The position numbers were made by a program, and so were the translations under genes. Positions 1 to 64,000 of a stretch of DNA of 64,000 nucleotides are shown piece by piece. The first letter of the stretch is position 1. Each line of letters begins with the position of its first letter. The notes under the pieces are model-generated. The model saw only the letters and a list, made by a program, of their open reading frames with translations. It searched no databases and was not told the origin of the DNA. Location of the stretch: contig NZ_CP139247.1 of assembly GCF_034087045.1 (NCBI RefSeq), positions 1,426,001-1,490,000 of the forward strand, in the 5' to 3' direction. The DNA is from Chitinophaga sancti. Lineage in GTDB: Bacteria > Bacteroidota > Bacteroidia > Chitinophagales > Chitinophagaceae.

Positions 1-1
1 T

Positions 2-586
2 ACACGTCCTGCTACAGTATTTGCAGAAGGTTTTGTACCTGGTTCCCTCAGCATCGGGCTGGAAGGCCGTTTTGCAGAGTGGGCAGGCAGTCTCCTGAAC
101 TTTGAGCAGGAAATCGTTCTGGTTACTACCCCCGGTCAGGAAGCAGAAACGATCGTTCGTCTGGCACGTGTAGGTTTCGACCACGTAGTAGGTTACCTGA
201 AAGGTGGCTATGAAGCTTGGGTTGCTGCTGGTCAGAAACTTGATATGATCATTAACGTAGAGCCTGATGAACTGGCAATGGACATTCCACATGACCCTAA
301 CCTGGTGATTGTGGATGTACGAAAACCAGCTGAGTTTGCAGACGGTCACATCAAGGATGCCATTAACCTGACCCTGAGCGATATGACAGATCCAGGCACC
401 CTGGGTGATTTCGATGAATTACATAACCTGTATGTTCATTGCCAGGGTGGTTACAGAAGTATCATTGCCTGCTCCATTCTGAAGAGAGAAGGCATTCACA
501 ACCTGCGTAATGTGGAAGGTGGTTTCAACAACATGAAAGGCATGCAAGGGCTGGAAGTGGTGAAGGAAAATAACGTATTGAATTAA
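2..586 (+). CDS. MBL-fold/rhodanese fusion protein, C-terminal part (partial)
   Basis: The frame is open from the window edge, so the start and the expected N-terminal metallo-beta-lactamase domain lie outside. About 194 residues are visible and form two rhodanese-like domains. In the first, the loop where the catalytic Cys should sit reads VTTPGQE, so it is probably inactive. The second has the DVRKPAEFADGHI motif and a complete active-site loop, CQGGYRS, with the Cys. MBL, then a degenerate rhodanese, then an active rhodanese is the architecture of CstB-type persulfide dioxygenase/sulfurtransferases, which oxidise persulfides in the cytoplasm. The sulfide role is inferred from architecture. 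A hairpin terminator follows directly. Confidence 0.8.
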   Translation, partial: TRPATVFAEGFVPGSLSIGLEGRFAEWAGSLLNFEQEIVLVTTPGQEAETIVRLARVGFDHVVGYLKGGYEAWVAAGQKLDMIINVEPDELAMDIPHDPNLVIVDVRKPAEFADGHIKDAINLTLSDMTDPGTLGDFDELHNLYVHCQGGYRSIIACSILKREGIHNLRNVEGGFNNMKGMQGLEVVKENNVLN

Positions 587-607
587 TACACTTATTACCA
601 AATAATT

Positions 608-641
608 AAAAAAGGATCGTGCCAGGTGCACGGTCCTTTTT
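608..641 (+). terminator. Rho-independent terminator after the rhodanese gene
   Basis: Stem GGATCGTGC / GCACGGTCC (9 bp, one G-U) with an A-run before and a T-run after, 22 bases past the stop codon. The flanking A and T runs would let it work in both directions. Confidence 0.8.
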
Positions 642-691
642 AATTTGCGGGAGGTATGCTTTTTGACCGACAATGTGGAAAAAGTATTTCT

Positions 692-1501
692 ATGGGCAAA
701 CAACTACAAGGACAGGTTGCGCTGATCACCGGTAGCAGTACGGGTATCGGAGCCGCTACAGCACTGGCAATGGCCGAAGCAGGCGCTGCCGTGATCATTA
801 ACTTTCACAGTGACAAGAGCAGGACAGATGCTGAGAAAATCCTGGACGAAATTAAATCTGCCGGTGGGGATGGTTTCGTACATCAATGTGACATCAGTCA
901 GGAAGCGGAGGTGCTGACCATGTATTCAGCCATCTTATCCCGTTATGGTACGCTTGATATAGCAGTGACCAATGCAGGCATTCAGCAGGATGCGCCCTTC
1001 CTTGAAATGACCCTGGACCAGTGGAATGCGGTAATTGGTACCAATCTAACAGGACAATTTCTATGTGCCCGTGAAGCCGCAAAGGAATTCAAAAGAAGAG
1101 GTGTACAGCCCTCTCGCTCCAAAGCCGCCGGGAAAATAATTTGTATGAGTAGTGTGCACGAAGTAATACCCTGGGCCGGCCATGTGAATTATGCTGCCAG
1201 CAAGGGTGGAGTGAAATTACTCATGCAATCTATGGCACAGGAATTGGCTCCATATAAGATAAGAGTAAACAGTCTGGGGCCTGGTGCAATCAAAACACGC
1301 ATTAACAAAGATGCATGGGATACGCCAGAGGATGAGCAGAAATTATTAGAACTGATACCATATGGCAGGGTAGGTGTACCGGAAGATATCGCGAAAGCTG
1401 CCGTATGGCTGGCGAGTGATGAGAGTGATTATGTGACAGGTACTACTTTGTTTATTGATGGAGGAATGACCCTTTATCCCGGCTTTGCCGACAATGGATA
1501 G
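692..1501 (+). CDS. SDR-family oxidoreductase (glucose 1-dehydrogenase-like)
   Basis: Short-chain dehydrogenase with a Rossmann fold. Visible motifs are the nucleotide-binding TGSSTGIG near the N-terminus, NAGI, the catalytic Ser in MSS, the YAASKGG catalytic Tyr/Lys, and the C-terminal FIDGGM typical of classical SDRs. I chose the ATG at 692 (269 aa) because MGKQLQGQVALITG matches where the family starts. An in-frame ATG at 656 would add 12 unlikely residues, although a GGAGG lies immediately before it. The glucose 1-dehydrogenase label reflects overall resemblance. The true substrate, a sugar or another alcohol, cannot be read from the sequence. Confidence 0.85.
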   Translation: MGKQLQGQVALITGSSTGIGAATALAMAEAGAAVIINFHSDKSRTDAEKILDEIKSAGGDGFVHQCDISQEAEVLTMYSAILSRYGTLDIAVTNAGIQQDAPFLEMTLDQWNAVIGTNLTGQFLCAREAAKEFKRRGVQPSRSKAAGKIICMSSVHEVIPWAGHVNYAASKGGVKLLMQSMAQELAPYKIRVNSLGPGAIKTRINKDAWDTPEDEQKLLELIPYGRVGVPEDIAKAAVWLASDESDYVTGTTLFIDGGMTLYPGFADNG

Positions 1502-1529
1502 AGTATTATAGGATTTTTAAATTTTAACC

Positions 1530-1841
1530 ATGGATTGCAAATCTTTATTGATGACCGCCAGTACACTGGTGATTACCAGCCTGTATTCGTGCCAGCCTGG
1601 AGATGATACTGTAAAGTTGGCCGTAATTGATAAACTGAATAATTCCCCCGGCATCACTGCCGAGGTAAAAGATGGAATAGTAGACCTAAATGGAGAGGTC
1701 CCCAATGACAGTGCAAAAGTAGCAGCAGAAGATGCAGTAAAGAAAATAAATGGGGTGAAAGCTGTCAACAATAATATCATGGTGGAACCAGTAATACCAC
1801 CGCTACCGCCAATGCCGGAAGACACTGTCAATCAGCAATAA
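1530..1841 (+). CDS. BON-domain lipoprotein
   Basis: A 103-aa protein with a short hydrophobic N-terminus ending in a lipobox-like LYSC (Cys about residue 21), which suggests a lipoprotein anchored in a membrane. The rest is one BON domain: a short helix, then GITAEVKDGIVDLNGEV and the VKAVNNNI end. BON domains are small alpha/beta modules thought to bind membranes and occur in OsmY-type stress proteins. The C-terminal tail is proline-rich. It follows the SDR gene by 28 bases and may share its transcript. Confidence 0.75.
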   Translation: MDCKSLLMTASTLVITSLYSCQPGDDTVKLAVIDKLNNSPGITAEVKDGIVDLNGEVPNDSAKVAAEDAVKKINGVKAVNNNIMVEPVIPPLPPMPEDTVNQQ

Positions 1842-1868
1842 AAAAAGGGGACCAACGGTCCTCTTTTT
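1841..1868. terminator. Terminator between convergent genes
   Basis: Stem GGGGACC / GGTCCTC with a 3-base loop, flanked by A6 on the left and T5 on the right, so it could serve both the BON gene and the minus-strand acyltransferase gene. Confidence 0.65.
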
Positions 1869-1920
1869 CTGAAAACAGGTTTCATTCCCGTTGGTAAATT
1901 CACTCTTTTCATGAATGGTT

Positions 1921-2781
1921 TTATTGCTGATTATAGCGATGTTTCCACCTTCTGTGGCTCCACACCCACACATCCGGCTGCTCCAATATATTGTTTTCAA
2001 GGTATCGTACAAAAGTTTCTGTGACCTTACCTTCCGGTTCCTGCTGGGGGTGTTCAAATGCCAGCTTTAACGTAGCATCATAGTAGCCTCTCTTTACTTT
2101 TCGTATATCTACAAATACTACAGGTGTATCATTCCTTCTGGCACTCATTTCCGGTCCTTTATAGAAAGCAGTCATTCTGTTCAGGAAAGGGAACCAGTAG
2201 CTACGCCGTGGATTACCAGGATTCTGGTCTGCCACCAGTGCAATGAGGTGTTGTTTATGCTGCCAGGGTGCCATCGCCTCCTTGATATCATTCGCAGGGA
2301 TCAGTATTGTGCCTGATTTCTCACGAAAGTGACGGAAGAAGCGATCTGCAGATTTGTTGGTGAGCGGCATGTATACTACCAGGAATGGGAAGCCTACTCT
2401 CTGCATGCAAAATACATTGGCCCATTCCCAGTTGAAATTATGTCCTAAATGCAGCTGACAACTTTTGCCCTGTGCATAAAGTTCATGTAATACTGTTAAA
2501 TCACATTTAAACCGCTTTTCCAGCGACTTTTTGCTCATGGTCAGCAGTTTGACTGTCTCCACGATCATATCCGTCAGATTGCGGTAATAATTCCTTGCCA
2601 GCCTGGTGATTTCAGCAGGAGATTTTTCCGGGAATGACTTGCGGAGATTGTCAAATACAATCTTTTTCCGGTAGCCTGCCAGGTAGTAAATAATGAGGTA
2701 TAACCCATCGCTGATGAGGTATAACAGCCACAATGGCAATATTGAAATGGCGTATGTAAAAGCCAGAATTAAATAGTACAT
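1921..2781 (-). CDS. LpxL/HtrB-like lipid A (lauroyl) acyltransferase family protein
   Basis: A 286-aa member of the Kdo2-lipid A acyltransferase / lysophospholipid acyltransferase superfamily. It would transfer a secondary acyl chain to lipid A at the inner membrane. The N-terminus is a hydrophobic anchor (residues 1-35). The catalytic H-x4-E is visible as LGHNFNWEW (about residues 116-124), and an FPFLNRMTAFYKGPEM stretch matches the family's substrate-binding block. Length is normal (~290 aa). It lies 19 bases downstream of nadB on the same strand. The exact lipid acceptor is unknown, and an aminolipid acyltransferase is the main alternative. Confidence 0.82.
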   Translation of the reverse strand: MYYLILAFTYAISILPLWLLYLISDGLYLIIYYLAGYRKKIVFDNLRKSFPEKSPAEITRLARNYYRNLTDMIVETVKLLTMSKKSLEKRFKCDLTVLHELYAQGKSCQLHLGHNFNWEWANVFCMQRVGFPFLVVYMPLTNKSADRFFRHFREKSGTILIPANDIKEAMAPWQHKQHLIALVADQNPGNPRRSYWFPFLNRMTAFYKGPEMSARRNDTPVVFVDIRKVKRGYYDATLKLAFEHPQQEPEGKVTETFVRYLENNILEQPDVWVWSHRRWKHRYNQQ

Positions 2782-2800
2782 CTCTACTTAGCAACAAATT

Positions 2801-4399
2801 CTATAACACAATGTTTTGTACCAGTTCGCTCTTGTTTGGATAATCGGTATTGAAATGAAGACCTCTGCTTTCCTTGCGGAAGGAAGCACTTTTTACGATC
2901 AAATAACCTACGGTGATCAGGTTGCGTAGCTCACACAATTGTGGAGATACTTCTGTCTTCTCATAGAGGTTTTCTGTTTCTTCGTGCAGAATGTCCAGTC
3001 TGCGTATTGCTCTCTGGATACGTTCATTGGTACGCACGATACCAAGATAATCACTCATGATCTGCTTCAGTTCTTTCAGGCTCTGTGTAATGAGGATCAT
3101 TTCCTTGGGAGCCGTGGTTCCTGCTGCATTCCAGTCGGGTACGTTTTCTTTGAATGGAATTGAATCGATCCTGTTTACAGCAGTCTGGTAACAACGGTGT
3201 GCAAACACCATGGCTTCCAGCAGTGAATTGGACGCAAGGCGGTTGGCGCCGTGTAATCCTGTGCTGGAACACTCGCCGCAGGCATACAGGTTCTGAATGC
3301 TGGTACAACCCTGTTCATTTACCTTGATACCTCCGCAACTATAGTGAGCAGCCGGAGCTACCGGAATCATATCTTTCTTTACATCGATACCAGATGTCAG
3401 GCATTTCTCATAGATGTTGGGGAAGTGGTGAATGAACTTCTCCATATCCATATGCCGGCAATCGAGGTATACATGTTCTGTACCGGTGATCTTCATCTCA
3501 CTGTCTATTGCTCTGGCCACGATATCGCGGGGGGCGAGAGAGAGACGGGGATCGTATTTATGCATGAAGTCTTCGCCATGTATATTGCGCAGGATACCAC
3601 CATCGCCACGTACTGCTTCCGTAATCAGGAAGGCGTTGTTCACACCTGGCTGATAAAGTGCGGTAGGGTGAAACTGGATGAACTCCATATTTTCAATTCT
3701 ACCTTTGGCGCGGTACACCATAGCCACACCATCGCCAGTGGCGATAGAAGGGTTAGTAGTACTACGGTACACCTGCCCATTGCCACCAGTGGCGATGAGC
3801 GTGATGCGGCTCAGTATCTTTTCTATCTTGTTTGTGAGAAGGTTCAGTACGTATACACCATAACAATCAATGTCAGGCGTGGATTTGGTCACCAGGTAAC
3901 CCAGGTGGTGCTGGGTGATGAGGTCTACCACAAAGCAGTGAGTGACCAGCTCGATATTTGGATGTTGACGAACGGCTGTCAGCAAGGCTCTTTCTATTTC
4001 ATAACCCGTGATGTCTTTGTAGTGGATCACCCTGAATTCCGAGTGTCCGCCTTCTCTTCCAAGGGCAAAGTCTCCGTCAGGATTCTTATCAAAGTTGGCG
4101 CCCCATTCAATGATCTCATTTACCCGCTCGGGGCCTTCCTTCACCACGATCTCTACTATTTTTTCATTGCATAGGCCATCGCCGGCAATCAGGGTGTCTT
4201 CAATGTGCTTGGCAAAGCTGTCATTCTCAAGATCATTCACTACAGCTACGCCACCCTGTGCATACTTCGTATTCGTTTCGTCTTCCTGGGTCTTAGTGAT
4301 GATGGTGATCTTTTTATCTGGACAGGCACCTGCTACTTTGAGCGCATAGGTTAATCCTGCGATGCCGGAACCGATCACTAAAAAATCTGTCTGTTGCAT
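2801..4399 (-). CDS. nadB: L-aspartate oxidase
   Basis: FAD enzyme that oxidises L-aspartate to iminoaspartate, the first step of NAD biosynthesis by the NadB-NadA route. At 532 aa it has the normal length. The N-terminal dinucleotide motif VIGSGIAGL is followed by the flavin-contacting TKYAQGGVAVV. The fumarate-reductase-like core includes EFIQFHPTALY, and the signature GLHGANRLASNSLLEAMVF comes near the C-terminus. nadA and nadC are not in the window. The downstream acyltransferase is probably cotranscribed. Confidence 0.95.
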   Translation of the reverse strand: MQQTDFLVIGSGIAGLTYALKVAGACPDKKITIITKTQEDETNTKYAQGGVAVVNDLENDSFAKHIEDTLIAGDGLCNEKIVEIVVKEGPERVNEIIEWGANFDKNPDGDFALGREGGHSEFRVIHYKDITGYEIERALLTAVRQHPNIELVTHCFVVDLITQHHLGYLVTKSTPDIDCYGVYVLNLLTNKIEKILSRITLIATGGNGQVYRSTTNPSIATGDGVAMVYRAKGRIENMEFIQFHPTALYQPGVNNAFLITEAVRGDGGILRNIHGEDFMHKYDPRLSLAPRDIVARAIDSEMKITGTEHVYLDCRHMDMEKFIHHFPNIYEKCLTSGIDVKKDMIPVAPAAHYSCGGIKVNEQGCTSIQNLYACGECSSTGLHGANRLASNSLLEAMVFAHRCYQTAVNRIDSIPFKENVPDWNAAGTTAPKEMILITQSLKELKQIMSDYLGIVRTNERIQRAIRRLDILHEETENLYEKTEVSPQLCELRNLITVGYLIVKSASFRKESRGLHFNTDYPNKSELVQNIVL

Positions 4400-4433
4400 A
4401 ATAACTCATCTAGCGAATCAAATGTACGGTATA

Positions 4434-5063
4434 TTACCGGATTGCGTAGGGGATGCCCTGCTTTTGCCAGATATAACGGGTAGCACCATAGACGAGACCG
4501 TAATTGGCTAATGCGTAGCAGATTAAACTGATAGTTGGTGAAAATGCGCCACCGGCAATGAGGAAGGTGATGCCTGCCAGGCAATACCAGCCAGCTGGCT
4601 GATCACTGAGCCGAAAGGCATGCATAACGGATTGGAGGGCTATAGAAGCGGTGAAAAGACAAAAGACCACAGGCCAGACGTTTTCCAGCGTAGGCAGGTA
4701 ATAGAAGAAGATCGCCAGACCCAGCGCTTCTGTCAGAAAGATAAATGCCCATTTACAGGTGGGTAGTGGATAATTCGTATAGCGGATCTTTAAAAAGTAA
4801 GCAATATAAACGATGTGAACCAGTGGTATAGAAGCACCGGCGAGAAGGTGGACTAAAGGAGGACTTGTAATAGCTAAGCCTATGATTAACAACACTCTGA
4901 GAAGTGTAGGTGTGTAGCGGGTGCCGGATATGTAAAATACGGCCGCATAAACAATCAAAAGAACCATTGACAGCTCCTTTAGCCATGCAGCATTCACAAA
5001 ACAGGCCCAAAGCAGTATAGGCATGGTGCCCCAATAAAGACTGTTAAAGACAACCGGTTTCAT
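4434..5063 (-). CDS. YhhN/TMEM86-like multi-pass membrane protein (possible lysoplasmalogenase)
   Basis: A 209-aa, almost wholly hydrophobic protein with about seven or eight membrane segments. Spacing, length and the final segment (a Gly/Ala-rich FLIAGGAFSP turn, then LVYGATRYIW) resemble the YhhN family, whose mammalian member TMEM86B hydrolyses the vinyl ether of lysoplasmalogen. The conserved acidic residues expected in that family are not obvious: the usual Ser-Asp after the Gly turn reads SPT. The enzyme activity is therefore doubtful. It sits between nadB and the sensor-kinase pair on the same strand. Confidence 0.5.
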   Translation of the reverse strand: MKPVVFNSLYWGTMPILLWACFVNAAWLKELSMVLLIVYAAVFYISGTRYTPTLLRVLLIIGLAITSPPLVHLLAGASIPLVHIVYIAYFLKIRYTNYPLPTCKWAFIFLTEALGLAIFFYYLPTLENVWPVVFCLFTASIALQSVMHAFRLSDQPAGWYCLAGITFLIAGGAFSPTISLICYALANYGLVYGATRYIWQKQGIPYAIR

Positions 5064-5080
5064 GTTACTAAAATAAGGAT

Positions 5081-6418
5081 TTACACCGTAGCAAGGATCA
5101 CATTAAATGTGGTACCATTACTACTTGTACTATCTACTTTCAATTGTCCGCCATGCAACTGGATGATTTGCTGGGAGAGGCTGAGACCGATACCGCTGCC
5201 TTTGCGTTTAGTGGTATAGAAAGGGATAAAGATCTTATTGATCGCATCTGCATCTATACCCGGACCATTATCTGCAATCGCGATGCAAACCTGGTTATGA
5301 GTGATCATCGTTGCGGTGAGTTTGATTTCCGGGTGAGCGGTGTGTTCCAGTGCATCCATGGCATTTTTGACCAGGTTGATCAGCACCATCTGCAACTGGG
5401 CGCTGTCTGCATGAATTTCTGCACCGGCAGAATCTACTTCGAACTGGTAATAAATGCCTGCCTGTTTAAGATCCGATTGCAACAGGTTACTCACTACTGT
5501 GATCAGTTCCTTGATATTGACATCCGTAAATTGTGGCTTGGGAAGAGCAGTATAATCCCTGTAGGCGTTGACGAAGTTCATGATGCCTTTACTCCGGCTT
5601 TTGATCGTTTCCAGCGCTTCTATCAGGTCAGTAATCGCCTCGGGCTGGTGGCTATCCGGTGCAATGTCCTGCTCAATGATATCCTGCATGGTGCTTATGA
5701 GGGATACGATTGGCGTGACAGAGTTCATGATTTCATGACGAAGGATCTTGGTCAGGTTCTGCCAGGCTTCCAGCTCTTTTTGTTGCAACTCTGCATGGAT
5801 GTTTTGCAGGGAGATCAATTTGACCAGGCGTCCCTGTAAACGTACAGTTGCTGCCTGAATCGAGAGTTGTTGTTCAGTACGTGTACGATACAGGATCTTA
5901 TTGCCGGAGTGCACCTGTAGCAATAATTCAGGCAGATCGGGGTGAGCTGATTTTAACTCTGCTATGTTGCGTAGACGATAGATGCCCAGTAACTTGAAAG
6001 CTGCAGGATTGATGAGTTCTATTCTACCCTCCGCGTCAAAAGACAGTACGCCGATGCTGATATGCTGTACGATCGTATCGATGTATTTCAGGTTTGCTTC
6101 TTTTTCGGCCCTGGTTTGCCGGAAGGCTTCCAGTACTTCGTTGAACTGGTAATTGAGTGCCTGAAAGCTTTTCCCCATTTTATTATCGGCGCTGAACCGG
6201 ATGGAAAAATCTTCGTAACGGATGGACTCCAAAAAGAGTGTGAGCTTTCTGTTAATCCTGTTCATGTAGTAATACATTCCATAGATCTGCAGGCAGATCA
6301 GGGCGGCGATAGCTAACCCGGGAATCGGCCCCAGTATCATCCATACTTCTACGGCGGCAATGGTGCTGGCGGTGAGCAGGAGTATGCGCAGGAATATATT
6401 GACGCTGAACCGGTTCAT
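5081..6418 (-). CDS. NtrY-like sensor histidine kinase
   Basis: A 445-aa membrane kinase. Two adjacent transmembrane helices (about residues 9-27 and 31-51) leave almost no periplasmic loop, so it probably senses membrane or cytoplasmic signals. A PAS-like domain (about 110-210) precedes the HisKA helix LRHEIMNSVTP with phospho-acceptor His228. The ATPase domain has N-box NLVKNAMDAL, G1 ADNGPGID and F/G2 FYTTKRKGSGIGLSL. The ATG abuts the stop codon of the sigma-54 response regulator upstream, so the two are translationally coupled. The likely target is the divergent efflux island. Confidence 0.9.
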   Translation of the reverse strand: MNRFSVNIFLRILLLTASTIAAVEVWMILGPIPGLAIAALICLQIYGMYYYMNRINRKLTLFLESIRYEDFSIRFSADNKMGKSFQALNYQFNEVLEAFRQTRAEKEANLKYIDTIVQHISIGVLSFDAEGRIELINPAAFKLLGIYRLRNIAELKSAHPDLPELLLQVHSGNKILYRTRTEQQLSIQAATVRLQGRLVKLISLQNIHAELQQKELEAWQNLTKILRHEIMNSVTPIVSLISTMQDIIEQDIAPDSHQPEAITDLIEALETIKSRSKGIMNFVNAYRDYTALPKPQFTDVNIKELITVVSNLLQSDLKQAGIYYQFEVDSAGAEIHADSAQLQMVLINLVKNAMDALEHTAHPEIKLTATMITHNQVCIAIADNGPGIDADAINKIFIPFYTTKRKGSGIGLSLSQQIIQLHGGQLKVDSTSSNGTTFNVILATV

Positions 6419-7774
6419 CTATATATTATATTTTTCCAGTCTTCTATAGAGAGCTGCTCTGCTGAGGCCCAGTTCCCTGGCGGCTTCAGTGATGTTTCCA
6501 TTACATTTCTTCATAGCCTGAGTGATGATGTTGCGCTCCATTTCTTCCAGGTTATAGCCGGTATTCAGCTGGGTTTCCTGTACGGGGTTTTTCACAAATA
6601 CATCTTTGGCCTGCAATACCTTGCCCTGGGAGAGAATGACCGCTCTCTCCATGGCGTGTTGCAGTTCTCGGATATTCCCTGGCCAGTCATATTGTAGCAA
6701 CTGTTGTACGAGTGATTCGTGCAGACTATTCACCGGGCGTTTGTATTTACTGCTATACAATTGGAGGAAATGTTCTGCCAGAGCAATGATGTCTTCCTGT
6801 CTTTCTCTGAGGGGAGGAAGGTGTATTTCAATTGTATTGATCCGGTAGAGTAAATCCTGGCGGAACAGGTGTTGTGCCGCCATCTGCTGAATGTTGCGGT
6901 TAGTGGCGCAGATCAGGCGTACATCTACAGGATTGGCTTTGTTACTACCTACTTTGGTCACCGACCTGTTTTGCAATACGGTGAGCAGTTTGGCCTGTAA
7001 CGGTAGGGAAATGTTTCCCAGTTCATCGAGGAAGATAGTGCCTTTGTTGGCTTCTTCAAACCGACCAACCCTGTCTTCGCGGGCATCTGTAAAGGCGCCT
7101 TTCACATGGCCAAACAGTTCACTTTCAAACAGGCTTTCGCTGATGGCCCCAAGGTCTACACTCACAAAAGGGTGGGAGGTACGATGGGAGAGCTGGTGAA
7201 TATGTCTGGCCAGCATATCCTTGCCAGTGCCATTTTCACCTAGAATGAGTACGTTGGCATCGGTGCCGGCTACCCTTTCAGCTGTATCCAATACTGCCAT
7301 CATGGATGGACTGTTGCCAATGATTGAACTATTATTGTTAGTCGCTGGGCTGGGTGGGGCTACCTTATCCTTATGCTGATGTTTTTTGTTGTAAGCTCCC
7401 TGCATAGTGGCCAGGAGCTTTTCATTTTCCCAGGGTTTCAGCACAAAATCAGCTGCTCCTGCTTTGATGGCCCTTACTGCCATTTCCACGTCGCCATAGG
7501 CAGTGAACATGACTACTGCTGCTGAGGGCTGGATGTCCAGTATCCTGTCCAGCCATTCAAATCCTTCCTTACCACTGCTCAGGTCACGGGTAAAGTTCAT
7601 GTCCAGCAGGATCACGTCGTATTCAAAATTAGATACCAGGTAAGGGATCTTTTGGGGATTGCGCTCAAAGTCTACCTGTCCAAAATGGCGTTTCAACAGG
7701 AGGCGTGCTGCGCGCAATACGTCCATATCATCATCTACTATCAGTATTTTACCAGGCAGTGTAGTCGTAGTCAT
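6419..7774 (-). CDS. NtrC-family sigma-54-dependent response regulator
   Basis: A 451-aa activator. The receiver domain starts KILIVDDD with phospho-acceptor Asp58 in VILLDMNF. The AAA+ domain has Walker A GENGTGKD, the sigma-54 contact loop GAFTDA (consensus GAFTGA) and the R-finger region LFRQDLLYRI. The C-terminal Fis-type helix-turn-helix is NITEAARELGLSRAALYRR. I chose the ATG at 7774 because it places the receiver core 10 residues in. Upstream in-frame starts back to 7846 add a non-homologous leader. It is divergent from the efflux genes and adjacent to its kinase. Confidence 0.92.
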   Translation of the reverse strand: MTTTTLPGKILIVDDDMDVLRAARLLLKRHFGQVDFERNPQKIPYLVSNFEYDVILLDMNFTRDLSSGKEGFEWLDRILDIQPSAAVVMFTAYGDVEMAVRAIKAGAADFVLKPWENEKLLATMQGAYNKKHQHKDKVAPPSPATNNNSSIIGNSPSMMAVLDTAERVAGTDANVLILGENGTGKDMLARHIHQLSHRTSHPFVSVDLGAISESLFESELFGHVKGAFTDAREDRVGRFEEANKGTIFLDELGNISLPLQAKLLTVLQNRSVTKVGSNKANPVDVRLICATNRNIQQMAAQHLFRQDLLYRINTIEIHLPPLRERQEDIIALAEHFLQLYSSKYKRPVNSLHESLVQQLLQYDWPGNIRELQHAMERAVILSQGKVLQAKDVFVKNPVQETQLNTGYNLEEMERNIITQAMKKCNGNITEAARELGLSRAALYRRLEKYNI

Positions 7775-7924
7775 AACCAATTCAAATAAATATATTGTTG
7801 ATAGAGCTCCGCAAACAATGTTCCCGACAATGATTGACCTGGGCAAACGACTGCGGATGTGGCCACTGGCAATATTATAAAAAGATTTCGGTTTTTGGCA
7901 GTACTGGCGCCGGATTGGGGGAAA

Positions 7925-7963
7925 GTGTCCGGAATTGGACGTACAGTGTGCGGTACAGGACGT
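7925..7963. promoter_or_regulatory. Two 18-bp direct repeats, candidate enhancer sites for the NtrC-like regulator
   Basis: GTGTCCGGAATTGGACGT (7925-7942) and GTGTGCGGTACAGGACGT (7946-7963) match at 14 of 18 positions. They start exactly 21 bp apart, about two helical turns. Each is itself an imperfect inverted repeat (TGTCC-N6-GGACG in the first). This is the usual form of paired upstream activating sites for a sigma-54 activator dimer, and they lie between the regulator gene and the efflux island. Assignment to this regulator is inference. Confidence 0.55.
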
Positions 7964-8016
7964 TTTGAAAGGGTGTTGTGCTTTGAAATGCTTTACTGGT
8001 AAAGGATTCCCGGCTT

Positions 8017-8032
8017 TGGCATGCCGGTTGTC
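8017..8032 (+). promoter_or_regulatory. Possible sigma-54 promoter of the efflux island (weak)
   Basis: TGGCAT-N5-TTGTC resembles the -24/-12 consensus TGGCAC-N5-TTGCA. GG and TTG are present, but the -12 GC reads GT, so the match is imperfect. It lies 33 bases before the adaptor start codon and about 55 bases past the tandem repeats. Confidence 0.3.
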
Positions 8033-8064
8033 TTATCCGGTATGCAAGTTTAGCACATTCACCT

Positions 8065-9312
8065 ATGGATAGAAAAATAGAAAAGAAATACTGGTCAAAG
8101 AAAAGGATCTCCCTGGTAAGTGGAGGCGTAGTCGTAGCACTGTTGCTGATCTATAACCTGATCTTTGCCGATCACCGCTCGAAATTAAATGTAGAGAAGG
8201 ACAAGATTACTATTTCTAAAGTCACCCGGGGTACTTTCGATACATATATTGCTGTTACAGCAGTCGTATTACCTTTGAAGACCATACGTCTCGATGCAAT
8301 CGTAGGTGGGTACGTCAGTCAGAAATACCTGGAAGGTGGTAGTATGGTGAAAAGGGGAGATAGTATTCTCCGCCTTCAAAACCAGAATATGGAAATGGAG
8401 TTTGTAAACCATGAAACTGAAATATATCGCCTGATCAATGAACTGCAGAATACCCGGCAGACCCTGAAGCAGAACCGGTTTACAATGCAGCAGACCCTCA
8501 ATGAACTGGACTTTCAGATAGATCAGGCCAAGGATCTGTATGACAGAAATAAGCAGCTGGTCGATGAAAAAATCGTGGCCCGCCAGGATTATATTAAGTA
8601 TAAACTTGATTACGAAAGGCTGGTGAAACAAAAGCAGATTGAAATTGAAAGCCAGAAATTTCAGGAAGAGAATGCCAAAATCCAGATTGAAAGATTGGAA
8701 TCTACAATCTCCCGCACCCAGCGTAATCTTCAGATGATGAAAGATAATATGAACAACCTGGTATTGAAAGCGCCGATTGACGGACAGTTATCCTCAGTAG
8801 ATGCTGAAATAGGGGGGAGTATACAAGCTGGCCAGAACATCGGGCAGATTGACGATCTGAATGGTTTCAAAATGAGAGCCGAGGTAGATGAACACTATAT
8901 TTCAAGAGTATTCCCTGGCCTGAAAGCCAGCTTTGAATTCAATAACAAGAACTATGAACTTGTTATCATCAAAGTATATCCTGAGGTAAAAAACGGCCGA
9001 TTCAATGTAGACATGAAGTTTGACAAAGAAACTCCCGATGGCATCCGCAGGGGACAATCCTCTCCTATCCGCCTCGAATTAGGTAAATCTTCTGCAGCCC
9101 TGTTGCTGCCTGTAGGTGGTTTCTTCTCTGATACTGGTGGCAACTGGGTGTACGTTGTGGATAAAAGCGGTAAACGTGCTGTAAAGCGCAATATTTCCCT
9201 GGGCCAGAAAAATCCTCAGTTCTTTGAGATCCTCGAAGGATTGGAGGAAGGCGAACAGGTGATCACTTCATCCTATGAGAATTTTGGAGACAAAGAAGTA
9301 TTAGTATTTTAA
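8065..9312 (+). CDS. HlyD/MacA-family periplasmic adaptor subunit (first of two)
   Basis: A 415-aa membrane-fusion protein that would bridge the inner-membrane ABC permeases and a TolC channel. It has one N-terminal transmembrane anchor (about residues 15-32), a biotinyl-lipoyl half (YVSQKYLEGGSMVKRGD), and a long coiled-coil hairpin (about 110-230, rich in Gln/Glu/Leu). The second lipoyl half (LKAPIDGQLSSVDAEIGGSI) and a C-terminal beta-barrel follow. It is the first gene of the island, 19 bases before the first ATPase, and is probably controlled by the adjacent NtrC-like regulator. Confidence 0.9.
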   Translation: MDRKIEKKYWSKKRISLVSGGVVVALLLIYNLIFADHRSKLNVEKDKITISKVTRGTFDTYIAVTAVVLPLKTIRLDAIVGGYVSQKYLEGGSMVKRGDSILRLQNQNMEMEFVNHETEIYRLINELQNTRQTLKQNRFTMQQTLNELDFQIDQAKDLYDRNKQLVDEKIVARQDYIKYKLDYERLVKQKQIEIESQKFQEENAKIQIERLESTISRTQRNLQMMKDNMNNLVLKAPIDGQLSSVDAEIGGSIQAGQNIGQIDDLNGFKMRAEVDEHYISRVFPGLKASFEFNNKNYELVIIKVYPEVKNGRFNVDMKFDKETPDGIRRGQSSPIRLELGKSSAALLLPVGGFFSDTGGNWVYVVDKSGKRAVKRNISLGQKNPQFFEILEGLEEGEQVITSSYENFGDKEVLVF

Positions 9313-9331
9313 TATAATCAAAATAACATCA

Positions 9332-10021
9332 ATGATACGTACCGTTAATCTGCAAAAGATATTTACCACTGAAGAAATCGAGACTTCTGCACTCAATGGG
9401 ATCAACATGGAAGTAAAAGACGGTGAGTTTGTTGCTATCATGGGGCCATCAGGTTGTGGTAAGTCTACTTTATTGAATATCCTGGGGCTGCTGGATAATC
9501 CATCCGGTGGAGAGTATCACTTCTGGGATCATGAAGTGGCAAGAATGAGCGAAAGACAACGTGCCCAGTTGAGAAAAGGGTCTATTGGATTCGTATTCCA
9601 GAGCTTTAACCTCATCGATGAGCTGACTGTTTTTGAAAATGTGGAATTGCCGCTCCTGTACCTGAAAGTACCTGCCAGCGATCGTAAAAAGAAAGTGGAA
9701 GAAGTACTGGAACGTATGAACATCATGCACCGCCGTAACCACTTCCCGCAACAGTTATCTGGTGGTCAGCAACAGCGTGTGGCAATAGCGCGTGCTGTAG
9801 TGGCAAAGCCCAAAATGATACTGGCGGATGAGCCTACCGGTAACCTCGATTCTACGAATGGTGAAGAGGTAATGAAACTATTGCAGGAATTGAATGATGG
9901 AGGTACTACCATGATCATGGTAACGCACAGCCCTTATGATGCCGGATTTGCACATCGCGTGGTTAACCTGTTTGATGGTAAGGTAGTGACTGAAAACATC
10001 AAGGAGCAGTTTCACGTATAA
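9332..10021 (+). CDS. MacB/LolD-type ABC transporter ATP-binding protein
   Basis: A 229-aa nucleotide-binding subunit with all motifs intact: Walker [11 protein letters not shown]-loop [12 protein letters not shown], signature [14 protein letters not shown], Walker B plus D-loop [12 protein letters not shown], and the switch His in VTHS. This is the LolD/MacB class, which powers FtsX-type permeases by mechanotransmission. It would couple to the three permeases downstream. A short relic of another permease lies directly after it. Confidence 0.93.
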
Positions 10022-10051
10022 TAAACCATAATTGACATGCTTAAACATTAA

Positions 10052-10120
10052 TTCACCATTAGTTTTCAGTCAGTAAGAGCCGCATTGACTAACCCTGTGA
10101 AATCATTGAGAACTGAATAA
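10052..10120 (+). pseudogene. C-terminal relic of a deleted FtsX/MacB permease
   Basis: One frame reads FTISFQSVRAALTNP then VKSLRTE and a stop (22 residues), with an in-frame stop just before it. This matches the C-terminal ends of the three intact permeases here (FTISIQTIRTAFMNP and VKSIKTV in the third; NP-VKALRTE in the first). The rest of the gene is missing, so a fourth permease once followed the ATPase and was almost wholly deleted. Chance similarity is unlikely given the position and the exact C-terminal register. Confidence 0.75.
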
Positions 10121-10220
10121 AGATATTTAAGTCGTTACGTTTTAAAATGACAAGTTCAAAATGAAACCTGGGCCGGTATTGACCAGCCCTTCCTTTTACA
10201 AATTTATAAAACCGTTTGTT

Positions 10221-12560
10221 ATGATTAGGAGTTACATCAGGATCGCATTGCGCAACCTATGGCGTAATAAGTTATTCTCTGCGATCAATATTGGTGGGTT
10301 GGCAATTGGTATGGCGATTAGTTTTATGCTGATGCTATATGTGCTCTTCCAGTTTAGTTTTGATCAATTTCATAAGAATATAGATAATATTTACCAGGTA
10401 GTGACTGAGGATGCAGGTGTATGGACTACCCCAGTTCCACTGGCGTCTACGCTGGAGAAAACAATACCCGGGATCAAAACAACCTCCCGTGCAAGTTATT
10501 TCTACGCTCACCTGCTACAGGCAGGTGAAAACAGCATTAAGTTAACTGGCGGTTATGTGGATCCTCAATACCTGGATATTTTTAGTTTTCCGGTCATCAA
10601 TGGAAATGCAAAACCATTGAATGAGAAGAATGAAATTGTAGTGACCGCGAGCACCGCACATAAGTTATTCGGAAACACGAATCCCATTGGTCAGTTAGTA
10701 AAGCTGGATGCGCAGGATCCTCTGGTAGTAAGTGCAGTAGTGAATGATCCCCCTGCAAATTCTTCTATTCAGTTTGACTATTTGTGTAGCTGGTCGTTGT
10801 ATACTGCAAAAGAGCAATGGATTAAAGATAACACCTGGGGCAACTTTGGTATTATGACTTTTGTATTGCTGCAACCAAATGCATCGATCGCGACTGTTCA
10901 GGGCAAAGTAAAACATGTGCTGCAAGATGCAGGTAACAATAATATTAATACGACCCTTATGCTGCATGCGGCAAAGGATTGGAAATTATATAATACGATC
11001 AAAGATGGGAAAATCATTGGTGGGAACATTGAAACAGTACGCCTGTTTTTATTGCTCGCACTGGGTATTTTGCTGATTGCCTGTGTGAATTTTATGAACC
11101 TGAGCACCGCACAGGCAGAGCGTAGGGCTCGCGAAGTAGGGGTGCGGAAAGCGATTGGTGCTAACCGTAGCTTACTGATCTCTCAGTTTTTTGGGGAGTC
11201 TTTAATATTGGTAACACTGTCTACTGTATTGGCGTTATTGCTGTTGTGGATACTGCTGCCGGCATTCAATACTTTTGCAAATAGTGCGCTGAAATTAAGT
11301 AAAGCCCCCATGGTCTTCTGGGGTTCACTGCCTTGTTTCCTGCTGGTAACGGGATTACTGGCTGGTAGCTATCCGGCATTGTATCTTTCTTCCTTCAAAC
11401 CGATCAAAGTATTGAAAGGTAGTGTTACTAAAATAAAAGGTAATTTCTTATCCAGACAGGCTTTAGTCGTATTCCAGTTTGGATTGGCAGTAGTGCTCAT
11501 TATTACGACAATTGTCATTTACCGTCAGCTCTATTTTATCCAGCACAAACCGATTGGTTACGATCCCAAAGGGCTCGTGGATATAGAACTGGAAGGCAGA
11601 TTATATGATGGGTATGATGCTTTTAGAAATGCAGTAATTGCTTCAGGGGGGGCTGTAGAGGGCACAATTGTGAGTAACCAGATCACCAATGCAGGTAGTA
11701 CAACCTGGGGCCTTAAATGGCCGGGACAAGAGGCAGGAGAAGATCAGAAATCATTTGGTGTGATTGCTACTGCCGCAAATTTTGCCAGTACATTTAGTAT
11801 CCCTGTCTTACAGGGCAGAGACTTCTTATCCACTGCAGATTCTATGTCTATCATGGTGAATGAAACTGCATTGAAAGCAATGCACCTGAAGGACCCAATG
11901 GGACAGGTGATCACTTACAATGGACAGCGCCGTACGATTACTGCTGTAGTCAAAGATTTTGTATGGGAGACGTCTTATAAGCCTGCAACACCCATGATCT
12001 TCACGTATAATCCTGACTGGCGTGGTGTGATGACCTTTAAATTGAATCCAGCACTTTCTGTAAAGGCATCCATGGACAGACTGGAAAAAGTGTATCGTGA
12101 GATGAATCCGGACTATCCTTTCAATTATACTTTTGTAGATGACAGTTACCAGAAGAAATATGACAATGAAAGATTCCTGAGCAGGGCGATCAACATCTTT
12201 GCTTCGCTGGCTGTCATCATCAGTTGTCTTGGGTTGTTAGGCTTGTCAGTATTTGCTGCGGAACAGCGTAAGAAAGAAATTGGTATTCGTAAGGTCATGG
12301 GAGCAGGTGTGCAGCAAGTGATGTTGCTATTGTCAAAAGAGTTTCTGAAACCTGTATTAATCGCCATTCTCATCGCATCTCCAATCTCAGCTTATATCAT
12401 GAATAACTGGCTACAGCATTACACTTACCGTGTTGACATTGAGTGGTGGATGTTTGGCATAGCTGGATTGCTCGCTGTATTGATTGCATTGGCTACAGTA
12501 AGTATACAATCCTTCAGAGCTGCTAATATGAACCCTGTTAAAGCATTGAGAACAGAATGA
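10221..12560 (+). CDS. FtsX-family ABC transporter permease 1
   Basis: About 780 aa of the large Bacteroidota double-FtsX permease type: N-terminal transmembrane helix (IRIALRNLWRNKLFSAINI start), MacB-like periplasmic domain, three-helix FtsX core (residues ~285-420), a second periplasmic domain, and a second FtsX core at the C-terminus with the QRKKEIGIRKVMGA coupling motif. The ATG at 10221 places the SYIRIALRNLWRN motif at the N-terminus as in its paralogues. An upstream ATG at 10161 would add 20 residues. The gene overlaps the next permease by 4 bp (ATGA). The substrate is unknown and could be a lipid, lipoprotein or antimicrobial peptide. Confidence 0.9.
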   Translation: MIRSYIRIALRNLWRNKLFSAINIGGLAIGMAISFMLMLYVLFQFSFDQFHKNIDNIYQVVTEDAGVWTTPVPLASTLEKTIPGIKTTSRASYFYAHLLQAGENSIKLTGGYVDPQYLDIFSFPVINGNAKPLNEKNEIVVTASTAHKLFGNTNPIGQLVKLDAQDPLVVSAVVNDPPANSSIQFDYLCSWSLYTAKEQWIKDNTWGNFGIMTFVLLQPNASIATVQGKVKHVLQDAGNNNINTTLMLHAAKDWKLYNTIKDGKIIGGNIETVRLFLLLALGILLIACVNFMNLSTAQAERRAREVGVRKAIGANRSLLISQFFGESLILVTLSTVLALLLLWILLPAFNTFANSALKLSKAPMVFWGSLPCFLLVTGLLAGSYPALYLSSFKPIKVLKGSVTKIKGNFLSRQALVVFQFGLAVVLIITTIVIYRQLYFIQHKPIGYDPKGLVDIELEGRLYDGYDAFRNAVIASGGAVEGTIVSNQITNAGSTTWGLKWPGQEAGEDQKSFGVIATAANFASTFSIPVLQGRDFLSTADSMSIMVNETALKAMHLKDPMGQVITYNGQRRTITAVVKDFVWETSYKPATPMIFTYNPDWRGVMTFKLNPALSVKASMDRLEKVYREMNPDYPFNYTFVDDSYQKKYDNERFLSRAINIFASLAVIISCLGLLGLSVFAAEQRKKEIGIRKVMGAGVQQVMLLLSKEFLKPVLIAILIASPISAYIMNNWLQHYTYRVDIEWWMFGIAGLLAVLIALATVSIQSFRAANMNPVKALRTE

Positions 12561-14920
12561 GTTCTTATTTCAAAATAGCATTCCGTAATCTGGTTCGTCA
12601 TAAAACCTATGCAGGTATCAATATCGCTGGTCTGGCATTAGCTATGGCCGCATGTCTGCTTATTTACAGGATAGTGCATTTTGAAATGAGTTTTGACAAG
12701 TTTCATGCGGGTAAGGAAAGAATATACAGGGTCGTATCTGTGACGCAGCAATCAAATGGAACGGAATATTTTATGGGTGTGCCGTTTCCTGTGCCGGGTG
12801 CATTGCGAAAAGATTTTCCGCAGTTGGAAAATATAGGGGCCATCCGTCAGACAGATGGGGTGATCATCGTAGATGATAAGAAATTCAGAGAGCGGGATCG
12901 GGTGTATTATACTGAACCTTCTGTATTTGAAATATTAGGTTTCAAATGGCTGTATGGCAAACCTCGCGAGTCTTTGTCAGCTCCGGGTACAGGTGTAATA
13001 ACCAAAAGTATTGCAGTGAAATATTTTGGTAGCTGGGAGGCCGCAATAGGTAAAACCTTCAATCATAATAACGAGAGAATAATAAGGGTAACCGGCATTC
13101 TGGATGATATGCCTGCAAATACAGATTTCCCATTTAATGTGGCGATATCCTATGCCACTTTGCTACCACAACTAAAACAGGATGATTGGCTATCTGTAAA
13201 TGAAGCACATAGCGTGTTGGTAAAGCTGCCAGCCGGTATGGATATGGCACATGGTAACACCATGTTGTCCGACATGATCAATCGATATAAGCCGAAAGAA
13301 AACCGCAACGAGCAATTGCAGTTGCAGCCATTGTCAACTGTACATACAGATACACGCTTTCGCAATTATAATGCTGTTTTTAGCCTGCGCATGATCAGTG
13401 GATTGATAGTGGTAGGTCTGTTTTTATTGATTATAGGTAGTGTCAACTTTATAAATATTGCTACTGCACAGGCAGTGACCCGTTCGCGGGAAGTGGGTGT
13501 GCGCAAGGCATTGGGTGGTGGCAGAAAGCAATTAATAGGACAATTTCTGGCAGAAACATTTGTCATTACCTTTTTTGCATTGTTGTTAGGATTGTTAATT
13601 GGTAAATTATGTCTGCCTGAAGTATGCAGCATTATGCGGTTGCCAATGCTGGAATTATTTGATACAGGTTTGCTCTTCTTTATTGTTGGATTGTTAATAG
13701 CAGTAACGCTATTAGCTGGTGGTTATCCTGCCTTCATCATGTCAGGATTTAATCCGGTCACCGCACTAAAAGGTATTAAAATATCTGGTAGTCTTTCTCT
13801 CAGAAGAGTATTAGTGGTATTGCAGTTTGCGGTAGCGCAGATACTACTCATCTGTATGATGGTAGTGATGAGTCAGATGAAAAAGGTATTGCATGCGCCA
13901 TTGGGGTTTGATCAGAAAGCAGTGGTGACGGTATCTATACCAAAGGATAGTGTTTCTATACAGCAATTTGGATTTATCCGCAATCAACTGTTGCAATCAC
14001 AGGGAATTAAAAATGTAAGCTTCAGCTTTACACCCGCATCCAGTTATGGTGGTTGGTTTGGCAGATTACGATTCGAGGGGCGTACGCTGAATGATTTAAG
14101 TGTGGATTTAAAATTTGCTGACCAGTCATACGTCAATACTTATGGTATGCAACTGATCGCAGGTAATAACTATACATCTGCCGATACGGCCAATGGTTTT
14201 GTAGTGAACGAAACACTTGCTAAAACATTGGGATATCGTGAGCCTGCTGATATTGTTGGTAAGCGAATGGCATTCTCTGACGACCAGGTATCCGGGCCGA
14301 TTATAGGAGTAGTAAAGGACTTCAGGGCAAATAGTCTGAAAGAACCAGTCTCCCCGTTAGTATTGATGAATAATACTTCCAGGTATCGTACACTGAATGT
14401 AAAGATCGATCCGGATCAGATGCCGGAAGCGCTGGCAGCAATAGAAAAAACGTGTAAGACAGCATGGCCAAATTACCTGTATGAATATGAATTCATGGAT
14501 GATCTGTTGAAAGACTTTTACCAGGAAGAGATACAATTGTCTGCTTTGTATAAATTGTTTGCTTTTGTAGCGATGTTCATTTCATGTTTGGGTTTGTATG
14601 GACTGGTATCTTTGATGGTGGTACAGCGTAGAAAGGAAGTGGGAATTCGCAAAGTATTAGGTGCCTCTGTAATGGATGTACTGGTATTATTATCTAAGGA
14701 ATTCACGCTACTGGTGATCATTGGTTTTATCATTGCTGCTCCGCTGGCTGCTTATTTCATGCAGGGCTGGTTAGCTACTTTCAATGTTAGGATCGGTTTA
14801 CAGGCGAATCTATTTTTGCTCACTTTAGGAGGGGCTTTAGTCATTGCATGGATGACAGTGGGGATTCGCACTGTCAAAGCAGCACTGGCCAATCCGGCAA
14901 AAGCTATCAGAACTGAATAA
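12557..14920 (+). CDS. FtsX-family ABC transporter permease 2
   Basis: A 787-aa paralogue of the flanking permeases. The N-terminus is FKIAFRNLVRHKTYAGINIA, then a periplasmic domain and an FtsX core with AVTRSREVGVRKALGGGRKQ. A second periplasmic domain and a second FtsX core with VQRRKEVGIRKVLGAS follow, ending NPAKAIRTE. The start overlaps the previous stop as ATGA, indicating translational coupling. The three permeases are diverged from each other, so they may form alternative heterodimers with the two ATPases. Confidence 0.9.
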   Translation: MSSYFKIAFRNLVRHKTYAGINIAGLALAMAACLLIYRIVHFEMSFDKFHAGKERIYRVVSVTQQSNGTEYFMGVPFPVPGALRKDFPQLENIGAIRQTDGVIIVDDKKFRERDRVYYTEPSVFEILGFKWLYGKPRESLSAPGTGVITKSIAVKYFGSWEAAIGKTFNHNNERIIRVTGILDDMPANTDFPFNVAISYATLLPQLKQDDWLSVNEAHSVLVKLPAGMDMAHGNTMLSDMINRYKPKENRNEQLQLQPLSTVHTDTRFRNYNAVFSLRMISGLIVVGLFLLIIGSVNFINIATAQAVTRSREVGVRKALGGGRKQLIGQFLAETFVITFFALLLGLLIGKLCLPEVCSIMRLPMLELFDTGLLFFIVGLLIAVTLLAGGYPAFIMSGFNPVTALKGIKISGSLSLRRVLVVLQFAVAQILLICMMVVMSQMKKVLHAPLGFDQKAVVTVSIPKDSVSIQQFGFIRNQLLQSQGIKNVSFSFTPASSYGGWFGRLRFEGRTLNDLSVDLKFADQSYVNTYGMQLIAGNNYTSADTANGFVVNETLAKTLGYREPADIVGKRMAFSDDQVSGPIIGVVKDFRANSLKEPVSPLVLMNNTSRYRTLNVKIDPDQMPEALAAIEKTCKTAWPNYLYEYEFMDDLLKDFYQEEIQLSALYKLFAFVAMFISCLGLYGLVSLMVVQRRKEVGIRKVLGASVMDVLVLLSKEFTLLVIIGFIIAAPLAAYFMQGWLATFNVRIGLQANLFLLTLGGALVIAWMTVGIRTVKAALANPAKAIRTE

Positions 14921-14929
14921 ATTATTGGT

Positions 14930-17344
14930 ATGTTCTATAACTATATAAAAATAGGATGGCGCAACCTGATGCGTCAGAAAGTTTTTTCCGTGATCAATAT
15001 CACAGGAATGACGGTAGCGTTTTGTATTGCTTTTCTCCTGGGTATTGCGGCTTATTTTGAATGGTCTTACGATCAGTTTCATACAAATAAAAACAGCGTT
15101 TTACAGATCTATACTGCTGAAAGGATGGTGGATGGGAGTATACAGAACAACAGTAGTCAGTCCGCTCCATTTGGCCCTGCCATTGAGAAGGAGTGTTCTG
15201 CTGTACAATCGGCTACCCGTTTTGGATGGGACTATGAAGCTGTTTCTTATAAAGAAAGATCCCTGGACCTGCATGTTACTTTTGTAGATCCTTCTTTCCT
15301 CTCTATGTTTAGTTTTGCCCAGCTGGAAGGAGACAAAAATGCATTGCAGAAACCCAGTCAGATCCTTATTACGAAAAAGGCAGCAGACAAATTATTCCAG
15401 GGTGAATCACCTATTGGTAAGCTGGTGCAGATCAACATGAATAATCATCTGCAGCCATTTACCATTGCCGGTGTAATGGCAGATGTACCTCGCAACAGCA
15501 GCATCGGTTTTGAAGTGCTTTGCAGTTTTCAGAATATAATAGCAGGGCTGGAAGATCCTGATACCTGGGATAATCAATCCTACCAGGTATTTGCTCAACT
15601 GCGTCCTCATGCTACACCTGCTATGCTGGAACAGCAAATGAAAGCCGTGATCCATAAGTACAGGAACAATAAGCTGAGTAGCATGAAAGAGAATGGTGTA
15701 ACACCTGGTCCTGATGGGGAAATGTTGACGATGCGTACCTTACCATTATCAGATATGCATTTCAGAGAAGAGAGTAATACGGGAGGAGACATCAACCCAT
15801 TTTATCCATGGATGTTACTGATCATGGCGCTGTTGATTGTAGCTACTGCCAGCATCAATTTTATCAACCTGAGTATGGGCAGATCCTTTACCAGGGCAGG
15901 GGAAATTGGTTTGAGAAAAGCATTAGGCGCTGTACGTACACAACTCATCATGCAGTTTTGGTGTGAAGCACTGATCGTTTGCTGCATTGCTTTTATAGCC
16001 AGTCTGGCATTGGGCTTATTAGTTCTGCCATCTTTCAATCGTCTGTTCAGCTATCATCTGGACTTCTCTATTTTACTGAATGTAAGATTGATTAGCTGTA
16101 CCATTATTGCTTTCTTCTTTGTAACTATACTGGCAGGTGGTTATCCTGCCTGGTTAATAGCCCGCACCAACCTGATTGAAGTGCTGAAAGGCAAGATGAG
16201 TTTAGGTAAAAGTGGTTTTTTGAGAAATACACTTATCGTGGTTCAATTTGTAGTAGCGGTATTACTCATCAGTTCTACCGCAGTGCTCTGGCAACAGCTG
16301 CATTACCTCCGTACCCGGCCTATGGGCTTTGATACGGAGCAGGTGATCAGTATCCCTATGACGGGTAATGTAGATGCTACCAAGGTGCTTGCCCGTATGC
16401 AACAGCAATTAAATGGAGATCCACATGTTATTTCCAGCACGGCATCCTACATGAATCTGGGGGCCGGATTGGCAGGTGGTGAATCTACATGGAAAGTTGG
16501 TTTTAATTTCAAGGGGCATGAGGCAAAGACGGTATGGGTACCCGTGGAGTATGATTATTTGCAAACGTTAGGATTGCAACTGGTATCCGGAAGGGATTTC
16601 TCCAGGTCGTTTGGTGCGGACTCCAATACGGTTATTGTAAATGAAAAACTGGCGTCAGTATTGGGAGGAGGGAAGGATGTAGTAGGAGAGCACTTCGAAT
16701 TTGACGGGCAACAAATACAGATCATCGGAATCATAAAAGATTTTAACTTTAAATCTCTGCGCCAGGGGATTGGACCATTGGCTTTGAAACTGACACCATC
16801 ATTACAGGCAGCTGCTATATTTGTGAAAGTGAAATCCACAGACCTGCCTGGCGCTATGGCTGCTGTGGAAAGAGCATGGAAGGAGGTTGTGCCCCAAGGG
16901 GATTTTAAAGGTTCCTTCCTGAATGAAAATGTAAACCGGATGTACGAGGCAGAAGCCAGATTGGCTACCATCATTGTTTGTAGCGCCATACTGGCTATTC
17001 TCATCTCATGTATGGGCCTGTTTGCAGTAGCCGTACTGGTAATAGGGCAGCGGAATAAGGAGATTGGTATCCGCAAAGTAATGGGGGCTTCCGTAGGCAG
17101 CATCGTTGCCCTGCTGTCAGGAGGATTTTTAAAACTGGTGGCCATAGCCATCATGATCGCCACACCCATGGCCTGGTATATCATGAGTACCTGGTTACAG
17201 CATTTTGCTTATCGCATTCAGATTCAATGGTGGTTATTTGCCCTCGTTGGAATGGCGGCACTCATTATTGCATTTTTTACTATTAGTATACAAACGATCA
17301 GAACAGCATTCATGAATCCCGTAAAATCGATCAAAACAGTTTAA
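14930..17344 (+). CDS. FtsX-family ABC transporter permease 3
   Basis: An 804-aa paralogue with the same double-FtsX, double-periplasmic-domain layout: N-terminus YIKIGWRNLMRQKVFSVINI, first coupling motif TRAGEIGLRKALGAVRTQ, second GQRNKEIGIRKVMGASVGS, C-terminus NPVKSIKTV. It begins 9 bases after permease 2 and ends 4 bases before the second ATPase, so all are one operon. Together with the upstream relic it indicates tandem duplication and loss in this locus. Confidence 0.9.
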   Translation: MFYNYIKIGWRNLMRQKVFSVINITGMTVAFCIAFLLGIAAYFEWSYDQFHTNKNSVLQIYTAERMVDGSIQNNSSQSAPFGPAIEKECSAVQSATRFGWDYEAVSYKERSLDLHVTFVDPSFLSMFSFAQLEGDKNALQKPSQILITKKAADKLFQGESPIGKLVQINMNNHLQPFTIAGVMADVPRNSSIGFEVLCSFQNIIAGLEDPDTWDNQSYQVFAQLRPHATPAMLEQQMKAVIHKYRNNKLSSMKENGVTPGPDGEMLTMRTLPLSDMHFREESNTGGDINPFYPWMLLIMALLIVATASINFINLSMGRSFTRAGEIGLRKALGAVRTQLIMQFWCEALIVCCIAFIASLALGLLVLPSFNRLFSYHLDFSILLNVRLISCTIIAFFFVTILAGGYPAWLIARTNLIEVLKGKMSLGKSGFLRNTLIVVQFVVAVLLISSTAVLWQQLHYLRTRPMGFDTEQVISIPMTGNVDATKVLARMQQQLNGDPHVISSTASYMNLGAGLAGGESTWKVGFNFKGHEAKTVWVPVEYDYLQTLGLQLVSGRDFSRSFGADSNTVIVNEKLASVLGGGKDVVGEHFEFDGQQIQIIGIIKDFNFKSLRQGIGPLALKLTPSLQAAAIFVKVKSTDLPGAMAAVERAWKEVVPQGDFKGSFLNENVNRMYEAEARLATIIVCSAILAILISCMGLFAVAVLVIGQRNKEIGIRKVMGASVGSIVALLSGGFLKLVAIAIMIATPMAWYIMSTWLQHFAYRIQIQWWLFALVGMAALIIAFFTISIQTIRTAFMNPVKSIKTV

Positions 17345-17348
17345 AATA

Positions 17349-18011
17349 ATGATACAGCTAAAGCACATTTCAAAATATTATCCCGTAGGATTTGGCAAAA
17401 ATGAAATATTGAAAGATATTGACCTCACAATATTTGAAGGAGAGTTTGTATCCATTATGGGGCCTTCTGGTTCGGGGAAGTCTACGTTACTGCATATCCT
17501 CGGACTGTTGGAAGAGCCTTCACAGGGAGAATACCTATTCGAAGGAGAACCGGTACATAAGATGAATGAAAAGAAGCGTACCCAATTGCACCGGGGTTCC
17601 ATTGGGTTTGTGTTCCAGGCATATCACCTGATAGACGAATTGACCGTTTATGAAAACATAGAAACACCACTTTTATATAAAAACATTCCATCGGCAGAAA
17701 GAAAGAGCCGTGTAGCAGACGTACTTGACAGGTTTAATATTGTTGCAAAGAAGGATCTGTTTCCCAACCAGTTATCTGGTGGACAGCAACAGCTGGTAGG
17801 AATTGCCCGCGCTATTGTAGCTGAACCCAGGGTAATACTGGCGGACGAACCAACCGGTAATCTGCATTCTGATCAGGCCAAAGAAATCATGGAACTGTTC
17901 AAACAATTAAACCAAAAAGACAAGATCACCATTATACAGGTTACACACTCCGAGTTAAACGCAACCTATGGTCAGCGAATTATACAAATCCGCGACGGGA
18001 AAATCGCATAA
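17349..18011 (+). CDS. ABC transporter ATP-binding protein with altered signature and D-loop
   Basis: A 220-aa MacB/LolD-type ATPase. Walker [11 protein letters not shown]-loop [12 protein letters not shown] and Walker [10 protein letters not shown] are normal. The signature reads [14 protein letters not shown], where the first ATPase has [10 protein letters not shown]. The D-loop reads GNLHS, with His for the nearly invariant Asp. These changes may lower ATP turnover, so the protein may act as one degenerate half of an asymmetric pair with the first ATPase. It is the last gene before a very strong terminator hairpin. Confidence 0.88.
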
Positions 18012-18034
18012 TTGGGAGTTAATAATTTAATAAT

Positions 18035-18109
18035 CCGGTGTTTAAAGTCTTTTTGATGCAGCAAAATAGCCGTTTTGCCAGCTGCAGACTTTGAACGCCG
18101 GTTTTTTTG
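18035..18109 (+). terminator. Long terminator hairpin between the ABC genes and the TolC gene
   Basis: CCGGTGTTTAAAGTC (18035-18049) pairs with GACTTTGAACGCCGG (18087-18101) over 15 bp with two G-U pairs. TGCAGC / GCTGCA extends the stem inward after a 7-base bulge, and T7 follows. Its strength implies that the TolC-adaptor pair downstream is largely a separate unit or is attenuated. It also excludes a TolC start at 18107. Confidence 0.8.
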
Positions 18110-18175
18110 TACCGTAACGGGATCGTTTTTCAGGCTTTTATAAAGAAAATGTTTATGTTATCATTACAATTAGTA

Positions 18176-18183
18176 TATTTTTG
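18176..18183 (+). promoter_or_regulatory. -7-like element just before the TolC start
   Basis: TATTTTTG fits the Bacteroidota -7 consensus TAnnTTTG, but no TTG lies at the right distance upstream. If used, transcription would begin at about the start codon (18191), giving a leaderless mRNA. The support is weak. Confidence 0.25.
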
Positions 18184-18190
18184 GAATGTC

Positions 18191-19648
18191 ATGAAATTAT
18201 CCAAGTACCCGGGATGTATCCTGGCAATTTGTTTATTCTTTGCTAACACTGTAGCAACTAAAGCACAGGATACCTGGAGCCTTCAGCGTTCCGTAGATTA
18301 TGCCCTGGCTAATAACATAGATATCAGGCAGCAGGTCGTGCAAAAAAGACTGGCAGAACTGACGCTTCATCAAAGCAAGATGGCACAGATTCCTACCCTG
18401 AATGGATCTTTGAATGGCAGCTATGCCAACGGTCGTAATATTGACCCCAATACCAATACATTCATCACTTCAGCTGTTACTTCTTATAGCGGGGTTTTAT
18501 CTGCAGGGGCTAACCTCTTTAATTTCTTCTACCAGCAGAACACAATTGCAGCTAATAAATATCAATATCAGGCACAGGATAAGTTGCTGGAGAAAGCAAG
18601 GAACGATGTCGCCTTTAATATTGCCACCTCATTTTTACAGATCCTGCTGAATACAGAACAGGTGCATATAAGTGAAGTACAGGTAAAACTCACCGTAGAT
18701 CAGTTGGAGAATACCAAAAAACTGGTAATAGCGGGGTCCGTACCTGAGAGTAATCAGGCAGACCTTGAATCGCAGCTGGCTTCGGATAGTGTGACCCTGG
18801 TGAATGCCCAGAACCAGGTGATTCAATCTACCTTACAGATGAAGGCCTTGTTAAATTTGAGTTTTGATCAGCCATACGTACCACAGATACCAGATAATAT
18901 TACTGAAATTCCGCTACCAAGACTGGATGAAGTAGATCCGGAGATGGTGTATAGTGCCGCCACTTCCAATAACCCACAGATGAAGGCCGATCAGCTGCTG
19001 ATTAAATCTTATGAAAAATCCTATGCTGCTTACAGGGCACAGATGTATCCGACGTTATCTGCTTCAGGACAGGCTTATAGCAGCTATGCAAACAGTGCAA
19101 AGAATGGAGAAATTATCTCAATTAGATCTGTTGAAGATGTGAATGTCGGTACGGTGGTGGTAAATGGAACAACTTATGACGTAACGACTAAGTCGTACAC
19201 CTATAATACGAAATATACTACAATCCCATTGGGTACCCAGGTTAGCAATAACTTTAAGCAAACGATTGGCTTGTCTCTCAACATTCCTATTTTAAATGGA
19301 TGGACCTACCGCACCAATGCGCAGAAGGCAAGACTCAATATTGAAACGCAGAAACTGACCATGGAAAAGGATAACCAGAAACTTCGTCAGGATATCTACA
19401 CTGCTCATGCAAATGCTGTTACCTCTTTGCAGAAGTTCTATGCAGCATCCAGGGGCGTAGACGCATCCCAGAAGGCATTTGATTTTGCCACTAAACGATT
19501 TGATCTGGGTTTAATGAATACGATTGATTATATTACTACACAAAGCAAATTGTTCAATGCGCAGATCAACAAAGTATCCGCGCAGTACGACTATATATTT
19601 AAAATGAAGCTTCTGGAGTTTTACAGGGACCAAAAAATAACGCTGTAG
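18191..19648 (+). CDS. TolC-family outer-membrane efflux protein
   Basis: A 485-aa outer-membrane channel. The start at 18191 gives a signal peptide (MKLSKYPGCILAICLFF, then a cleavage region near TKAQD). Earlier in-frame ATGs fall in or near the terminator T-run. The two OEP repeats are recognisable by the long helical stretches rich in Ala/Gln/Asn, the SLNIPILNGW motif of the second repeat, and a final helix with RFDLGLMNTIDYITTQS. It would form the export duct for the adaptors on either side. It lies 33 bases before the second adaptor gene. Confidence 0.9.
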   Translation: MKLSKYPGCILAICLFFANTVATKAQDTWSLQRSVDYALANNIDIRQQVVQKRLAELTLHQSKMAQIPTLNGSLNGSYANGRNIDPNTNTFITSAVTSYSGVLSAGANLFNFFYQQNTIAANKYQYQAQDKLLEKARNDVAFNIATSFLQILLNTEQVHISEVQVKLTVDQLENTKKLVIAGSVPESNQADLESQLASDSVTLVNAQNQVIQSTLQMKALLNLSFDQPYVPQIPDNITEIPLPRLDEVDPEMVYSAATSNNPQMKADQLLIKSYEKSYAAYRAQMYPTLSASGQAYSSYANSAKNGEIISIRSVEDVNVGTVVVNGTTYDVTTKSYTYNTKYTTIPLGTQVSNNFKQTIGLSLNIPILNGWTYRTNAQKARLNIETQKLTMEKDNQKLRQDIYTAHANAVTSLQKFYAASRGVDASQKAFDFATKRFDLGLMNTIDYITTQSKLFNAQINKVSAQYDYIFKMKLLEFYRDQKITL

Positions 19649-19681
19649 CAAGTCCCGCTCCATTTTGAAATACACCGGCAT

Positions 19682-20992
19682 ATGAAGAAAAAAAGAAAGA
19701 CACTTTACAGAGTGATCATACCTCTTATTGTACTTGTCATTATTATTTGGGTCCTGCTGGCAAGCAGAAGATCTGAAGGTATTAAAGTCGCAACAGAACA
19801 AGCTGGTTACAAAGACATTATAGAAGTAGTGTCGGCCAGTGGCAAGATTTATCCAGAAACTGAAGTAAAGGTAAGCTCCGATGTATCCGGTGAAATTGTT
19901 GACCTTCCGGTCATAGAAGGAGACTCCGTTAGAAAAGGTCAGGTACTGGTAAAGATCTATGCAGATGTATACGGCTCTATGAGGGACAAAGCGAACGCTG
20001 CCCTGAGCCAGGCACAGGCGCAACAAGCCAATAGTGCTGCATCACTGGCCGCATACAAAGCCAAACTGGATCAGAACAAGCTGGCTTATGATCGTAATAA
20101 AGAACTGTTTACACAGAAAGTAGTTTCCCGCAGCGAGTTTGAAACTGCTGAAGGTACTTATCGCTCCGCCCTTGCAGATTACAATGCTGCTGTGGAGGCT
20201 GTAAATAGCAACCGCTTTGCAGTAGCCAGTGCGCGCGCTAGTTTAACAGAAGCAAATACCAACCTGAACAGAACTACGATCGTTGCTCCCATGAATGGTA
20301 TCGTATCCCTGCTGCCAATGAAGAAAGGCGAGCGTGTGGTAGGTACCGCACAGATGACGGGTACTGAAATCATGCGTATTGCAGATCTGAATACCATGGA
20401 AGTGCAGGTAGATGTGGGAGAGAACGATATTCCCCGTGTAAAATATAATGATACCGCTATCATAGAAGTTGATGCCTATAATAACCGTAAGTTCAAAGGT
20501 ATCGTAACCCAGATTGCCAGTTCCAGCAAAAATGCTGCGACAAGCACTACTACTACCACATCTTCTGCTGACCAGGTGACGAATTATGTAGTACATATTC
20601 GCATCCTGCAGGAAAGTTACCAGGATCTGGTCACTGGTAAAAAACCTTATCCTTTCCGCCCGGGTATGAGTGCTTCTGTAGATATTCAGACCCAGCGTAA
20701 AAATCATGTATTGTCTGTACCTATCAATGCGGTGACGACAAGAGAAAAGGATAGCACCAGCCGGAATGACAATAGCGAAATTGTCTTCATGCTGAAACCT
20801 GATAAGACAGTAAAGCAGGTACCTGTAACAACCGGTGTTCAGGATGATAGCTATATTGAAGTGCTGACAGGTATTAAACAGGGAGATACGGTTGTGACTG
20901 CCCCTTATTCAGCTATTTCGAAAGATCTGGCAAACGATAAGAAAGTGAAGGTGGTACAGAAGAAAGACCTGTTTGAAACGACAAATAAATAA
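19682..20992 (+). CDS. HlyD/MacA-family periplasmic adaptor subunit (second)
   Basis: A 436-aa adaptor with a basic N-terminus (KKKRK) and one transmembrane helix (residues ~11-27). The first lipoyl half is VSGEIVDLPVIEGDSVRKGQ. An Ala/Gln-rich coiled coil (~100-190) follows, then the second lipoyl half TIVAPMNGIVSLLPMKKGE and a barrel domain. A Ser/Thr stretch (about TSTTTTTSSADQ) interrupts the barrel. It is more MacA-like than the first adaptor and is paired with TolC. Having two adaptors suggests two pumps, or a specialised adaptor for each permease pair. Confidence 0.9.
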   Translation: MKKKRKTLYRVIIPLIVLVIIIWVLLASRRSEGIKVATEQAGYKDIIEVVSASGKIYPETEVKVSSDVSGEIVDLPVIEGDSVRKGQVLVKIYADVYGSMRDKANAALSQAQAQQANSAASLAAYKAKLDQNKLAYDRNKELFTQKVVSRSEFETAEGTYRSALADYNAAVEAVNSNRFAVASARASLTEANTNLNRTTIVAPMNGIVSLLPMKKGERVVGTAQMTGTEIMRIADLNTMEVQVDVGENDIPRVKYNDTAIIEVDAYNNRKFKGIVTQIASSSKNAATSTTTTTSSADQVTNYVVHIRILQESYQDLVTGKKPYPFRPGMSASVDIQTQRKNHVLSVPINAVTTREKDSTSRNDNSEIVFMLKPDKTVKQVPVTTGVQDDSYIEVLTGIKQGDTVVTAPYSAISKDLANDKKVKVVQKKDLFETTNK

Positions 20993-21015
20993 CTACTGAT
21001 AACTCTTTTTACATA

Positions 21016-21054
21016 AAAACGCTTCTGCTCAACGGGCAGAAGCGTTTTGTTTTT
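21016..21054 (+). terminator. Terminator of the efflux island
   Basis: A perfect 13-bp stem, AAAACGCTTCTGC / GCAGAAGCGTTTT, with a 7-base loop and a T-rich tail, 23 bases past the adaptor stop codon. Confidence 0.9.
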
Positions 21055-21061
21055 ATTAATA

Positions 21062-21217
21062 AATACTGGTCAGACCTTTGCACATATGTTGTAACATATA
21101 AGTTGCCTGAGCCTACCGCGGAACTGTCAATGTCATTAATGGTGGCTCACAGGCTATCTAATTATTTTAGAACGGGAACTTCAGTATTGGGCATATTCAC
21201 TCGTTGAATATGCCCAT
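21062..21217 (+). ncRNA. Candidate structured small RNA ending in its own terminator
   Basis: Between the efflux terminator and the next gene the sequence folds by eye into a closed element. ATACTG (21063-21068) pairs with CAGTAT (21182-21187). Inside is a hairpin, ATATGT-TGTA-ACATAT (21084-21099 region). A longer arm pairs GCCTGAGCC and ACC (21105-21117) with GGT, GGCT and CAGGC (21141-21154), with a CA bulge. Directly after it comes a perfect 12-bp hairpin, TGGGCATATTCA / TGAATATGCCCA (21188-21216), followed by TTT. No ORF is present. It could be a standalone RNA (6S-like RNAs have long arms of this kind) or a cis-acting leader. No known family was recognised with certainty. Confidence 0.4.
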
Positions 21218-21248
21218 TTGCATTTTGCGTGATGATATGATGAAAAAC

Positions 21249-21284
21249 TTAACATTGCCCAATGTTAATTTAATATTAATTTTA
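21249..21284 (+). promoter_or_regulatory. Promoter with overlapping 20-bp palindrome
   Basis: TTAACATTG-CC-CAATGTTAA (21249-21268) is a perfect inverted repeat. A TTG inside it (21255-21257) lies exactly 19 bases before TAATTTTA (21277-21284), close to the Bacteroidota TTG-N19-TAnnTTTG promoter. Transcription would start near 21291, about 25 bases before the next start codon. The palindrome covers the -33 element, so a repressor site is plausible. Confidence 0.42.
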
Positions 21285-21316
21285 TGTTATCACATTAAGC
21301 AAATATTTAAGAGGTT

Positions 21317-21592
21317 ATGTCAAGTACCAAAACACCCAAAGCTGGTAAATCTACCAGCAAAGATGCCCGTCATGATATTGAGAAGAAGTTAGATTTATTA
21401 CTCGTCGATCTGAAGAAAGACCTGGGAGACACAAAGTTCAAAAGCAGAATCAAAAAGGCTGCGAAGTTGTTGAGTAAAGGTGTTGAGAAAGCAAAGAAAA
21501 AGGCTATTACCACCAAAAAGAAAACTAAGCCAGCGAAAGCAGTTAAGACAAAAAAAGCGGCAGCTGCTCCTGCAACAGCAACAGCTGAATAA
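21317..21592 (+). CDS. Lys/Ala-rich histone H1-like protein
   Basis: A 91-aa, very basic protein. Residues ~20-55 could form an amphipathic helical region (KKLDLLLVDLKKDLGD). The C-terminal 40 residues are Lys/Ala/Thr/Pro-rich repeats such as KTKPAKAVKTKKAAAAP, resembling eukaryotic H1 tails and bacterial Hc1-type proteins. It probably binds DNA without sequence specificity and affects nucleoid compaction. It is a single gene behind a palindromic promoter. No catalytic motif is visible. Confidence 0.7.
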   Translation: MSSTKTPKAGKSTSKDARHDIEKKLDLLLVDLKKDLGDTKFKSRIKKAAKLLSKGVEKAKKKAITTKKKTKPAKAVKTKKAAAAPATATAE

Positions 21593-21677
21593 GTAACATT
21601 CATTTGTTACGACGCCCACTTATACAGTACGGACTGGTATATGTGGGCGTTCTAGTATATATTTAGGCCTTTTAGGT

Positions 21678-23714
21678 ATGAAAAGGCTTGCCATATATTT
21701 CTTAAGCCTCCTGCCCTTGGCGGCAGCAGGTCAGCAAAGCAGTCAGGTGAATGTATTCCTTGGCTCATCCGGAGACCATGGGCAAATGTCCCCTGCAGCA
21801 TCCTATCCTTTTAGTATGCTTAGCATAGGTCCGGAAACCTATCCATCTACCCACACCGGGTATGAGTATCTCGCAAAAGAATTTCTGGGTTTTACCCACA
21901 ACCGTATGGAGGGCGTAGGCTGTCAGGGTTGTGGTGGAAACCTGCTGGTGCGCCCTTTCCTGGGTGATGCTCCTGCAAAAGCAGACCTGATTAAGGCCGC
22001 GGAAAAAGCTTCGCCTGGGTATTATACTGTGGCATTCGAAAATGGTATCGGTGCCTCATTTACCGTTTATAAAAATGCCGGCTTGCATCAGTACCAGTTT
22101 CCCGCAGGTAAAAAAGGTTTGTTCATTGATCTCGGTTTTGCACACGTAGGCCGCTTTGTGGCTGAGCAGCATACCATCAATGGCAATGCTGTAAGTGGAT
22201 GGATTGAATCCCGCACTACCTGTAGCGCAGGCGTCTATCGCATTTACTACTACCTGGAAACAGAACAGGGCGTAACCTGGGACTCCACCGGCAATCACCA
22301 GCTGATTGCACGGGTGAGTAACAACACAAAGTTGCTCAATGTACGTGTGGCGCTTTCGGCAGTAGGTGAATCTTATGCAAAAGCATCGATCAGCAAAGGT
22401 GGCTTTGAAACCCTGAAAACAGCCAGTGACAAAGACTGGAATGCCATGCTGGGACACATCAAAGTGAAAGGTGATGCTGCCCGTGAGAAACTCTTTTATT
22501 CTTTATTCTATCGTTCTATTCAATCTCCTTATGTAGTATCAGAACCAGATGGCAGTTATGCAGCTACTGATGGTACGTTGCAAAAGACAACCAGCAAGAT
22601 CTACAATGGCTGGGCAATCTGGGATAACTATCGTGCACAATTACCTTTGTTGTCTATCGCATTTCCTGGTGAGTACCAGGATATGATGACTTCTATTGCA
22701 GGCTTGTATGCACATGGTAAAAAAGATATGGCGACCCTGCATGAACCAAGCATCACGGTTCGTACTGAACATGCCGAAGTGGTGCTGCTGGATGCATATC
22801 GCAAAGGGTATAAAGTAGACTTTAAAACCATCGCTGATTCACTGGAAAAAGAAGCGGCGAATTTAGATTTTGCACATCCTGATAAAGCGCTGGAATCTTC
22901 TTATGACCTATGGGCAATGTCAGGCATCTTCAATGTGTTGAAGAACTCCCGGAAAGCAACTTCCTATCGTGAGCAGGCTGCTAATTACAAACAATACTGG
23001 ACGAAAGATTTTCAGGACCTGACCCGTCGCGATGTAGATCAGATGCAGGCAAGAGGTTTGTACCAGGGCACTATCTGGCAGTATCGCTGGTTTGTACCTT
23101 TTGATATCAAAGGATTGATAGCGTTATGTGGTGGCGAAGCAAATTACATTGCACAGCTGGATGAATTCTTTGGTCATGATTATTACAACCATACCAATCA
23201 GCCGGATCTGCAGGCGCCTTTCCAGTACAATATGACTACACAGCCATGGAAGTCACAGGCACTTGTACATAAGATTGCAGTGGATACCATGATCCAGCAT
23301 TACTTCAATGATAATAGTAGAGGCATAGGATCTGAAATTGATGTGATTTACAAGAACCAGCCTGCAGCTTATGCAAGAACGATGGATGATGATGCAGGAA
23401 CAATGTCCAGCTGGTTTGTACTGGTATCTGCCGGTATTTTCCCGGCTTGTATCGGAGAACCTGTGTATTACCTGAATGTGCCTTTGTTCGAATCAGTTGA
23501 GTGGGAGTGGAATGGTGGAAAGAAATTCCATGTACAGGTAAAGAATTTTGGAGAGAAGAACGTGTACATCCAACAGGTGTTGCTAAACGGAAAGCAGATA
23601 GATCGAAACTGGATTACGCAGGAGGAGATCACAAAAGGAGGGGAGCTCACCATTGTAGCCGGTGATAAACCCAATGAGAAACAGGGGGTCGACAATATTT
23701 ACCTCACGAAATAA
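21678..23714 (+). CDS. GH92-family glycosidase (alpha-mannosidase)
   Basis: A 678-aa protein with an N-terminal signal peptide (cleavage near AAAGQQ), so it is exported. GH92 features are VNVFLGSSGDHG near the N-terminus, GFTHNRMEGVGCQGCGGN, the barrel segment NGWAIWDNYRAQLPLLS, MTTQPWKSQALVH, and the family-defining DDDAGTMSSWFVLVSAGIFP near the C-terminus. GH92 enzymes are calcium-dependent exo-alpha-mannosidases acting on N-glycans or yeast mannan. It is slightly shorter than typical (~740) and is not in a SusC/SusD locus, so its regulation is unclear. It is followed by a strong terminator. Confidence 0.85.
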   Translation: MKRLAIYFLSLLPLAAAGQQSSQVNVFLGSSGDHGQMSPAASYPFSMLSIGPETYPSTHTGYEYLAKEFLGFTHNRMEGVGCQGCGGNLLVRPFLGDAPAKADLIKAAEKASPGYYTVAFENGIGASFTVYKNAGLHQYQFPAGKKGLFIDLGFAHVGRFVAEQHTINGNAVSGWIESRTTCSAGVYRIYYYLETEQGVTWDSTGNHQLIARVSNNTKLLNVRVALSAVGESYAKASISKGGFETLKTASDKDWNAMLGHIKVKGDAAREKLFYSLFYRSIQSPYVVSEPDGSYAATDGTLQKTTSKIYNGWAIWDNYRAQLPLLSIAFPGEYQDMMTSIAGLYAHGKKDMATLHEPSITVRTEHAEVVLLDAYRKGYKVDFKTIADSLEKEAANLDFAHPDKALESSYDLWAMSGIFNVLKNSRKATSYREQAANYKQYWTKDFQDLTRRDVDQMQARGLYQGTIWQYRWFVPFDIKGLIALCGGEANYIAQLDEFFGHDYYNHTNQPDLQAPFQYNMTTQPWKSQALVHKIAVDTMIQHYFNDNSRGIGSEIDVIYKNQPAAYARTMDDDAGTMSSWFVLVSAGIFPACIGEPVYYLNVPLFESVEWEWNGGKKFHVQVKNFGEKNVYIQQVLLNGKQIDRNWITQEEITKGGELTIVAGDKPNEKQGVDNIYLTK

Positions 23715-23719
23715 TGAAT

Positions 23720-23757
23720 AAAAAAACGCTTTTGCAAGTGGCAAAAGCGTTTTTTTA
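23720..23757 (+). terminator. Terminator after the GH92 gene
   Basis: A perfect 13-bp stem, AAAACGCTTTTGC / GCAAAAGCGTTTT, with a 5-base loop and a T-run. Confidence 0.9.
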
Positions 23758-23811
23758 TTGAAGTTCCTTTACTTTGCAGGATATTGGAGTATAGACCAAA
23801 TAGATACAGAG

Positions 23812-24816
23812 ATGAAAGCAGGAATCATTGGTAGCGGCAGCTGGGCTACAGCCATGGCCAAAATATTAACGGACAATGGCAGACAGATCAACTGGTGGAT
23901 CAGAAGTGAAGAGACGATCCGTTATATGCAGCAACGCCACCACAATAAACATTATCTCACATCTGTATACTTTGATACCAATCTGATACAGTTGAGCAAT
24001 GACCTGGAAGCTGTAGTGGCAGCCAGCGATGTACTTGTACTGGCGGTGCCTTCCGCCTTCCTGGAAGAAGTGCTTTTACAATTACCGACGGATGCCCTGC
24101 AAGGAAAAAAGGTGATCAACGCTATCAAAGGTCTGGTGCCTGGGGCTAACCAACTCATCAACGAATACCTCGAAGATATCTTCAATCTTCCTTTAGATCA
24201 ATACTTTACTATCACGGGTCCCTGCCATGCAGAAGAGGTAGCCAATGAAAAGCTTTCTTATCTTACCTTCTCCGGTCTGGAAGAAGATGCTGCTCAGCAA
24301 ATGGCGGATCTTTTTACAAATAGTTATTTACAGACCATTGTCAACAAAGACGTGATTGGTGTACAACTGGCGGCTGTATTAAAGAATATTTATGCATTGG
24401 GTGCCGGTATTGCCCATGGCCTGGACTATGGAGACAACTTTCTCAGTGTATATATCACAAACTGCTTCAGAGAGATGCAGCAGTTCCTGGAAACTTATAG
24501 TCAGGACCATACAGAACCTATAATAGAGCATAACTACAATGCCAGCGCCTACCTGGGCGATCTGCTGGTGACCTGCTATAGCCTCCATAGCCGTAATCGT
24601 ACCTTTGGCAATATGATTGGTAAGGGATATAGCGTGAAGTCTGCACAGCTGGAGCTGAACATGATTGCCGAAGGGTACTATGCCAGTAAGTGTCTGAAAG
24701 AAATGAATGAGCAGGTGGGGGCATATATGCCTGTAGCACAGGCGGTATTTTCCATATTATGGCAGCACCAGAATGCTGCGGAAGCATTTCTGGCGCTGGA
24801 AAAAGGTTTTATTTAG
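23812..24816 (+). CDS. gpsA: Glycerol-3-phosphate dehydrogenase (NAD(P)+)
   Basis: A cytoplasmic enzyme that reduces dihydroxyacetone phosphate to sn-glycerol 3-phosphate for phospholipid synthesis. It is 334 aa from the ATG at 23812, where the protein begins MKAGIIGSGSWATAMAKIL, the GxGxWA dinucleotide motif at the expected place. Other signatures are AIKGLVPG, ITGPCHAEEVANEK with the catalytic-site region, and VQLAAVLKNIYALGAGIA with the conserved Lys. An in-frame start at 23758 lies in the terminator tail and is rejected. Its 3' end overlaps the convergent helicase gene by 8 bases. Confidence 0.93.
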   Translation: MKAGIIGSGSWATAMAKILTDNGRQINWWIRSEETIRYMQQRHHNKHYLTSVYFDTNLIQLSNDLEAVVAASDVLVLAVPSAFLEEVLLQLPTDALQGKKVINAIKGLVPGANQLINEYLEDIFNLPLDQYFTITGPCHAEEVANEKLSYLTFSGLEEDAAQQMADLFTNSYLQTIVNKDVIGVQLAAVLKNIYALGAGIAHGLDYGDNFLSVYITNCFREMQQFLETYSQDHTEPIIEHNYNASAYLGDLLVTCYSLHSRNRTFGNMIGKGYSVKSAQLELNMIAEGYYASKCLKEMNEQVGAYMPVAQAVFSILWQHQNAAEAFLALEKGFI

Positions 24817-26122
24817 CGATAGCTATTTTCACTTTCTTATTCTTGATCTTTTGATTTTGTATGAGGTTCAGCACATGACTGGCCTTGCTCTTTCGTACCG
24901 CTACAAAAGAGTAGAAATCTTTCACTTCAATTAAGCCGATATCTTCTTTCTTCAGTTCACCCCTGTTGCTCAGGAAGCCTACGATATCGATCTTATTCAC
25001 CTTGTCCTTCTTACCGGCACCTATAAAGAAGGTCGTCCATTTTGGTTTTTCAGGAATTTCATAATCACCTTCTACAGAGATCAGGTTCACCTCTTCGGAG
25101 ATATAATCCGGCAGGTGCTCATCAGGGCCAATGATCAGGATGGCGGTGCCACTGGCATCCATTCTGGCTGTACGACCGTTTCTATGGGTGAAGATCGCCT
25201 CTGTGGTAGGCAGGTGATAATGAATGATGTAACGGATGTTTGGAATATCCAGTCCTCTTGCTGCCAGGTCGGTAGTGACAAGGAGGTTGGAGGAGCCATT
25301 TCTGAATTTGGCGAGAGCCGCTTCTCTTTCATGTTGCTCCATGGCGCCATGATAGAACACGCTTACCAGACCCTTATCCTTAAGCAGGGAGTTGGTACGC
25401 TCTACAGCATCACGGTGGTTACAGAAGATGATGGTAGAGCGGTTACCCAGTTTGCAGACAAGCTCGAACAGGGTGTCAAGTTTATCTTTTTCAGGACTTT
25501 CCAGGTATTGAATAGCCAGGGCAGGAGCGGGTTCGCCACTCAGGAAATCCAGGGTTACCGGATTTTCCATGTTTACAAATTCAGGTATTTCTACAGTGTC
25601 GGTTGCGGAGGTGAGCAGGCGCTTTTTCAGTCCGGTGAGTCCGTTGAGGATAAATTCCAGTTCATCTACAAAACCCAGTTCCAACGACTTGTCAAACTCG
25701 TCCAGTACCAGCATTTTGATAGTCTCAGGTTTGATATTCTCCCTACGGATGTGGTCTCCCAGTCTGCCAGGGGTACCAACTATGAGGGCAGGTGCTTCCT
25801 GGAGATTATTTTCTTCCGTCTCTCTCTTATGGCCACCATAGCAGCAAGTGATTTTTACACCTGTACGCATGTTTTTCCACACATTTTCGATCTGAAGGGC
25901 CAGTTCTCTGGAAGGCACGACGATCAGGGCCTGGGTACCGGATACTGTTTTGTCCAGTGATTCCAGTACAGGTATTAAGAAGCCCAGGGTCTTACCAGAG
26001 CCGGTGTCTGAGAGCAGGATGACATTGTCTGCTTCCTGATTTGCCTTGATAGATGCCTCTTGCATCTCATTTAGCGCATCGATCTGGAGCGCAGAGAGGA
26101 TATTTTCGTATACATTTTGCAT
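24809..26122 (-). CDS. DbpA-like DEAD-box RNA helicase
   Basis: A 437-aa protein with two RecA-like helicase domains and a C-terminal RNA-binding domain like that of DbpA (KIDIVGFLSNRGELKKEDIG, then VKDFYSFVAV). In E. coli that domain binds a 23S rRNA hairpin, so a role in large-subunit assembly is likely. Motifs: Q-region NEMQEASI, Walker A SDTGSGKT, PSRELALQ, GTPGR, motif II DEFD instead of DEAD, SAT, TDLAARGLDIP, and HRNGRTAR (consensus HRxGRxGR). The ATG at 26122 fits the Q-motif spacing. An upstream ATG at 26152 would add 10 residues and bring it 3 bases from the small upstream gene. Confidence 0.88.
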   Translation of the reverse strand: MQNVYENILSALQIDALNEMQEASIKANQEADNVILLSDTGSGKTLGFLIPVLESLDKTVSGTQALIVVPSRELALQIENVWKNMRTGVKITCCYGGHKRETEENNLQEAPALIVGTPGRLGDHIRRENIKPETIKMLVLDEFDKSLELGFVDELEFILNGLTGLKKRLLTSATDTVEIPEFVNMENPVTLDFLSGEPAPALAIQYLESPEKDKLDTLFELVCKLGNRSTIIFCNHRDAVERTNSLLKDKGLVSVFYHGAMEQHEREAALAKFRNGSSNLLVTTDLAARGLDIPNIRYIIHYHLPTTEAIFTHRNGRTARMDASGTAILIIGPDEHLPDYISEEVNLISVEGDYEIPEKPKWTTFFIGAGKKDKVNKIDIVGFLSNRGELKKEDIGLIEVKDFYSFVAVRKSKASHVLNLIQNQKIKNKKVKIAIAK

Positions 26123-26155
26123 TGCGGGGCAAAAGTACGGTAAGTTATTCAAACG

Positions 26156-26395
26156 CTATTGAGCGGAAGGCTCGGGTCCGAAATAGTTCCGGATCATCCA
26201 TTCAATATGTTCAGATAGACCGGCCTCAGTAATAGCCGGACCTGCTGACTGTGAAAGTATATTGTCTTTGTCAAAGGTGTATTCCAGCACATCTCCTTTC
26301 ATAACTACAAGATATTTTTTCTCTTTGGCTTTTTTACGCAGGGATATTTTCCTGCTGACCCCGTTGACTGTAATACTACAAGCAAGCGTACGCAT
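26156..26395 (-). CDS. Small hypothetical protein upstream of the helicase
   Basis: A 79-aa protein that I do not recognise. It begins MRTLACSITVNGVSRKISLRK and contains a beta-strand-rich segment (KKYLVVMKGDVLEYTFDKDN), then an acidic stretch and WMIRNYFG near the end. No signal peptide or membrane segment is visible. It runs into the helicase gene with a short gap, so it is probably in the same operon. Codon use and sequence composition look coding. Confidence 0.6.
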   Translation of the reverse strand: MRTLACSITVNGVSRKISLRKKAKEKKYLVVMKGDVLEYTFDKDNILSQSAGPAITEAGLSEHIEWMIRNYFGPEPSAQ

Positions 26396-26701
26396 GTGAA
26401 GATTGAGGTTTTAGATGAATAAAGAATAGCGGTTTTCACAGAATAACTGATGGCGCTGGCCTGGCTATTATTTTAGCCAGGCAGTCGCCTCAAGAACCTG
26501 TTAATAAAATGTATAAATAAATGATGATGAGCCTGCTCACAGGCAAGGCGTCTGAATTAGCTTTTCGTCGTCTGAGTCAAATGTAGCGTCTTGATCTCAG
26601 AATTTTGTGAACGCCATGTTAATGAAAAAAAATAGTCGATCGACTAAAAAAAGCCTGATTGAATATAACCAGGCCTTATCATAAACAGGTCATTATAACT
26701 A

Positions 26702-26752
26702 CACCAAAAGGGCACCTCATTATCCCAGAGATAATGAGGTGCCCTTTTGGTG
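26702..26752. repeat. 23-bp perfect inverted repeat
   Basis: CACCAAAAGGGCACCTCATT plus ATC (26702-26724) is exactly complementary to 26730-26752, with a 5-base loop, CCAGA. The stem is much longer than a normal terminator and has no T-run on either side. It could be a small RNA arm, a protein-binding cruciform or a MITE-like remnant. Confidence 0.85.
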
Positions 26753-26800
26753 CCCTATTAGTACCCTTATTGTACTAAGGACATGCTATAGGAACAGGCA

Positions 26801-26838
26801 TAAAAAAGATTGTCCCGGGTTCGCACCCAGGACAATAA
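26801..26838 (-). terminator. Minus-strand terminator
   Basis: ATTGTCC and GGGT (26809-26820) pair with ACCC and GGACAAT (26825-26836) around a TCGC tetraloop, with one C-A mismatch. On the minus strand the stem is followed by C then TTTTTT. The plus strand has no T-run. It implies a minus-strand transcript ending here. Confidence 0.6.
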
Positions 26839-26868
26839 ACTAAAACAACAGCTATGAATGAAAAAATG

Positions 26869-26988
26869 TTATGCTTCGTGGATAACGGTTTCAATTACCA
26901 TACCACGCGGTCCAACCCCTGATTCCACACTTCTGCCCTGGGAATTGGGGTAATAGGGATCATGTATTGTGGAAATAATTCCACACAT
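26869..26988 (-). CDS. Possible small peptide gene (39 aa)
   Basis: A minus-strand frame starting at 26988 encodes MCGIISTIHDPYYPNSQGRS and 19 more residues ending VIHEA. It stops about 30 bases before the minus-strand terminator, which is the main support. A competing frame (26895-27125, 76 aa, beginning MIIKNIGGSFGF) overlaps it, and only one can be real. No homologue or motif was recognised. Confidence 0.25.
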   Translation of the reverse strand: MCGIISTIHDPYYPNSQGRSVESGVGPRGMVIETVIHEA

Positions 26989-27211
26989 TTGTATGGAATA
27001 TCTTGCAGAAGCTGCCACAGGTATAATGGATTGATATTTGGAACTACTATACTGAAAAAGGAGTGGGAAAAATAGGTGAAGTGTGAATTGAAGCCAAAGG
27101 ATCCTCCTATGTTTTTGATAATCATTTATTAATGGAACAAGTGTAAGCATGTCACAGCATATTAAACCGGATGTGGGACCCCCATCCGACACACTATATA
27201 CGCATGAGGGG

Positions 27212-27577
27212 ATGAACAAGTCATTTATTCTGATTATTGACGATGAACCGGATATCTGTATACTGCTACAGTTGAGTCTTGTTAAGCATGGATATAATGT
27301 AAAATATGTGCATTCACTCACGGAGGGAACGCAGTATTTGCAGCAGCAACAACCGGATTTGCTTTTCCTGGATATCCATCTGCCAGATGGGTCGGGATTG
27401 GAAGCATTACCTGGCATTAAGAAAAAATGCCCAGCCCTGCCAGTTGTCACCATTAGCGCTTATGATAATGGTATGGAAAAACAGAAAGCACTCAAGGCGG
27501 GTGCCAGTTACTTCCTCGCCAAGCCATTCAATGTAAAAAGTCTGGATGAGCTGATGAGTAACATGTTAAGCAGATAA
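27212..27577 (+). CDS. Single-domain response regulator
   Basis: A CheY-like receiver domain only, 121 aa from the ATG at 27212, which gives the standard N-terminus SFILIIDDEPDICIL. An in-frame ATG at 27149 would add 21 residues. The acidic pair is DDE, phospho-acceptor Asp54 lies in LLFLDIHLPDGSG, and the conserved Lys is in FLAKPF. It has no output domain, so it probably works as a phosphate relay or diffusible regulator. It is 70 bases upstream of a sigma-54 response regulator and probably belongs to the same signalling group. Confidence 0.88.
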   Translation: MNKSFILIIDDEPDICILLQLSLVKHGYNVKYVHSLTEGTQYLQQQQPDLLFLDIHLPDGSGLEALPGIKKKCPALPVVTISAYDNGMEKQKALKAGASYFLAKPFNVKSLDELMSNMLSR

Positions 27578-27647
27578 TGCGTTGCAATGAAAGGTATTAA
27601 TTAGTAAATTTAAAAAAGCTGTTGTTCTAACACCACATATAACTTTT

Positions 27648-29117
27648 ATGAGAAATATTCTGATTATAGACGATGAGATCAATATTTGTACACTGCTTAG
27701 TAAGTTTCTGGGCAAACACGGCTTCAAAGTAGATACTACTATGAGCGGTGCCACTGCGCTGAAAATGATGAAGGAGAAAACATTTGATCTGGTGTTGTGT
27801 GACTATCGTTTAAAGGATACAGATGGTGCTCAGTTATTACAGGACATATTGCAAATCAATCCCCGTACAATCGTGATCATCATCACCGGTTATACCGATG
27901 TAAGGGTCGCAGTAGATATGGTGAAAAATGGTGCTTATGATTATTTATCAAAACCATTGTATCCGGACGAAATCCTCAACCTTGTACATAAAGCCTTCGC
28001 GCACATGGATTCCGAACGCGAAAGGGAAAATTCTATGCCTGCCAGAACTTACAATGGCAGTGTAGGAGAAAGACCTGCCGCTGCTGCCATTGCAGATGTA
28101 CAAAATGGAGAGATGATCGATAAGAGTAATAAATATGTATATGGGGAAAGTGCTGGTGCCCGCGAACTAATCCGCCAGATTAAGCTCGTAGCGCCTACCG
28201 ATTATAGTACTATCATATTTGGTGAAACAGGTACGGGTAAAGAATCTGTTGCCCACCTCATTCACCACCATAGTAAACGTCATTCTCAACCTTTTGTAGC
28301 ATTGGACTGTGGAAGCCTTTCGAAAGAACTGGCTGCAAGTGAATTGTTCGGTCACGAAAAAGGAGCCTTCACCGGTGCGATCAATACCAAGATCGGCGCC
28401 TTTGAACAGGCACATGGCGGTACGCTCTTCCTCGATGAAGTGGCAAACCTCTCTTACGATATACAGGTAGCCCTGCTGCGTGTGATCCAGGAAAAAGTGA
28501 TCCGTCGTGTTGGTAACCTGAAGGAAATTCCGATTGATGTGCGCATCATCGTAGCGAGCAACGAGAAGCTGTCTGAATCTGTACAGAAAGGCCGTTTCCG
28601 TGAAGACCTTTTCCATCGCTTCAATGAGTTCACTATTTATATTCCGCCATTGCGTGAGAGAGTAGAAGATCTGTCTTTATTCGTAGATGCTTTCATGCGT
28701 CAGGTGGAAGGAGAACTGCAAAAGAACTGTGGTAAGATTACACATGAAGTATGGGATTGCTTCAACCGTTACAACTGGCCCGGTAATATCCGCGAACTGA
28801 AAAATGTGATTCGCCGTGCCTGCCTGTTAACACCGGAACATGAAGATATCACGCTGTCTACATTACCACTGGAAATGAAAGAATCATTCTCCCAACAACC
28901 ATCTTATGATGAAGATCATCAGGTGAATATGTCAGGTGAATTGATTTCTATTACCAACGAAAATGATCTGAAAACAGTTGCATTGCAGGCTGAATACAAT
29001 AAGATCATCAACGTACTCAAAGAGGTAAAATACAATAAAACGAAGGCCGCGCAGTTGTTGAATATTGACAGGAAAACCCTGTACAACAAGCTCCGGTTAC
29101 TGAATATAAATTATTGA
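27648..29117 (+). CDS. NtrC-family sigma-54-dependent response regulator
   Basis: A 489-aa activator. The receiver (residues 1-120) has Asp52 in LVLCDYRLKDTDG. A linker follows, then the AAA+ domain with Walker A GETGTGKE, an intact GAFTGA sigma-54 loop, Walker B TLFLDEVANLS and the R-finger region FREDLFHRF. The C-terminal Fis helix-turn-helix is NKTKAAQLLNIDRKTLYNKL. The neighbouring kinases on the opposite strand (29.7-33 kb) are candidate partners, but pairing cannot be proved from position. It is followed by a strong terminator. Confidence 0.92.
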   Translation: MRNILIIDDEINICTLLSKFLGKHGFKVDTTMSGATALKMMKEKTFDLVLCDYRLKDTDGAQLLQDILQINPRTIVIIITGYTDVRVAVDMVKNGAYDYLSKPLYPDEILNLVHKAFAHMDSERERENSMPARTYNGSVGERPAAAAIADVQNGEMIDKSNKYVYGESAGARELIRQIKLVAPTDYSTIIFGETGTGKESVAHLIHHHSKRHSQPFVALDCGSLSKELAASELFGHEKGAFTGAINTKIGAFEQAHGGTLFLDEVANLSYDIQVALLRVIQEKVIRRVGNLKEIPIDVRIIVASNEKLSESVQKGRFREDLFHRFNEFTIYIPPLRERVEDLSLFVDAFMRQVEGELQKNCGKITHEVWDCFNRYNWPGNIRELKNVIRRACLLTPEHEDITLSTLPLEMKESFSQQPSYDEDHQVNMSGELISITNENDLKTVALQAEYNKIINVLKEVKYNKTKAAQLLNIDRKTLYNKLRLLNINY

Positions 29118-29147
29118 TCAATATAGTGTTTGTTTATAGTTTATTGT

Positions 29148-29180
29148 GGGGCGCTTTATAGCGCCCCTTTTTTATTTTTT
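29148..29180 (+). terminator. Terminator after the sigma-54 response regulator
   Basis: GGGGCGCT-TTAT-AGCGCCCC followed by a T-rich run of 13 bases. Confidence 0.9.
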
Positions 29181-29223
29181 AACAGGTATATTATTTGCCT
29201 TACTTAAGTATAAATACAACATC

Positions 29224-29685
29224 ATGAAAGCGCAACAAGACAATGGAAATTTTTTTGAGAAATTTTCAAGTAAAGTCAGTCATATCACAGGTTCGCCGGG
29301 AGCGTTCTTTCTTGCTCTGTTAGCAATAGTTATATGGGGACTTACAGGGCCGGTATTTCATTATTCCGATACATGGCAGCTGGTCATCAATACGGGTACT
29401 ACTATCATCACTTTTCTAATGGTGTTCGTAATACAAAAGTCACAGAATAAAGATTCCAAATCATTACAGTTAAAACTGAATGAATTAATTGCAGCCAATA
29501 AAATGGCGAGTAATCGCCTTATTGTGGTCGAAGATTTATCAGAAGAAGAACTGGATACCCTGCATAAATATTATTGCAAGCTGGCGGAGGAAACGAAAAA
29601 GAAGATGTCGATGAAAGAGTCACACTCTGTAGAAGAGGCAATCGAAAATGCAGAAGACAAGATAGAAGTGGATGAAAAAAATTAA
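29224..29685 (+). CDS. Low-affinity iron permease family membrane protein
   Basis: A 153-aa protein beginning MKAQQDNGNFFEKFS. The ATG at 29224 is chosen because the longer frame from 29146 starts inside the preceding terminator. Two membrane helices (residues ~28-46 and 53-74) enclose GPVFHYSDTWQLVINTGTTI, the hallmark of the low-affinity Fe permease family (PF04120). A charged cytoplasmic tail follows (SEEELDTLHKYYCKLAEE). The family name rests on remote similarity to yeast Fet4, and the role in bacteria is unproven. Confidence 0.75.
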   Translation: MKAQQDNGNFFEKFSSKVSHITGSPGAFFLALLAIVIWGLTGPVFHYSDTWQLVINTGTTIITFLMVFVIQKSQNKDSKSLQLKLNELIAANKMASNRLIVVEDLSEEELDTLHKYYCKLAEETKKKMSMKESHSVEEAIENAEDKIEVDEKN

Positions 29686-29717
29686 GGCCGGATCACTATA
29701 AAGTCTCCGGCCTTTTT
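29684..29717. terminator. Bidirectional terminator
   Basis: AAGGCCGGA / TCCGGCCTT (9 bp) with T5 on the plus strand. It lies between convergent genes, overlapping the last base pair of the permease stop. Confidence 0.8.
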
Positions 29718-29723
29718 ATGTGA

Positions 29724-31157
29724 TTAGTTAGCGGGCAAAACGACCGTAAATACACTGCCTTTATCAATCTCACTTTCTACATGTACGGTTCCTTTGTGGT
29801 TCATTATAATGTTTTGGGTACTTGTTAACCCCAGACCGGTACCTTTCGGTTTGTTCGTAAAGAAGGGGTCAAACAGCCTCATTTTCGTTTCTTCAGGTAT
29901 GCCTGGACCATTATCACTGATCATGATAATCGCCTTGTCTTTCAGGCGCTCTGTATTAATTGTGAGCACCCCCTTACCTGGTGTCATCGCCTCAATAGCA
30001 TTGATGATGATGTTGAGTAATGCAATGATTACTTTTTCTTCATCAGCAGGTACCATGATGTCGGGGTAAATGTATTCTTTTTTGACTTTTATTTCATTCA
30101 GTTGCAACCTGTCTTTCGCCAGCAGCAATGCTTTTTCTGTCAGTTCATTTGCACCATGTGCATGGATGTTCAGCTCTATCATACGGGTAGAACTGAGCAG
30201 TTCTGTAATGAGCTGATTGATGCGGGTACAGTTGCGCTCTATGATATCTACATATACCTGGCTTTCTTCCACACTCACCGGTTCACCTTTGAACTGGCTT
30301 ACGGCCAGCAGGATATTGGTGAGCGGATTTCTTACCTCATGAGCGATCACGCGGGCAATGCGACCGGTGACGATGAACTTCTGTTGCTGTTGCTTTTCCA
30401 GTTCTTCTCTTTTTCGTTCGGTGATATCCTGTGCAATACAGAGGAAGATCTGTTCTGCTTCATCCAGCATCACTGCGCTGACCATTACATCCAGTTTTTT
30501 ACCTTCTTTGGTCACGAAGTTATACTCTGTTTGCAGACTACTGTCTTCTCCACAGATGTGGTCGAAGAAGTGGCGGCTTTGTTCTTCCTGGAAAAATAGT
30601 TTTTTCAAATTCATCTGCAGGAATTCTTCCTTGCTATACAGCAGGGTCCTGATGGCTGCGGGGTTTGCATCGATGACGTTCTTGTCACAATCTGCGAGTA
30701 TGATGAGGTCATGTGCTTTTTCAAACACACTAAAGTATTTTTTTTCTTTTTCTTCGATGGTGCGCAGGTGGCGGGCCTCATCCAGGGCATAGCGAATGGA
30801 GCGTTCCAGCAGGTCTGCACTGATTTCTCCTTTTACGAGGTAGTCAGAGGCACCTGCCTGCATGGCTTCCTTATCTATACTGTAATCCCCTTTACCCGTG
30901 AGCATAATCACGGGTGCTTTGTATTGCAGCTGTTGGAAGTGATGAAGGATGTCGATACCTGTATATGGTCCCAGGCGATAATCTACTAGGTAGATATCAT
31001 GCTTTTTCCGCTCTACTTCCTCCACTGCTTTTGAATAAGTAGGTGCCCAGGCCAGATCGTACTGACCCGGAGAGATGTCCTGCAATAACTGGCTTACCAG
31101 GTAAAAGTCATCTTCATCATCATCGATCATCAATATGTGAACAGGTTGATCAGTCAT
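29724..31157 (-). CDS. Hybrid receiver-PAS-histidine kinase
   Basis: A 477-aa soluble protein with the order receiver (residues 1-125, phospho-acceptor Asp59 in YLVDYRLGP), PAS domain (~135-250, with DANPAAIRTLLYSKEEF), HisKA (IAHEVRNPLTNILLAV) and HATPase (N-box INIINAIEAM, G1 SDNGPGIP, G2 KPKGTGLGL). An N-terminal receiver means it is itself phosphorylated by an upstream kinase. I used the ATG at 31157, two bases after the stop of the upstream response-regulator gene, so the two are coupled. An upstream ATG at 31193 would overlap that gene. Confidence 0.9.
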   Translation of the reverse strand: MTDQPVHILMIDDDEDDFYLVSQLLQDISPGQYDLAWAPTYSKAVEEVERKKHDIYLVDYRLGPYTGIDILHHFQQLQYKAPVIMLTGKGDYSIDKEAMQAGASDYLVKGEISADLLERSIRYALDEARHLRTIEEKEKKYFSVFEKAHDLIILADCDKNVIDANPAAIRTLLYSKEEFLQMNLKKLFFQEEQSRHFFDHICGEDSSLQTEYNFVTKEGKKLDVMVSAVMLDEAEQIFLCIAQDITERKREELEKQQQQKFIVTGRIARVIAHEVRNPLTNILLAVSQFKGEPVSVEESQVYVDIIERNCTRINQLITELLSSTRMIELNIHAHGANELTEKALLLAKDRLQLNEIKVKKEYIYPDIMVPADEEKVIIALLNIIINAIEAMTPGKGVLTINTERLKDKAIIMISDNGPGIPEETKMRLFDPFFTNKPKGTGLGLTSTQNIIMNHKGTVHVESEIDKGSVFTVVLPAN

Positions 31158-31159
31158 TC

Positions 31160-31615
31160 TTAAATGTTTGGCAGTTCTGCAATTTCGAACCAATATTTAC
31201 TTAATACATTGGTAAATTCTACGAGACCTGAAAAAGTTACCGGTTTGATGATATAACTGTTTACACCCAGTTCGTAGCTCTTAGCAATATCCTTTTCTTC
31301 CATGGAGGTAGTAAGAATGATAACAGGTATACTCTTTAATAAAGGATCAGCCTTTACCTCTTTTAATGCCTCACGACCATCTTTCTTGGGCATATTGAGG
31401 TCCAGCAGTATGATGTGTGGAAGAGGGTGTAGCGTTTCATCCGCATACTGCCCACTCCGCTTCAGGTAGAGCAACAGCTCTTCCCCGTTTTCCACGAAGC
31501 TAATCTGATGATCTGTACTGTTTTCTTCAAATGCGGCCTTGATCAGTTCCCGGTCATCTGCATCATCATCAGCAATAAGGATGCTAATTTTTCCGGCAGG
31601 TTTAATACTGCTCAT
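31160..31615 (-). CDS. Rcp1-like single-domain response regulator
   Basis: A 151-aa receiver of the Rcp1 type that often partners bacteriophytochrome-like kinases. ISILIADDDADD forms the acidic pocket, phospho-acceptor Asp72 is in IILLDLNMPKKDG, and the conserved Lys is in YIIKPVTF. It overlaps the 3' end of the upstream CHASE3 kinase gene by 14 bases and is directly followed by the hybrid kinase. A relay from the CHASE3 kinase to this protein to the hybrid kinase is the simplest reading. Confidence 0.9.
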   Translation of the reverse strand: MSSIKPAGKISILIADDDADDRELIKAAFEENSTDHQISFVENGEELLLYLKRSGQYADETLHPLPHIILLDLNMPKKDGREALKEVKADPLLKSIPVIILTTSMEEKDIAKSYELGVNSYIIKPVTFSGLVEFTNVLSKYWFEIAELPNI

Positions 31616-33041
31616 CCTGATGGGTTTGGGTAAGTGGTAATATAACTATAAAACTGGCGCCTTTGCCTGCTTCTCCATGAGCTTTGATGTAACCATGATG
31701 ACTGTCTGTGATTTTTTTACAGATAGCCAGGCCAATACCAGTCCCTGAGTATTCGCTCATGCCATGTAACCGCTGAAAAAGCAAAAAGATGCGCTCGGCA
31801 TAGGCCGGTTCAAATCCTATACCATTATCTTCAAATGAAAGACGGCAAAAGGTATCTTCCAGTTGATTTTCTCTCACGGGGATGTCCAGTGCAGCACCTT
31901 TCAGGAGCTGACAACGGATATTGATTTCCAGTTGCCGCTCGGGGCTGGCGAACTTAATTGCATTTGTGAGGATGTTCTGAATGAGCTGTTGCAAAGAGGT
32001 GAGATTGCCTTCTATTACAGGCAACACTTCTGAATGAATAGTACCTTTCTTTTCCTGAAGACTTTCTTCCAGGTCACTGCATACCTGTTGAAGCAGGGTA
32101 TTCAGGTCTGTTTTTACAATATTCTCAGGGGTAATGCGGCCAGCTCTTGAAAAAAGCAGCAGGTCACTGATCAATATACGCATGCGGGTCACTGCAGCTC
32201 CCATGCGTTCCAATAGTTCATTGGCTTCGGTAGGGAGTTGAGAGCCGTATTTCATTTGCAACCGGTCGCTGAAGGTAGAGATCTTGCGCAAGGGTTCCTG
32301 CAGGTCATGACTGGCTACATAAGCGAATTGTTCCAGTTCTTCGTTGGATTTATTTAACAGACTGATGTTTTGTTGCAGGTCCCGCTGGTAAGATTTTAAT
32401 CTTGATTCAATGTGTAATTGCAGGCGATATTCCCGTGTGAGGGTCACATAGGAATAGATGCCTATGAAGATGGCAATGAGTGAAGAAATAAATATAACAG
32501 GCACCCATATCATGGAATAAAATCGCTGCATCTCAGATTTTTCCGGCAGGTGCTGTTCTTCGATCTTCATCATATCCTGTACTTTCCTATCTATCTTATC
32601 CATTGATTTTTCACCTTCCTGTACCGAGGAAGTGTCTTTCCGGAAAGAACGCCATTTGGTTTCGCCGGCAGCGAGTTGTTTGTATTTATTATCCAGGAGT
32701 TGTTTCAGCGTATCAAGGTGTAGCCGTTGTTGCGGCGAACCACTTGTTACCTGGCGTAGATGCAGGTATTCTTCTTCAATCCTGATGCTCCGTTCCTGCA
32801 TACTGGGTCGCAGGAAGGCAGTGTCCCTGGTGATGCTAAAACCGCGGATTGCAGCTTCCGCATCTTTTACCTGCTTGGTGATTACTTCCAGCCTTTTGGA
32901 TACTTCAATGGTGTGGTTCATCCATCTAGCATTATCAAGCAGGTTCTTAGTAACAATATAAGAGCAAACAGAAGCAATGATCATTACAGTAGCAGCTATA
33001 AAAAATCCTGCTCGTAGCTTTTTCTGAACCGGGATATGCAT
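31602..33041 (-). CDS. CHASE3-domain sensor histidine kinase
   Basis: A 479-aa membrane kinase. Transmembrane helix 1 (residues ~11-30) and helix 2 (~171-191) enclose a helical CHASE3 sensor domain with the marker AEAAIRGFSITRD. A coiled coil leads to HisKA with YVASHDLQEPLRKISTF, typical of phytochrome-like kinases, and a HATPase domain (N-box QNILTNAIKFAS, G1 EDNGIGFEP, G2 YSGTGIGLAI). It is the first gene of a three-gene minus-strand signalling operon. Confidence 0.92.
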   Translation of the reverse strand: MHIPVQKKLRAGFFIAATVMIIASVCSYIVTKNLLDNARWMNHTIEVSKRLEVITKQVKDAEAAIRGFSITRDTAFLRPSMQERSIRIEEEYLHLRQVTSGSPQQRLHLDTLKQLLDNKYKQLAAGETKWRSFRKDTSSVQEGEKSMDKIDRKVQDMMKIEEQHLPEKSEMQRFYSMIWVPVIFISSLIAIFIGIYSYVTLTREYRLQLHIESRLKSYQRDLQQNISLLNKSNEELEQFAYVASHDLQEPLRKISTFSDRLQMKYGSQLPTEANELLERMGAAVTRMRILISDLLLFSRAGRITPENIVKTDLNTLLQQVCSDLEESLQEKKGTIHSEVLPVIEGNLTSLQQLIQNILTNAIKFASPERQLEINIRCQLLKGAALDIPVRENQLEDTFCRLSFEDNGIGFEPAYAERIFLLFQRLHGMSEYSGTGIGLAICKKITDSHHGYIKAHGEAGKGASFIVILPLTQTHQDEQY

Positions 33042-33302
33042 GGTAGTTTATTCGACAGCATTCGAATGTACTAAAAAGTTCCGGGTTCCGAAACGGAAAC
33101 AAATTCTACAATATGAAATCACTTGTCTACACCATGTGCAGCCGTGGCTGCTGCATGAAAAAATATAGCTGTCAACGTTGGTTATATGCCTATGAAACTA
33201 TTTGTGGTGAAGGGTTGTGGGTAAATGGTTTTTGGGATTTATGCATCAAAATCTGGCACCGGGAATGAACTTTGTTTTTATTTTCTGTAAAAACTGATCA
33301 TC

Positions 33303-33512
33303 ATGATACACTATACAATGTTCGCAGGTGATCCGCCTCCAGGAGGCGTACCTGAAAAACAACCGATACAAACACCTCCAACGAATCCAAACCCAGCTCC
33401 CGGTCCGGAGATCACACCTCCGCCATCACCCCAGGGGCCAGAAAGAAACCCGGTTCCGAACGAGGTGCCTGATCATGACACACATCGTACTCCACCTAAT
33501 CCTAAAGCATAA
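33303..33512 (+). CDS. Proline-rich small protein
   Basis: A 69-aa protein, about one third proline, with PPPGGVPEKQPIQTPPTNPN and PPPSPQGPERNP stretches. Apart from MIHYTMFAG at the start it has no hydrophobic segment. It is presumably disordered. The function is unknown, and similar proline-rich peptides occur in Bacteroidota stress loci. It ends 13 bases before the ferritin-like gene, so it may be cotranscribed with it. The competing longer frame that begins at 33328 has no coding character before 33526. Confidence 0.55.
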   Translation: MIHYTMFAGDPPPGGVPEKQPIQTPPTNPNPAPGPEITPPPSPQGPERNPVPNEVPDHDTHRTPPNPKA

Positions 33513-33525
33513 AACTCCAAAAATT

Positions 33526-34065
33526 ATGGCAACGACTACTAAAAAAAAGGCAGCATCAAAAAGCGCCATGCCTGAATCAAAATTCCATAAGCTTTTCATG
33601 GATGAGCTGAAAGATATTTATTGGGCTGAAAAAAATCTGGTAAAGGCACTGGGTAAAATGGCTAAAGCAGCCACTTCCCAGGAACTGATCAACGCTATTA
33701 CAGATCACCAGGAACAAACTAAAGGACATGTTGAAAGACTGGAACAGGTATTCGAAATGTTGGGACAAGCACCAAGAGCCAAGAAATGTGAAGCCATGGA
33801 AGGCCTGATTTCAGAAGGTCAGGAAGTAGTAGACGATACAGAAGAAGATACAGCAGTAAGAGATGCAGGTATCATCATCTGTTCCCAGAAAATTGAACAC
33901 TACGAAATCTCAGCTTATGGTAGCCTGCGTACACTCGCACATATCATGGGACATGATGATGTAGCATCCGTACTGGAGCAGACACTGGGCGAAGAAAAAG
34001 AAGCAGACAGTCTGCTCACACAAATAGCAGAATCTTCTATCAATGAAGAAGCTGCAGCAGAATAG
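33526..34065 (+). CDS. DUF892 (YciE/YciF-like) ferritin-like protein
   Basis: A 179-aa protein with a Lys-rich leader (MATTTKKKAASKSAMPE) and a four-helix ferritin-like bundle. Family motifs are ELKDIYWAEKNLVKALGKM, DHQEQTKGHVERLEQVF and SQKIEHYEISAYGSLRTLA, supplying the Glu/His residues of a di-metal site. YciE/F-type proteins are induced by osmotic and general stress. I placed the start at 33526 because the in-frame extension to 33328 is antiparallel to nothing known and is very basic. It is followed by a terminator. Confidence 0.88.
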   Translation: MATTTKKKAASKSAMPESKFHKLFMDELKDIYWAEKNLVKALGKMAKAATSQELINAITDHQEQTKGHVERLEQVFEMLGQAPRAKKCEAMEGLISEGQEVVDDTEEDTAVRDAGIIICSQKIEHYEISAYGSLRTLAHIMGHDDVASVLEQTLGEEKEADSLLTQIAESSINEEAAAE

Positions 34066-34095
34066 TTTTTTTCTTACTAATCATTGAGAACCCTC

Positions 34096-34131
34096 AGGCT
34101 CCTGCATTGTAAAATGTATGGAGCCTTTTTA
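34096..34131 (+). terminator. Terminator after the ferritin-like gene
   Basis: AGGCTCC then TGCATT pair with AATGTA and GGAGCCT around a GTAA loop, followed by T5. Confidence 0.85.
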
Positions 34132-34143
34132 AAAGGTTAAATT

Positions 34144-35193
34144 ATGGATGTAGTAGCCGAAGCAATGGCCACCGCAAGGGCAGTGAAATTGAGATATGTA
34201 AGATCTGGTACCGCGGGTTATTCCCGTGTAAAAACAAGAAGTGGTTTTTACTACCAGGATCAGCATGGTGAGAAGATTACTGATGAGGATACATTGCATC
34301 GCATCAGGGGATTAGTAATTCCACCCGCCTGGCAGGAAGTATGGATTTCTCCTTATCCAAATGGTCACCTGCAGGCTACTGGCATCGATGCCATGGGCAG
34401 AAGACAATACCGCTATCATTCTACCTGGGCCAAGGTGCGCAACGAAACCAAATACGACCGCCTGCTACATTTTGGGGAGAAACTACCGCAATTGCGCCGC
34501 AATATAGATGAGGCACTGAAAAAGAAAACACTCGATAAGGGAAAAGTGATCGCCATTGCACTCAGTGTTATGCAGGAAACCCTGATCCGCGTAGGCAATG
34601 TAGCTTATGAAAAACTGTATGGCTCCTATGGCCTGACCACATTGCGTGATCAGCATGTGAAAATAAGTGATGGAACGGCTTTCTTCAAGTTTAAAGGCAA
34701 AAAAGGAGTAATACACCAGATCACACTTAAGCATCGCCAACTTGCCAGATTGCTGCAGAAAGTAAGAGATATTCCCGGTCAGGAATTGTTTCAATACTAT
34801 GAAGCAGGAGATCATAAATCACTCGACTCCGGCGATATTAATGAATACCTGAAACTCTGGACAGGAGAAGACTTTACCTGCAAGGATTTTCGTACCTGGT
34901 CAGGTACCCTGCATGCATTAAACCTGTTGGCAGATCTGACGCCTTTTGAGTCGCAACATGAGTGCAAACAAAACCTGGTAGGTATTATCGATAGCGTAGC
35001 GGGAAAACTGGGCAATACCATGGCCGTGTGTAAGAAATATTACATCCATCCCCGTCTTGTAGAAGCATATGAACAATGTAAGCTCGGTCCGTATCTGGAT
35101 GCATTGAAAGCCGGAAGGGAAAAGGTTCCTAAAGGTGGGTTACACAATGATGAGAGGGTGCTGTTGAAATTTATGAAAGACGGACGATCGTAA
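34144..35193 (+). CDS. DNA topoisomerase IB
   Basis: A 349-aa poxvirus-like type IB topoisomerase, which relaxes supercoils through a 3'-phosphotyrosine. The N-terminal domain contains GLVIPPAWQEVWISP and the ATGIDAMGRRQYRYH block. Catalytic elements visible are RVGNVAYEKLYGSYGLTTLR, the Lys in FKFKGKKG, KDFRTWSGT, and the nucleophile Tyr in NTMAVCKKYYIHP. Such enzymes are common in soil Bacteroidota near DNA-repair genes, here Ku 480 bases downstream. An inverted repeat (GACGGACGAT / ATCGTCCGTC) overlaps the stop codon and may end the transcript. Confidence 0.92.
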   Translation: MDVVAEAMATARAVKLRYVRSGTAGYSRVKTRSGFYYQDQHGEKITDEDTLHRIRGLVIPPAWQEVWISPYPNGHLQATGIDAMGRRQYRYHSTWAKVRNETKYDRLLHFGEKLPQLRRNIDEALKKKTLDKGKVIAIALSVMQETLIRVGNVAYEKLYGSYGLTTLRDQHVKISDGTAFFKFKGKKGVIHQITLKHRQLARLLQKVRDIPGQELFQYYEAGDHKSLDSGDINEYLKLWTGEDFTCKDFRTWSGTLHALNLLADLTPFESQHECKQNLVGIIDSVAGKLGNTMAVCKKYYIHPRLVEAYEQCKLGPYLDALKAGREKVPKGGLHNDERVLLKFMKDGRS

Positions 35194-35237
35194 AACAACA
35201 ATCGTCCGTCAGTCAATAAGTTTTAGTAGTTATTAAT

Positions 35238-35567
35238 TTAGGCAAAGATCATTTGATCTTCTCTGTCCTCTACCGGTATTTTCTGAATAAATTCATCAAA
35301 CCCTGATTCTTCGTGCGTACTATAGGCCCCATAAGCATCCAGAACATACCCAATTTCTCCTTCTTTGTCTTCTATAAGATACAATATTGACATATCTCCG
35401 GGATCTGATTCACCTTCAAATCGGTAGGTTTTAATGATCTTCAACTCATCAGGGTTGTAGATCTTTTGTTTTTCTTTATTCTGCAAGCGGCCATGGTCAC
35501 TCATTACCAACTCATGATCCAGACCCTTAGTGTGCAATTTTTCTAACACTCTGGTAAGTGTTGTCAT
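35238..35567 (-). CDS. Conserved uncharacterised protein (often mislabelled phosphoribosylpyrophosphate synthetase)
   Basis: A 109-aa acidic protein from the ATG at 35567. An in-frame ATG at 35591 would add 8 residues. Recognisable blocks are LKIIKTYRFEGESDPGDMSI, LYLIEDKEGEIGYVLDAYG and a C-terminal IPVEDREDQMIFA. I recall this small Bacteroidota family under the database name phosphoribosylpyrophosphate synthetase, but it has no PRPP-binding loop and is far too short. Treat the function as unknown. It lies convergent with topoisomerase IB. Confidence 0.65.
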   Translation of the reverse strand: MTTLTRVLEKLHTKGLDHELVMSDHGRLQNKEKQKIYNPDELKIIKTYRFEGESDPGDMSILYLIEDKEGEIGYVLDAYGAYSTHEESGFDEFIQKIPVEDREDQMIFA

Positions 35568-35670
35568 TTCACCTGGCTTTTCCATAAACAAAGGTTTTTA
35601 CAGATTAAAAATCCAAAAGCCGTGCCATGGCATATCCTTTGGATGCCAATAGAAGTATAAATCAATTATT

Positions 35671-36444
35671 ATGAGAGCAATATGGTCAGGGACTATCGGC
35701 TTCGGGCTGGTCAATATTCCGGTAAAACTGTACAGCGCAGTCAAAGACAGCAGGCTCGACCTTGATATGCTTGACAAGCGTGATCAGGCACACATAAAAT
35801 TTCACCGGGTAAATGAAAGCACTGGTAAAGAAGTACCATGGGATAAAATAGTAAAAGGATACCAGTATAATGATGAATACATTATACTGGAAGATGAAGA
35901 TTTTGAGGCCGCAAGTCCTGAAAAAACAAAGATCATTACCATTGAATCTTTTGTAGAGGAAACTGAGATTGATGATATTTATTTCGAGACACCTTACTTT
36001 ATAGAACCGGAAAAATCAGGTACGAAAGCATATGCATTATTGCTGAAAACGCTTGAACAAACAGGGAAAGCTGGTATCGGCAGATTTGTGTTGCGCACCA
36101 GTGAGCATATTGTAGTGATCCGCCCACGGGATAATTATTTACTATTGCATCAACTCCGTTTTCAGGAAGAAATTCGCACACCTGAGGAGCTGACATTGCC
36201 TGCTGCCAGGATCCAGAAAAAAGAGTTGGATATGGCAGTAAAGCTGGTTGAAAGTTATACCACAGAATTTGACATTAGTCGGTTTAAAGATGAATATCAT
36301 GCAGAGCTGCTGAAAATTATCAAACAAAAAGCGAGTGGTAAGAAGCGTGCGGTGAAGAAGATGAACGTGGTGCATACAAAGAGTACAGACCTGTTTAGTC
36401 AGCTGAAAGCCAGTCTGGGTAGCGGGGGTAAGCGGGCATCATGA
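35671..36444 (+). CDS. ku: Ku protein (non-homologous end joining)
   Basis: A 257-aa bacterial Ku homodimer subunit that encircles DNA ends and recruits ligase D. Diagnostic stretches are MRAIWSGTIGFGLVNIPVKL at the N-terminus, KFHRVNESTGKEVPWDKIVKG, DIYFETPYFIEP, and RTSEHIVVIRPRDNYLLLHQ in the beta-barrel. The C-terminal tail is Lys-rich (ASGKKRAVKK), as is usual for DNA interaction. No ligD gene is in the window. Its neighbours are topoisomerase IB and a stress ferritin. It converges on the chromate transporter gene with 7 bases between stops. Confidence 0.93.
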   Translation: MRAIWSGTIGFGLVNIPVKLYSAVKDSRLDLDMLDKRDQAHIKFHRVNESTGKEVPWDKIVKGYQYNDEYIILEDEDFEAASPEKTKIITIESFVEETEIDDIYFETPYFIEPEKSGTKAYALLLKTLEQTGKAGIGRFVLRTSEHIVVIRPRDNYLLLHQLRFQEEIRTPEELTLPAARIQKKELDMAVKLVESYTTEFDISRFKDEYHAELLKIIKQKASGKKRAVKKMNVVHTKSTDLFSQLKASLGSGGKRAS

Positions 36445-36451
36445 TGATTGA

Positions 36452-37645
36452 TTACATTAACCAACCAAGTACCAGACAGGCAAGTACGATAAAAGGAGAG
36501 GGGAGACGTGAGAATGCCAATATTGCCAGTGTGCTCAGGGCGATTGCAATATTGTACCATGTGTGCGGTATGGCCATAAATAACATGAAGGTCGCCGCCC
36601 ACATGATACCTACCACAGCGGCATTGATACCTTCCAATGCACGATAGATGACTACATATTTTTTCAGATTGGTCCAGATTGGGAAGAAGAATAAAACCAG
36701 CAGCAAGCTGGGTAAAAAGATAGCAATTGGCGCCAGCATACAACCCAGCAACTGATACCCCGGTCCCAGGTTGCGCATTACCATTCCCCCCACATAAGCA
36801 GTAATAGAGAATGTAGGTCCTGGCAAGGCACGCATAATACCTGCACCTGTCAGTAACTCCTCTGCACTCATAAATGCCGATTTTGCACGGGTTACATATT
36901 GTTCCAGCATCATCGCAATCAATATATCACCACCACCAAATACAAGGCTGCCGAAACGATAAAAGTTTTCAAACAGGTTGAACGGACGACGGGTGATCCA
37001 GTTGTGCGTACGGGCTACTTCAGAGAATACACCTGCGAGTATAAAGAGAGTGGCAAACAACCAGATGTTGGTCCATTGGATCTTTTTAGGCTGGTCAGGA
37101 ATATCAGGAATACGCTTGTTACTGAAGTTAGAGACAATGCCACCAAGGATGATCAGGGCGGGAAACGTCCATGGAGACTTCAGGTAGATGGCCGTGAGTA
37201 AGGCCACTACCATGATGATAAAAGTGGCCAGGTTACGGATACTGATACTGAAAGCCCGGAAACTGCCATAAATGAGGAAGCCTACCGCCATGGGTTGTAC
37301 ATACTTGAAAATGTCTGTATGCAGGGCCTTCTGATCAAAATATTGTAAGAGGAAACTAAGAGATCCCATCAAAAAACAGGCTGGTGCAATCCATATGAGC
37401 AGGGTGGCGACTGCCAGTGGTACACCTCCACGTTTGTAGCCGATGAGGGTGAGGGTCTGGGAAGAAGAAGCTCCGGGGAGCAGCTGACAGAAAGCATTGT
37501 ATTCCATCAACTCCTGCTCTGTCACATCCTTTCTTTGCTGCACGAATGTCTGCAACATCATAGCCAGGTGACCTTGCGGGCCACCATAGGCTGTTAAACT
37601 GTGTAAAAAAACAGCCCGCAGGAACGGAATATGACGAAGAAACAC
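36452..37645 (-). CDS. chrA: Chromate efflux transporter (ChrA/CHR family, two-domain)
   Basis: A 397-aa membrane protein with about 10-12 helices in two homologous CHR halves. The first has [20 protein letters not shown] and [21 protein letters not shown]. The second has [16 protein letters not shown] and [21 protein letters not shown]. GGPxxH, PGP and related motifs are the family signatures. It would export chromate by proton antiport, although some family members move other oxyanions. Length is typical. It stands alone on the minus strand with no ChrB regulator nearby. Confidence 0.9.
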
Positions 37646-37750
37646 TATGCGGGAAATTACGGCTGCCCGAATTTCATTAAAATATTGAAGATATCAAACA
37701 TTTATGCGACAAAAGGTTGATTTTGTGGGTTAACTATGATATTTATCATA

Positions 37751-37783
37751 AATAAAGCCGGCCAGAGATGGCCGGCTTATTTA
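37751..37783. terminator. Terminator downstream of the 2OG oxygenase gene
   Basis: AAGCCGGCC / GGCCGGCTT with flanking AATAA and TTATTT. It lies 9 bases past the minus-strand stop and could act in either direction. Confidence 0.75.
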
Positions 37784-37791
37784 AAAGGGAA

Positions 37792-38748
37792 TTATTTCTT
37801 TAATCCTATTTCTCTCAATCGTTCATCCAGGTACTCACCGGCGGTAATTGGTTCATACTCCCTCGGATGTGCTGCATCTATTGTGTTTTCAAGACAATTC
37901 AGCGGCATCTCTGACTTAGGATGCAGGAAGAATGGAATAGAGAATCTGCTGGTACCCCACAGTTCACGAGGTGGATTTACTACGCGGTGTGTGGTAGACT
38001 TTAGTTTATTGTTCGTCAGTCTTTGCAGCATATCGCCCACATTTACTACGATTTGCTCAGGCAGTGAAGTCACCGGTACCCAGTTATTCTGTTTATCCAG
38101 GATCTGCAGACCATCTGCAGAAGCACCTACCAGCAGGGTGATCAGGTTGATATCCTCATGCTGTTCTGCGCGGATGGCAGACTTAGGTTCATCTTTGATA
38201 GGAGGGTAGTGAATCGCTCTCAGGATAGAATTACCGTTATGAACAAACAGGTCGAAGTAATGCTCATCCAGACCCAGGTACAGTGCAATAGCCTGTAACA
38301 GGGAGATACCTGAAGCTTCAAAAGCTTTATAAGCTGCTGTGCAGGTAGGTGTGAAAGCCGGCAGTTCCTTCACTGCTACGTTATCCGGATATTCTTTGGC
38401 AATCGGATCACCATCTGTTACAGTTTGTCCAAACTGGAAAAACTCTTTCAGATCTGGGGCATCAAATCCTTTTGCATGTTCTTTACCAAATGAAGTATAA
38501 CCACGCTGGCCTGCCAGTTCCGGAATTTCGTAACTGCGCTTTACATCAGCTGGTAATGCGAAGAACTGCTGTACATACTTATACAGGTCTTCAATCAGCT
38601 TGTCGGGAATACCGTGATTTTTTACTGCTACAAATCCTACTTCCTCATAAGCTTTACCCAGCTGCTGCACAAAGGCTGCTTTGCTGGCGGCGTCGCCCTT
38701 TGTAAAGGCGGCGAGGTCTACAACAGGGATGGAATGTGTCGTTACCAT
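37792..38748 (-). CDS. Isopenicillin N synthase-family 2OG-Fe(II) oxygenase
   Basis: A 318-aa non-haem iron oxygenase. The N-terminal DIOX_N part has IPVVDLAAFTKGD, GFVAVKNHGIP and the FFALPADVKRSYEIP block. The catalytic jelly roll has Fe ligands His and Asp in QHEDINLITLLVG, the third His in STTHRVVNPP, and the 2-oxoglutarate Arg in RFSIPFFLHP. It resembles the bacterial IPNS-like family of unknown substrate rather than true isopenicillin N synthase. There is no biosynthetic cluster around it, so a housekeeping or amino-acid-related oxidation is more likely than antibiotic synthesis. Confidence 0.88.
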   Translation of the reverse strand: MVTTHSIPVVDLAAFTKGDAASKAAFVQQLGKAYEEVGFVAVKNHGIPDKLIEDLYKYVQQFFALPADVKRSYEIPELAGQRGYTSFGKEHAKGFDAPDLKEFFQFGQTVTDGDPIAKEYPDNVAVKELPAFTPTCTAAYKAFEASGISLLQAIALYLGLDEHYFDLFVHNGNSILRAIHYPPIKDEPKSAIRAEQHEDINLITLLVGASADGLQILDKQNNWVPVTSLPEQIVVNVGDMLQRLTNNKLKSTTHRVVNPPRELWGTSRFSIPFFLHPKSEMPLNCLENTIDAAHPREYEPITAGEYLDERLREIGLKK

Positions 38749-38786
38749 AGTTAATGCGATTTACATCACTAAGGTATAGAAAATGA

Positions 38787-39293
38787 CTATTTCAGTAATG
38801 CTTTTTCTTCGTCTGTAATGTCTACCATGGCATAACGGTCTACGCGGTTGATAAGCATTTCGTCCATGATATCTACTACATTTTTATAGTTGGCGTCGTT
38901 GTTGGCTTTGATCAGTACCATCAGTTTATTGTCGCCGGTTCTTTTCATGATCTCTTTTTTCTTTTTGATGATCGCATCCCTGATATCCGCATAGGTAATG
39001 GTTTTTACGTCTTCGGGATGATACATGCCTTCATAATATTTTACGGTATTGTTAGCGCCGAGCAGTACGGTCATAGCATTGCTTTCGGCCAGTGGCTGTG
39101 GTTTACCGTCGTCACGAGGCATGATCAGGTCCATGGTTTTTGGTTGCAGGAGAGTAGTGGTCAACATGAAAAAAGTGATCAACAGGAATCCCAGGTCTAC
39201 CATAGGGGTCATATCTACCCGGGTATTCAGTTTCTTAGCGCGCTGGCCACCTCTTTGTTTGCCAGGGTTGGATTGGGTGTTCATTTCAGCCAT
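38787..39293 (-). CDS. ExbD/TolR-family biopolymer transport protein (orphan)
   Basis: 168 aa from the ATG at 39293, where the protein reads MAEMNTQSNPGKQRGG. An in-frame start at 39329 would add 12 residues. It has a short basic cytoplasmic N-terminus and a single transmembrane helix containing the proton-conducting Asp in TPMVDLGFLLITFFMLTT. A periplasmic domain follows. ExbD normally works with ExbB and TonB to energise outer-membrane receptors, but no exbB or tonB is adjacent. It may supplement a complete exb locus elsewhere. Confidence 0.9.
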   Translation of the reverse strand: MAEMNTQSNPGKQRGGQRAKKLNTRVDMTPMVDLGFLLITFFMLTTTLLQPKTMDLIMPRDDGKPQPLAESNAMTVLLGANNTVKYYEGMYHPEDVKTITYADIRDAIIKKKKEIMKRTGDNKLMVLIKANNDANYKNVVDIMDEMLINRVDRYAMVDITDEEKALLK

Positions 39294-39396
39294 AACAAAA
39301 GATTTATAATATAGACGCGGGCGTAACAATATTCCATAAAAAAATGGCTTCGGATTTTCACCCCGGAGCCATTTTAAATATTGTGCATATTAAGAA

Positions 39397-40836
39397 TTAA
39401 AACTCTGCACTCTTTGGAGTTCTTGGGAAAGGAATCACGTCTCTGATATTTCCCATACCTGTTACAAACAGTACCAGTCTTTCAAAACCTAAGCCGAAAC
39501 CTGCATGCGGAGCACTACCATAGCGTCTTGTATCCAGGTACCAGCTCATTTCTTCTACTGGCAGTTTCATTTCTTCCATACGTCTTACCAGCTTGTCGTA
39601 GTTTTCTTCACGCTGAGAACCACCTACAATTTCACCGATACCCGGGAAGAGAATATCCATTGCTCTAACGGTTTTGCCGTCATCGTTCTGCTTCATGTAG
39701 AAAGCCTTGATCGCCGCAGGATAATCTGTGAGTATCACAGGTTTCTTGAAGTGCTTTTCAACCAGGTAACGTTCGTGCTCACTCTGCAGATCTGCACCCC
39801 ATTCTTCGATCAGGTAGTTGAATTTCTTTGATTTATTTGGCTTACTGTTTTTCAGAATGTCAATTGCTTCTGTGTAAGTGAGACGCTGGAATTCATTGTT
39901 CAGTACAAACTCCAGTTTTTCGATCAGCCCCATTTCACTTCTTTCCTGCTGTGGTTTTTGCTTTTCTTCCTCAGCAAGGCGTGCAGCCAGGAATTCCAGG
40001 TCTTCCCGGTTATTTTCCAGCACATAACCGATTACGGATTTGATGAAAGCCTCTGCCAGGTTCATATTGTCTTCCAGGTCATAGAAAGCCATTTCTGGTT
40101 CGATCATCCAAAACTCAGCAAGGTGACGGGCTGTATTGGAATTCTCTGCGCGGAAGGTAGGGCCAAAGGTGTAGACATCACCGAATGCCATTGCTCCCAG
40201 TTCGCCTTCCAGCTGACCAGATACGGTCAGATTGGTCGCTCTGCCAAAGAAGTCTTCTTTATAATCAATGTTACCATCTTCAGTCAGGGGTGGATTTTTA
40301 GGATCCAGGGTACTTACGTGAAACATTTCGCCGGCACCTTCCGCGTCAGATGCAGTGATGATAGGCGTGTGCAGGTATACAAAGCCTTTTTCGTTAAAGA
40401 ATTTGTGTACAGCAAAAGCCAGTGCATGACGCAGGCGGAATACAGACCCGAAGGTGTTGGTGCGGAAACGCAGGTGTGCAATTTCACGCAGATATTCCAG
40501 GCTCGGGCGGTTTTTCAGCTGCAGGGGATATTTCTCACCATCACAGTCACCCAGAATTTCCAGTTCTACAGCTTTGATCTCTACGCGCTGGCCTTTACCC
40601 AGAGATGGAATTACAGTCCCTGATACGCTGATGGCAGCACCTGTGGTCAGACGCTTGATTAGTTCAGCAGAAACAGAGTTCTGATCCAATACAATCTGGA
40701 TATTATTATTGGTAGAGCCATCGTTCAAAGCTATGAACTGGTTGTTACGGAAAGACCGTATCCAGCCTTTTACCACCACGTTGTAGTCTGTTTTGTCGTC
40801 AAGCAGGATTTGCTTAACCTTCGTTCTTTGGCTCAT
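39397..40836 (-). CDS. asnS: Asparaginyl-tRNA synthetase
   Basis: A 479-aa class IIb synthetase that charges tRNA-Asn. The N-terminal OB-fold anticodon domain ([20 protein letters not shown]) precedes the catalytic domain. The motif 2 region is [20 protein letters not shown] and motif 3 is [16 protein letters not shown]. The [16 protein letters not shown] block and absence of the AspRS insertion favour AsnRS over AspRS. The full length is present with a normal C-terminus ([13 protein letters not shown]). It is a single-gene unit, divergent from rho across a 451-base intergenic region. Confidence 0.96.
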
Positions 40837-41287
40837 ATTAATGTAAATTTTAGGATTGCAAATTTAAGTGATAAGGGTGATTCTGCACCCTTTTCCAAAT
40901 AAAATGTTAAATGTGGAAAAATACTGTTATCCCCGATTTGGCAGGAAAGTTGCGGGCAATAAGCGGGACCATATCCGAAGACAGGCTGTGGGCCGGTGTT
41001 TTCCTCCCTGAAACTGCTCTCCAAAGGGCCTCAGGGCCGGATTACAGGCATTTTGGAACCTGCTTTTTTTTTGGATAATAGCGAAAGTTGTTTTAATCTT
41101 GCGTTACAATCTGTCTGATTAAGTTCAAATTCACATCTTCATCAGCAGTCCTAAACTCAACATTCCCTATCAGATTTAATAACCAGATTAAATTTATTGG
41201 ACTCAAAAAACAATTATTTTGTAATTGGTGTATGTTGGTATGTAGTGGTACCCACCTTGCAACACTTCTAAAATTTGACAACACACG
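40837..41287. other. Intergenic region between asnS and rho
   Basis: No credible gene. It holds a weak hairpin with a T-run (CAGG / CCTG then T9, about 41045-41072), a GC-rich stretch with a repeated GGGCCGG, a probable rho promoter, and a leader of about 180 bases before rho. A leader this long would allow autoregulation by Rho-dependent attenuation. Confidence 0.5.
41071..41101 (+). promoter_or_regulatory. Probable rho promoter
   Basis: TTG (41071-41073), 20 bases, then TAATCTTG (41094-41101), one mismatch from TAnnTTTG. Transcription would start near 41108, leaving a leader of about 180 bases. Confidence 0.42.
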
Positions 41288-43033
<1,746 letters not shown>

Positions 43034-43052
43034 GCAACTCCCAACCATAAAT

Positions 43053-43085
43053 AAAAAAGCATCCCAACCGGGATGCTTTTTTATT
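43053..43085. terminator. Bidirectional terminator after rho
   Basis: A perfect 13-bp stem, AAAAAAGCATCCC / GGGATGCTTTTTT, with an AACC loop. It overlaps the last codons of the convergent LytTR gene. Confidence 0.9.
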
Positions 43086-43836
43086 TAAACTGTTTTAAGT
43101 GTAAGAGTAGATCTTTTTTTCGTCGTTCTGCTACTTCCAGTGTCACACCATTTCTCATCACTACATTTCCTCCTTCTGTACTTACATGGCTGATCTGACT
43201 CATCTGCGCCATCTGTAGATTATTGACCTGGTAAAATCTTAAGGTACTGAATAGATCTGCATAGTATCGGAATGGCCTGTTCGCCTGTACCTGGTGATGA
43301 TCGTCCAGGTAAAACAATGTTTTATCGCCCAGTGCTTCCAGGTAAGTAATGGTAGATAAAGTGATGGTGGTATCATCTCCTTCTGACTGTGGCAATACCA
43401 GTTCCAGACTTGTATTCCGACCCTTGTTAAAATTAGCCAGCAGTACTTTGTATCTGTCTTTACTTTTTCCCGCTGCCAGCCTTGCACCGATAATGGTAAT
43501 GGCTGTTGTGAGACTTTCCCGATCTATTGGTTTTAAAATAATTTCCACTTCGCTGAAACGGATCGCATGCAGGAATTTTTTTTCAAATGCAGTGACAAAC
43601 ACCGCTTCAAACGGCGGTACGTTCTGTGTGCCCAGTAATACATCAAACCCGGTTCCATCAGGCATTTCAAGGTCGAGGAAAACCAACTCGGGCTGGAATT
43701 CCCGGATTGTAGCTATACCATCAGCACAGTCAGAAGCAGTAGCTACAATTTCTACCTGAGGACAATACTTTTCCAGCATCAGGGAAATGATGTCCCGGCT
43801 ATTGCGCTCGTCATCTATAATTACGGCCTTTATCAT
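43081..43836 (-). CDS. LytTR-family response regulator
   Basis: A 251-aa protein. The receiver domain (MIKAVIIDDERNSRD at the start, phospho-acceptor Asp in LVFLDLEMPDGTGFD, Lys in IILKPIDRE) is joined to a C-terminal LytTR DNA-binding domain. The latter has YLEALGDKTLFYLDDHHQVQ, FYQVNNLQMAQMSQISHV and a closing block GVTLEVAERRKKDLL. LytTR proteins bind paired 9-bp direct repeats. The cognate kinase gene is directly upstream (24 bases), forming a LytS/LytR-style pair. Confidence 0.93.
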   Translation of the reverse strand: MIKAVIIDDERNSRDIISLMLEKYCPQVEIVATASDCADGIATIREFQPELVFLDLEMPDGTGFDVLLGTQNVPPFEAVFVTAFEKKFLHAIRFSEVEIILKPIDRESLTTAITIIGARLAAGKSKDRYKVLLANFNKGRNTSLELVLPQSEGDDTTITLSTITYLEALGDKTLFYLDDHHQVQANRPFRYYADLFSTLRFYQVNNLQMAQMSQISHVSTEGGNVVMRNGVTLEVAERRKKDLLLHLKQFK

Positions 43837-43860
43837 AAAGTCTAAAGAGTAGTAGCTGGC

Positions 43861-45936
43861 CTACAATTGGGGAATAAGTATCCGCACAATAGTACCACTT
43901 TCCAAAGAATTTTTATCCGATTTATCAATGATGTCTATGTGAATTCCCGTGTTGTACATCTTGTTAAGCAACTCTGCACGGTTAGAGCTGATCTCCATGC
44001 CGGACGACTGATGATGCTTCGGTAATGTACGCATAGACTTAGACCTGTTTATACCAATACCATTGTCTTCAATCAGGCATTCCAGCATATCCGGCGCTAC
44101 CTGGTTAAACTGTATCAACAGGTGTCCGATATGGTCACGGGAATTCGTCATTCCATATTTTACCGCATTTTCTACATATGGTTGTAGCAGCATAGCAGGT
44201 ATTTCCAGTTCCGCGGTGGCAATGAGCGGATCTACCTGCAGCTCATATTCCATCTTATTTTCAAACCGCATCTTTTCAAGACCCAGGTAAGTATTCAGAT
44301 ACGCGATTTCATCTGCTAATGATATGAAATTGCGTCTTGAGAAATCTAATGTTTTCCTGATCAGGTAAGAGAAATCAGACAAATACTTCTGTGCATATTC
44401 ATAATCCCGCTGCATGACAAACAGCTGAATGGAATTAAGACAATTGAAAATAAAGTGTGGATTGATCTGCGCGCGGATGGCCTTCAGTTCTATCTCTGTT
44501 AGTTTTTTATCGTACTCTGTTTCCAGGTGTATTTTTCGTTGTTCTTCCAGCTCCTGTTTCTTGCGGAGAATTTCTGTCGTCTGTTCTTTTACAAGTTCTT
44601 CCAGTTGCTCATTCAGTTTATGCTGAAGTTCTTTGTTTTTATTCAGTTGTTTGATCAGCAGCTCCTGTGTACGGGTTCTTTCATGGTGCACTAGTTTATT
44701 GCGATAACTGAGGCCTGCCAGGAAAAACATAGATTGCAGCAATACCCCGACAATGATGAGCAACGAAGGGGCAGACAGTTCTCCCAGTGCACTGATCAGT
44801 CCCAGAGGACGTATCAGCATGAGAAAGGAGCCAAAGCTGGCCATATAAAAACAGAGTGATCCAAAGAGAAAAAAACGTACCAGTGGATGATGGCGGGATC
44901 GCTTGGCCAGTGCTGCGAATACCGCCAGCAAAGGAAGGAGGGTGGCGAGATATACATAGCTGTAGATCATGCCCGGCACCTGGTACAATCCCCTGGCGAT
45001 ACAGTAAAAACAAATGATAATAATACCACCAATGCAGGAGGCAAATATATTGAACAACCTTTCCATAAAGGGATACCGCTCCTGCAGGTTGAGGAAGGAT
45101 TTCCCGAAGGCCAGGTACATAAGATAAAAACAGAATAATAGTGCCGGCACATCCCAGTAATATTTCAACATTGGCCAGTTGTAAAACACGGATAGCTGAT
45201 AGGGTTTACTATCCAGCCGCAGGGCAAAAAATAAAATCAACCCAAGCATGTATGCAGCAAAGTACAGATACGAGCGATCCGGTAATTGAATATAATTGAT
45301 GATTGCAATTGTAAGACATACCAGCAACATGCCCAGCAGCATAAAGATCATGGCTTCTTCTTTACGGAAGTGCGCCAAAGTAGCATTCCGGAAGTTATTG
45401 TATTGCATGGCGTCGTACAATACTGGCATGAGTGGGTTCTCGTTAAAAAACTGGTTATTGATATGTAAATAGAAAGTACGTGTTTTTCCGGGTGGCACAT
45501 TCACAGGAAAAGCATAATGTTCCCAGCGGCGAATGTTGTCTCTGTCCTGCATCATACCAGTCTGAACCAGCAATTGTAGTTGCTGGCCTTCCTGCACGTA
45601 CCAGTACATATGGTCATGCCACCCTGTAAAGAGAGCCAATACAGAATCTTCACTACCGGTATTTTTTACAGATAGACGAAGCCAGCAATCGTGGCCTTTT
45701 CCATTGTTCTTTTTTGAGTCGTGGAAAAGGGAAACGTTGTGGTTGAAATGCAAAATAGGTATCTGTTGTGGTGTTACCTGCTCCCCCAAATCTTCCATGC
45801 TCATCAACCAGGGCCGCAGATCCAGAGCTGTCGGAAGATTATCAAAATCTGCTGCCAGTGTGTCTTTTGCTGTTAAGCTGCCCAGGGTTTTATTGGAGTA
45901 ACAAAACAACAGTAATAAGAAATAGATCCGAATCAC
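43861..45936 (-). CDS. 7TM-DISM sensor histidine kinase (LytS-like)
   Basis: A 691-aa kinase. A signal-like N-terminus is followed by an extracytoplasmic 7TMR-DISMED2 domain (residues ~30-180), which has carbohydrate-binding-like folds. Seven transmembrane helices follow (~195-400), then a coiled coil rich in Gln/Glu/Leu. The His_kinase domain has the phospho-acceptor region AQINPHFIFNCLNSIQLF and a HATPase with LQPYVENAVKYGM and IEDNGIGINRS. Kinases with this HATPase type phosphorylate LytTR regulators, which fits the gene immediately downstream. The ligand is unknown. Confidence 0.93.
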   Translation of the reverse strand: MIRIYFLLLLFCYSNKTLGSLTAKDTLAADFDNLPTALDLRPWLMSMEDLGEQVTPQQIPILHFNHNVSLFHDSKKNNGKGHDCWLRLSVKNTGSEDSVLALFTGWHDHMYWYVQEGQQLQLLVQTGMMQDRDNIRRWEHYAFPVNVPPGKTRTFYLHINNQFFNENPLMPVLYDAMQYNNFRNATLAHFRKEEAMIFMLLGMLLVCLTIAIINYIQLPDRSYLYFAAYMLGLILFFALRLDSKPYQLSVFYNWPMLKYYWDVPALLFCFYLMYLAFGKSFLNLQERYPFMERLFNIFASCIGGIIIICFYCIARGLYQVPGMIYSYVYLATLLPLLAVFAALAKRSRHHPLVRFFLFGSLCFYMASFGSFLMLIRPLGLISALGELSAPSLLIIVGVLLQSMFFLAGLSYRNKLVHHERTRTQELLIKQLNKNKELQHKLNEQLEELVKEQTTEILRKKQELEEQRKIHLETEYDKKLTEIELKAIRAQINPHFIFNCLNSIQLFVMQRDYEYAQKYLSDFSYLIRKTLDFSRRNFISLADEIAYLNTYLGLEKMRFENKMEYELQVDPLIATAELEIPAMLLQPYVENAVKYGMTNSRDHIGHLLIQFNQVAPDMLECLIEDNGIGINRSKSMRTLPKHHQSSGMEISSNRAELLNKMYNTGIHIDIIDKSDKNSLESGTIVRILIPQL

Positions 45937-45952
45937 TGTTTAAGTATAAAAT

Positions 45953-46183
45953 TTATAGGCAACTATCAATAGCTTTTGCCAGCGCATGGTCTTTGTCGGT
46001 GATGGTGTCCCCGGCATCGTGCGTGTTCAGATAAATCTCCACCTTATTATAGACGTTATTCCAATTGGGGTGATGATCCATTTTTTCAGCTATCAGTGCT
46101 ACTTTAGTCATAAATGAGAATGCTTCTTTAAAGTCTTTGAATGTAAAGGCACGATATAGTTGATTGTTTTTCTCTTGCCACAT
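45953..46183 (-). CDS. Pterin-4a-carbinolamine dehydratase
   Basis: A 76-aa protein, short for the family (~95-105) because the N-terminal strand is reduced. The active-site signature is [20 protein letters not shown], containing the E-x3-H-H-P pattern and the later second-His region in [17 protein letters not shown]. It dehydrates 4a-hydroxytetrahydropterin, recycling the cofactor of aromatic amino-acid hydroxylases. Such a hydroxylase is not in the window, but a tryptophan dioxygenase lies 2.6 kb away. It is upstream of the 7TM kinase on the same strand (16 bases). Confidence 0.9.
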
Positions 46184-46263
46184 AACAAAAAGATTTTAAT
46201 CATGAAACAATTAAAGTGTTCATGCAATAGTGTGATTCGGTGAGGAAAACCGGTAATTTCCGG

Positions 46264-46707
46264 TTAAAAGATGAGGTTCATCTTGTTTTCGAGCTTTCTA
46301 ATATCCAATAAAGATACTAATTGTACTGGCTCCACATGACGTAACTGCCCGATTAATTTTTTGACATCCTGCAGCTGGTAGTAATCTCCTTTAATCAACC
46401 AGAGATAATCTACATTTTTTAGCTCAGGGAGTAGGAATTCTGCCTGGCAGTGATTATTATAGAAATAATGTGCCGCTGATTTGGTCGGTTCTTCAAATTC
46501 AAACACACTGAAGTAAAACGACCGCTGATTTTTAGTCAGGTTGATCTCCAGAGAATTGTTAACCCTGAAGTCGTAGTGCAGATCCCGATTTACCTGCCAG
46601 CACACCTGATAATCCCGCGCAGAAGACACGATGCCAATCAGATGGGTCGACTCGAAGAAGTCTTCCACTAATTGGTCCTGATCCAGTTTTAATTTGAGTA
46701 CTGACAT
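46264..46707 (-). CDS. IPExxxVDY family protein
   Basis: A 147-aa Bacteroidota-specific protein of unknown function, named for a motif that reads LPELKNVDYLWLIKG here (about residues 99-113). I chose the ATG at 46707 (MSVLKLKLDQDQLVEDFF), matching where family members begin. Upstream in-frame starts to 46794 would add a Ser/Thr/Gln-rich leader that overlaps the short repeats CTAGTAG...GTTGA. It has no signal peptide or membrane segment. Confidence 0.8.
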   Translation of the reverse strand: MSVLKLKLDQDQLVEDFFESTHLIGIVSSARDYQVCWQVNRDLHYDFRVNNSLEINLTKNQRSFYFSVFEFEEPTKSAAHYFYNNHCQAEFLLPELKNVDYLWLIKGDYYQLQDVKKLIGQLRHVEPVQLVSLLDIRKLENKMNLIF

Positions 46708-46845
46708 GCTAGTAGGTTGACTAGTAGAAGGTTGATGTTCAACAGCGTCTCTCATTGTTATAAACCATTTTTCCCGGCGGACGCCAATGTACACCTTTTA
46801 AGGTTACGGATTTGTCACACTTATCGGGCACTTTCCGTGCCAATA

Positions 46846-46882
46846 AAAGAAAAAGGCTGTCGAGGTCAGCCTTTTTCTTTAT
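46846..46882. terminator. Terminator of the trmB-DUF5522 unit
   Basis: A perfect 14-bp stem, AAAGAAAAAGGCTG / CAGCCTTTTTCTTT, with a 7-base loop. It overlaps the minus-strand stop codon at 46866. A second small hairpin, GGCAC / GTGCC, follows on the minus strand. Confidence 0.8.
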
Positions 46883-47069
46883 TATTTAACTTCCGGGCAG
46901 CGAGCAGATCACTTCTGCGGGGTTCCGGTACTTTTTCGTAATCGTAAGGGCAGTGCATGCATCCATTGCCGCAGCAATATCCTCTCTTTAGTAGAAAAGC
47001 TGCTGTGAGTACTACATACCCGTTTTCATTATAGTAAAAATCAATTCCCTCCTTCAGCTGGGGCTGCAT
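46866..47069 (-). CDS. DUF5522 family Cys-rich small protein
   Basis: A 67-aa protein with YYNENGYVVLTAAFLLKRGY followed by CCGNGCMHCPYDYE. The four clustered Cys suggest binding of zinc or an iron-sulfur centre. The family (DUF5522) is usually found beside tRNA-modification or trmB genes in Bacteroidota, as here. The gene starts inside the 3' end of trmB, overlapping it by 29 bases. The function is unknown, and a role linked to tRNA modification is only a neighbourhood inference. Confidence 0.8.
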   Translation of the reverse strand: MQPQLKEGIDFYYNENGYVVLTAAFLLKRGYCCGNGCMHCPYDYEKVPEPRRSDLLAARKLNNKEKG

Positions 47070-47748
47070 CAGATGGTAATTTTATAGACTTCCAGTCAAT
47101 CGGTTGTTCCGGTAGTCTGAATTTGAGATAGCGGATAGTTCTGCCGTTCTCCAGGTGCATTTTTTCGTAATACGTCTGAATCTGTAAAAGGGCAGGTACT
47201 TCACCTAAAGCATAAATATCGGGAATGTCTTCTATTAAAGTACATCCACTATGTTCGATCACTTCCTGGGTAAAGGCATACAGCTCCGGGGAGTCCGTTT
47301 TCAGATTGATGGTGCCACCTGGCGCCAGGAGTGGTTGATATAATTGTAAAAACTTAGGATGGGTCAGTCTTTTCTTTGATTTGGACTGACGAAGAAATGG
47401 ATCCGGGAAGGTGATCCAGATTTCACTGATTTCTCCCGGTACGAAATAATTGTTGAGCTTATCGATCTGTGTACGGAGGAAGGCGGCGTTATCTATATTC
47501 TCATCAATTCCGGTCTTAGCACCTCTCCATATGCGGTTACCTTTCAGGTCTACGCCCAGGAAGTTCCTTTCAGGGAAGCGTCTGGCGAGCCCAATAGTAT
47601 AATCTCCCTTGCCACAGGCAAGTTCCAGTGTCAGGGGATTGGTATTCTTATAGAATGACTGCCATTGGCCCGGCATGCCTTCCGGATAGATCAGTACATT
47701 CGGGAATGTCTCAATTTCGGCGAAACGTTGTAATTTTTTTTGTCCCAT
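47041..47748 (-). CDS. trmB: tRNA (guanine-N7)-methyltransferase
   Basis: A 235-aa SAM-dependent enzyme that makes m7G46 in the tRNA variable loop. The start at 47748 gives MGQKKLQRFAEIETFPNV, as in homologues, and the longer frame to 47946 runs into the tRNA-like RNA gene. Motifs are LELACGKGDYTIGLA (SAM binding), FLGVDLKGNRIWRGAK, WITFPDPFLRQSKSKKRLTH with the catalytic Asp region, and INLKTDSPELYAF. It is the first gene of the trmB-DUF5522 unit. The terminator of the tRNA-like gene lies just upstream. Confidence 0.94.
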   Translation of the reverse strand: MGQKKLQRFAEIETFPNVLIYPEGMPGQWQSFYKNTNPLTLELACGKGDYTIGLARRFPERNFLGVDLKGNRIWRGAKTGIDENIDNAAFLRTQIDKLNNYFVPGEISEIWITFPDPFLRQSKSKKRLTHPKFLQLYQPLLAPGGTINLKTDSPELYAFTQEVIEHSGCTLIEDIPDIYALGEVPALLQIQTYYEKMHLENGRTIRYLKFRLPEQPIDWKSIKLPSDAAPAEGGN

Positions 47749-47851
47749 TTGGGTGCAAAAATAATAGATTAACTGTATCTGCCTTCGGCAGAAGATATAA
47801 AAAGGAGCAGAAAGGTCTACGGCTGGCTCTAAAAGGGGAACGAAAGGGCCT

Positions 47852-47890
47852 AAAAACAAAAAAGCTGTCCCGCGTGAACGGAACAGCTTT
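47852..47890 (-). terminator. Terminator of the tRNA-like RNA gene
   Basis: On the minus strand AAGCTGTTCC pairs with GGGACAGCTT (10 bp, one G-U) around an 8-base loop, followed by TTTTGTTTTT. It begins about 10 bases past the tRNA-like 3' end. Confidence 0.85.
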
Positions 47891-47899
47891 AAACCAAGG

Positions 47900-48042
47900 C
47901 TGTAGGGGGAGGGCTCGAACCTCCACTGGGCAGTTAGCCGCAGCACAAATAAGATTAGTGGTCAACCCATTATGCTGTGTTTATCCTGGACTCCCAACCC
48001 CCGAGACAAGAGGGCATGTCTGCCAAATTTCATCACCCCACA
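47900..48042 (-). ncRNA. tRNA-like RNA with a giant (~73-nt) variable region
   Basis: Read on the minus strand. The acceptor stem is TGTGGGG (48042-48036) with CCCTACA (47907-47901), 7 bp with one G-U, then T8-G9. The D-arm is ATG / CAT with a 12-base loop containing GG. Then come G26 and the anticodon stem CCCTC / GGGGG around loop TTGTCTC (anticodon position GTC, U at 37). The variable region (47997-47925) closes with TGGGAGT / ACT-G-CCCA and holds an inner CAGCA / TGCTG arm. The T-arm GGAGG / CCTCC has the canonical loop TTCGAGC. G is at 73, and CCA is not encoded. The D-arm resembles tRNA-Leu. The anticodon and variable region fit no standard tRNA, so a non-translational or specialised tRNA mimic is likely. 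Confidence 0.65.
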
Positions 48043-48127
48043 ATATTTAAGAACTTCTCACTCTCTTTTTTCAATTCCGGCCCCCGTTTATTTGACGTCG
48101 GCGTTGTTTTGAATGATTATTATGATG

Positions 48128-48159
48128 CAAATCTAAAGACATAACGGTTTTCTTGCAAA
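48128..48159 (-). promoter_or_regulatory. Promoter of the tRNA-like RNA gene
   Basis: On the minus strand TTTG (48159-48156), 20 bases, then TAGATTTG (48135-48128) followed by C. This is an almost ideal Bacteroidota promoter (TTTG-N19-TAnnTTTG). Transcription would start near 48121, giving a precursor of about 260 bases. Confidence 0.6.
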
Positions 48160-48175
48160 TTTTTTAAGAAAAATT

Positions 48176-48205
48176 TTTGAAAATTCGATATTTTTCAAAT
48201 ATTTG
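48176..48205 (+). promoter_or_regulatory. Candidate Lrp/AsnC operator
   Basis: TTTGAAAA (48176-48183) and TTTTCAAA (48192-48199) form an 8-bp inverted repeat with an 8-base spacer. The overlapping CAAATATTTG (48196-48205) is a second palindrome. The AT-rich inverted form fits Lrp-family sites, 40-70 bases before the regulator's own start codon. Confidence 0.4.
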
Positions 48206-48242
48206 CATGTAATTTTAATGCATTCAAAAACAAATTGTAAAA

Positions 48243-48710
48243 ATGAGCCACAATTTGAATATTGACAAACTCGATTTGCAGATCATCAGTGAAATGATGC
48301 ATAATGCAGAAATCTCCTACGCTGACCTCGGAAAGAAGCTTTTCGTTTCCGGTGGCACGATCCACGTTAGAATGAAGAAGCTACAAGAACTGGGTATCGT
48401 TAAAGGTACAAAATTACACGTAGATTTAAAAATGATCGGCTACGACGTAATTGCTTTTATCGGTATTTACCTTGAAAAAAGCTCCATGTACGACACTGTG
48501 GCTAAGGAATTGCGTAAGATACCTGAAATGGTACGCTTGAACTATACAACTGGTAGCTATAGCATGTTTGCAGAGATAATCTGTAAAGACATTACACAAC
48601 TTCGCCGCATACTTCACGATGAATTACAGAAGATCAAAGGCATTGAACGCACCGAAACATTAATTTCTCTGGAAGAAAGCTTTTATAGAACGATCAACGT
48701 TGTGGAATAG
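48243..48710 (+). CDS. Lrp/AsnC family transcriptional regulator
   Basis: A 155-aa protein. The N-terminal winged helix-turn-helix reads IDKLDLQIISEMMHNAEISY, then ADLGKKLFVSGGTIHVRMKK. A C-terminal RAM (AsnC_trans_reg) ligand-binding domain follows, with TTGSYSMFAEIICKDITQLR and ERTETLISLEES. These proteins form octameric rings and sense amino acids or other small ligands. Its own promoter region has AT-rich palindromes, so autoregulation is likely. Adjacent candidates for control are the tryptophan dioxygenase downstream and the divergent tRNA-like RNA. Confidence 0.92.
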   Translation: MSHNLNIDKLDLQIISEMMHNAEISYADLGKKLFVSGGTIHVRMKKLQELGIVKGTKLHVDLKMIGYDVIAFIGIYLEKSSMYDTVAKELRKIPEMVRLNYTTGSYSMFAEIICKDITQLRRILHDELQKIKGIERTETLISLEESFYRTINVVE

Positions 48711-48789
48711 GCAAGCCCCATGATATTTTCCCCTTCCCGTCAGCTGTAAAAGGCAGGGGAGGGGACTTCTAAATTCATATTCATACTTT

Positions 48790-49710
48790 ATGGTTACAAC
48801 AGAAATTACTGACAAGATCAAGCGTCTTGAAGAGAAGTATGCTGCTATGGGCCAGGACCTGTCTTCCTATCTGGATGGGCTGCTCTATGCAGATTACCTC
48901 ACCTATTGGGATTATATCCAGCTCGACGTTCTACTTAACCTTCAGCATCCCCGTACCCCCATTCCGGATGAGAACATCTTTATCATTTATCACCAGATCA
49001 CTGAATTGTATTTCAAACTCGCGCTCCAGGCTATTGAGCAAATCAGCTTTGCACCAACGCTCACTGTAGCAGTTTTTCAGACACAACTCAAAAGGATCAA
49101 CAATTACTTTCGTAACCTGATCAACTCTTTTGAGATCATGGTAGATGGTATGGACAAAGATCAGTTCCTGCAGTTCCGAATGGCCCTGTTACCGGCTTCC
49201 GGTTTCCAGAGTGGCCAATTCAGAAAAATTGAAATCTGCTCCACAAACCTGGTCAACCTGGTCTATCAACCACAGCGCGCGGACCTAAAAGAGACTGAGC
49301 TGGATCAGGTACTGGAAAAGATCTACTGGCGAAGTGGGGCTACTGAATTGTCTACAGGTAAGAAAACTCTTACTCTCCGGCAGTTTGAGTTGAAGTACAT
49401 GAACGAGTTCCTGCAACTGGCCACTCGTTACAAGGATAATAACATACAGGCGCAGTATCGCCGGTTGTCTCCGCAAGACCAGCAGGAGCTCATACCGCTG
49501 TTGAAGGAGTATGATACGAATATCAATGTACGCTGGCCACTCATGCACTATAAATCAGCTGTTCGCTATCTGAACCGCAAGCCGGAAGATATAGCTGCTA
49601 CTGGTGGAACCAACTGGCAGAAATACCTGCCTCCCCGCAATAAACGTATTGTTTTCTTCCCGGAATTATGGACAGAAGAAGAAATGGACAACTGGGGAAA
49701 GGAATTATAA
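48790..49710 (+). CDS. Tryptophan 2,3-dioxygenase family protein
   Basis: A 306-aa haem enzyme that opens the tryptophan indole ring to N-formylkynurenine. Family features are YADYLTYWDYIQLDVLLNLQ, the distal-site FIIYHQITELYFKLALQ (the HQxxELxFK core of TDO), FRNLINSFEIMVDGM, and MALLPASGFQSGQFRKIE. The C-terminal region, ATGGTNWQKYLPP, corresponds to the GTGGT-like active-site loop, and LMHYKSAVRYL supplies the likely proximal His. It belongs to the diverged Bacteroidota branch. It sits 79 bases after the Lrp/AsnC regulator, which may control it. No kynureninase gene is in the window. Confidence 0.85.
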   Translation: MVTTEITDKIKRLEEKYAAMGQDLSSYLDGLLYADYLTYWDYIQLDVLLNLQHPRTPIPDENIFIIYHQITELYFKLALQAIEQISFAPTLTVAVFQTQLKRINNYFRNLINSFEIMVDGMDKDQFLQFRMALLPASGFQSGQFRKIEICSTNLVNLVYQPQRADLKETELDQVLEKIYWRSGATELSTGKKTLTLRQFELKYMNEFLQLATRYKDNNIQAQYRRLSPQDQQELIPLLKEYDTNINVRWPLMHYKSAVRYLNRKPEDIAATGGTNWQKYLPPRNKRIVFFPELWTEEEMDNWGKEL

Positions 49711-49715
49711 AAATA

Positions 49716-49745
49716 GGCCGCAGCTTTAAATTGCGGCTTTTTTTT
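49716..49745 (+). terminator. Terminator after the tryptophan dioxygenase gene
   Basis: GCCGCA / TGCGGC followed by eight T. Confidence 0.75.
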
Positions 49746-49976
49746 ATCGTGCGAGATAACAGCCATCCACCTACCTGATCATAAGATCCTGTCATGAATG
49801 ATGCGGCGGGGCTACCCAGGAATAGCACCAGTTCCGCAACTTCTTCAGGTTGACCTAACCGGCCTATAGGGTGTAAAGCTGCCAGCTGATCGATTGCTTC
49901 CTACACCACGATTGCTTCGCCTAATGCCTGATCCTGCGCCTGTTACCAGCGCAACTTTGCTGTTCGGTGCTCCCAT
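49745..49976 (-). pseudogene. SDR oxidoreductase pseudogene with internal deletion
   Basis: From an ATG at 49976 the minus strand reads MGAPNSKVALVTGAGSGI, a normal SDR N-terminus. After a one-base shift it continues GEAIVV and a stop. In the shifted frame EAIDQLAALHPIGRLGQPEE, then VAELVLFLGSPAASFMTG and SYDQVGGWLLSR follow, which is a normal SDR C-terminus. About 150 central residues, including the catalytic Tyr-x3-Lys, are missing. The gene is therefore dead by deletion plus frameshift. Confidence 0.85.
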
Positions 49977-50330
49977 AAAATAGAATTTTTGAAGAATGCA
50001 TGTTGTAACAATAAATTTAAGGCCCGGAAGTTGAAGTAATATTAAAGTTGGAAAAGATTTAACATAGGTATCAGCAGGGCCCGGTGGTTCTATACAAAAC
50101 GTTAAACTAATTCTCCACGAAACTCTCAGCTATCGTACAATTAAACTATTTTTCATAAGTTTGCATAGAACGGTTTGCTTTCACATGAAAAAAGCCATCC
50201 CGGCTTTAGCCAGAGCCCAGGGTACAAAAATTAAAAATGTTCTCCTTTAGCACTTTTGCATTTGTGAATGCGCAAAGCACAAAACTTACCTTTCAAGCAA
50301 GACTACATTAGTATTTTTTTAAATTGTGAT
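49977..50330. other. Intergenic region before DUF4290-murA
   Basis: No gene seen. TAAGTTTG followed by C (50156-50163) fits a -7 element, but no TTG lies 19-20 bases before it. GCATT-TGTG-AATGC forms a small hairpin near 50250-50265. The sequence is AT-rich, as expected for promoter DNA. Confidence 0.4.
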
Positions 50331-51053
50331 ATGGAATACAATACCACCCGTAACCATTTGATTATGAAGGAGTATGGACGGAACATCCAAAAGATGATCG
50401 AGTACGTCCTGAATATACAAGACCCAGATCACCGCCAGGCCAATGCAATGGCGCTTATCGAGCTTATGGGCACGCTCAACCCCCACCTCCGCAATGTTGA
50501 AGACTTCCGGCATAAGTTATGGGATCACCTGTTTCTCATCTCCGACTTCAGATTAGATGTAGAATCACCTTACCCCATTCCTACACGCGAAACCCTGAAA
50601 GCTAGACCAGAAAGACTGCCTTACCCTAAAAAGTATCCCCGCAATCGTCACTTTGGTAAAAATCTGGAGATGGTCATTGATAAGGCCATCGCCGAAGACA
50701 ATCAGGAAAAGAAGGATGGGTTTACACAATGTATCGGTAACTACATGAAACTGGCCTATAGCAACTGGCATAAGGAAAGTGTGCATGACGATGCTATCAA
50801 AGCGGAGCTCACCGGTATCACTAACGGTCAGCTGGAATTTCACCCAGGTTTCAATACAGCGGCACATGCGAGTGCTGTAATTGCTGCAACAAGTCCGAAC
50901 TTTAATACCAATGCTGAATTTGTTCGTACTTCCAGCAATAATGCTGGTGGTAGTAACAAGAAACGCAATTTCCAGCAGCAGAATAACTTCAAAGGCGGAA
51001 AAACTAAAAACAACAACAATAAGAACCAAAAATATAAAAACAGGAACAAGTGA
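50331..51053 (+). CDS. DUF4290 family protein
   Basis: A 240-aa protein. I used the ATG at 50331 because MEYNTTRNHLIMKEYGRNIQ is the family N-terminus. The frame is open back to 50268. A conserved helical domain fills residues 1-180 (QANAMALIELMGTLNPHLRN, VESPYPIPTRETL). The C-terminal 60 residues are Asn/Lys/Gln-rich and disordered (NNFKGGKTKNNNNKNQKYKN), perhaps binding nucleic acid. It overlaps murA by 4 bases (GTGA), a pairing conserved in Bacteroidota, so a cell-wall connection is suspected but unproven. Confidence 0.82.
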   Translation: MEYNTTRNHLIMKEYGRNIQKMIEYVLNIQDPDHRQANAMALIELMGTLNPHLRNVEDFRHKLWDHLFLISDFRLDVESPYPIPTRETLKARPERLPYPKKYPRNRHFGKNLEMVIDKAIAEDNQEKKDGFTQCIGNYMKLAYSNWHKESVHDDAIKAELTGITNGQLEFHPGFNTAAHASAVIAATSPNFNTNAEFVRTSSNNAGGSNKKRNFQQQNNFKGGKTKNNNNKNQKYKNRNK

Positions 51054-52363
51054 GTAGTGCTTTTGAAGTAAGAGGAGGCAACCGTCTTAAAGGGGAAATT
51101 GTGCCCCAGGGTGCCAAAAATGAAGCTTTACAGATTGTCAGTGCTGTTTTACTAACTCCCGAAAAGGTGACCATCAGCAATATTCCGGATATCCTGGATG
51201 TAAACCTGCTGATAGAGTTGTTGGGTGATATGGGGGTGAAAATTAACAGGATTAGCCGTGACACCTGCGAATTTCAGGCTGATCAGATCAACCTTCCTTA
51301 TCTGGAAAGTGCAGAATTCAAAAAGAAATCAGGACGACTGAGAGGTTCTGTCATGATAGCTGGCCCATTACTCGCCCGCTTTGGCAAAGCCTACATCCCT
51401 AAACCCGGAGGTGATAAAATAGGTCGCCGCCGTCTCGATACCCACATTATTGGGTTCGAAAAGCTGGGTGCCCAGTTCGTATATGATAATGATGATAATT
51501 ACTTCAGGCTTGAAGCTGGCGATGGTGGCCTGAAAGGTACATACATGCTGCTGGACGAGCCTTCGGTAACAGGTACAGCCAATATCGTAATGGCGGCTGT
51601 GATGGCAAATGGTACAACCACCATCTATAATGCTGCCTGCGAACCTTATCTGCAACAGCTGTCAAAAATGCTGAACAGCATGGGTGCTAAGATCAGTGGA
51701 GTAGGGTCTAACCTCCTTACCATCGAAGGGGTCACTTCTCTCAAAGGCTGCAGCCATCGTATGCTGCCTGATATGATTGAGATCGGTTCCTTCATTGGTC
51801 TGGCTGCAATGACACAAAGCGAAATCACGATCAAAGGTGCCGGTGTGCAGCACCTGGGTATAATTCCTGAAAAGTTCCGTCAACTGGGTATTCAGCTGGA
51901 GATCCAGGGCGATGATATCTATATTCCCGCACAGGACAAATATGAAATCCAGACTTTCCTGGATGGATCTATCCTCACTATCTCTGACCACCCATGGCCA
52001 GGCTTTACGCCAGACCTGCTGAGTATTGTACTCGTGGTTGCCACACAGGCATCAGGTAGTGTAATGATCCATCAGAAGATGTTTGAAAGCCGTTTGTTCT
52101 TTGTGGACAAACTGATCGATATGGGTGCCCAGATCGTACTTTGTGATCCTCACCGTGCAGTGGTGATAGGCCTGGGCCGTCAGCATAAACTGAGAGGTAT
52201 TACTATGTCATCACCTGATATCAGGGCGGGTGTATCTCTGCTTATAGCTGCATTAAGTGCAGAAGGTAAGAGTACCATCCAGAATATTGAGCAGATCGAT
52301 CGCGGATATCAGTACATCGATGAGCGCCTGCGTAAGCTGGGGGCAGATATCAAGAGAGTATAA
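51050..52363 (+). CDS. murA: UDP-N-acetylglucosamine 1-carboxyvinyltransferase
   Basis: A 437-aa enzyme that transfers enolpyruvate from PEP to UDP-GlcNAc, the first committed step of peptidoglycan synthesis. The start is GTG, coupled to DUF4290. Visible features are the PQGAKNEALQIVSAVLLTPE N-terminus (Lys-Asn substrate site), GSVMIAGPLLARFG, and the active-site loop PKPGGDKIGRRRLDTH. In this loop Asp replaces the Cys (E. coli Cys115) that fosfomycin alkylates. The C-terminal part has LEIQGDDIYIPA, then DIRAGVSLLIAAL. The Cys-to-Asp change keeps activity and gives intrinsic fosfomycin resistance in other bacteria. Confidence 0.95.
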   Translation: MSSAFEVRGGNRLKGEIVPQGAKNEALQIVSAVLLTPEKVTISNIPDILDVNLLIELLGDMGVKINRISRDTCEFQADQINLPYLESAEFKKKSGRLRGSVMIAGPLLARFGKAYIPKPGGDKIGRRRLDTHIIGFEKLGAQFVYDNDDNYFRLEAGDGGLKGTYMLLDEPSVTGTANIVMAAVMANGTTTIYNAACEPYLQQLSKMLNSMGAKISGVGSNLLTIEGVTSLKGCSHRMLPDMIEIGSFIGLAAMTQSEITIKGAGVQHLGIIPEKFRQLGIQLEIQGDDIYIPAQDKYEIQTFLDGSILTISDHPWPGFTPDLLSIVLVVATQASGSVMIHQKMFESRLFFVDKLIDMGAQIVLCDPHRAVVIGLGRQHKLRGITMSSPDIRAGVSLLIAALSAEGKSTIQNIEQIDRGYQYIDERLRKLGADIKRV

Positions 52364-52390
52364 GTACAATTAGCTGTACGCAGAATATTT

Positions 52391-52442
52391 ATAAGCCATA
52401 AGCTTCAAGAGACGAACTCCTGCTGCTTATGGCTTAATTTTA
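52391..52442 (+). terminator. Terminator after murA
   Basis: TAAGCCATAAGC / GCTTATGGCTTA (12 bp) with a 21-base loop and a short T-rich tail. Confidence 0.7.
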
Positions 52443-52458
52443 ATCAGGAAACTATATT

Positions 52459-53022
52459 ATGGCTAATAAGATCATTATTATCACCGCCCCTTCCGGAGCA
52501 GGAAAAACCACCATCGTTAAGCAACTGTTATCAGAGATGCCGCAGCTGGCATTTTCCATTTCTGCAACTACACGTAAAGCGAGAGAGCAGGAAGTGAATG
52601 GAAAGGATTATTATTTCCTGACCCAGGAAGATTTTCATGATAAGATAGAGGAACATGCATTTGCCGAGTATGAAATGGTGTATGCCGGTAAGTATTATGG
52701 TACATTGAAGTCAGAGCTGGAACGCATCTGGCACAATGGGCAGACGCCAATGGTAGACATTGATGTTAAGGGTGCACTGAGTATCAAGGAGCATTATCAG
52801 GAAGCTGCGTTGACTATCTTTATTCAACCCCCTACACTCGATGCCCTCAGGGTTCGTCTGAGTGAGCGGGGTACAGAAACCCAGGCTTCGCTGGAAGAAC
52901 GATTGGGGAAAGCCCGCTATGAGCTTTCTTTCTCGCATCAGTTTGATGAAATTGTGATCAATGATAAATTACCAGTCGCTTATGCAGAAGTAAAAGCGCT
53001 GGTAGAGGCCTTTTTAAAATAA
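52459..53022 (+). CDS. gmk: Guanylate kinase
   Basis: A 187-aa enzyme that phosphorylates GMP to GDP. The P-loop TAPSGAGKTTIVKQLL comes at residues ~8-23. The GMP-binding segment follows (ISATTRKAREQEVNGKDYYF, with Ser/Arg/Tyr contacts), then EYEMVYAGKYYGT and the DIDVKGALSIKE Walker B region. Length and motif order are normal. It starts 16 bases after the murA terminator and is followed by a GC-rich hairpin. Confidence 0.95.
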   Translation: MANKIIIITAPSGAGKTTIVKQLLSEMPQLAFSISATTRKAREQEVNGKDYYFLTQEDFHDKIEEHAFAEYEMVYAGKYYGTLKSELERIWHNGQTPMVDIDVKGALSIKEHYQEAALTIFIQPPTLDALRVRLSERGTETQASLEERLGKARYELSFSHQFDEIVINDKLPVAYAEVKALVEAFLK

Positions 53023-53033
53023 TTGTATCGTAG

Positions 53034-53055
53034 GGGGCCGCAAGGCCCCTTTCCC
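53034..53055 (+). terminator. Terminator after gmk
   Basis: GGGGCC-GCAA-GGCCCC followed by only three T. The GCAA tetraloop stem is stable, but the tail is short. Confidence 0.6.
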
Positions 53056-53105
53056 AAATTATCTGCACACTATTTGCAGTCAGGAATTCTTTATTTTTGT
53101 TACAT

Positions 53106-54374
53106 ATGGATACTTATACACTCCCAATACTGGCATTCCTGGTATTGCTGGCAGGTTTCTTCGCCGGGCTGGAAACAGCTTTCGCCAATGTGAACAAACT
53201 TAGCATTGAGCTCAAGAAGAAACAAGGCCGCGCTACCGGAAAGATCCTTGCCAGTTTTAATGATAACCCCTCGCGTTTTCTGGCTACCAGCCTGCTGGGC
53301 CTTACGATTACGATCGTTATCTATGGCATTCTGTTCGCCGGATTCTTTCAGCCCCTTTGGAACAAAGTACTCTCCCCACAGGAAAGTACCAGCTATCAGC
53401 CCCTGTTATTGTTAATGGAATTGCTGCTGGCGACCCTGATATTACTTACATTCGGTTTCTTCCTGCCCCGTGCTATATTCCGCTCCCGGCCTGAAGGACT
53501 GCTCAGTTTCTTTGCCCTGCCTATATCAGTGATTTCAAAACCACTGTTTGTAGTAGGTAGTCTGCTCGTATCAGTATCTGAATGGATACTGAAATATCTT
53601 TTTAACGTCAGGATTATAGAAACCGCTACCTCTTTCCCACGTGTGGATGTGGAGCATTTTATACGCCAGTCGCAACAGCATGTGACCGAAAACCAGGAGC
53701 TGAATACTGAGTTGTTCGAAAATGCCCTATCCCTTGCACATGTCAAGATCCGTGGTTGTCTCATTCCCCGCAAGGAAATAGAGGCCCTGGAGATAAATAG
53801 TCCTATTGCACAGGCACAGCGCAAGTTTATGGACACCAAGCTGTCTAAGGTCATCATTTACGAAAACACCATCGATAATATACTCGGTTATATTCACCAG
53901 CTGGATATGTTCAAAGGCCCTACTGATATTCAGGCCATTCTGCACCCTATCTTGGCTGTACCTGAGACGATGAGTGCCATCGACCTGTTGGGCAAGTTCA
54001 ATAAAGAGCGTAAAAGCATTGCCTGGGTAGTAGATGAATTTGGTGGTACCGCTGGTATTGTAACCATCGAAGATGTACTCGAGGAAATATTCGGGGAAAT
54101 CAAGGACGAACACGATGAGGAAGAGTTTGTAGACAAGCAGATCGCAGAAAAAGAATATATTTTCTCCGGTCGTCTGGAACTCGATTATCTCAATGAAAAA
54201 TATGGATTTGATTTTCCTGAAGATGAAAGTGAGACCCTGTCAGGTTATATCATTAATCATCACGAGACTATTCCTCGTCAAAAAGAACGCATTATTATCA
54301 ATGATTATGAGTTCGAAATAATTAATGTGACTGAGACACGCATCGAAATGATTAAGATGAAAGTACTCGGATAA
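53106..54374 (+). CDS. CNNM/HlyC-CorC family transporter-like protein
   Basis: A 422-aa membrane protein. The N-terminal CNNM (DUF21) domain has about four hydrophobic segments (residues 1-170), with GFFAGLETAFANVNKLSIEL and the TSLLGLTITIVIYG helix. A pair of CBS domains follows (~205-330), with IPRKEIEALEINSPIAQAQ and WVVDEFGGTAGIVTIEDVLE (the VDEFGGxxGxVTxED signature). A C-terminal CorC_HlyC domain ends it. Homologues export Mg2+ or Co2+; the haemolysin name is historical. The start at 53106 (MDTYTLPIL) is preferred over a TTG at 53097. Confidence 0.88.
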   Translation: MDTYTLPILAFLVLLAGFFAGLETAFANVNKLSIELKKKQGRATGKILASFNDNPSRFLATSLLGLTITIVIYGILFAGFFQPLWNKVLSPQESTSYQPLLLLMELLLATLILLTFGFFLPRAIFRSRPEGLLSFFALPISVISKPLFVVGSLLVSVSEWILKYLFNVRIIETATSFPRVDVEHFIRQSQQHVTENQELNTELFENALSLAHVKIRGCLIPRKEIEALEINSPIAQAQRKFMDTKLSKVIIYENTIDNILGYIHQLDMFKGPTDIQAILHPILAVPETMSAIDLLGKFNKERKSIAWVVDEFGGTAGIVTIEDVLEEIFGEIKDEHDEEEFVDKQIAEKEYIFSGRLELDYLNEKYGFDFPEDESETLSGYIINHHETIPRQKERIIINDYEFEIINVTETRIEMIKMKVLG

Positions 54375-54683
54375 GTATAGAGATCATGTACTTATCCACA
54401 TCTGGATAAAATGACGGCTTTTTTTGAAAAAAACTTCACTTTTAGTTGCTTATTTGTCAGGTATTTAGGAGAACTTACTAGTTTTTTATAAAAGAAAAGA
54501 AATCAGGTATTGATATTGTGATATTTTTTTTAATATATTTGCATAGTCATTAAGCATCTGACCTGCTAAAACGATTTAAAAAAAGTAGTAGGGAATTAAC
54601 ACGAATTTTATACATTTGCTACAGATGATGTAACACAATGATTTGATTTTTGTTAAAAGGATGTAAAAAAAATTGTTACAACA
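54375..54683. other. AT-rich intergenic DNA after the CNNM gene
   Basis: No ORF of note. It contains two -7-like motifs, TATATTTG (54534-54541) and TACATTTG (54611-54618), each followed by C but neither with a TTG at the right distance. AT content is high. Nothing else is recognisable. Confidence 0.4.
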
Positions 54684-54714
54684 TTGATAATAACATAATT
54701 CTTTACTATTTTTG
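54684..54714 (+). promoter_or_regulatory. Bacteroidota-type promoter in the CNNM-tatC interval
   Basis: TTG (54684-54686), 20 bases, then TATTTTTG (54707-54714), a full match to TAnnTTTG. Transcription would start near 54721, ahead of the small ORF or RNA described next. Confidence 0.5.
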
Positions 54715-54781
54715 TAATAGAAATTTAAAAGTGACCAGAAACACGGACTATTTTGAAAGCTTGCCATCAATCGAATAGGAA

Positions 54782-54922
54782 GTGACACTGGAAACTAAAG
54801 ACATTCTCGAATTCAACTTTTTTGGGGTTAACAAACAATGGATGAAAGGCCGGCTCTTGATTCTTCTCGGGCTGGCTCTCTTTTTTTTAAGTAGTCTTCC
54901 TCTTGTACTGCTAAATCGTTAA
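54782..54922 (+). CDS. Candidate 46-aa single-pass membrane protein
   Basis: A GTG-started frame encodes MTLETKDILEFNFFGVNKQW, then MKGR and a 20-residue Leu-rich helix ending PLVLLNR. A soluble acidic start, two basic residues and one membrane helix make a coherent small protein. An internal ATG at 54842 would give just the helix. It lies 60 bases past a good promoter. Against it, GCCGGC / GCTGGC then T8 inside the ORF (54849-54888) looks like a terminator, so the transcript may instead be a ~170-base RNA. Confidence 0.4.
   Translation: MTLETKDILEFNFFGVNKQWMKGRLLILLGLALFFLSSLPLVLLNR
54849..54888 (+). terminator. Possible terminator or coding T-run
   Basis: GCCGGC (54849-54854) pairs with GCTGGC (54871-54876) with one G-U, a 16-base loop, and TCTC then T8. 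It overlaps the candidate small membrane protein, and only one interpretation may be right. Confidence 0.35.
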
Positions 54923-55013
54923 CCTAATATCAACTTCCCTGCCAGACTATACCTTACTACTTATCACTTATCATTTCCTGCATTTAAATCACATTAAAAC
55001 CATCCGTATTACT

Positions 55014-55043
55014 CTGTTTTCTTCCAGGCAACAGCTATATTTG
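55014..55043 (+). promoter_or_regulatory. Probable tatC promoter
   Basis: CTG (55014-55016), 19 bases, then TATATTTG (55036-55043). The -7 element is perfect and the -33 has one mismatch. The leader to the tatC start would be about 35 bases. Confidence 0.42.
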
Positions 55044-55085
55044 TGCTCCTTAGGAAATAATGTTTAACTCAGCCTGATATCAGAT

Positions 55086-55943
55086 ATGTTCAAGAGACTT
55101 TTTGCAAATAACAATGAGAAAGCGGAGATGACTTTCTTTGACCACCTGGATGAACTAAGAGGGCATCTGTTCCGCGCTGCTGTAGCAATTGTGGTGTTTG
55201 GTATCATCGGTTGGGTATATACAAATGAAATACTGGATAGAATTGTTTTTGGTCCTACTAATAGGGATTTTCCTTCCTATATCGCACTGTGTAAAATTAG
55301 CCACGCAACCGGGCTGGGAGATAAGCTCTGTATTACCCCGGTGGATATAGTATTTCAGAACCATATCCTGACGGGGCAAATCATGCTCCAGTTCAAGCTG
55401 GCGTTTATTGTCGGCCTGGTATTAGGCTTTCCTTATATCTTCTGGGAATTCTGGCGCTTTGTAAAACCGGCACTGAAAGAAAGAGAAATAAAAGGAGCAA
55501 GAGGTATTATCTTCTGGGTATCCTTCCAGTTCTTCTTAGGGATCTGCTTCAGTTATTTCCTGATGGCGCCTTTTACGATCAACTTCCTGGCTGGCTATAC
55601 CGTAACGACCAAAGCTGTCAATCAGTTTTTCATAGATGACTACTTCGATCTGATGACCCAGATCGTAATTGGTATGGGTGTATTATTTGAATTGCCCGTA
55701 CTCATCTTCTTCCTTACCAAGATCGGATTGATTACACCTACTTTCCTGCGCACCTACCGTCGTCACGCAATCGTGATAATACTGGTACTGGCAGCGGTAA
55801 TCACTCCACCTGACGTAATTGACCAGCTGATCGTATTTACACCTTTATATTTGCTATATGAAATCAGTATCTATATATCTGTTAGAGCACTGAAAGGTAT
55901 GGACGATAAAGAAAAAGAACCGGAAATAGAAGAGTGGTCCTGA
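55086..55943 (+). CDS. tatC: Sec-independent protein translocase TatC
   Basis: A 285-aa inner-membrane receptor for twin-arginine signal peptides. The cytoplasmic N-terminus TFFDHLDELRGHLFRAAVAI carries the conserved HLxELR motif. Six transmembrane helices follow. The FPYIFWEFWRFVKPALKERE loop matches the F/Y-W-FxxPxL signature, and the Glu of the signal-binding site is in that loop. Length is longer than E. coli TatC (258) because of an extra periplasmic segment with two Cys (LCKISHATGLGDKLCI). tatA is not in the window. rpiB follows after 36 bases. Confidence 0.94.
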   Translation: MFKRLFANNNEKAEMTFFDHLDELRGHLFRAAVAIVVFGIIGWVYTNEILDRIVFGPTNRDFPSYIALCKISHATGLGDKLCITPVDIVFQNHILTGQIMLQFKLAFIVGLVLGFPYIFWEFWRFVKPALKEREIKGARGIIFWVSFQFFLGICFSYFLMAPFTINFLAGYTVTTKAVNQFFIDDYFDLMTQIVIGMGVLFELPVLIFFLTKIGLITPTFLRTYRRHAIVIILVLAAVITPPDVIDQLIVFTPLYLLYEISIYISVRALKGMDDKEKEPEIEEWS

Positions 55944-55979
55944 TAAAGCGTAACGGTTTCACTGTTTAAAAGTTTTTTT

Positions 55980-56441
55980 ATGTCACAACAAACAACATTC
56001 AATTTGTCTTTGCCAATAGCCATCGGCTCTGATCACGCTGGCTTCGACTACAAGGAAGAGATTATTTCATACCTGGAAGCAAAAGGTTTACAGGTTAAGG
56101 ATGTCGGTGCATTCTCTAGTGAATCGGCCGATTATCCTGACTTCGCTCATCCCGTAGCGACACTGGTAGAACGAGAGCAGGCAGCGTTTGGCATACTCGT
56201 GTGTGGGAGTGGTAATGGCGTAGCAATTACAGCTAATAAACACCAGGGTATTCGTGCAGCGATCTGTTGGGGCGAAGAACTGTCCCGCCTGTCCCGCTGT
56301 CATAACAATGCAAATGTGTTGTGCGTACCTGCCCGCTTTGTAGATGATACGGTGGCAAAACAAATGGTAGACGTATTCATAAACACCCCATTTGAAGGTG
56401 GCAGACATGAAAACAGAGTTAGAAAAATCGCCTGCTTATAA
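55980..56441 (+). CDS. rpiB: Ribose-5-phosphate isomerase B
   Basis: A 153-aa enzyme of the pentose phosphate pathway that interconverts ribose 5-phosphate and ribulose 5-phosphate. LacAB_rpiB motifs are IAIGSDHAGFDYKEEI at the N-terminus, YPDFAHPVA with the ring-opening residues, and GILVCGSGNGVAITANKHQG containing the catalytic Cys. HNNANVLCVPAR follows near the C-terminus. Length is typical. It is downstream of tatC and followed by an excellent terminator. Confidence 0.94.
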   Translation: MSQQTTFNLSLPIAIGSDHAGFDYKEEIISYLEAKGLQVKDVGAFSSESADYPDFAHPVATLVEREQAAFGILVCGSGNGVAITANKHQGIRAAICWGEELSRLSRCHNNANVLCVPARFVDDTVAKQMVDVFINTPFEGGRHENRVRKIACL

Positions 56442-56457
56442 CAGGTGCTTGATGAAT

Positions 56458-56496
56458 AAAAAAGGCGCTGTGGCATATGCCACAGCGCCTTTTTTA
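56458..56496 (+). terminator. Terminator after rpiB
   Basis: AAAAAAGGCGCTGTGGC and its exact complement GCCACAGCGCCTTTTTT around an ATAT loop; 17 bp including the A/T flanks. Confidence 0.92.
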
Positions 56497-57048
56497 TATT
56501 GCAATCGAAGGCAAAAAATAATACTTCCAAAAACGTAAATAGCACACTCATTTTAAGCATATAATTATTTTGGCAATAATAAAATCTTTTGTTAAATTGT
56601 GTTAAGAGTCAGTCACTTGAGTGTCATTTTATATTAGAATCCAATCTGTACATAGCGTGCTTTAGTGAATACCTACGACTATTCCATTTTATCAAAAACA
56701 AGCATTGTAACGTTCGGTATTTAACATCGCACAGGAATTATTTTTAGACAAGAGAATTGCAAACCAAAACCCCCATCATAAGTAACCTATAAATTTTACC
56801 ACCATGGAAATACCTGCTACTAATATTGTACGCCGGCGCCTAACCACTATTATTCGTCGTAATAGCGCAACGACATCATTTGTGAATTGCGGGGATACAT
56901 GATCTGAATATAATGTGATGCAACCCCCATCCGGATTTAGAGCAAGCAGCGATATTCCCTTTATCCCATACTGGTAAATATTTGTTTTCCTTCAATCCGG
57001 TTTATCAGCTGAAACAACATTTTTTTCAGATGCTTAAACTTCACAAAT
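56497..57048. other. Intergenic region before the ECF sigma gene
   Basis: A 552-base stretch with no strong gene. The only candidate is a 32-aa frame at 56804-56902 (MEIPATNIVRRRLTTIIRRN and 12 more residues), basic and of unknown meaning. The rest is AT-rich and presumably holds the sigma-factor promoter. No clear TTG-N19-TAnnTTTG was found close to the start codon. Confidence 0.4.
56804..56902 (+). CDS. Possible 32-aa basic peptide
   Basis: An ATG-started frame with five Arg in the first twenty residues (NIVRRRLTTIIRRN) and a single Cys near the end (FVNCGDT). No homologue is recognised, no terminator follows directly, and there is no promoter support. It could be a leader peptide or chance. 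Confidence 0.2.
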   Translation: MEIPATNIVRRRLTTIIRRNSATTSFVNCGDT

Positions 57049-57549
57049 ATGTCTTCGACAGAATTTAATGCACTTTTACTTGGAAATGCCGATTTCCTGA
57101 GACCGTATGCTGTTACCCTCACCAAGGATGCCGAATCAGCAAAAGACCTTTACCAGGAAACACTTTTCCGCGCACTCGCCAATCGCGATAAATACCTTGC
57201 AGGTACAAATATCCGCGCCTGGCTCTATACTATCATGCGCAATATTTTTATCAACAATTACCGTCGTGGCAACAGACAGTTTCGTCTGCTTGACAATTCC
57301 GCAGGCGAGTTCCTCATGCACCAGCAGATCCCAACCATTGGTAATGCTGCCGAAACGAATCTGCGTATCAAGGATGTTCACTCAGCAGTGTACAATCTGC
57401 CTGTGATTTTCAAACAACCATTCATGCTTTACTTCGAAGGTTATAAGTATTATGAAATTGCAGCCATGCTTAATGAACCATTGGGTACCGTGAAAAGCCG
57501 CATCCACTTTGCCAGAAAAATGCTGAAGTCGAGGATCGTACGCTTCTAA
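57049..57549 (+). CDS. ECF-type RNA polymerase sigma factor
   Basis: A 166-aa sigma-70 family protein with only regions 2 and 4. Region 2 has LTKDAESAKDLYQETLFRAL and the promoter-melting NIRAWLYTIMRNIFINNYRR. Region 4 has YNLPVIFKQPFMLYFEGYKY, then EIAAMLNEPLGTVKSRIHFA, its helix-turn-helix. No anti-sigma factor gene follows, and the next gene is pcrA. It is therefore an orphan ECF whose control must be elsewhere or transcriptional. Confidence 0.93.
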   Translation: MSSTEFNALLLGNADFLRPYAVTLTKDAESAKDLYQETLFRALANRDKYLAGTNIRAWLYTIMRNIFINNYRRGNRQFRLLDNSAGEFLMHQQIPTIGNAAETNLRIKDVHSAVYNLPVIFKQPFMLYFEGYKYYEIAAMLNEPLGTVKSRIHFARKMLKSRIVRF

Positions 57550-57774
57550 TCTTTTTATTACATGAAATTTGGACAATTCGTTACCGCAGATTTTACCATC
57601 TGCATAGACATTATTTCTCTTTACCTTAACAATTAAAAATACCCTAAAACCTGCATCCCGCCCCGCTTTCCACATTCAGCGATGGGTACATGAATTTAAT
57701 TCGTATTTTTACGGCTTCCCTTTAAATTTTTGCCCATCAGTTCCTGATGGTAATGTGGATTTTTAATATACATA

Positions 57775-60126
57775 ATGAAGGCAAATTACTTAGACGAACT
57801 GAATGAGCGGCAGCGCGAAGCAGTTGAGCATATCAAAGGCCCGCTGATGATCGTAGCGGGTGCTGGTTCCGGTAAGACGAAAGTACTTACTACCCGTATC
57901 GCCCACCTGCTCCACAATGGTGTAGATGCTTTTAATATTCTCTCATTGACCTTTACCAACAAGGCCGCTAAAGAGATGAAGGAACGTGTGGAAAAGATCC
58001 TCGGTGGTACCGAAGCCAGGAACCTCTACATTGGGACCTTCCACTCCGTGTTTGCCCGTTTGTTAAGGGCCGAAGCACATCGCCTCGGTTACCCCAACGA
58101 CTTTACTATTTATGATTCTGACGATGCGAAAAGCGTACTGAAAACAATCATAAACGAGCAAAATCTGGATGATAAACATTATAAACCTAACATGGTCTAT
58201 AACCGTATATCCTCCGCCAAAAATAACCTTGTAGGCCCTGAAGAATACCAGCACGATTACGCCATCCAGCAGGAAGATATGAGGGCCAACCGCCCTATGA
58301 CCGGCAAGCTGTATGAAATGTATGCCAAACGCTGCTTCAAAAATGGCGCAATGGACTTCGATGACCTGCTCTTCAAAATGTACCAGCTCCTGAAGAACTT
58401 CCCCGAAGTACTGCACAAATACCAGCACAAATTCAAGTATATCATGATCGATGAGTACCAGGATACCAATCCTGCCCAGTACGAAATCATCAAACTGCTA
58501 GGCGCTGCACATGAAAATATCTGTGTGGTGGGAGACGATGCACAAAGTATCTACTCCTTCCGTGGTGCTACCATCCAGAACATCCTCCAGTTCGAGAAGG
58601 ATTACAACGATGCCAGGGTGGTAAAACTGGAACAGAACTATCGTAGTACCAAATCCATTCTCCAGGTTGCCAACGATGTGATCGCGAACAACAAAGGACA
58701 GATCGAAAAGAACCTGTGGACGGACAATCCAAATGGTGAAAAGATAAAACTGGTGCGCACCATGACCGACAATGAAGAAGGCAAATTCGTAGCCGAAACC
58801 ATTGCCGAACAAAAACTACGCAACCACTACGCAAACAGGGATTTCGCTATCCTGTACCGTACCAATGCACAAAGCCGTGCATTTGAAGAAAACCTGCGCC
58901 GCAAAGCTATACCTTACCGGATTTATGGTGGTATCTCCTTCTATCAACGAAAGGAAATCAAAGACTTCGTGGCTTACCTGCGCATCGTGATGAATCCATC
59001 TGATGAAGAAAGCCTGAAACGCATCATCAACTACCCGATCCGCGGAATTGGTAAAACCACTGTCGAAAAAGTAGTGATCTTCGCCAACGACCACAATATC
59101 ACCTTCTGGAACGTGCTGGAAAGGGCGCAGGAATTCGGATTTAAAGGCGGTACACTGGAAGCCATTGAAAACTTTGTGACGATGATCCGTAGTTTCCAGG
59201 CTATGCAGGGTAAACACAATGCTTACGACATCGCCGTACAGGTAGGTAAGTCTACTAACATCGTCAAAGAACTCTTCAACGATAAAACGACCGAAGGTCT
59301 CGCCCGCTACGAAAACATCCAGGAACTCCTGAACTCTGTGAAGGAGTTTACCGAAACACCTACTGAAGATGGTGAGCTGCTGGAAAAATCACTGGGTACC
59401 TATCTGCAGCAAATTACCCTGCTCACCGATGCTGACAAAGGCAACGACGAAGACAGTGATGTGGTGAAACTCATGACGATCCATGCTGCAAAAGGCCTGG
59501 AATTTCCGGTAGTATTCAGCGTAGGTCTGGAAGAAAACCTTTTCCCAAGCTCCCTCTCTATCAATTCAAGAGAAGAGCTGGAAGAAGAACGCCGCCTTTT
59601 CTATGTGGTGATCACCCGTGCTAAGGCAAGATTGTTTCTCACTTATGCAAACAGCCGTTACCGCTTTGGTCAGCTGGTCAATAATGAATCCAGCCGTTTC
59701 CTCGAGGAAATGCCTGAGCAATACATTGACCGCAGCTATGCAGGTGGTGGTGCTGTAGGTGGCAGAAGCCCGATCAACAATGGTGGTGGCCTATGGGGCA
59801 ATAGTGGTAGCAACATGTTCGACCGTATGCAGAAGAAAACGCCGGGTAGCCAGTCTTCCCAGCCTGTTGCCGGCCCACGCCCTACACCTAAACCCGTTGC
59901 CAACGGTGCTGCCAGCACCCATGTGCCTACTGCCGGTTTTACGCCGGACGACCCGGCTACTATGGAAGCTGGTATGGATGTGGAACACCAGAAATTCGGT
60001 TTTGGTACCATCCTCAATATGGAGGGAGCACCTAACAACCGTATTGCAACCGTTGTATTCCCTAAGGGCGGCGGGGAGAAAAAGATTATGCTGAACTACG
60101 CACGATTGATGATCGTAAAGAAATAA
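57775..60126 (+). CDS. pcrA: UvrD/PcrA-family ATP-dependent DNA helicase
   Basis: A 783-aa superfamily 1A 3'-5' helicase for repair and replication-fork maintenance. In order: Q-motif LNERQREAVEHIKGPLMIVA, Walker A GAGSGKTKVL, motif Ia LTFTNKAAKEMKERV, Walker B YIMIDEYQDTNPAQYEI, motif III VGDDAQSIYSFRGA, motif IV LEQNYRSTKSIL, motif V TIHAAKGLEFPVVF, and motif VI RRLFYVVITRAKARL. The tail (residues ~650-783) has a Gly/Asn/Pro-rich linker and a C-terminal Tudor-like end (HQKFGFGTILNMEGAPNNR), as in PcrA. It overlaps recX by one base. Confidence 0.93.
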   Translation: MKANYLDELNERQREAVEHIKGPLMIVAGAGSGKTKVLTTRIAHLLHNGVDAFNILSLTFTNKAAKEMKERVEKILGGTEARNLYIGTFHSVFARLLRAEAHRLGYPNDFTIYDSDDAKSVLKTIINEQNLDDKHYKPNMVYNRISSAKNNLVGPEEYQHDYAIQQEDMRANRPMTGKLYEMYAKRCFKNGAMDFDDLLFKMYQLLKNFPEVLHKYQHKFKYIMIDEYQDTNPAQYEIIKLLGAAHENICVVGDDAQSIYSFRGATIQNILQFEKDYNDARVVKLEQNYRSTKSILQVANDVIANNKGQIEKNLWTDNPNGEKIKLVRTMTDNEEGKFVAETIAEQKLRNHYANRDFAILYRTNAQSRAFEENLRRKAIPYRIYGGISFYQRKEIKDFVAYLRIVMNPSDEESLKRIINYPIRGIGKTTVEKVVIFANDHNITFWNVLERAQEFGFKGGTLEAIENFVTMIRSFQAMQGKHNAYDIAVQVGKSTNIVKELFNDKTTEGLARYENIQELLNSVKEFTETPTEDGELLEKSLGTYLQQITLLTDADKGNDEDSDVVKLMTIHAAKGLEFPVVFSVGLEENLFPSSLSINSREELEEERRLFYVVITRAKARLFLTYANSRYRFGQLVNNESSRFLEEMPEQYIDRSYAGGGAVGGRSPINNGGGLWGNSGSNMFDRMQKKTPGSQSSQPVAGPRPTPKPVANGAASTHVPTAGFTPDDPATMEAGMDVEHQKFGFGTILNMEGAPNNRIATVVFPKGGGEKKIMLNYARLMIVKK

Positions 60127-60587
60127 TGCAGACTTCTATCCTCTTAAAATTACGTCATTACTGTGCCTATCAGGAACGCAGCCACAGCGAGGTGAAAACA
60201 AAATGCCTTGAGCTGGGGCTGCGTGGTGATGAGATAGAGGAAGCTATTGCAGCTCTGATAGCTGACAACTTCCTGAACGAAGAGCGATTTGCCCGTGCCT
60301 ATGCCGGTGGTAAATTCCGCTCACAGAAGTGGGGACGCAAAAAGATCCTGGCAGGCCTCAGGCAACACCAGGTATCTGCTTACTGCATCAAAAAAGGCAT
60401 GGAAGAAATTGATGATGAGGATTATATGGATGTGCTGCAATCCCTGGTGGAAAAGAAATATGCATCCCTGAAAGGAGAAGAATACCTGAAAAGACAGTAC
60501 AAGACTACCCAATACCTGTTACAAAAAGGGTACGAACCTGAGCTGGTAAGTGAAACCCTTAAACAAATTGCAAAAGATGGGCTATAA
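60126..60587 (+). CDS. recX: RecX family regulatory protein
   Basis: A 153-aa all-helical protein with three-helix RecX repeats. It is recognisable by LRHYCAYQERSHSEVKTKCL, then DNFLNEERFARAYAGGKFRS, KWGRKKILAGLRQHQVS and a final repeat KRQYKTTQYLLQKGYEPELV. RecX caps and disassembles RecA filaments, limiting recombination. Its ATG shares a base with the pcrA stop (TAATG), so expression is coupled to the helicase. recA is not in the window. Confidence 0.9.
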   Translation: MQTSILLKLRHYCAYQERSHSEVKTKCLELGLRGDEIEEAIAALIADNFLNEERFARAYAGGKFRSQKWGRKKILAGLRQHQVSAYCIKKGMEEIDDEDYMDVLQSLVEKKYASLKGEEYLKRQYKTTQYLLQKGYEPELVSETLKQIAKDGL

Positions 60588-60645
60588 TTTTAAAAGTTTT
60601 TAGCCAAAGTCATCGTAATTTTATGCAATTAGAAACCGATAATTT

Positions 60646-61440
60646 ATGTCAGATCTGAAAGTAACGCTTATACAGACCAAATTGCATTGGGAAGACATTG
60701 ATGCTAACCTGAAGATGTTCAATGAAAAGATTGATAGCATCAAGGAAAGAACCGAAGTAGTCGTCCTTCCTGAAATGTTCAGCACAGGCTTCAGCATGCA
60801 GCCTGAAAAGCTGGCTGAAAAGATGGATGGCAAGGCAGTGCAGTGGATGACTAAAAAAGCAGCAGAGAAAAACATCATTATCGGCGGAAGCCTGATCATC
60901 GAAGAAGAAGGAGAATATTACAACCGCTTCATCTGGATGCAGCCAAACGGCGTAGCCGGTGTTTACGACAAACGTCACCGCTTTGCCTTTGCCGGCGAAG
61001 ATAAACACTACTCAGCTGGCGATACCCGCCTGATCGCTTCCGTAAAAGGTTGGAAAATATGCCTCAACATCTGTTACGACCTGCGTTTCCCCGTATGGCA
61101 GCGTAACCAGATAAATAGCGACACCAACGCGCCTGCATACGACCTTCTCATCAACGTAGCTAACTGGCCTGAGCGCCGTAGCACCGCCTGGAAAACACTG
61201 ATTCAGGCACGTGCCATAGAAAACCAGGTATATGCAATTGGTTTGAACAGGGTAGGAGACGATGGTAATGGCATCTACCACAGCGGCGACACCAGCCTCA
61301 TTGACCCACTGGGTGAAATATTATACAGAAAGAGTCACGACGAAGATATTTTTACTACTACACTCGAGCGCGCCAAACTGGACGACATACGGGAGAAAAT
61401 TCCTTTCCTCAGAGATGCTGATAAATTTCAGTTGTTTTAA
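60646..61440 (+). CDS. Omega-amidase (nitrilase superfamily, YafV-like)
   Basis: A 264-aa cytoplasmic carbon-nitrogen hydrolase. The catalytic triad is visible: Glu in VVLPEMFSTGFSMQ, Lys in YDKRHRFAFAGEDKHY, and Cys in LNICYDLRFPVWQRN. The M-F-STGF and RHRF details match the omega-amidase branch (YafV, NIT2), which hydrolyses alpha-ketoglutaramate or alpha-ketosuccinamate formed by glutamine transaminases. The next gene overlaps it by one base (TAATG), so the two form a transcription unit. Confidence 0.9.
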   Translation: MSDLKVTLIQTKLHWEDIDANLKMFNEKIDSIKERTEVVVLPEMFSTGFSMQPEKLAEKMDGKAVQWMTKKAAEKNIIIGGSLIIEEEGEYYNRFIWMQPNGVAGVYDKRHRFAFAGEDKHYSAGDTRLIASVKGWKICLNICYDLRFPVWQRNQINSDTNAPAYDLLINVANWPERRSTAWKTLIQARAIENQVYAIGLNRVGDDGNGIYHSGDTSLIDPLGEILYRKSHDEDIFTTTLERAKLDDIREKIPFLRDADKFQLF

Positions 61441-61823
61441 TGTTACAAGCTATTCATCATATTGCAGTGATCTGCTCAGACTATGAGCGGAGTAAGCAAT
61501 TCTATACGGAAATACTCGGATTGGAAATAATCCGTGAAGTATACCGGCAGGAACGAAAATCGTACAAGCTGGATCTTGCATTAAATGGGCAGTATGTGAT
61601 CGAACTATTCTCATTTCCTGATCCCCCGCCCCGGCCTTCCCGGCCGGAGGCGAACGGCCTGCGTCACCTGGCATTTGCAGTGTCGGATATCGACAAGGCC
61701 GTGGCTCACCTGAAGACCCACGCTGTCATCACAGAGCCTGTTCGTATTGACCCCTATACCGAAAAGAGGTTTACATTCTTTACCGATCCGGATGGGTTAC
61801 CACTGGAGCTTTATGAACAGTGA
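61440..61823 (+). CDS. VOC family protein (glyoxalase/bleomycin-resistance fold, YaeR-like)
   Basis: A 127-aa protein with two beta-alpha-beta-beta-beta modules. Metal-binding positions are the His in LQAIHHIAVICSDYERSKQF, the second His in LRHLAFAVSDIDKAV and Glu residues in IELFSFP and PLELYEQ. The FFTDPDGLPLELYEQ end is typical of the YaeR/GloA2 group. The substrate is unknown; a glyoxalase-like activity is the usual guess. It is translationally coupled to the omega-amidase. Confidence 0.88.
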   Translation: MLQAIHHIAVICSDYERSKQFYTEILGLEIIREVYRQERKSYKLDLALNGQYVIELFSFPDPPPRPSRPEANGLRHLAFAVSDIDKAVAHLKTHAVITEPVRIDPYTEKRFTFFTDPDGLPLELYEQ

Positions 61824-61849
61824 GCCCGGCGGATCATAAAACATAACCC

Positions 61850-62959
61850 ATGCTGAATGCGTATAGCAATTGCAGGATCTTCACTGGCGACAACTGGCTG
61901 GAAGACCATGTAGTACTTTCAGAAAACGGTAGGATCATTGATATTGTATCCCAAAAAACAATCCCCGCCCACGCGACAATCCATGACCTAAACGGTGCAG
62001 ACCTGGTACCCGCATTCATTGACTTACAGATTTACGGTGGCAACGGTCGTTATTTCCCTGCCTTACCTGATGTGGAATCTATCAAAGCAACGTATGAATA
62101 TTGCAAAGCTGGTGGTGCGGCTTACTTTATGATTACCATTCCTACACAATCACCTGAAATTATTCTACAATCTATCGCTGCTGTAAAGGAATATTGGGAA
62201 CAGGGAGGAGAAGGATGCTTAGGCTTACACCTGGAAGGTCCTTATATCAGCCCTGAAAAGAATGGGGCACACTTACTGAAATACATCAAAGCACCTACTT
62301 CAGATGATATAGACTGGATTTTAGCACATGGCGCTGGTATCGTAAAGATGATGACAGTGGCGCCTGAGCGTTGTGCCCCTGCACTCATCGACCGCCTGCA
62401 GGAAGCAGGAGTGCTGGTGTCTGCAGGTCATAGCAATGGTACCTACCAACAGCTTTATCAGTCATTTGACAATGGTATTACTACCTGTACACATCTCTTC
62501 AATGCAATGTCTCAACTGCAAAGCAGAGCACCCGGTATGGTGGGGGCTATCTATGATCATCCGCATGTACATGCGAGTGTGGTAGCCGATGGTATACATG
62601 TAGACTTCAATACCATCCGCATCAGCAAGAAGATCATGGGCAACCGTCTGTTCCTGATCACTGATGCTGTGGCAGGTAGTGATGGAGAGGACTATGGGTT
62701 TCATTGGAATGCCGAAAGCGGTCGTTATGAAGATGCGAATGGCACATTATCCGGTTCTGCACTCACTATGCTGGAAGCTGTACAGAACTGTATTGCACAG
62801 GTAGGTATTGCACCTCAGGAAGCTTTGCGAATGGCAGCAGCTTATCCTGCGGTAGTAGCAGGACTCTCTCAGGAGCTGGGTCGCATTGCCCCTGGATTCC
62901 GCACAGCCATGCTGGCACTGGATGAAAGGTGGGCCTTCCAGCAACTTATCTTATCTTAG
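61850..62959 (+). CDS. nagA: N-acetylglucosamine-6-phosphate deacetylase
   Basis: A 369-aa amidohydrolase that deacetylates GlcNAc-6-P in amino-sugar and cell-wall recycling. Visible are the entry to the TIM barrel (DLVPAFIDLQIYGGNGRYFP, where the usual HxH of other amidohydrolases is modified as in NagA), the metal Glu in GLHLEGPYISPEKNGAH, metal His residues in VSAGHSNGTYQQ and TCTHLFNAMSQL, and the catalytic Asp in LITDAVAGSDGE. nagB is not adjacent. A membrane glycosyltransferase gene follows after 20 bases. Confidence 0.93.
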   Translation: MLNAYSNCRIFTGDNWLEDHVVLSENGRIIDIVSQKTIPAHATIHDLNGADLVPAFIDLQIYGGNGRYFPALPDVESIKATYEYCKAGGAAYFMITIPTQSPEIILQSIAAVKEYWEQGGEGCLGLHLEGPYISPEKNGAHLLKYIKAPTSDDIDWILAHGAGIVKMMTVAPERCAPALIDRLQEAGVLVSAGHSNGTYQQLYQSFDNGITTCTHLFNAMSQLQSRAPGMVGAIYDHPHVHASVVADGIHVDFNTIRISKKIMGNRLFLITDAVAGSDGEDYGFHWNAESGRYEDANGTLSGSALTMLEAVQNCIAQVGIAPQEALRMAAAYPAVVAGLSQELGRIAPGFRTAMLALDERWAFQQLILS

Positions 62960-62979
62960 CGGTTTTAACCAGTTAATTC

Positions 62980-64000
62980 ATGGGCATTCTACGCTACTTT
63001 ACCAGGAATCAATATAAGAACCTTTTCCTGTTGGGCTGGTTCCTGCTTTGCTTGATACAGGCAGGTTTTACAGAACTGATGGATGATGAAGCTTATTATT
63101 GGGTGTATGCCCATCATCTGAGCTGGGGGTACTTCGACCACCCGCCAATGGTCGCAGTGTTGATCAAACTGGGGTATGGCCTTTTTCACAATGAATTTGG
63201 TGTACGTATCGGCATGGTGATCCTGAACCTGGGGACCATTATTGTTACTGACAAACTCATTCCCCGCAAGGATAACCGGCTATTTTACCTTTTGTTGCTG
63301 GTAATGGGTGCTATGCAGCTGGGGGGTATGCTGGCAGTGCCTGATGTGCCGTTGATCTTCTTTGCAGCATTATACTTTTACATCTACAGAGCGTTTCTCG
63401 AACAGCAAAGCTGGAAAAATACTTTCCTGCTGGCATTGAGTATGGCGCTGATGTTTTATAGCAAATACCATGGTGTATTGCTGGTAGGATTTACTGTACT
63501 CTCCAACCTGAATCTCCTGCGGGTATTCAAGTTTTATATAGCTGTAGCTATCACTACGATCTTATTCTTACCGCATTTATACTGGCAATACGCGCATAAT
63601 TTCCCTTCCCTGCAGTATCACCTGATAGAAAGGAATGCCTCCGTTTATCAGCTGAATTTTACGATAGAATACATCCTTGGACAGATCCTGTTATTTGGTC
63701 CGCTGGCAGGTTGGTTAGTGTTGTATTATGCTTTTGTATGTCCGATCCAGAGTGCTTTTGAAAGAGCATTGAAGTTCTGTACAATCGGTGTGCTGGTGTT
63801 CTTCCTGTTCAGTACATTCAAGGGCAGGGTAGAGGCTAACTGGACGGTAATGTTGTTTACACCTGTAATGGTGTTGGCGCATCAGTCAGTAAGAAGAAAG
63901 AGATCTATTCGTCGTTCACTGAAAGTGATTCAATACCTGGCGCCTGTTACACTGGTAATTGTATTCGTTGCCCGTGTATACCTGATATGGGATTTTATGC
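62980..64000 (+). CDS. GT39/ArnT-like glycosyltransferase, N-terminal part (partial)
   Basis: The frame is open from the ATG at 62980 through the window end, giving 340 residues without a stop. The protein is very hydrophobic with many membrane helices. The N-terminal FTELMDDEAYYWVYAHHLSW, then GYFDHPPMVA is the PMT/GT39 signature: the DDEAYY acidic pair of the first loop, then the HPP of the next. Such enzymes use polyprenyl-phosphate sugars to glycosylate lipids or proteins at the periplasmic face. The acceptor is unknown. Confidence 0.88.
   Translation, partial: MGILRYFTRNQYKNLFLLGWFLLCLIQAGFTELMDDEAYYWVYAHHLSWGYFDHPPMVAVLIKLGYGLFHNEFGVRIGMVILNLGTIIVTDKLIPRKDNRLFYLLLLVMGAMQLGGMLAVPDVPLIFFAALYFYIYRAFLEQQSWKNTFLLALSMALMFYSKYHGVLLVGFTVLSNLNLLRVFKFYIAVAITTILFLPHLYWQYAHNFPSLQYHLIERNASVYQLNFTIEYILGQILLFGPLAGWLVLYYAFVCPIQSAFERALKFCTIGVLVFFLFSTFKGRVEANWTVMLFTPVMVLAHQSVRRKRSIRRSLKVIQYLAPVTLVIVFVARVYLIWDFM

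Follow-up and report, generated by a model that had tools for sequence, protein, structure and literature searches.

The tRNA-dependent synthesis of asparagine described for Deinococcus, Thermus and Bdellovibrio uses a non-discriminating AspRS and GatCAB acting on tRNA-Asn (PMC4206432). A 2014 survey in the same source lists 68 genera in which AsnRS, GlnRS and GatCAB occur together, 18 of them without an asparagine synthetase (Bacteroidetes among these), and considers the retention of GatCAB possibly vestigial in some delta-proteobacteria. In E. coli, the regulator AsnC activates asnA, and asparagine lessens this activation (PMC8707732).

The locus studied here lies in a 64,000-nt stretch of the Chitinophaga sancti genome (the window; contig NZ_CP139247.1, positions 1,426,001 to 1,490,000). 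From 48042 to 47900 its minus strand holds a class-II tRNA-like gene of 143 nt with a 73-nt variable region. A sequence-only reading had already placed a tRNA-like gene here, and its coordinates proved right to the base. Compared with the tRNA-dependent route as described in PMC4206432, aspartate on a U1-A72 RNA, GatCAB, and genomes with AsnRS and GlnRS recur, though what is shown there is proposed here. The known carrier is an ordinary tRNA-Asn, whereas the RNA described here is a separate molecule whose anticodon loop is of the Asp type and which has U37 and a large arm. Because this separate RNA bears an Asp anticodon loop, an ordinary AspRS could suffice, whereas the tRNA-Asn route needs a non-discriminating AspRS. 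The arrangement also resembles E. coli asnC-asnA, where the two genes are divergent with 151 bp between them; a divergent AsnC-type regulator is found here at similar spacing (200 bp), but where E. coli has the gene for asparagine synthetase A, this locus has an RNA gene.

Several unusual tRNAs are also related in form. Class-II tRNAs (Leu, Ser, Tyr) share the fold, the T arm and the Leu-like D arm, but differ in that the RNA has GUC, U37, G73 with U1-A72, and, where they usually have a short arm, a variable region of 73 nt. Allo-tRNAs and selC tRNA-Cys are likewise odd long-arm tRNAs, and GUC is among the 8/4 allo-tRNA anticodons given in PMC7609411; however, their acceptor/T stems are 8/4 or 9/3, whereas the RNA has a 7-bp acceptor stem and a 5-bp T stem, which speaks against an allo-tRNA. 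As in tmRNA, an insert is flanked by tRNA-like ends, but the D and anticodon arms are complete, and tmRNA is ruled out since RF00023 has no match in the window and the genome's one match over the cut-off lies elsewhere. Staphylococci keep tRNA-Gly copies for cell-wall synthesis, and the RNA proposed here would likewise be an amino-acid donor kept out of translation, though with another amino acid, no known transferase and a far larger arm.

Structure of the RNA and its homologues

The features of the locus are given below in window positions.

47856..47891, minus strand: hairpin with a U run resembling a rho-independent terminator (from sequence)
47899..47907, minus strand: acceptor 3' strand CCCUACA, G73 (47900) and encoded C74 (47899), from the G73-C74 counts
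47900..48042, minus strand: RNA gene, 5' end at 48042 and G73 at 47900 (from sequence, homologues and covariation)
47908..47924, minus strand: T arm GGAGG UUCGAGC CCUCC (from sequence; GGUUCGA invariant in alignment A1)
47925..47997, minus strand: variable domain, 73 nt, with two-sided changes in V1, V1b and V2
47996-47993 with 47930-47927, minus strand: stem V1 (covariation)
47988-47986 with 47933-47931, minus strand: stem V1b (covariation)
47977-47973 with 47945-47941, minus strand: stem V2 (covariation)
47985-47980, 47967-47958 and 47937-47934, minus strand: conserved loop motifs of the variable domain, GAUAAA, GGUUGACCAC and CUAA respectively
48003..48009, minus strand: anticodon loop UUGUCUC, with G34 at 48007, U35 at 48006, C36 at 48005, U37 at 48004 and C38 at 48003
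48036..48042, minus strand: acceptor 5' strand UGUGGGG, with U1, G2 and U3 (from host-copy counts and the identity roles in PMC9976931)
48130..48137, minus strand: promoter-like TAnnTTTG box (TAGATTTG; from sequence)
48243..48710, plus strand: asnC-like gene, 155 aa, divergent and 200 bp from the 5' end of the RNA (Pfam PF01037, PF13404)

The cloverleaf of an elongator tRNA is present, with a 7-bp acceptor stem (UGUGGGG/CCCUACA) and D, anticodon and T arms. UG stands at positions 8-9, the D stem is AUG/CAU (3 bp) and the D loop holds GG, the anticodon stem CCCUC/GGGGG surrounds the loop UUGUCUC with GUC at 34-36, and the T stem GGAGG/CCUCC carries the loop UUCGAGC. G73 is followed by C, and CCA is not encoded.

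A structure of 32 pairs in seven helices is paired in 99.3% of cells among 52 distinct copies. Two-sided changes were counted in 151 cells over 16 of the 32 pairs, so compensatory changes, which the sequence-only reading had looked to as a check, are present among the homologues. No shuffle out of 500 attained any of five covariation measures. Slid controls were needed because related sequences can beat shuffles without structure, and slid partners retain relatedness; with partners moved by 1-3 columns, just 47-58% of cells pair. Together with conservation in 79/79 genomes of the genus, this bears out the structural constraint that had been claimed for the gene. Thermodynamic folding of the window sequence alone was uninformative (z -0.77). 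The anticodon and D stems are nearly constant in the 52-copy set, and in the viral set the anticodon stem varies with compensation.

The variable domain consists of three covarying stems around the conserved loops GAUAAA, GGGUUGACCAC and CUAA, and inspection of alignment A1 by eye showed neither a tag nor a small ORF conserved within the arm. Host copies range from 109 to 211 nt, with tandem copies in some genomes. Short paralogues (L050, L056 and L122) do not have the outer part of the variable domain, and in viral copies of 87-96 nt the arm scarcely exceeds an ordinary class-II arm. The tRNA-like body is the common core of the family. A separate observation concerns locus L120, where two partial copies (946-1059 and 1264-1377) beside a full copy match model positions 47-150 alone; these cover the variable domain and T arm, and the tRNA-like 5' half is missing.

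Distribution in bacterial genomes and viral contigs

With a 146-nt query, blastn gave matches in all 79 Chitinophaga genomes (a second copy in 12), in 135/195 genomes of the family sample and in 101/198 of the order sample. With a covariance model built from 52 distinct copies, 60 of the 345 genomes of the class sample, belonging to 19 families, matched strongly (E 1.2e-17 or lower), as did three phylum-sample genomes from outside the class (G995, G1003 and G1058). A class genome was counted as RNA-bearing at a best E of 1.2e-17 or lower, which places one genome with a 77-nt match (G492, 1.7e-16) among those without, and because the class search used strict filters, short forms may have been missed in some of the genomes scored as lacking the RNA. 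Weaker model matches of 83-86 nt were taken as tRNA-Leu and left out of the counts. Carriers include Chitinophaga, Niastella, Pedobacter, Spirosoma, Dyadobacter, Algoriphagus and Cyclobacterium, and further carriers are Saprospiraceae MAGs and one Ignavibacteriales MAG. Duplicates were taken out before any copies were counted, and removals brought the host and viral sets from 47 to 45 (A2, two partial L120 matches dropped), from 140 to 79 (A3), from 107 to 106 (A4) and from 85 to 42 (A5; weak matches, mostly ordinary tRNAs or other tRNA-like genes).

Standard searches did not recognize the gene. ARAGORN run on the window did not call it, and Rfam at gathering score had no match for it, so the match to a described RNA family that would have told against the sequence-only reading was not found. 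At a relaxed Rfam threshold the best tRNA-type match was tRNA-Sec, with 12.6 bits against a gathering score of 47; matches this far below the gathering score rule out a known Rfam family. Ordinary tRNA matches in the C. sancti genome number 58, and its tmRNA lies at another place. Chance or a pseudogene is ruled out by the covariation and by conservation across genus, family and order. The family did not come up in searches of an open-access library of papers, and Rfam holds no matching family. A conserved RNA family that is new and absent from Rfam is strongly supported.

The RNA is also found on viral contigs. At least 120 IMG/VR contigs match it, and a covariance-model scan of 80 listed contigs found a strong copy in 79, the remaining one (L281) being truncated where its contig ends. 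A 636-kb phage assembly (LR756504), reached through a short viral copy, holds a member of the family recognized by eye. A blastn search with the window RNA and one viral copy against 50,697 phage records gave no matches. On the same strand, a large gene that looks like a terminase, though it has no Pfam match, follows in 32/79 listed viral loci, and a gene whose representative matches the P22 portal was found in 21/79. Because of these terminase-like and portal genes, many of the viral contigs can be taken as phages and not as stray host DNA.

Other phage genes of similar appearance were encountered. A match to a short viral copy in MT835737 is a phage tRNA-Leu and not a family member. Streptococcus phage phiARI0462 (L406:1446-1529) and 51 other streptococcal phage records hold a different class-II tRNA-like gene, called "tRNA-OTHER" in several records, directly before the terminase genes, a place that recalls the Bacteroidota phage copies. 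A second oversized type of tRNA-like gene occurs in phage tRNA arrays of IMG/VR contigs L291, L299, L303, L426 and L431. This type (for example L291:7682-7830) has the acceptor AGUCAGG/CCUGACU, A73, a Leu-like D arm and T arm, and a body of 115-163 nt whose middle varies from copy to copy.

Identity nucleotides, GatB and the divergent asnC gene

The bacterial aspartate identity set given in PMC9976931 consists of G73, G34, U35, C36, C38 and G10, with G2-C71 as a minor pair, and G1-C72 is said there to help E. coli AspRS position the 3' end. The same source names U1-A72 as the mark for amidation by GatCAB and G1-C72 and U20a as antideterminants. In the 190 distinct host copies, G2-C71, G73, C74, U35, C36, C38 and A72 are each present in 190, U1-A72 and U37 in 189 (C37 in one) and G34 in 188. 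Part of this set was fetched by a pattern that fixes D-loop bases and positions 34-39, so sets A3 and A4 are mute on those positions; in samples A1 and A2, which were not selected on the loop, the sole exceptions are two at position 34. The 31 distinct viral copies were fetched by a pattern that fixes U1-G2-U3 and the D loop and leaves the anticodon loop free, and two of them (L417 and L434) were read by eye as UUGUCUC and counted accordingly. Here U35, C36 and U37 are found in 31/31 and G34 and C38 in 30/31, with many compensated anticodon stems. Across 65 viral copies, G73-C74 and G2-C71 are invariant (65/65) and U1-A72 is present in 62.

The AspRS nucleotides G73, G34, U35, C36 and C38 are thus in place with exceptions in 2/190 host and 2/31 viral copies, these being two host copies with UUC or CUC for GUC, one viral AUC and one viral A38. 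The UUC and CUC, which are glutamate-type triplets, were noted in the short copies L140:1501-1611 and L142:1501-1616, where U1-A72 and G73 are kept. Two AspRS features are mostly wanting, as G10 is present in 19/190 host copies and G1-C72 in 0/190. For GatCAB, U1-A72 is there and G1-C72 and U20a are not; the base after C20 is A in 125/126, a count partly set by the search pattern and the choice of numbering. The sequence-only reading had remarked on a conflict between a Leu-like D arm and the GUC anticodon. That conflict is real, and G73 and C38 side with the anticodon, that is, with aspartate. Leucine identity is ruled out because it needs A73, and not one of the 190 host or 65 viral copies has this base.

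The anticodon loop also departs from what an elongator tRNA requires. In C. sancti, U33 and a purine at 37 are found in 41/41 distinct native tRNAs read, including tRNA-Asp, of which there are two, both with G1-C72 and one with the loop CUGUCAC. None of the 190 host copies has purine 37. At position 33, 153 of them have U, 21 have C, 10 have G and 6 have A. The RNA probably does not decode, because U37 and the variable position 33 are unlike all 41 native tRNAs. Position 37 and the unencoded CCA are in line with the earlier opinion that this could not be an ordinary tRNA. Judged from these nucleotides, the most economical reading is that selection favours recognition by AspRS and GatCAB and disfavours decoding.

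If GatCAB acts on the RNA, then GatCAB should be present in every carrier, and this prediction was open to failure. GatCAB presence was judged from GatB, which was over the cut-off in 254/345 class genomes. All 60 RNA-bearing genomes have it (each match E 1.6e-138 or lower), against 194/285 of the other class genomes (Fisher 2e-9, uncorrected for kinship). Sub-threshold GatB matches (G493, G560 and G590) were scored absent and taken as a domain common to GlnRS (compare G778). The RNA and GatB are jointly missing from nine genomes in four RNA-bearing families (G108 and G231 in f1; G474 and G576 in f61; G550 in f23; G450, G493, G560 and G590 in f37). The dependence runs one way, since GatB without a strong RNA match is common (194 genomes). 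Among 22 carriers tested further, GatB and AsnRS are each present in 22 (one AsnRS in two frames), and GlnRS is over the cut-off in 16. In these 16, C. sancti included, GatCAB is dispensable for Gln- and Asn-tRNA because GlnRS and AsnRS are both there. The other six have no GlnRS over the cut-off and may need GatCAB anyway. The tRNA-Asn of C. sancti also has U1-A72, so GatCAB could act on it if AspRS is non-discriminating. An AsnRS gene (TIGR00457, 586.7 bits) was noted in the window at 39400-40821 on the minus strand, about 7 kb from the RNA. Loading with Asp and amidation by GatCAB are supported by sequence logic and co-occurrence.

The protein of the divergent gene in the window has E. coli AsnC (2cg4) as its best PDB match (1.8e-32; next 5.9e-19), and a profile of 28 AsnC-like neighbour proteins gave the same best match (2.6e-50; next 2.4e-30). 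Judged by best PDB match, the neighbour would be an AsnC orthologue. Among the genome loci listed, 80/120 have an AsnC-like gene on the opposite strand upstream of the RNA, 141-383 bp from the D-arm motif (median 182), and in none is it otherwise placed; it is absent from 40/120 listed genome loci and from all 120 listed viral loci. Clustering of the genes at 80 of the listed genome loci found it in 52, including the Ignavibacteriales MAG, and apart from asnC no neighbour recurred in more than 13 of the 80. Of the two neighbours to which the sequence-only reading had drawn attention, AsnC does matter, but the link to trmB did not hold up, as a 235-aa same-strand downstream gene, a likely trmB homologue by length and place, was found in only 6/80 listed genome loci. 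On the whole that reading was partly supported, standing on constraint, on the non-ordinary tRNA and on AsnC and failing on trmB. Since both lie divergent from asnC, the RNA occupies the position of E. coli asnA. Asparagine synthesis under AsnC is the best reading of this context, with the odds about even.

The flanks of the host copies point in the direction of separate transcription units. A hairpin with a U run is found within 80 nt downstream in 134/188 host copies (control 10/178), compared with 2/64 viral copies (control 1/59). The TAnnTTTG box, which we take to be the Bacteroidota promoter consensus, lies within 120 nt upstream in 110/189 host copies versus 14/178 in the control; the count on the opposite strand, 33/189, takes in promoters of the divergent gene. 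These signals suggest that host copies are transcribed on their own. In the 5' flanks of 190 distinct host copies, position -4 is A in 91% and position -2 in 89%; the native tRNA genes have A there less often (19 and 29 of 46, respectively), and RNase P or the promoter may be the cause. Between the RNA and asnC, at 48149-48212, the window has A+T-rich inverted repeats with arms of up to 22 nt that are 77% complementary, a possible site for the regulator.

Proposed role and rival readings

The best explanation, to which we give a probability of about 0.5, is that this tRNA-derived RNA stands alone as a non-decoding carrier, and that AspRS and GatCAB use it to make asparagine, with AsnC in control. 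A tRNA-derived amino-acid donor had been among the earlier guesses, and the explanation proposed here is a donor of that kind. In this model the RNA would have a promoter of its own, controlled by an asparagine-sensing AsnC regulator encoded divergently, and CCA would be added to the transcript. AspRS would then read G73, G34-U35-C36, C38 and G2-C71 and load aspartate, and GatCAB would read U1-A72 and amidate Asp to Asn on the RNA. Pyrimidine 37, the large arm and, in some copies, a base other than U at 33 would bar the reading of Asp codons, an exclusion that would be useful because reading Asp codons would put Asn at Asp positions. Asn would finally be freed or passed on, and the RNA would do the job of AsnA, the product of the divergent neighbour of E. 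coli asnC. The model starts from the observed structure, conservation, identity nucleotides, GatB association and divergent asnC, and from these it infers every biochemical step (charging and amidation), the expression and the purpose. Class II synthetases approach a tRNA from the variable-arm side, so the large arm could hinder AspRS.

The same identity, non-decoding and GatB evidence equally fits a charged and amidated RNA that gives Asn (or Asp) to a dedicated transferase for envelope, peptide or lipid instead of to the free pool. However, no recurring transferase gene is found nearby among the 80 listed genome loci and AsnC as a neighbour is less simply explained, and we consider this use unlikely. 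A regulatory RNA that tunes asparagine metabolism and makes none, either as a decoy or gauge binding AspRS or GatCAB or as one read by its charging level, is about as unlikely. The identity nucleotides would serve binding too, and the adjoining AsnC and the conserved loops in the arm would suit such a role, but the encoded C74 and invariant G73, which are native-like, suggest a charged 3' end, and the tandem and viral copies better fit a bulk carrier than a gauge, though neither point is decisive.

It is improbable that the RNA is an odd-shaped tRNA-Asp that translates, whether for phage codon supply, for resistance to an anticodon nuclease or for deliberate Asp-to-Asn misreading. The GUC anticodon, U33 in 153/190 host copies, the six short viral copies that ARAGORN names tRNA-Asp and the location of some viral copies in tRNA arrays would all agree with translation. 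Against this, U37 is found in 189/190 host and 31/31 viral copies compared with a purine in 41/41 native tRNAs, position 33 is C, G or A in 37/190 host copies, native tRNA-Asp genes exist, and U1-A72 would invite amidation. Serylation, as in other long-arm tRNAs with G73, is very improbable. The main serine signs in PMC7609411 are indeed G73 and a long arm, but the bacterial serine set in PMC9976931 adds C72 and C11-G24, where the RNA has A72 (190/190 host copies) and U11-A24 (52/52), so serine identity is ruled out on these positions, and the kept GUC and C38 and the GatB association would be left unexplained.

A broader and more tentative proposal extends the asparagine carrier to much of the Bacteroidota. 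There, the asnC locus would control a ribosome-excluded RNA that makes asparagine and not a synthetase, which would explain GatCAB in genomes with AsnRS and GlnRS, and phages would have taken up the RNA as a metabolic gene. One guess for the viral copies is that they supply asparagine to phages through a gene made of RNA.

The data presented in this study describe a widespread structured RNA family, in bacteria and viral contigs, that has no Rfam match. The RNA offers a testable answer to the retention of GatCAB where AsnRS and GlnRS coexist. It looks built for loading with Asp, conversion to Asn and avoidance of the ribosome; in that case, a small RNA may have a part in making an amino acid. 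If the proposal is true, synthesis of an amino acid takes place on an RNA no longer used in translation, and this RNA is also carried by viruses.
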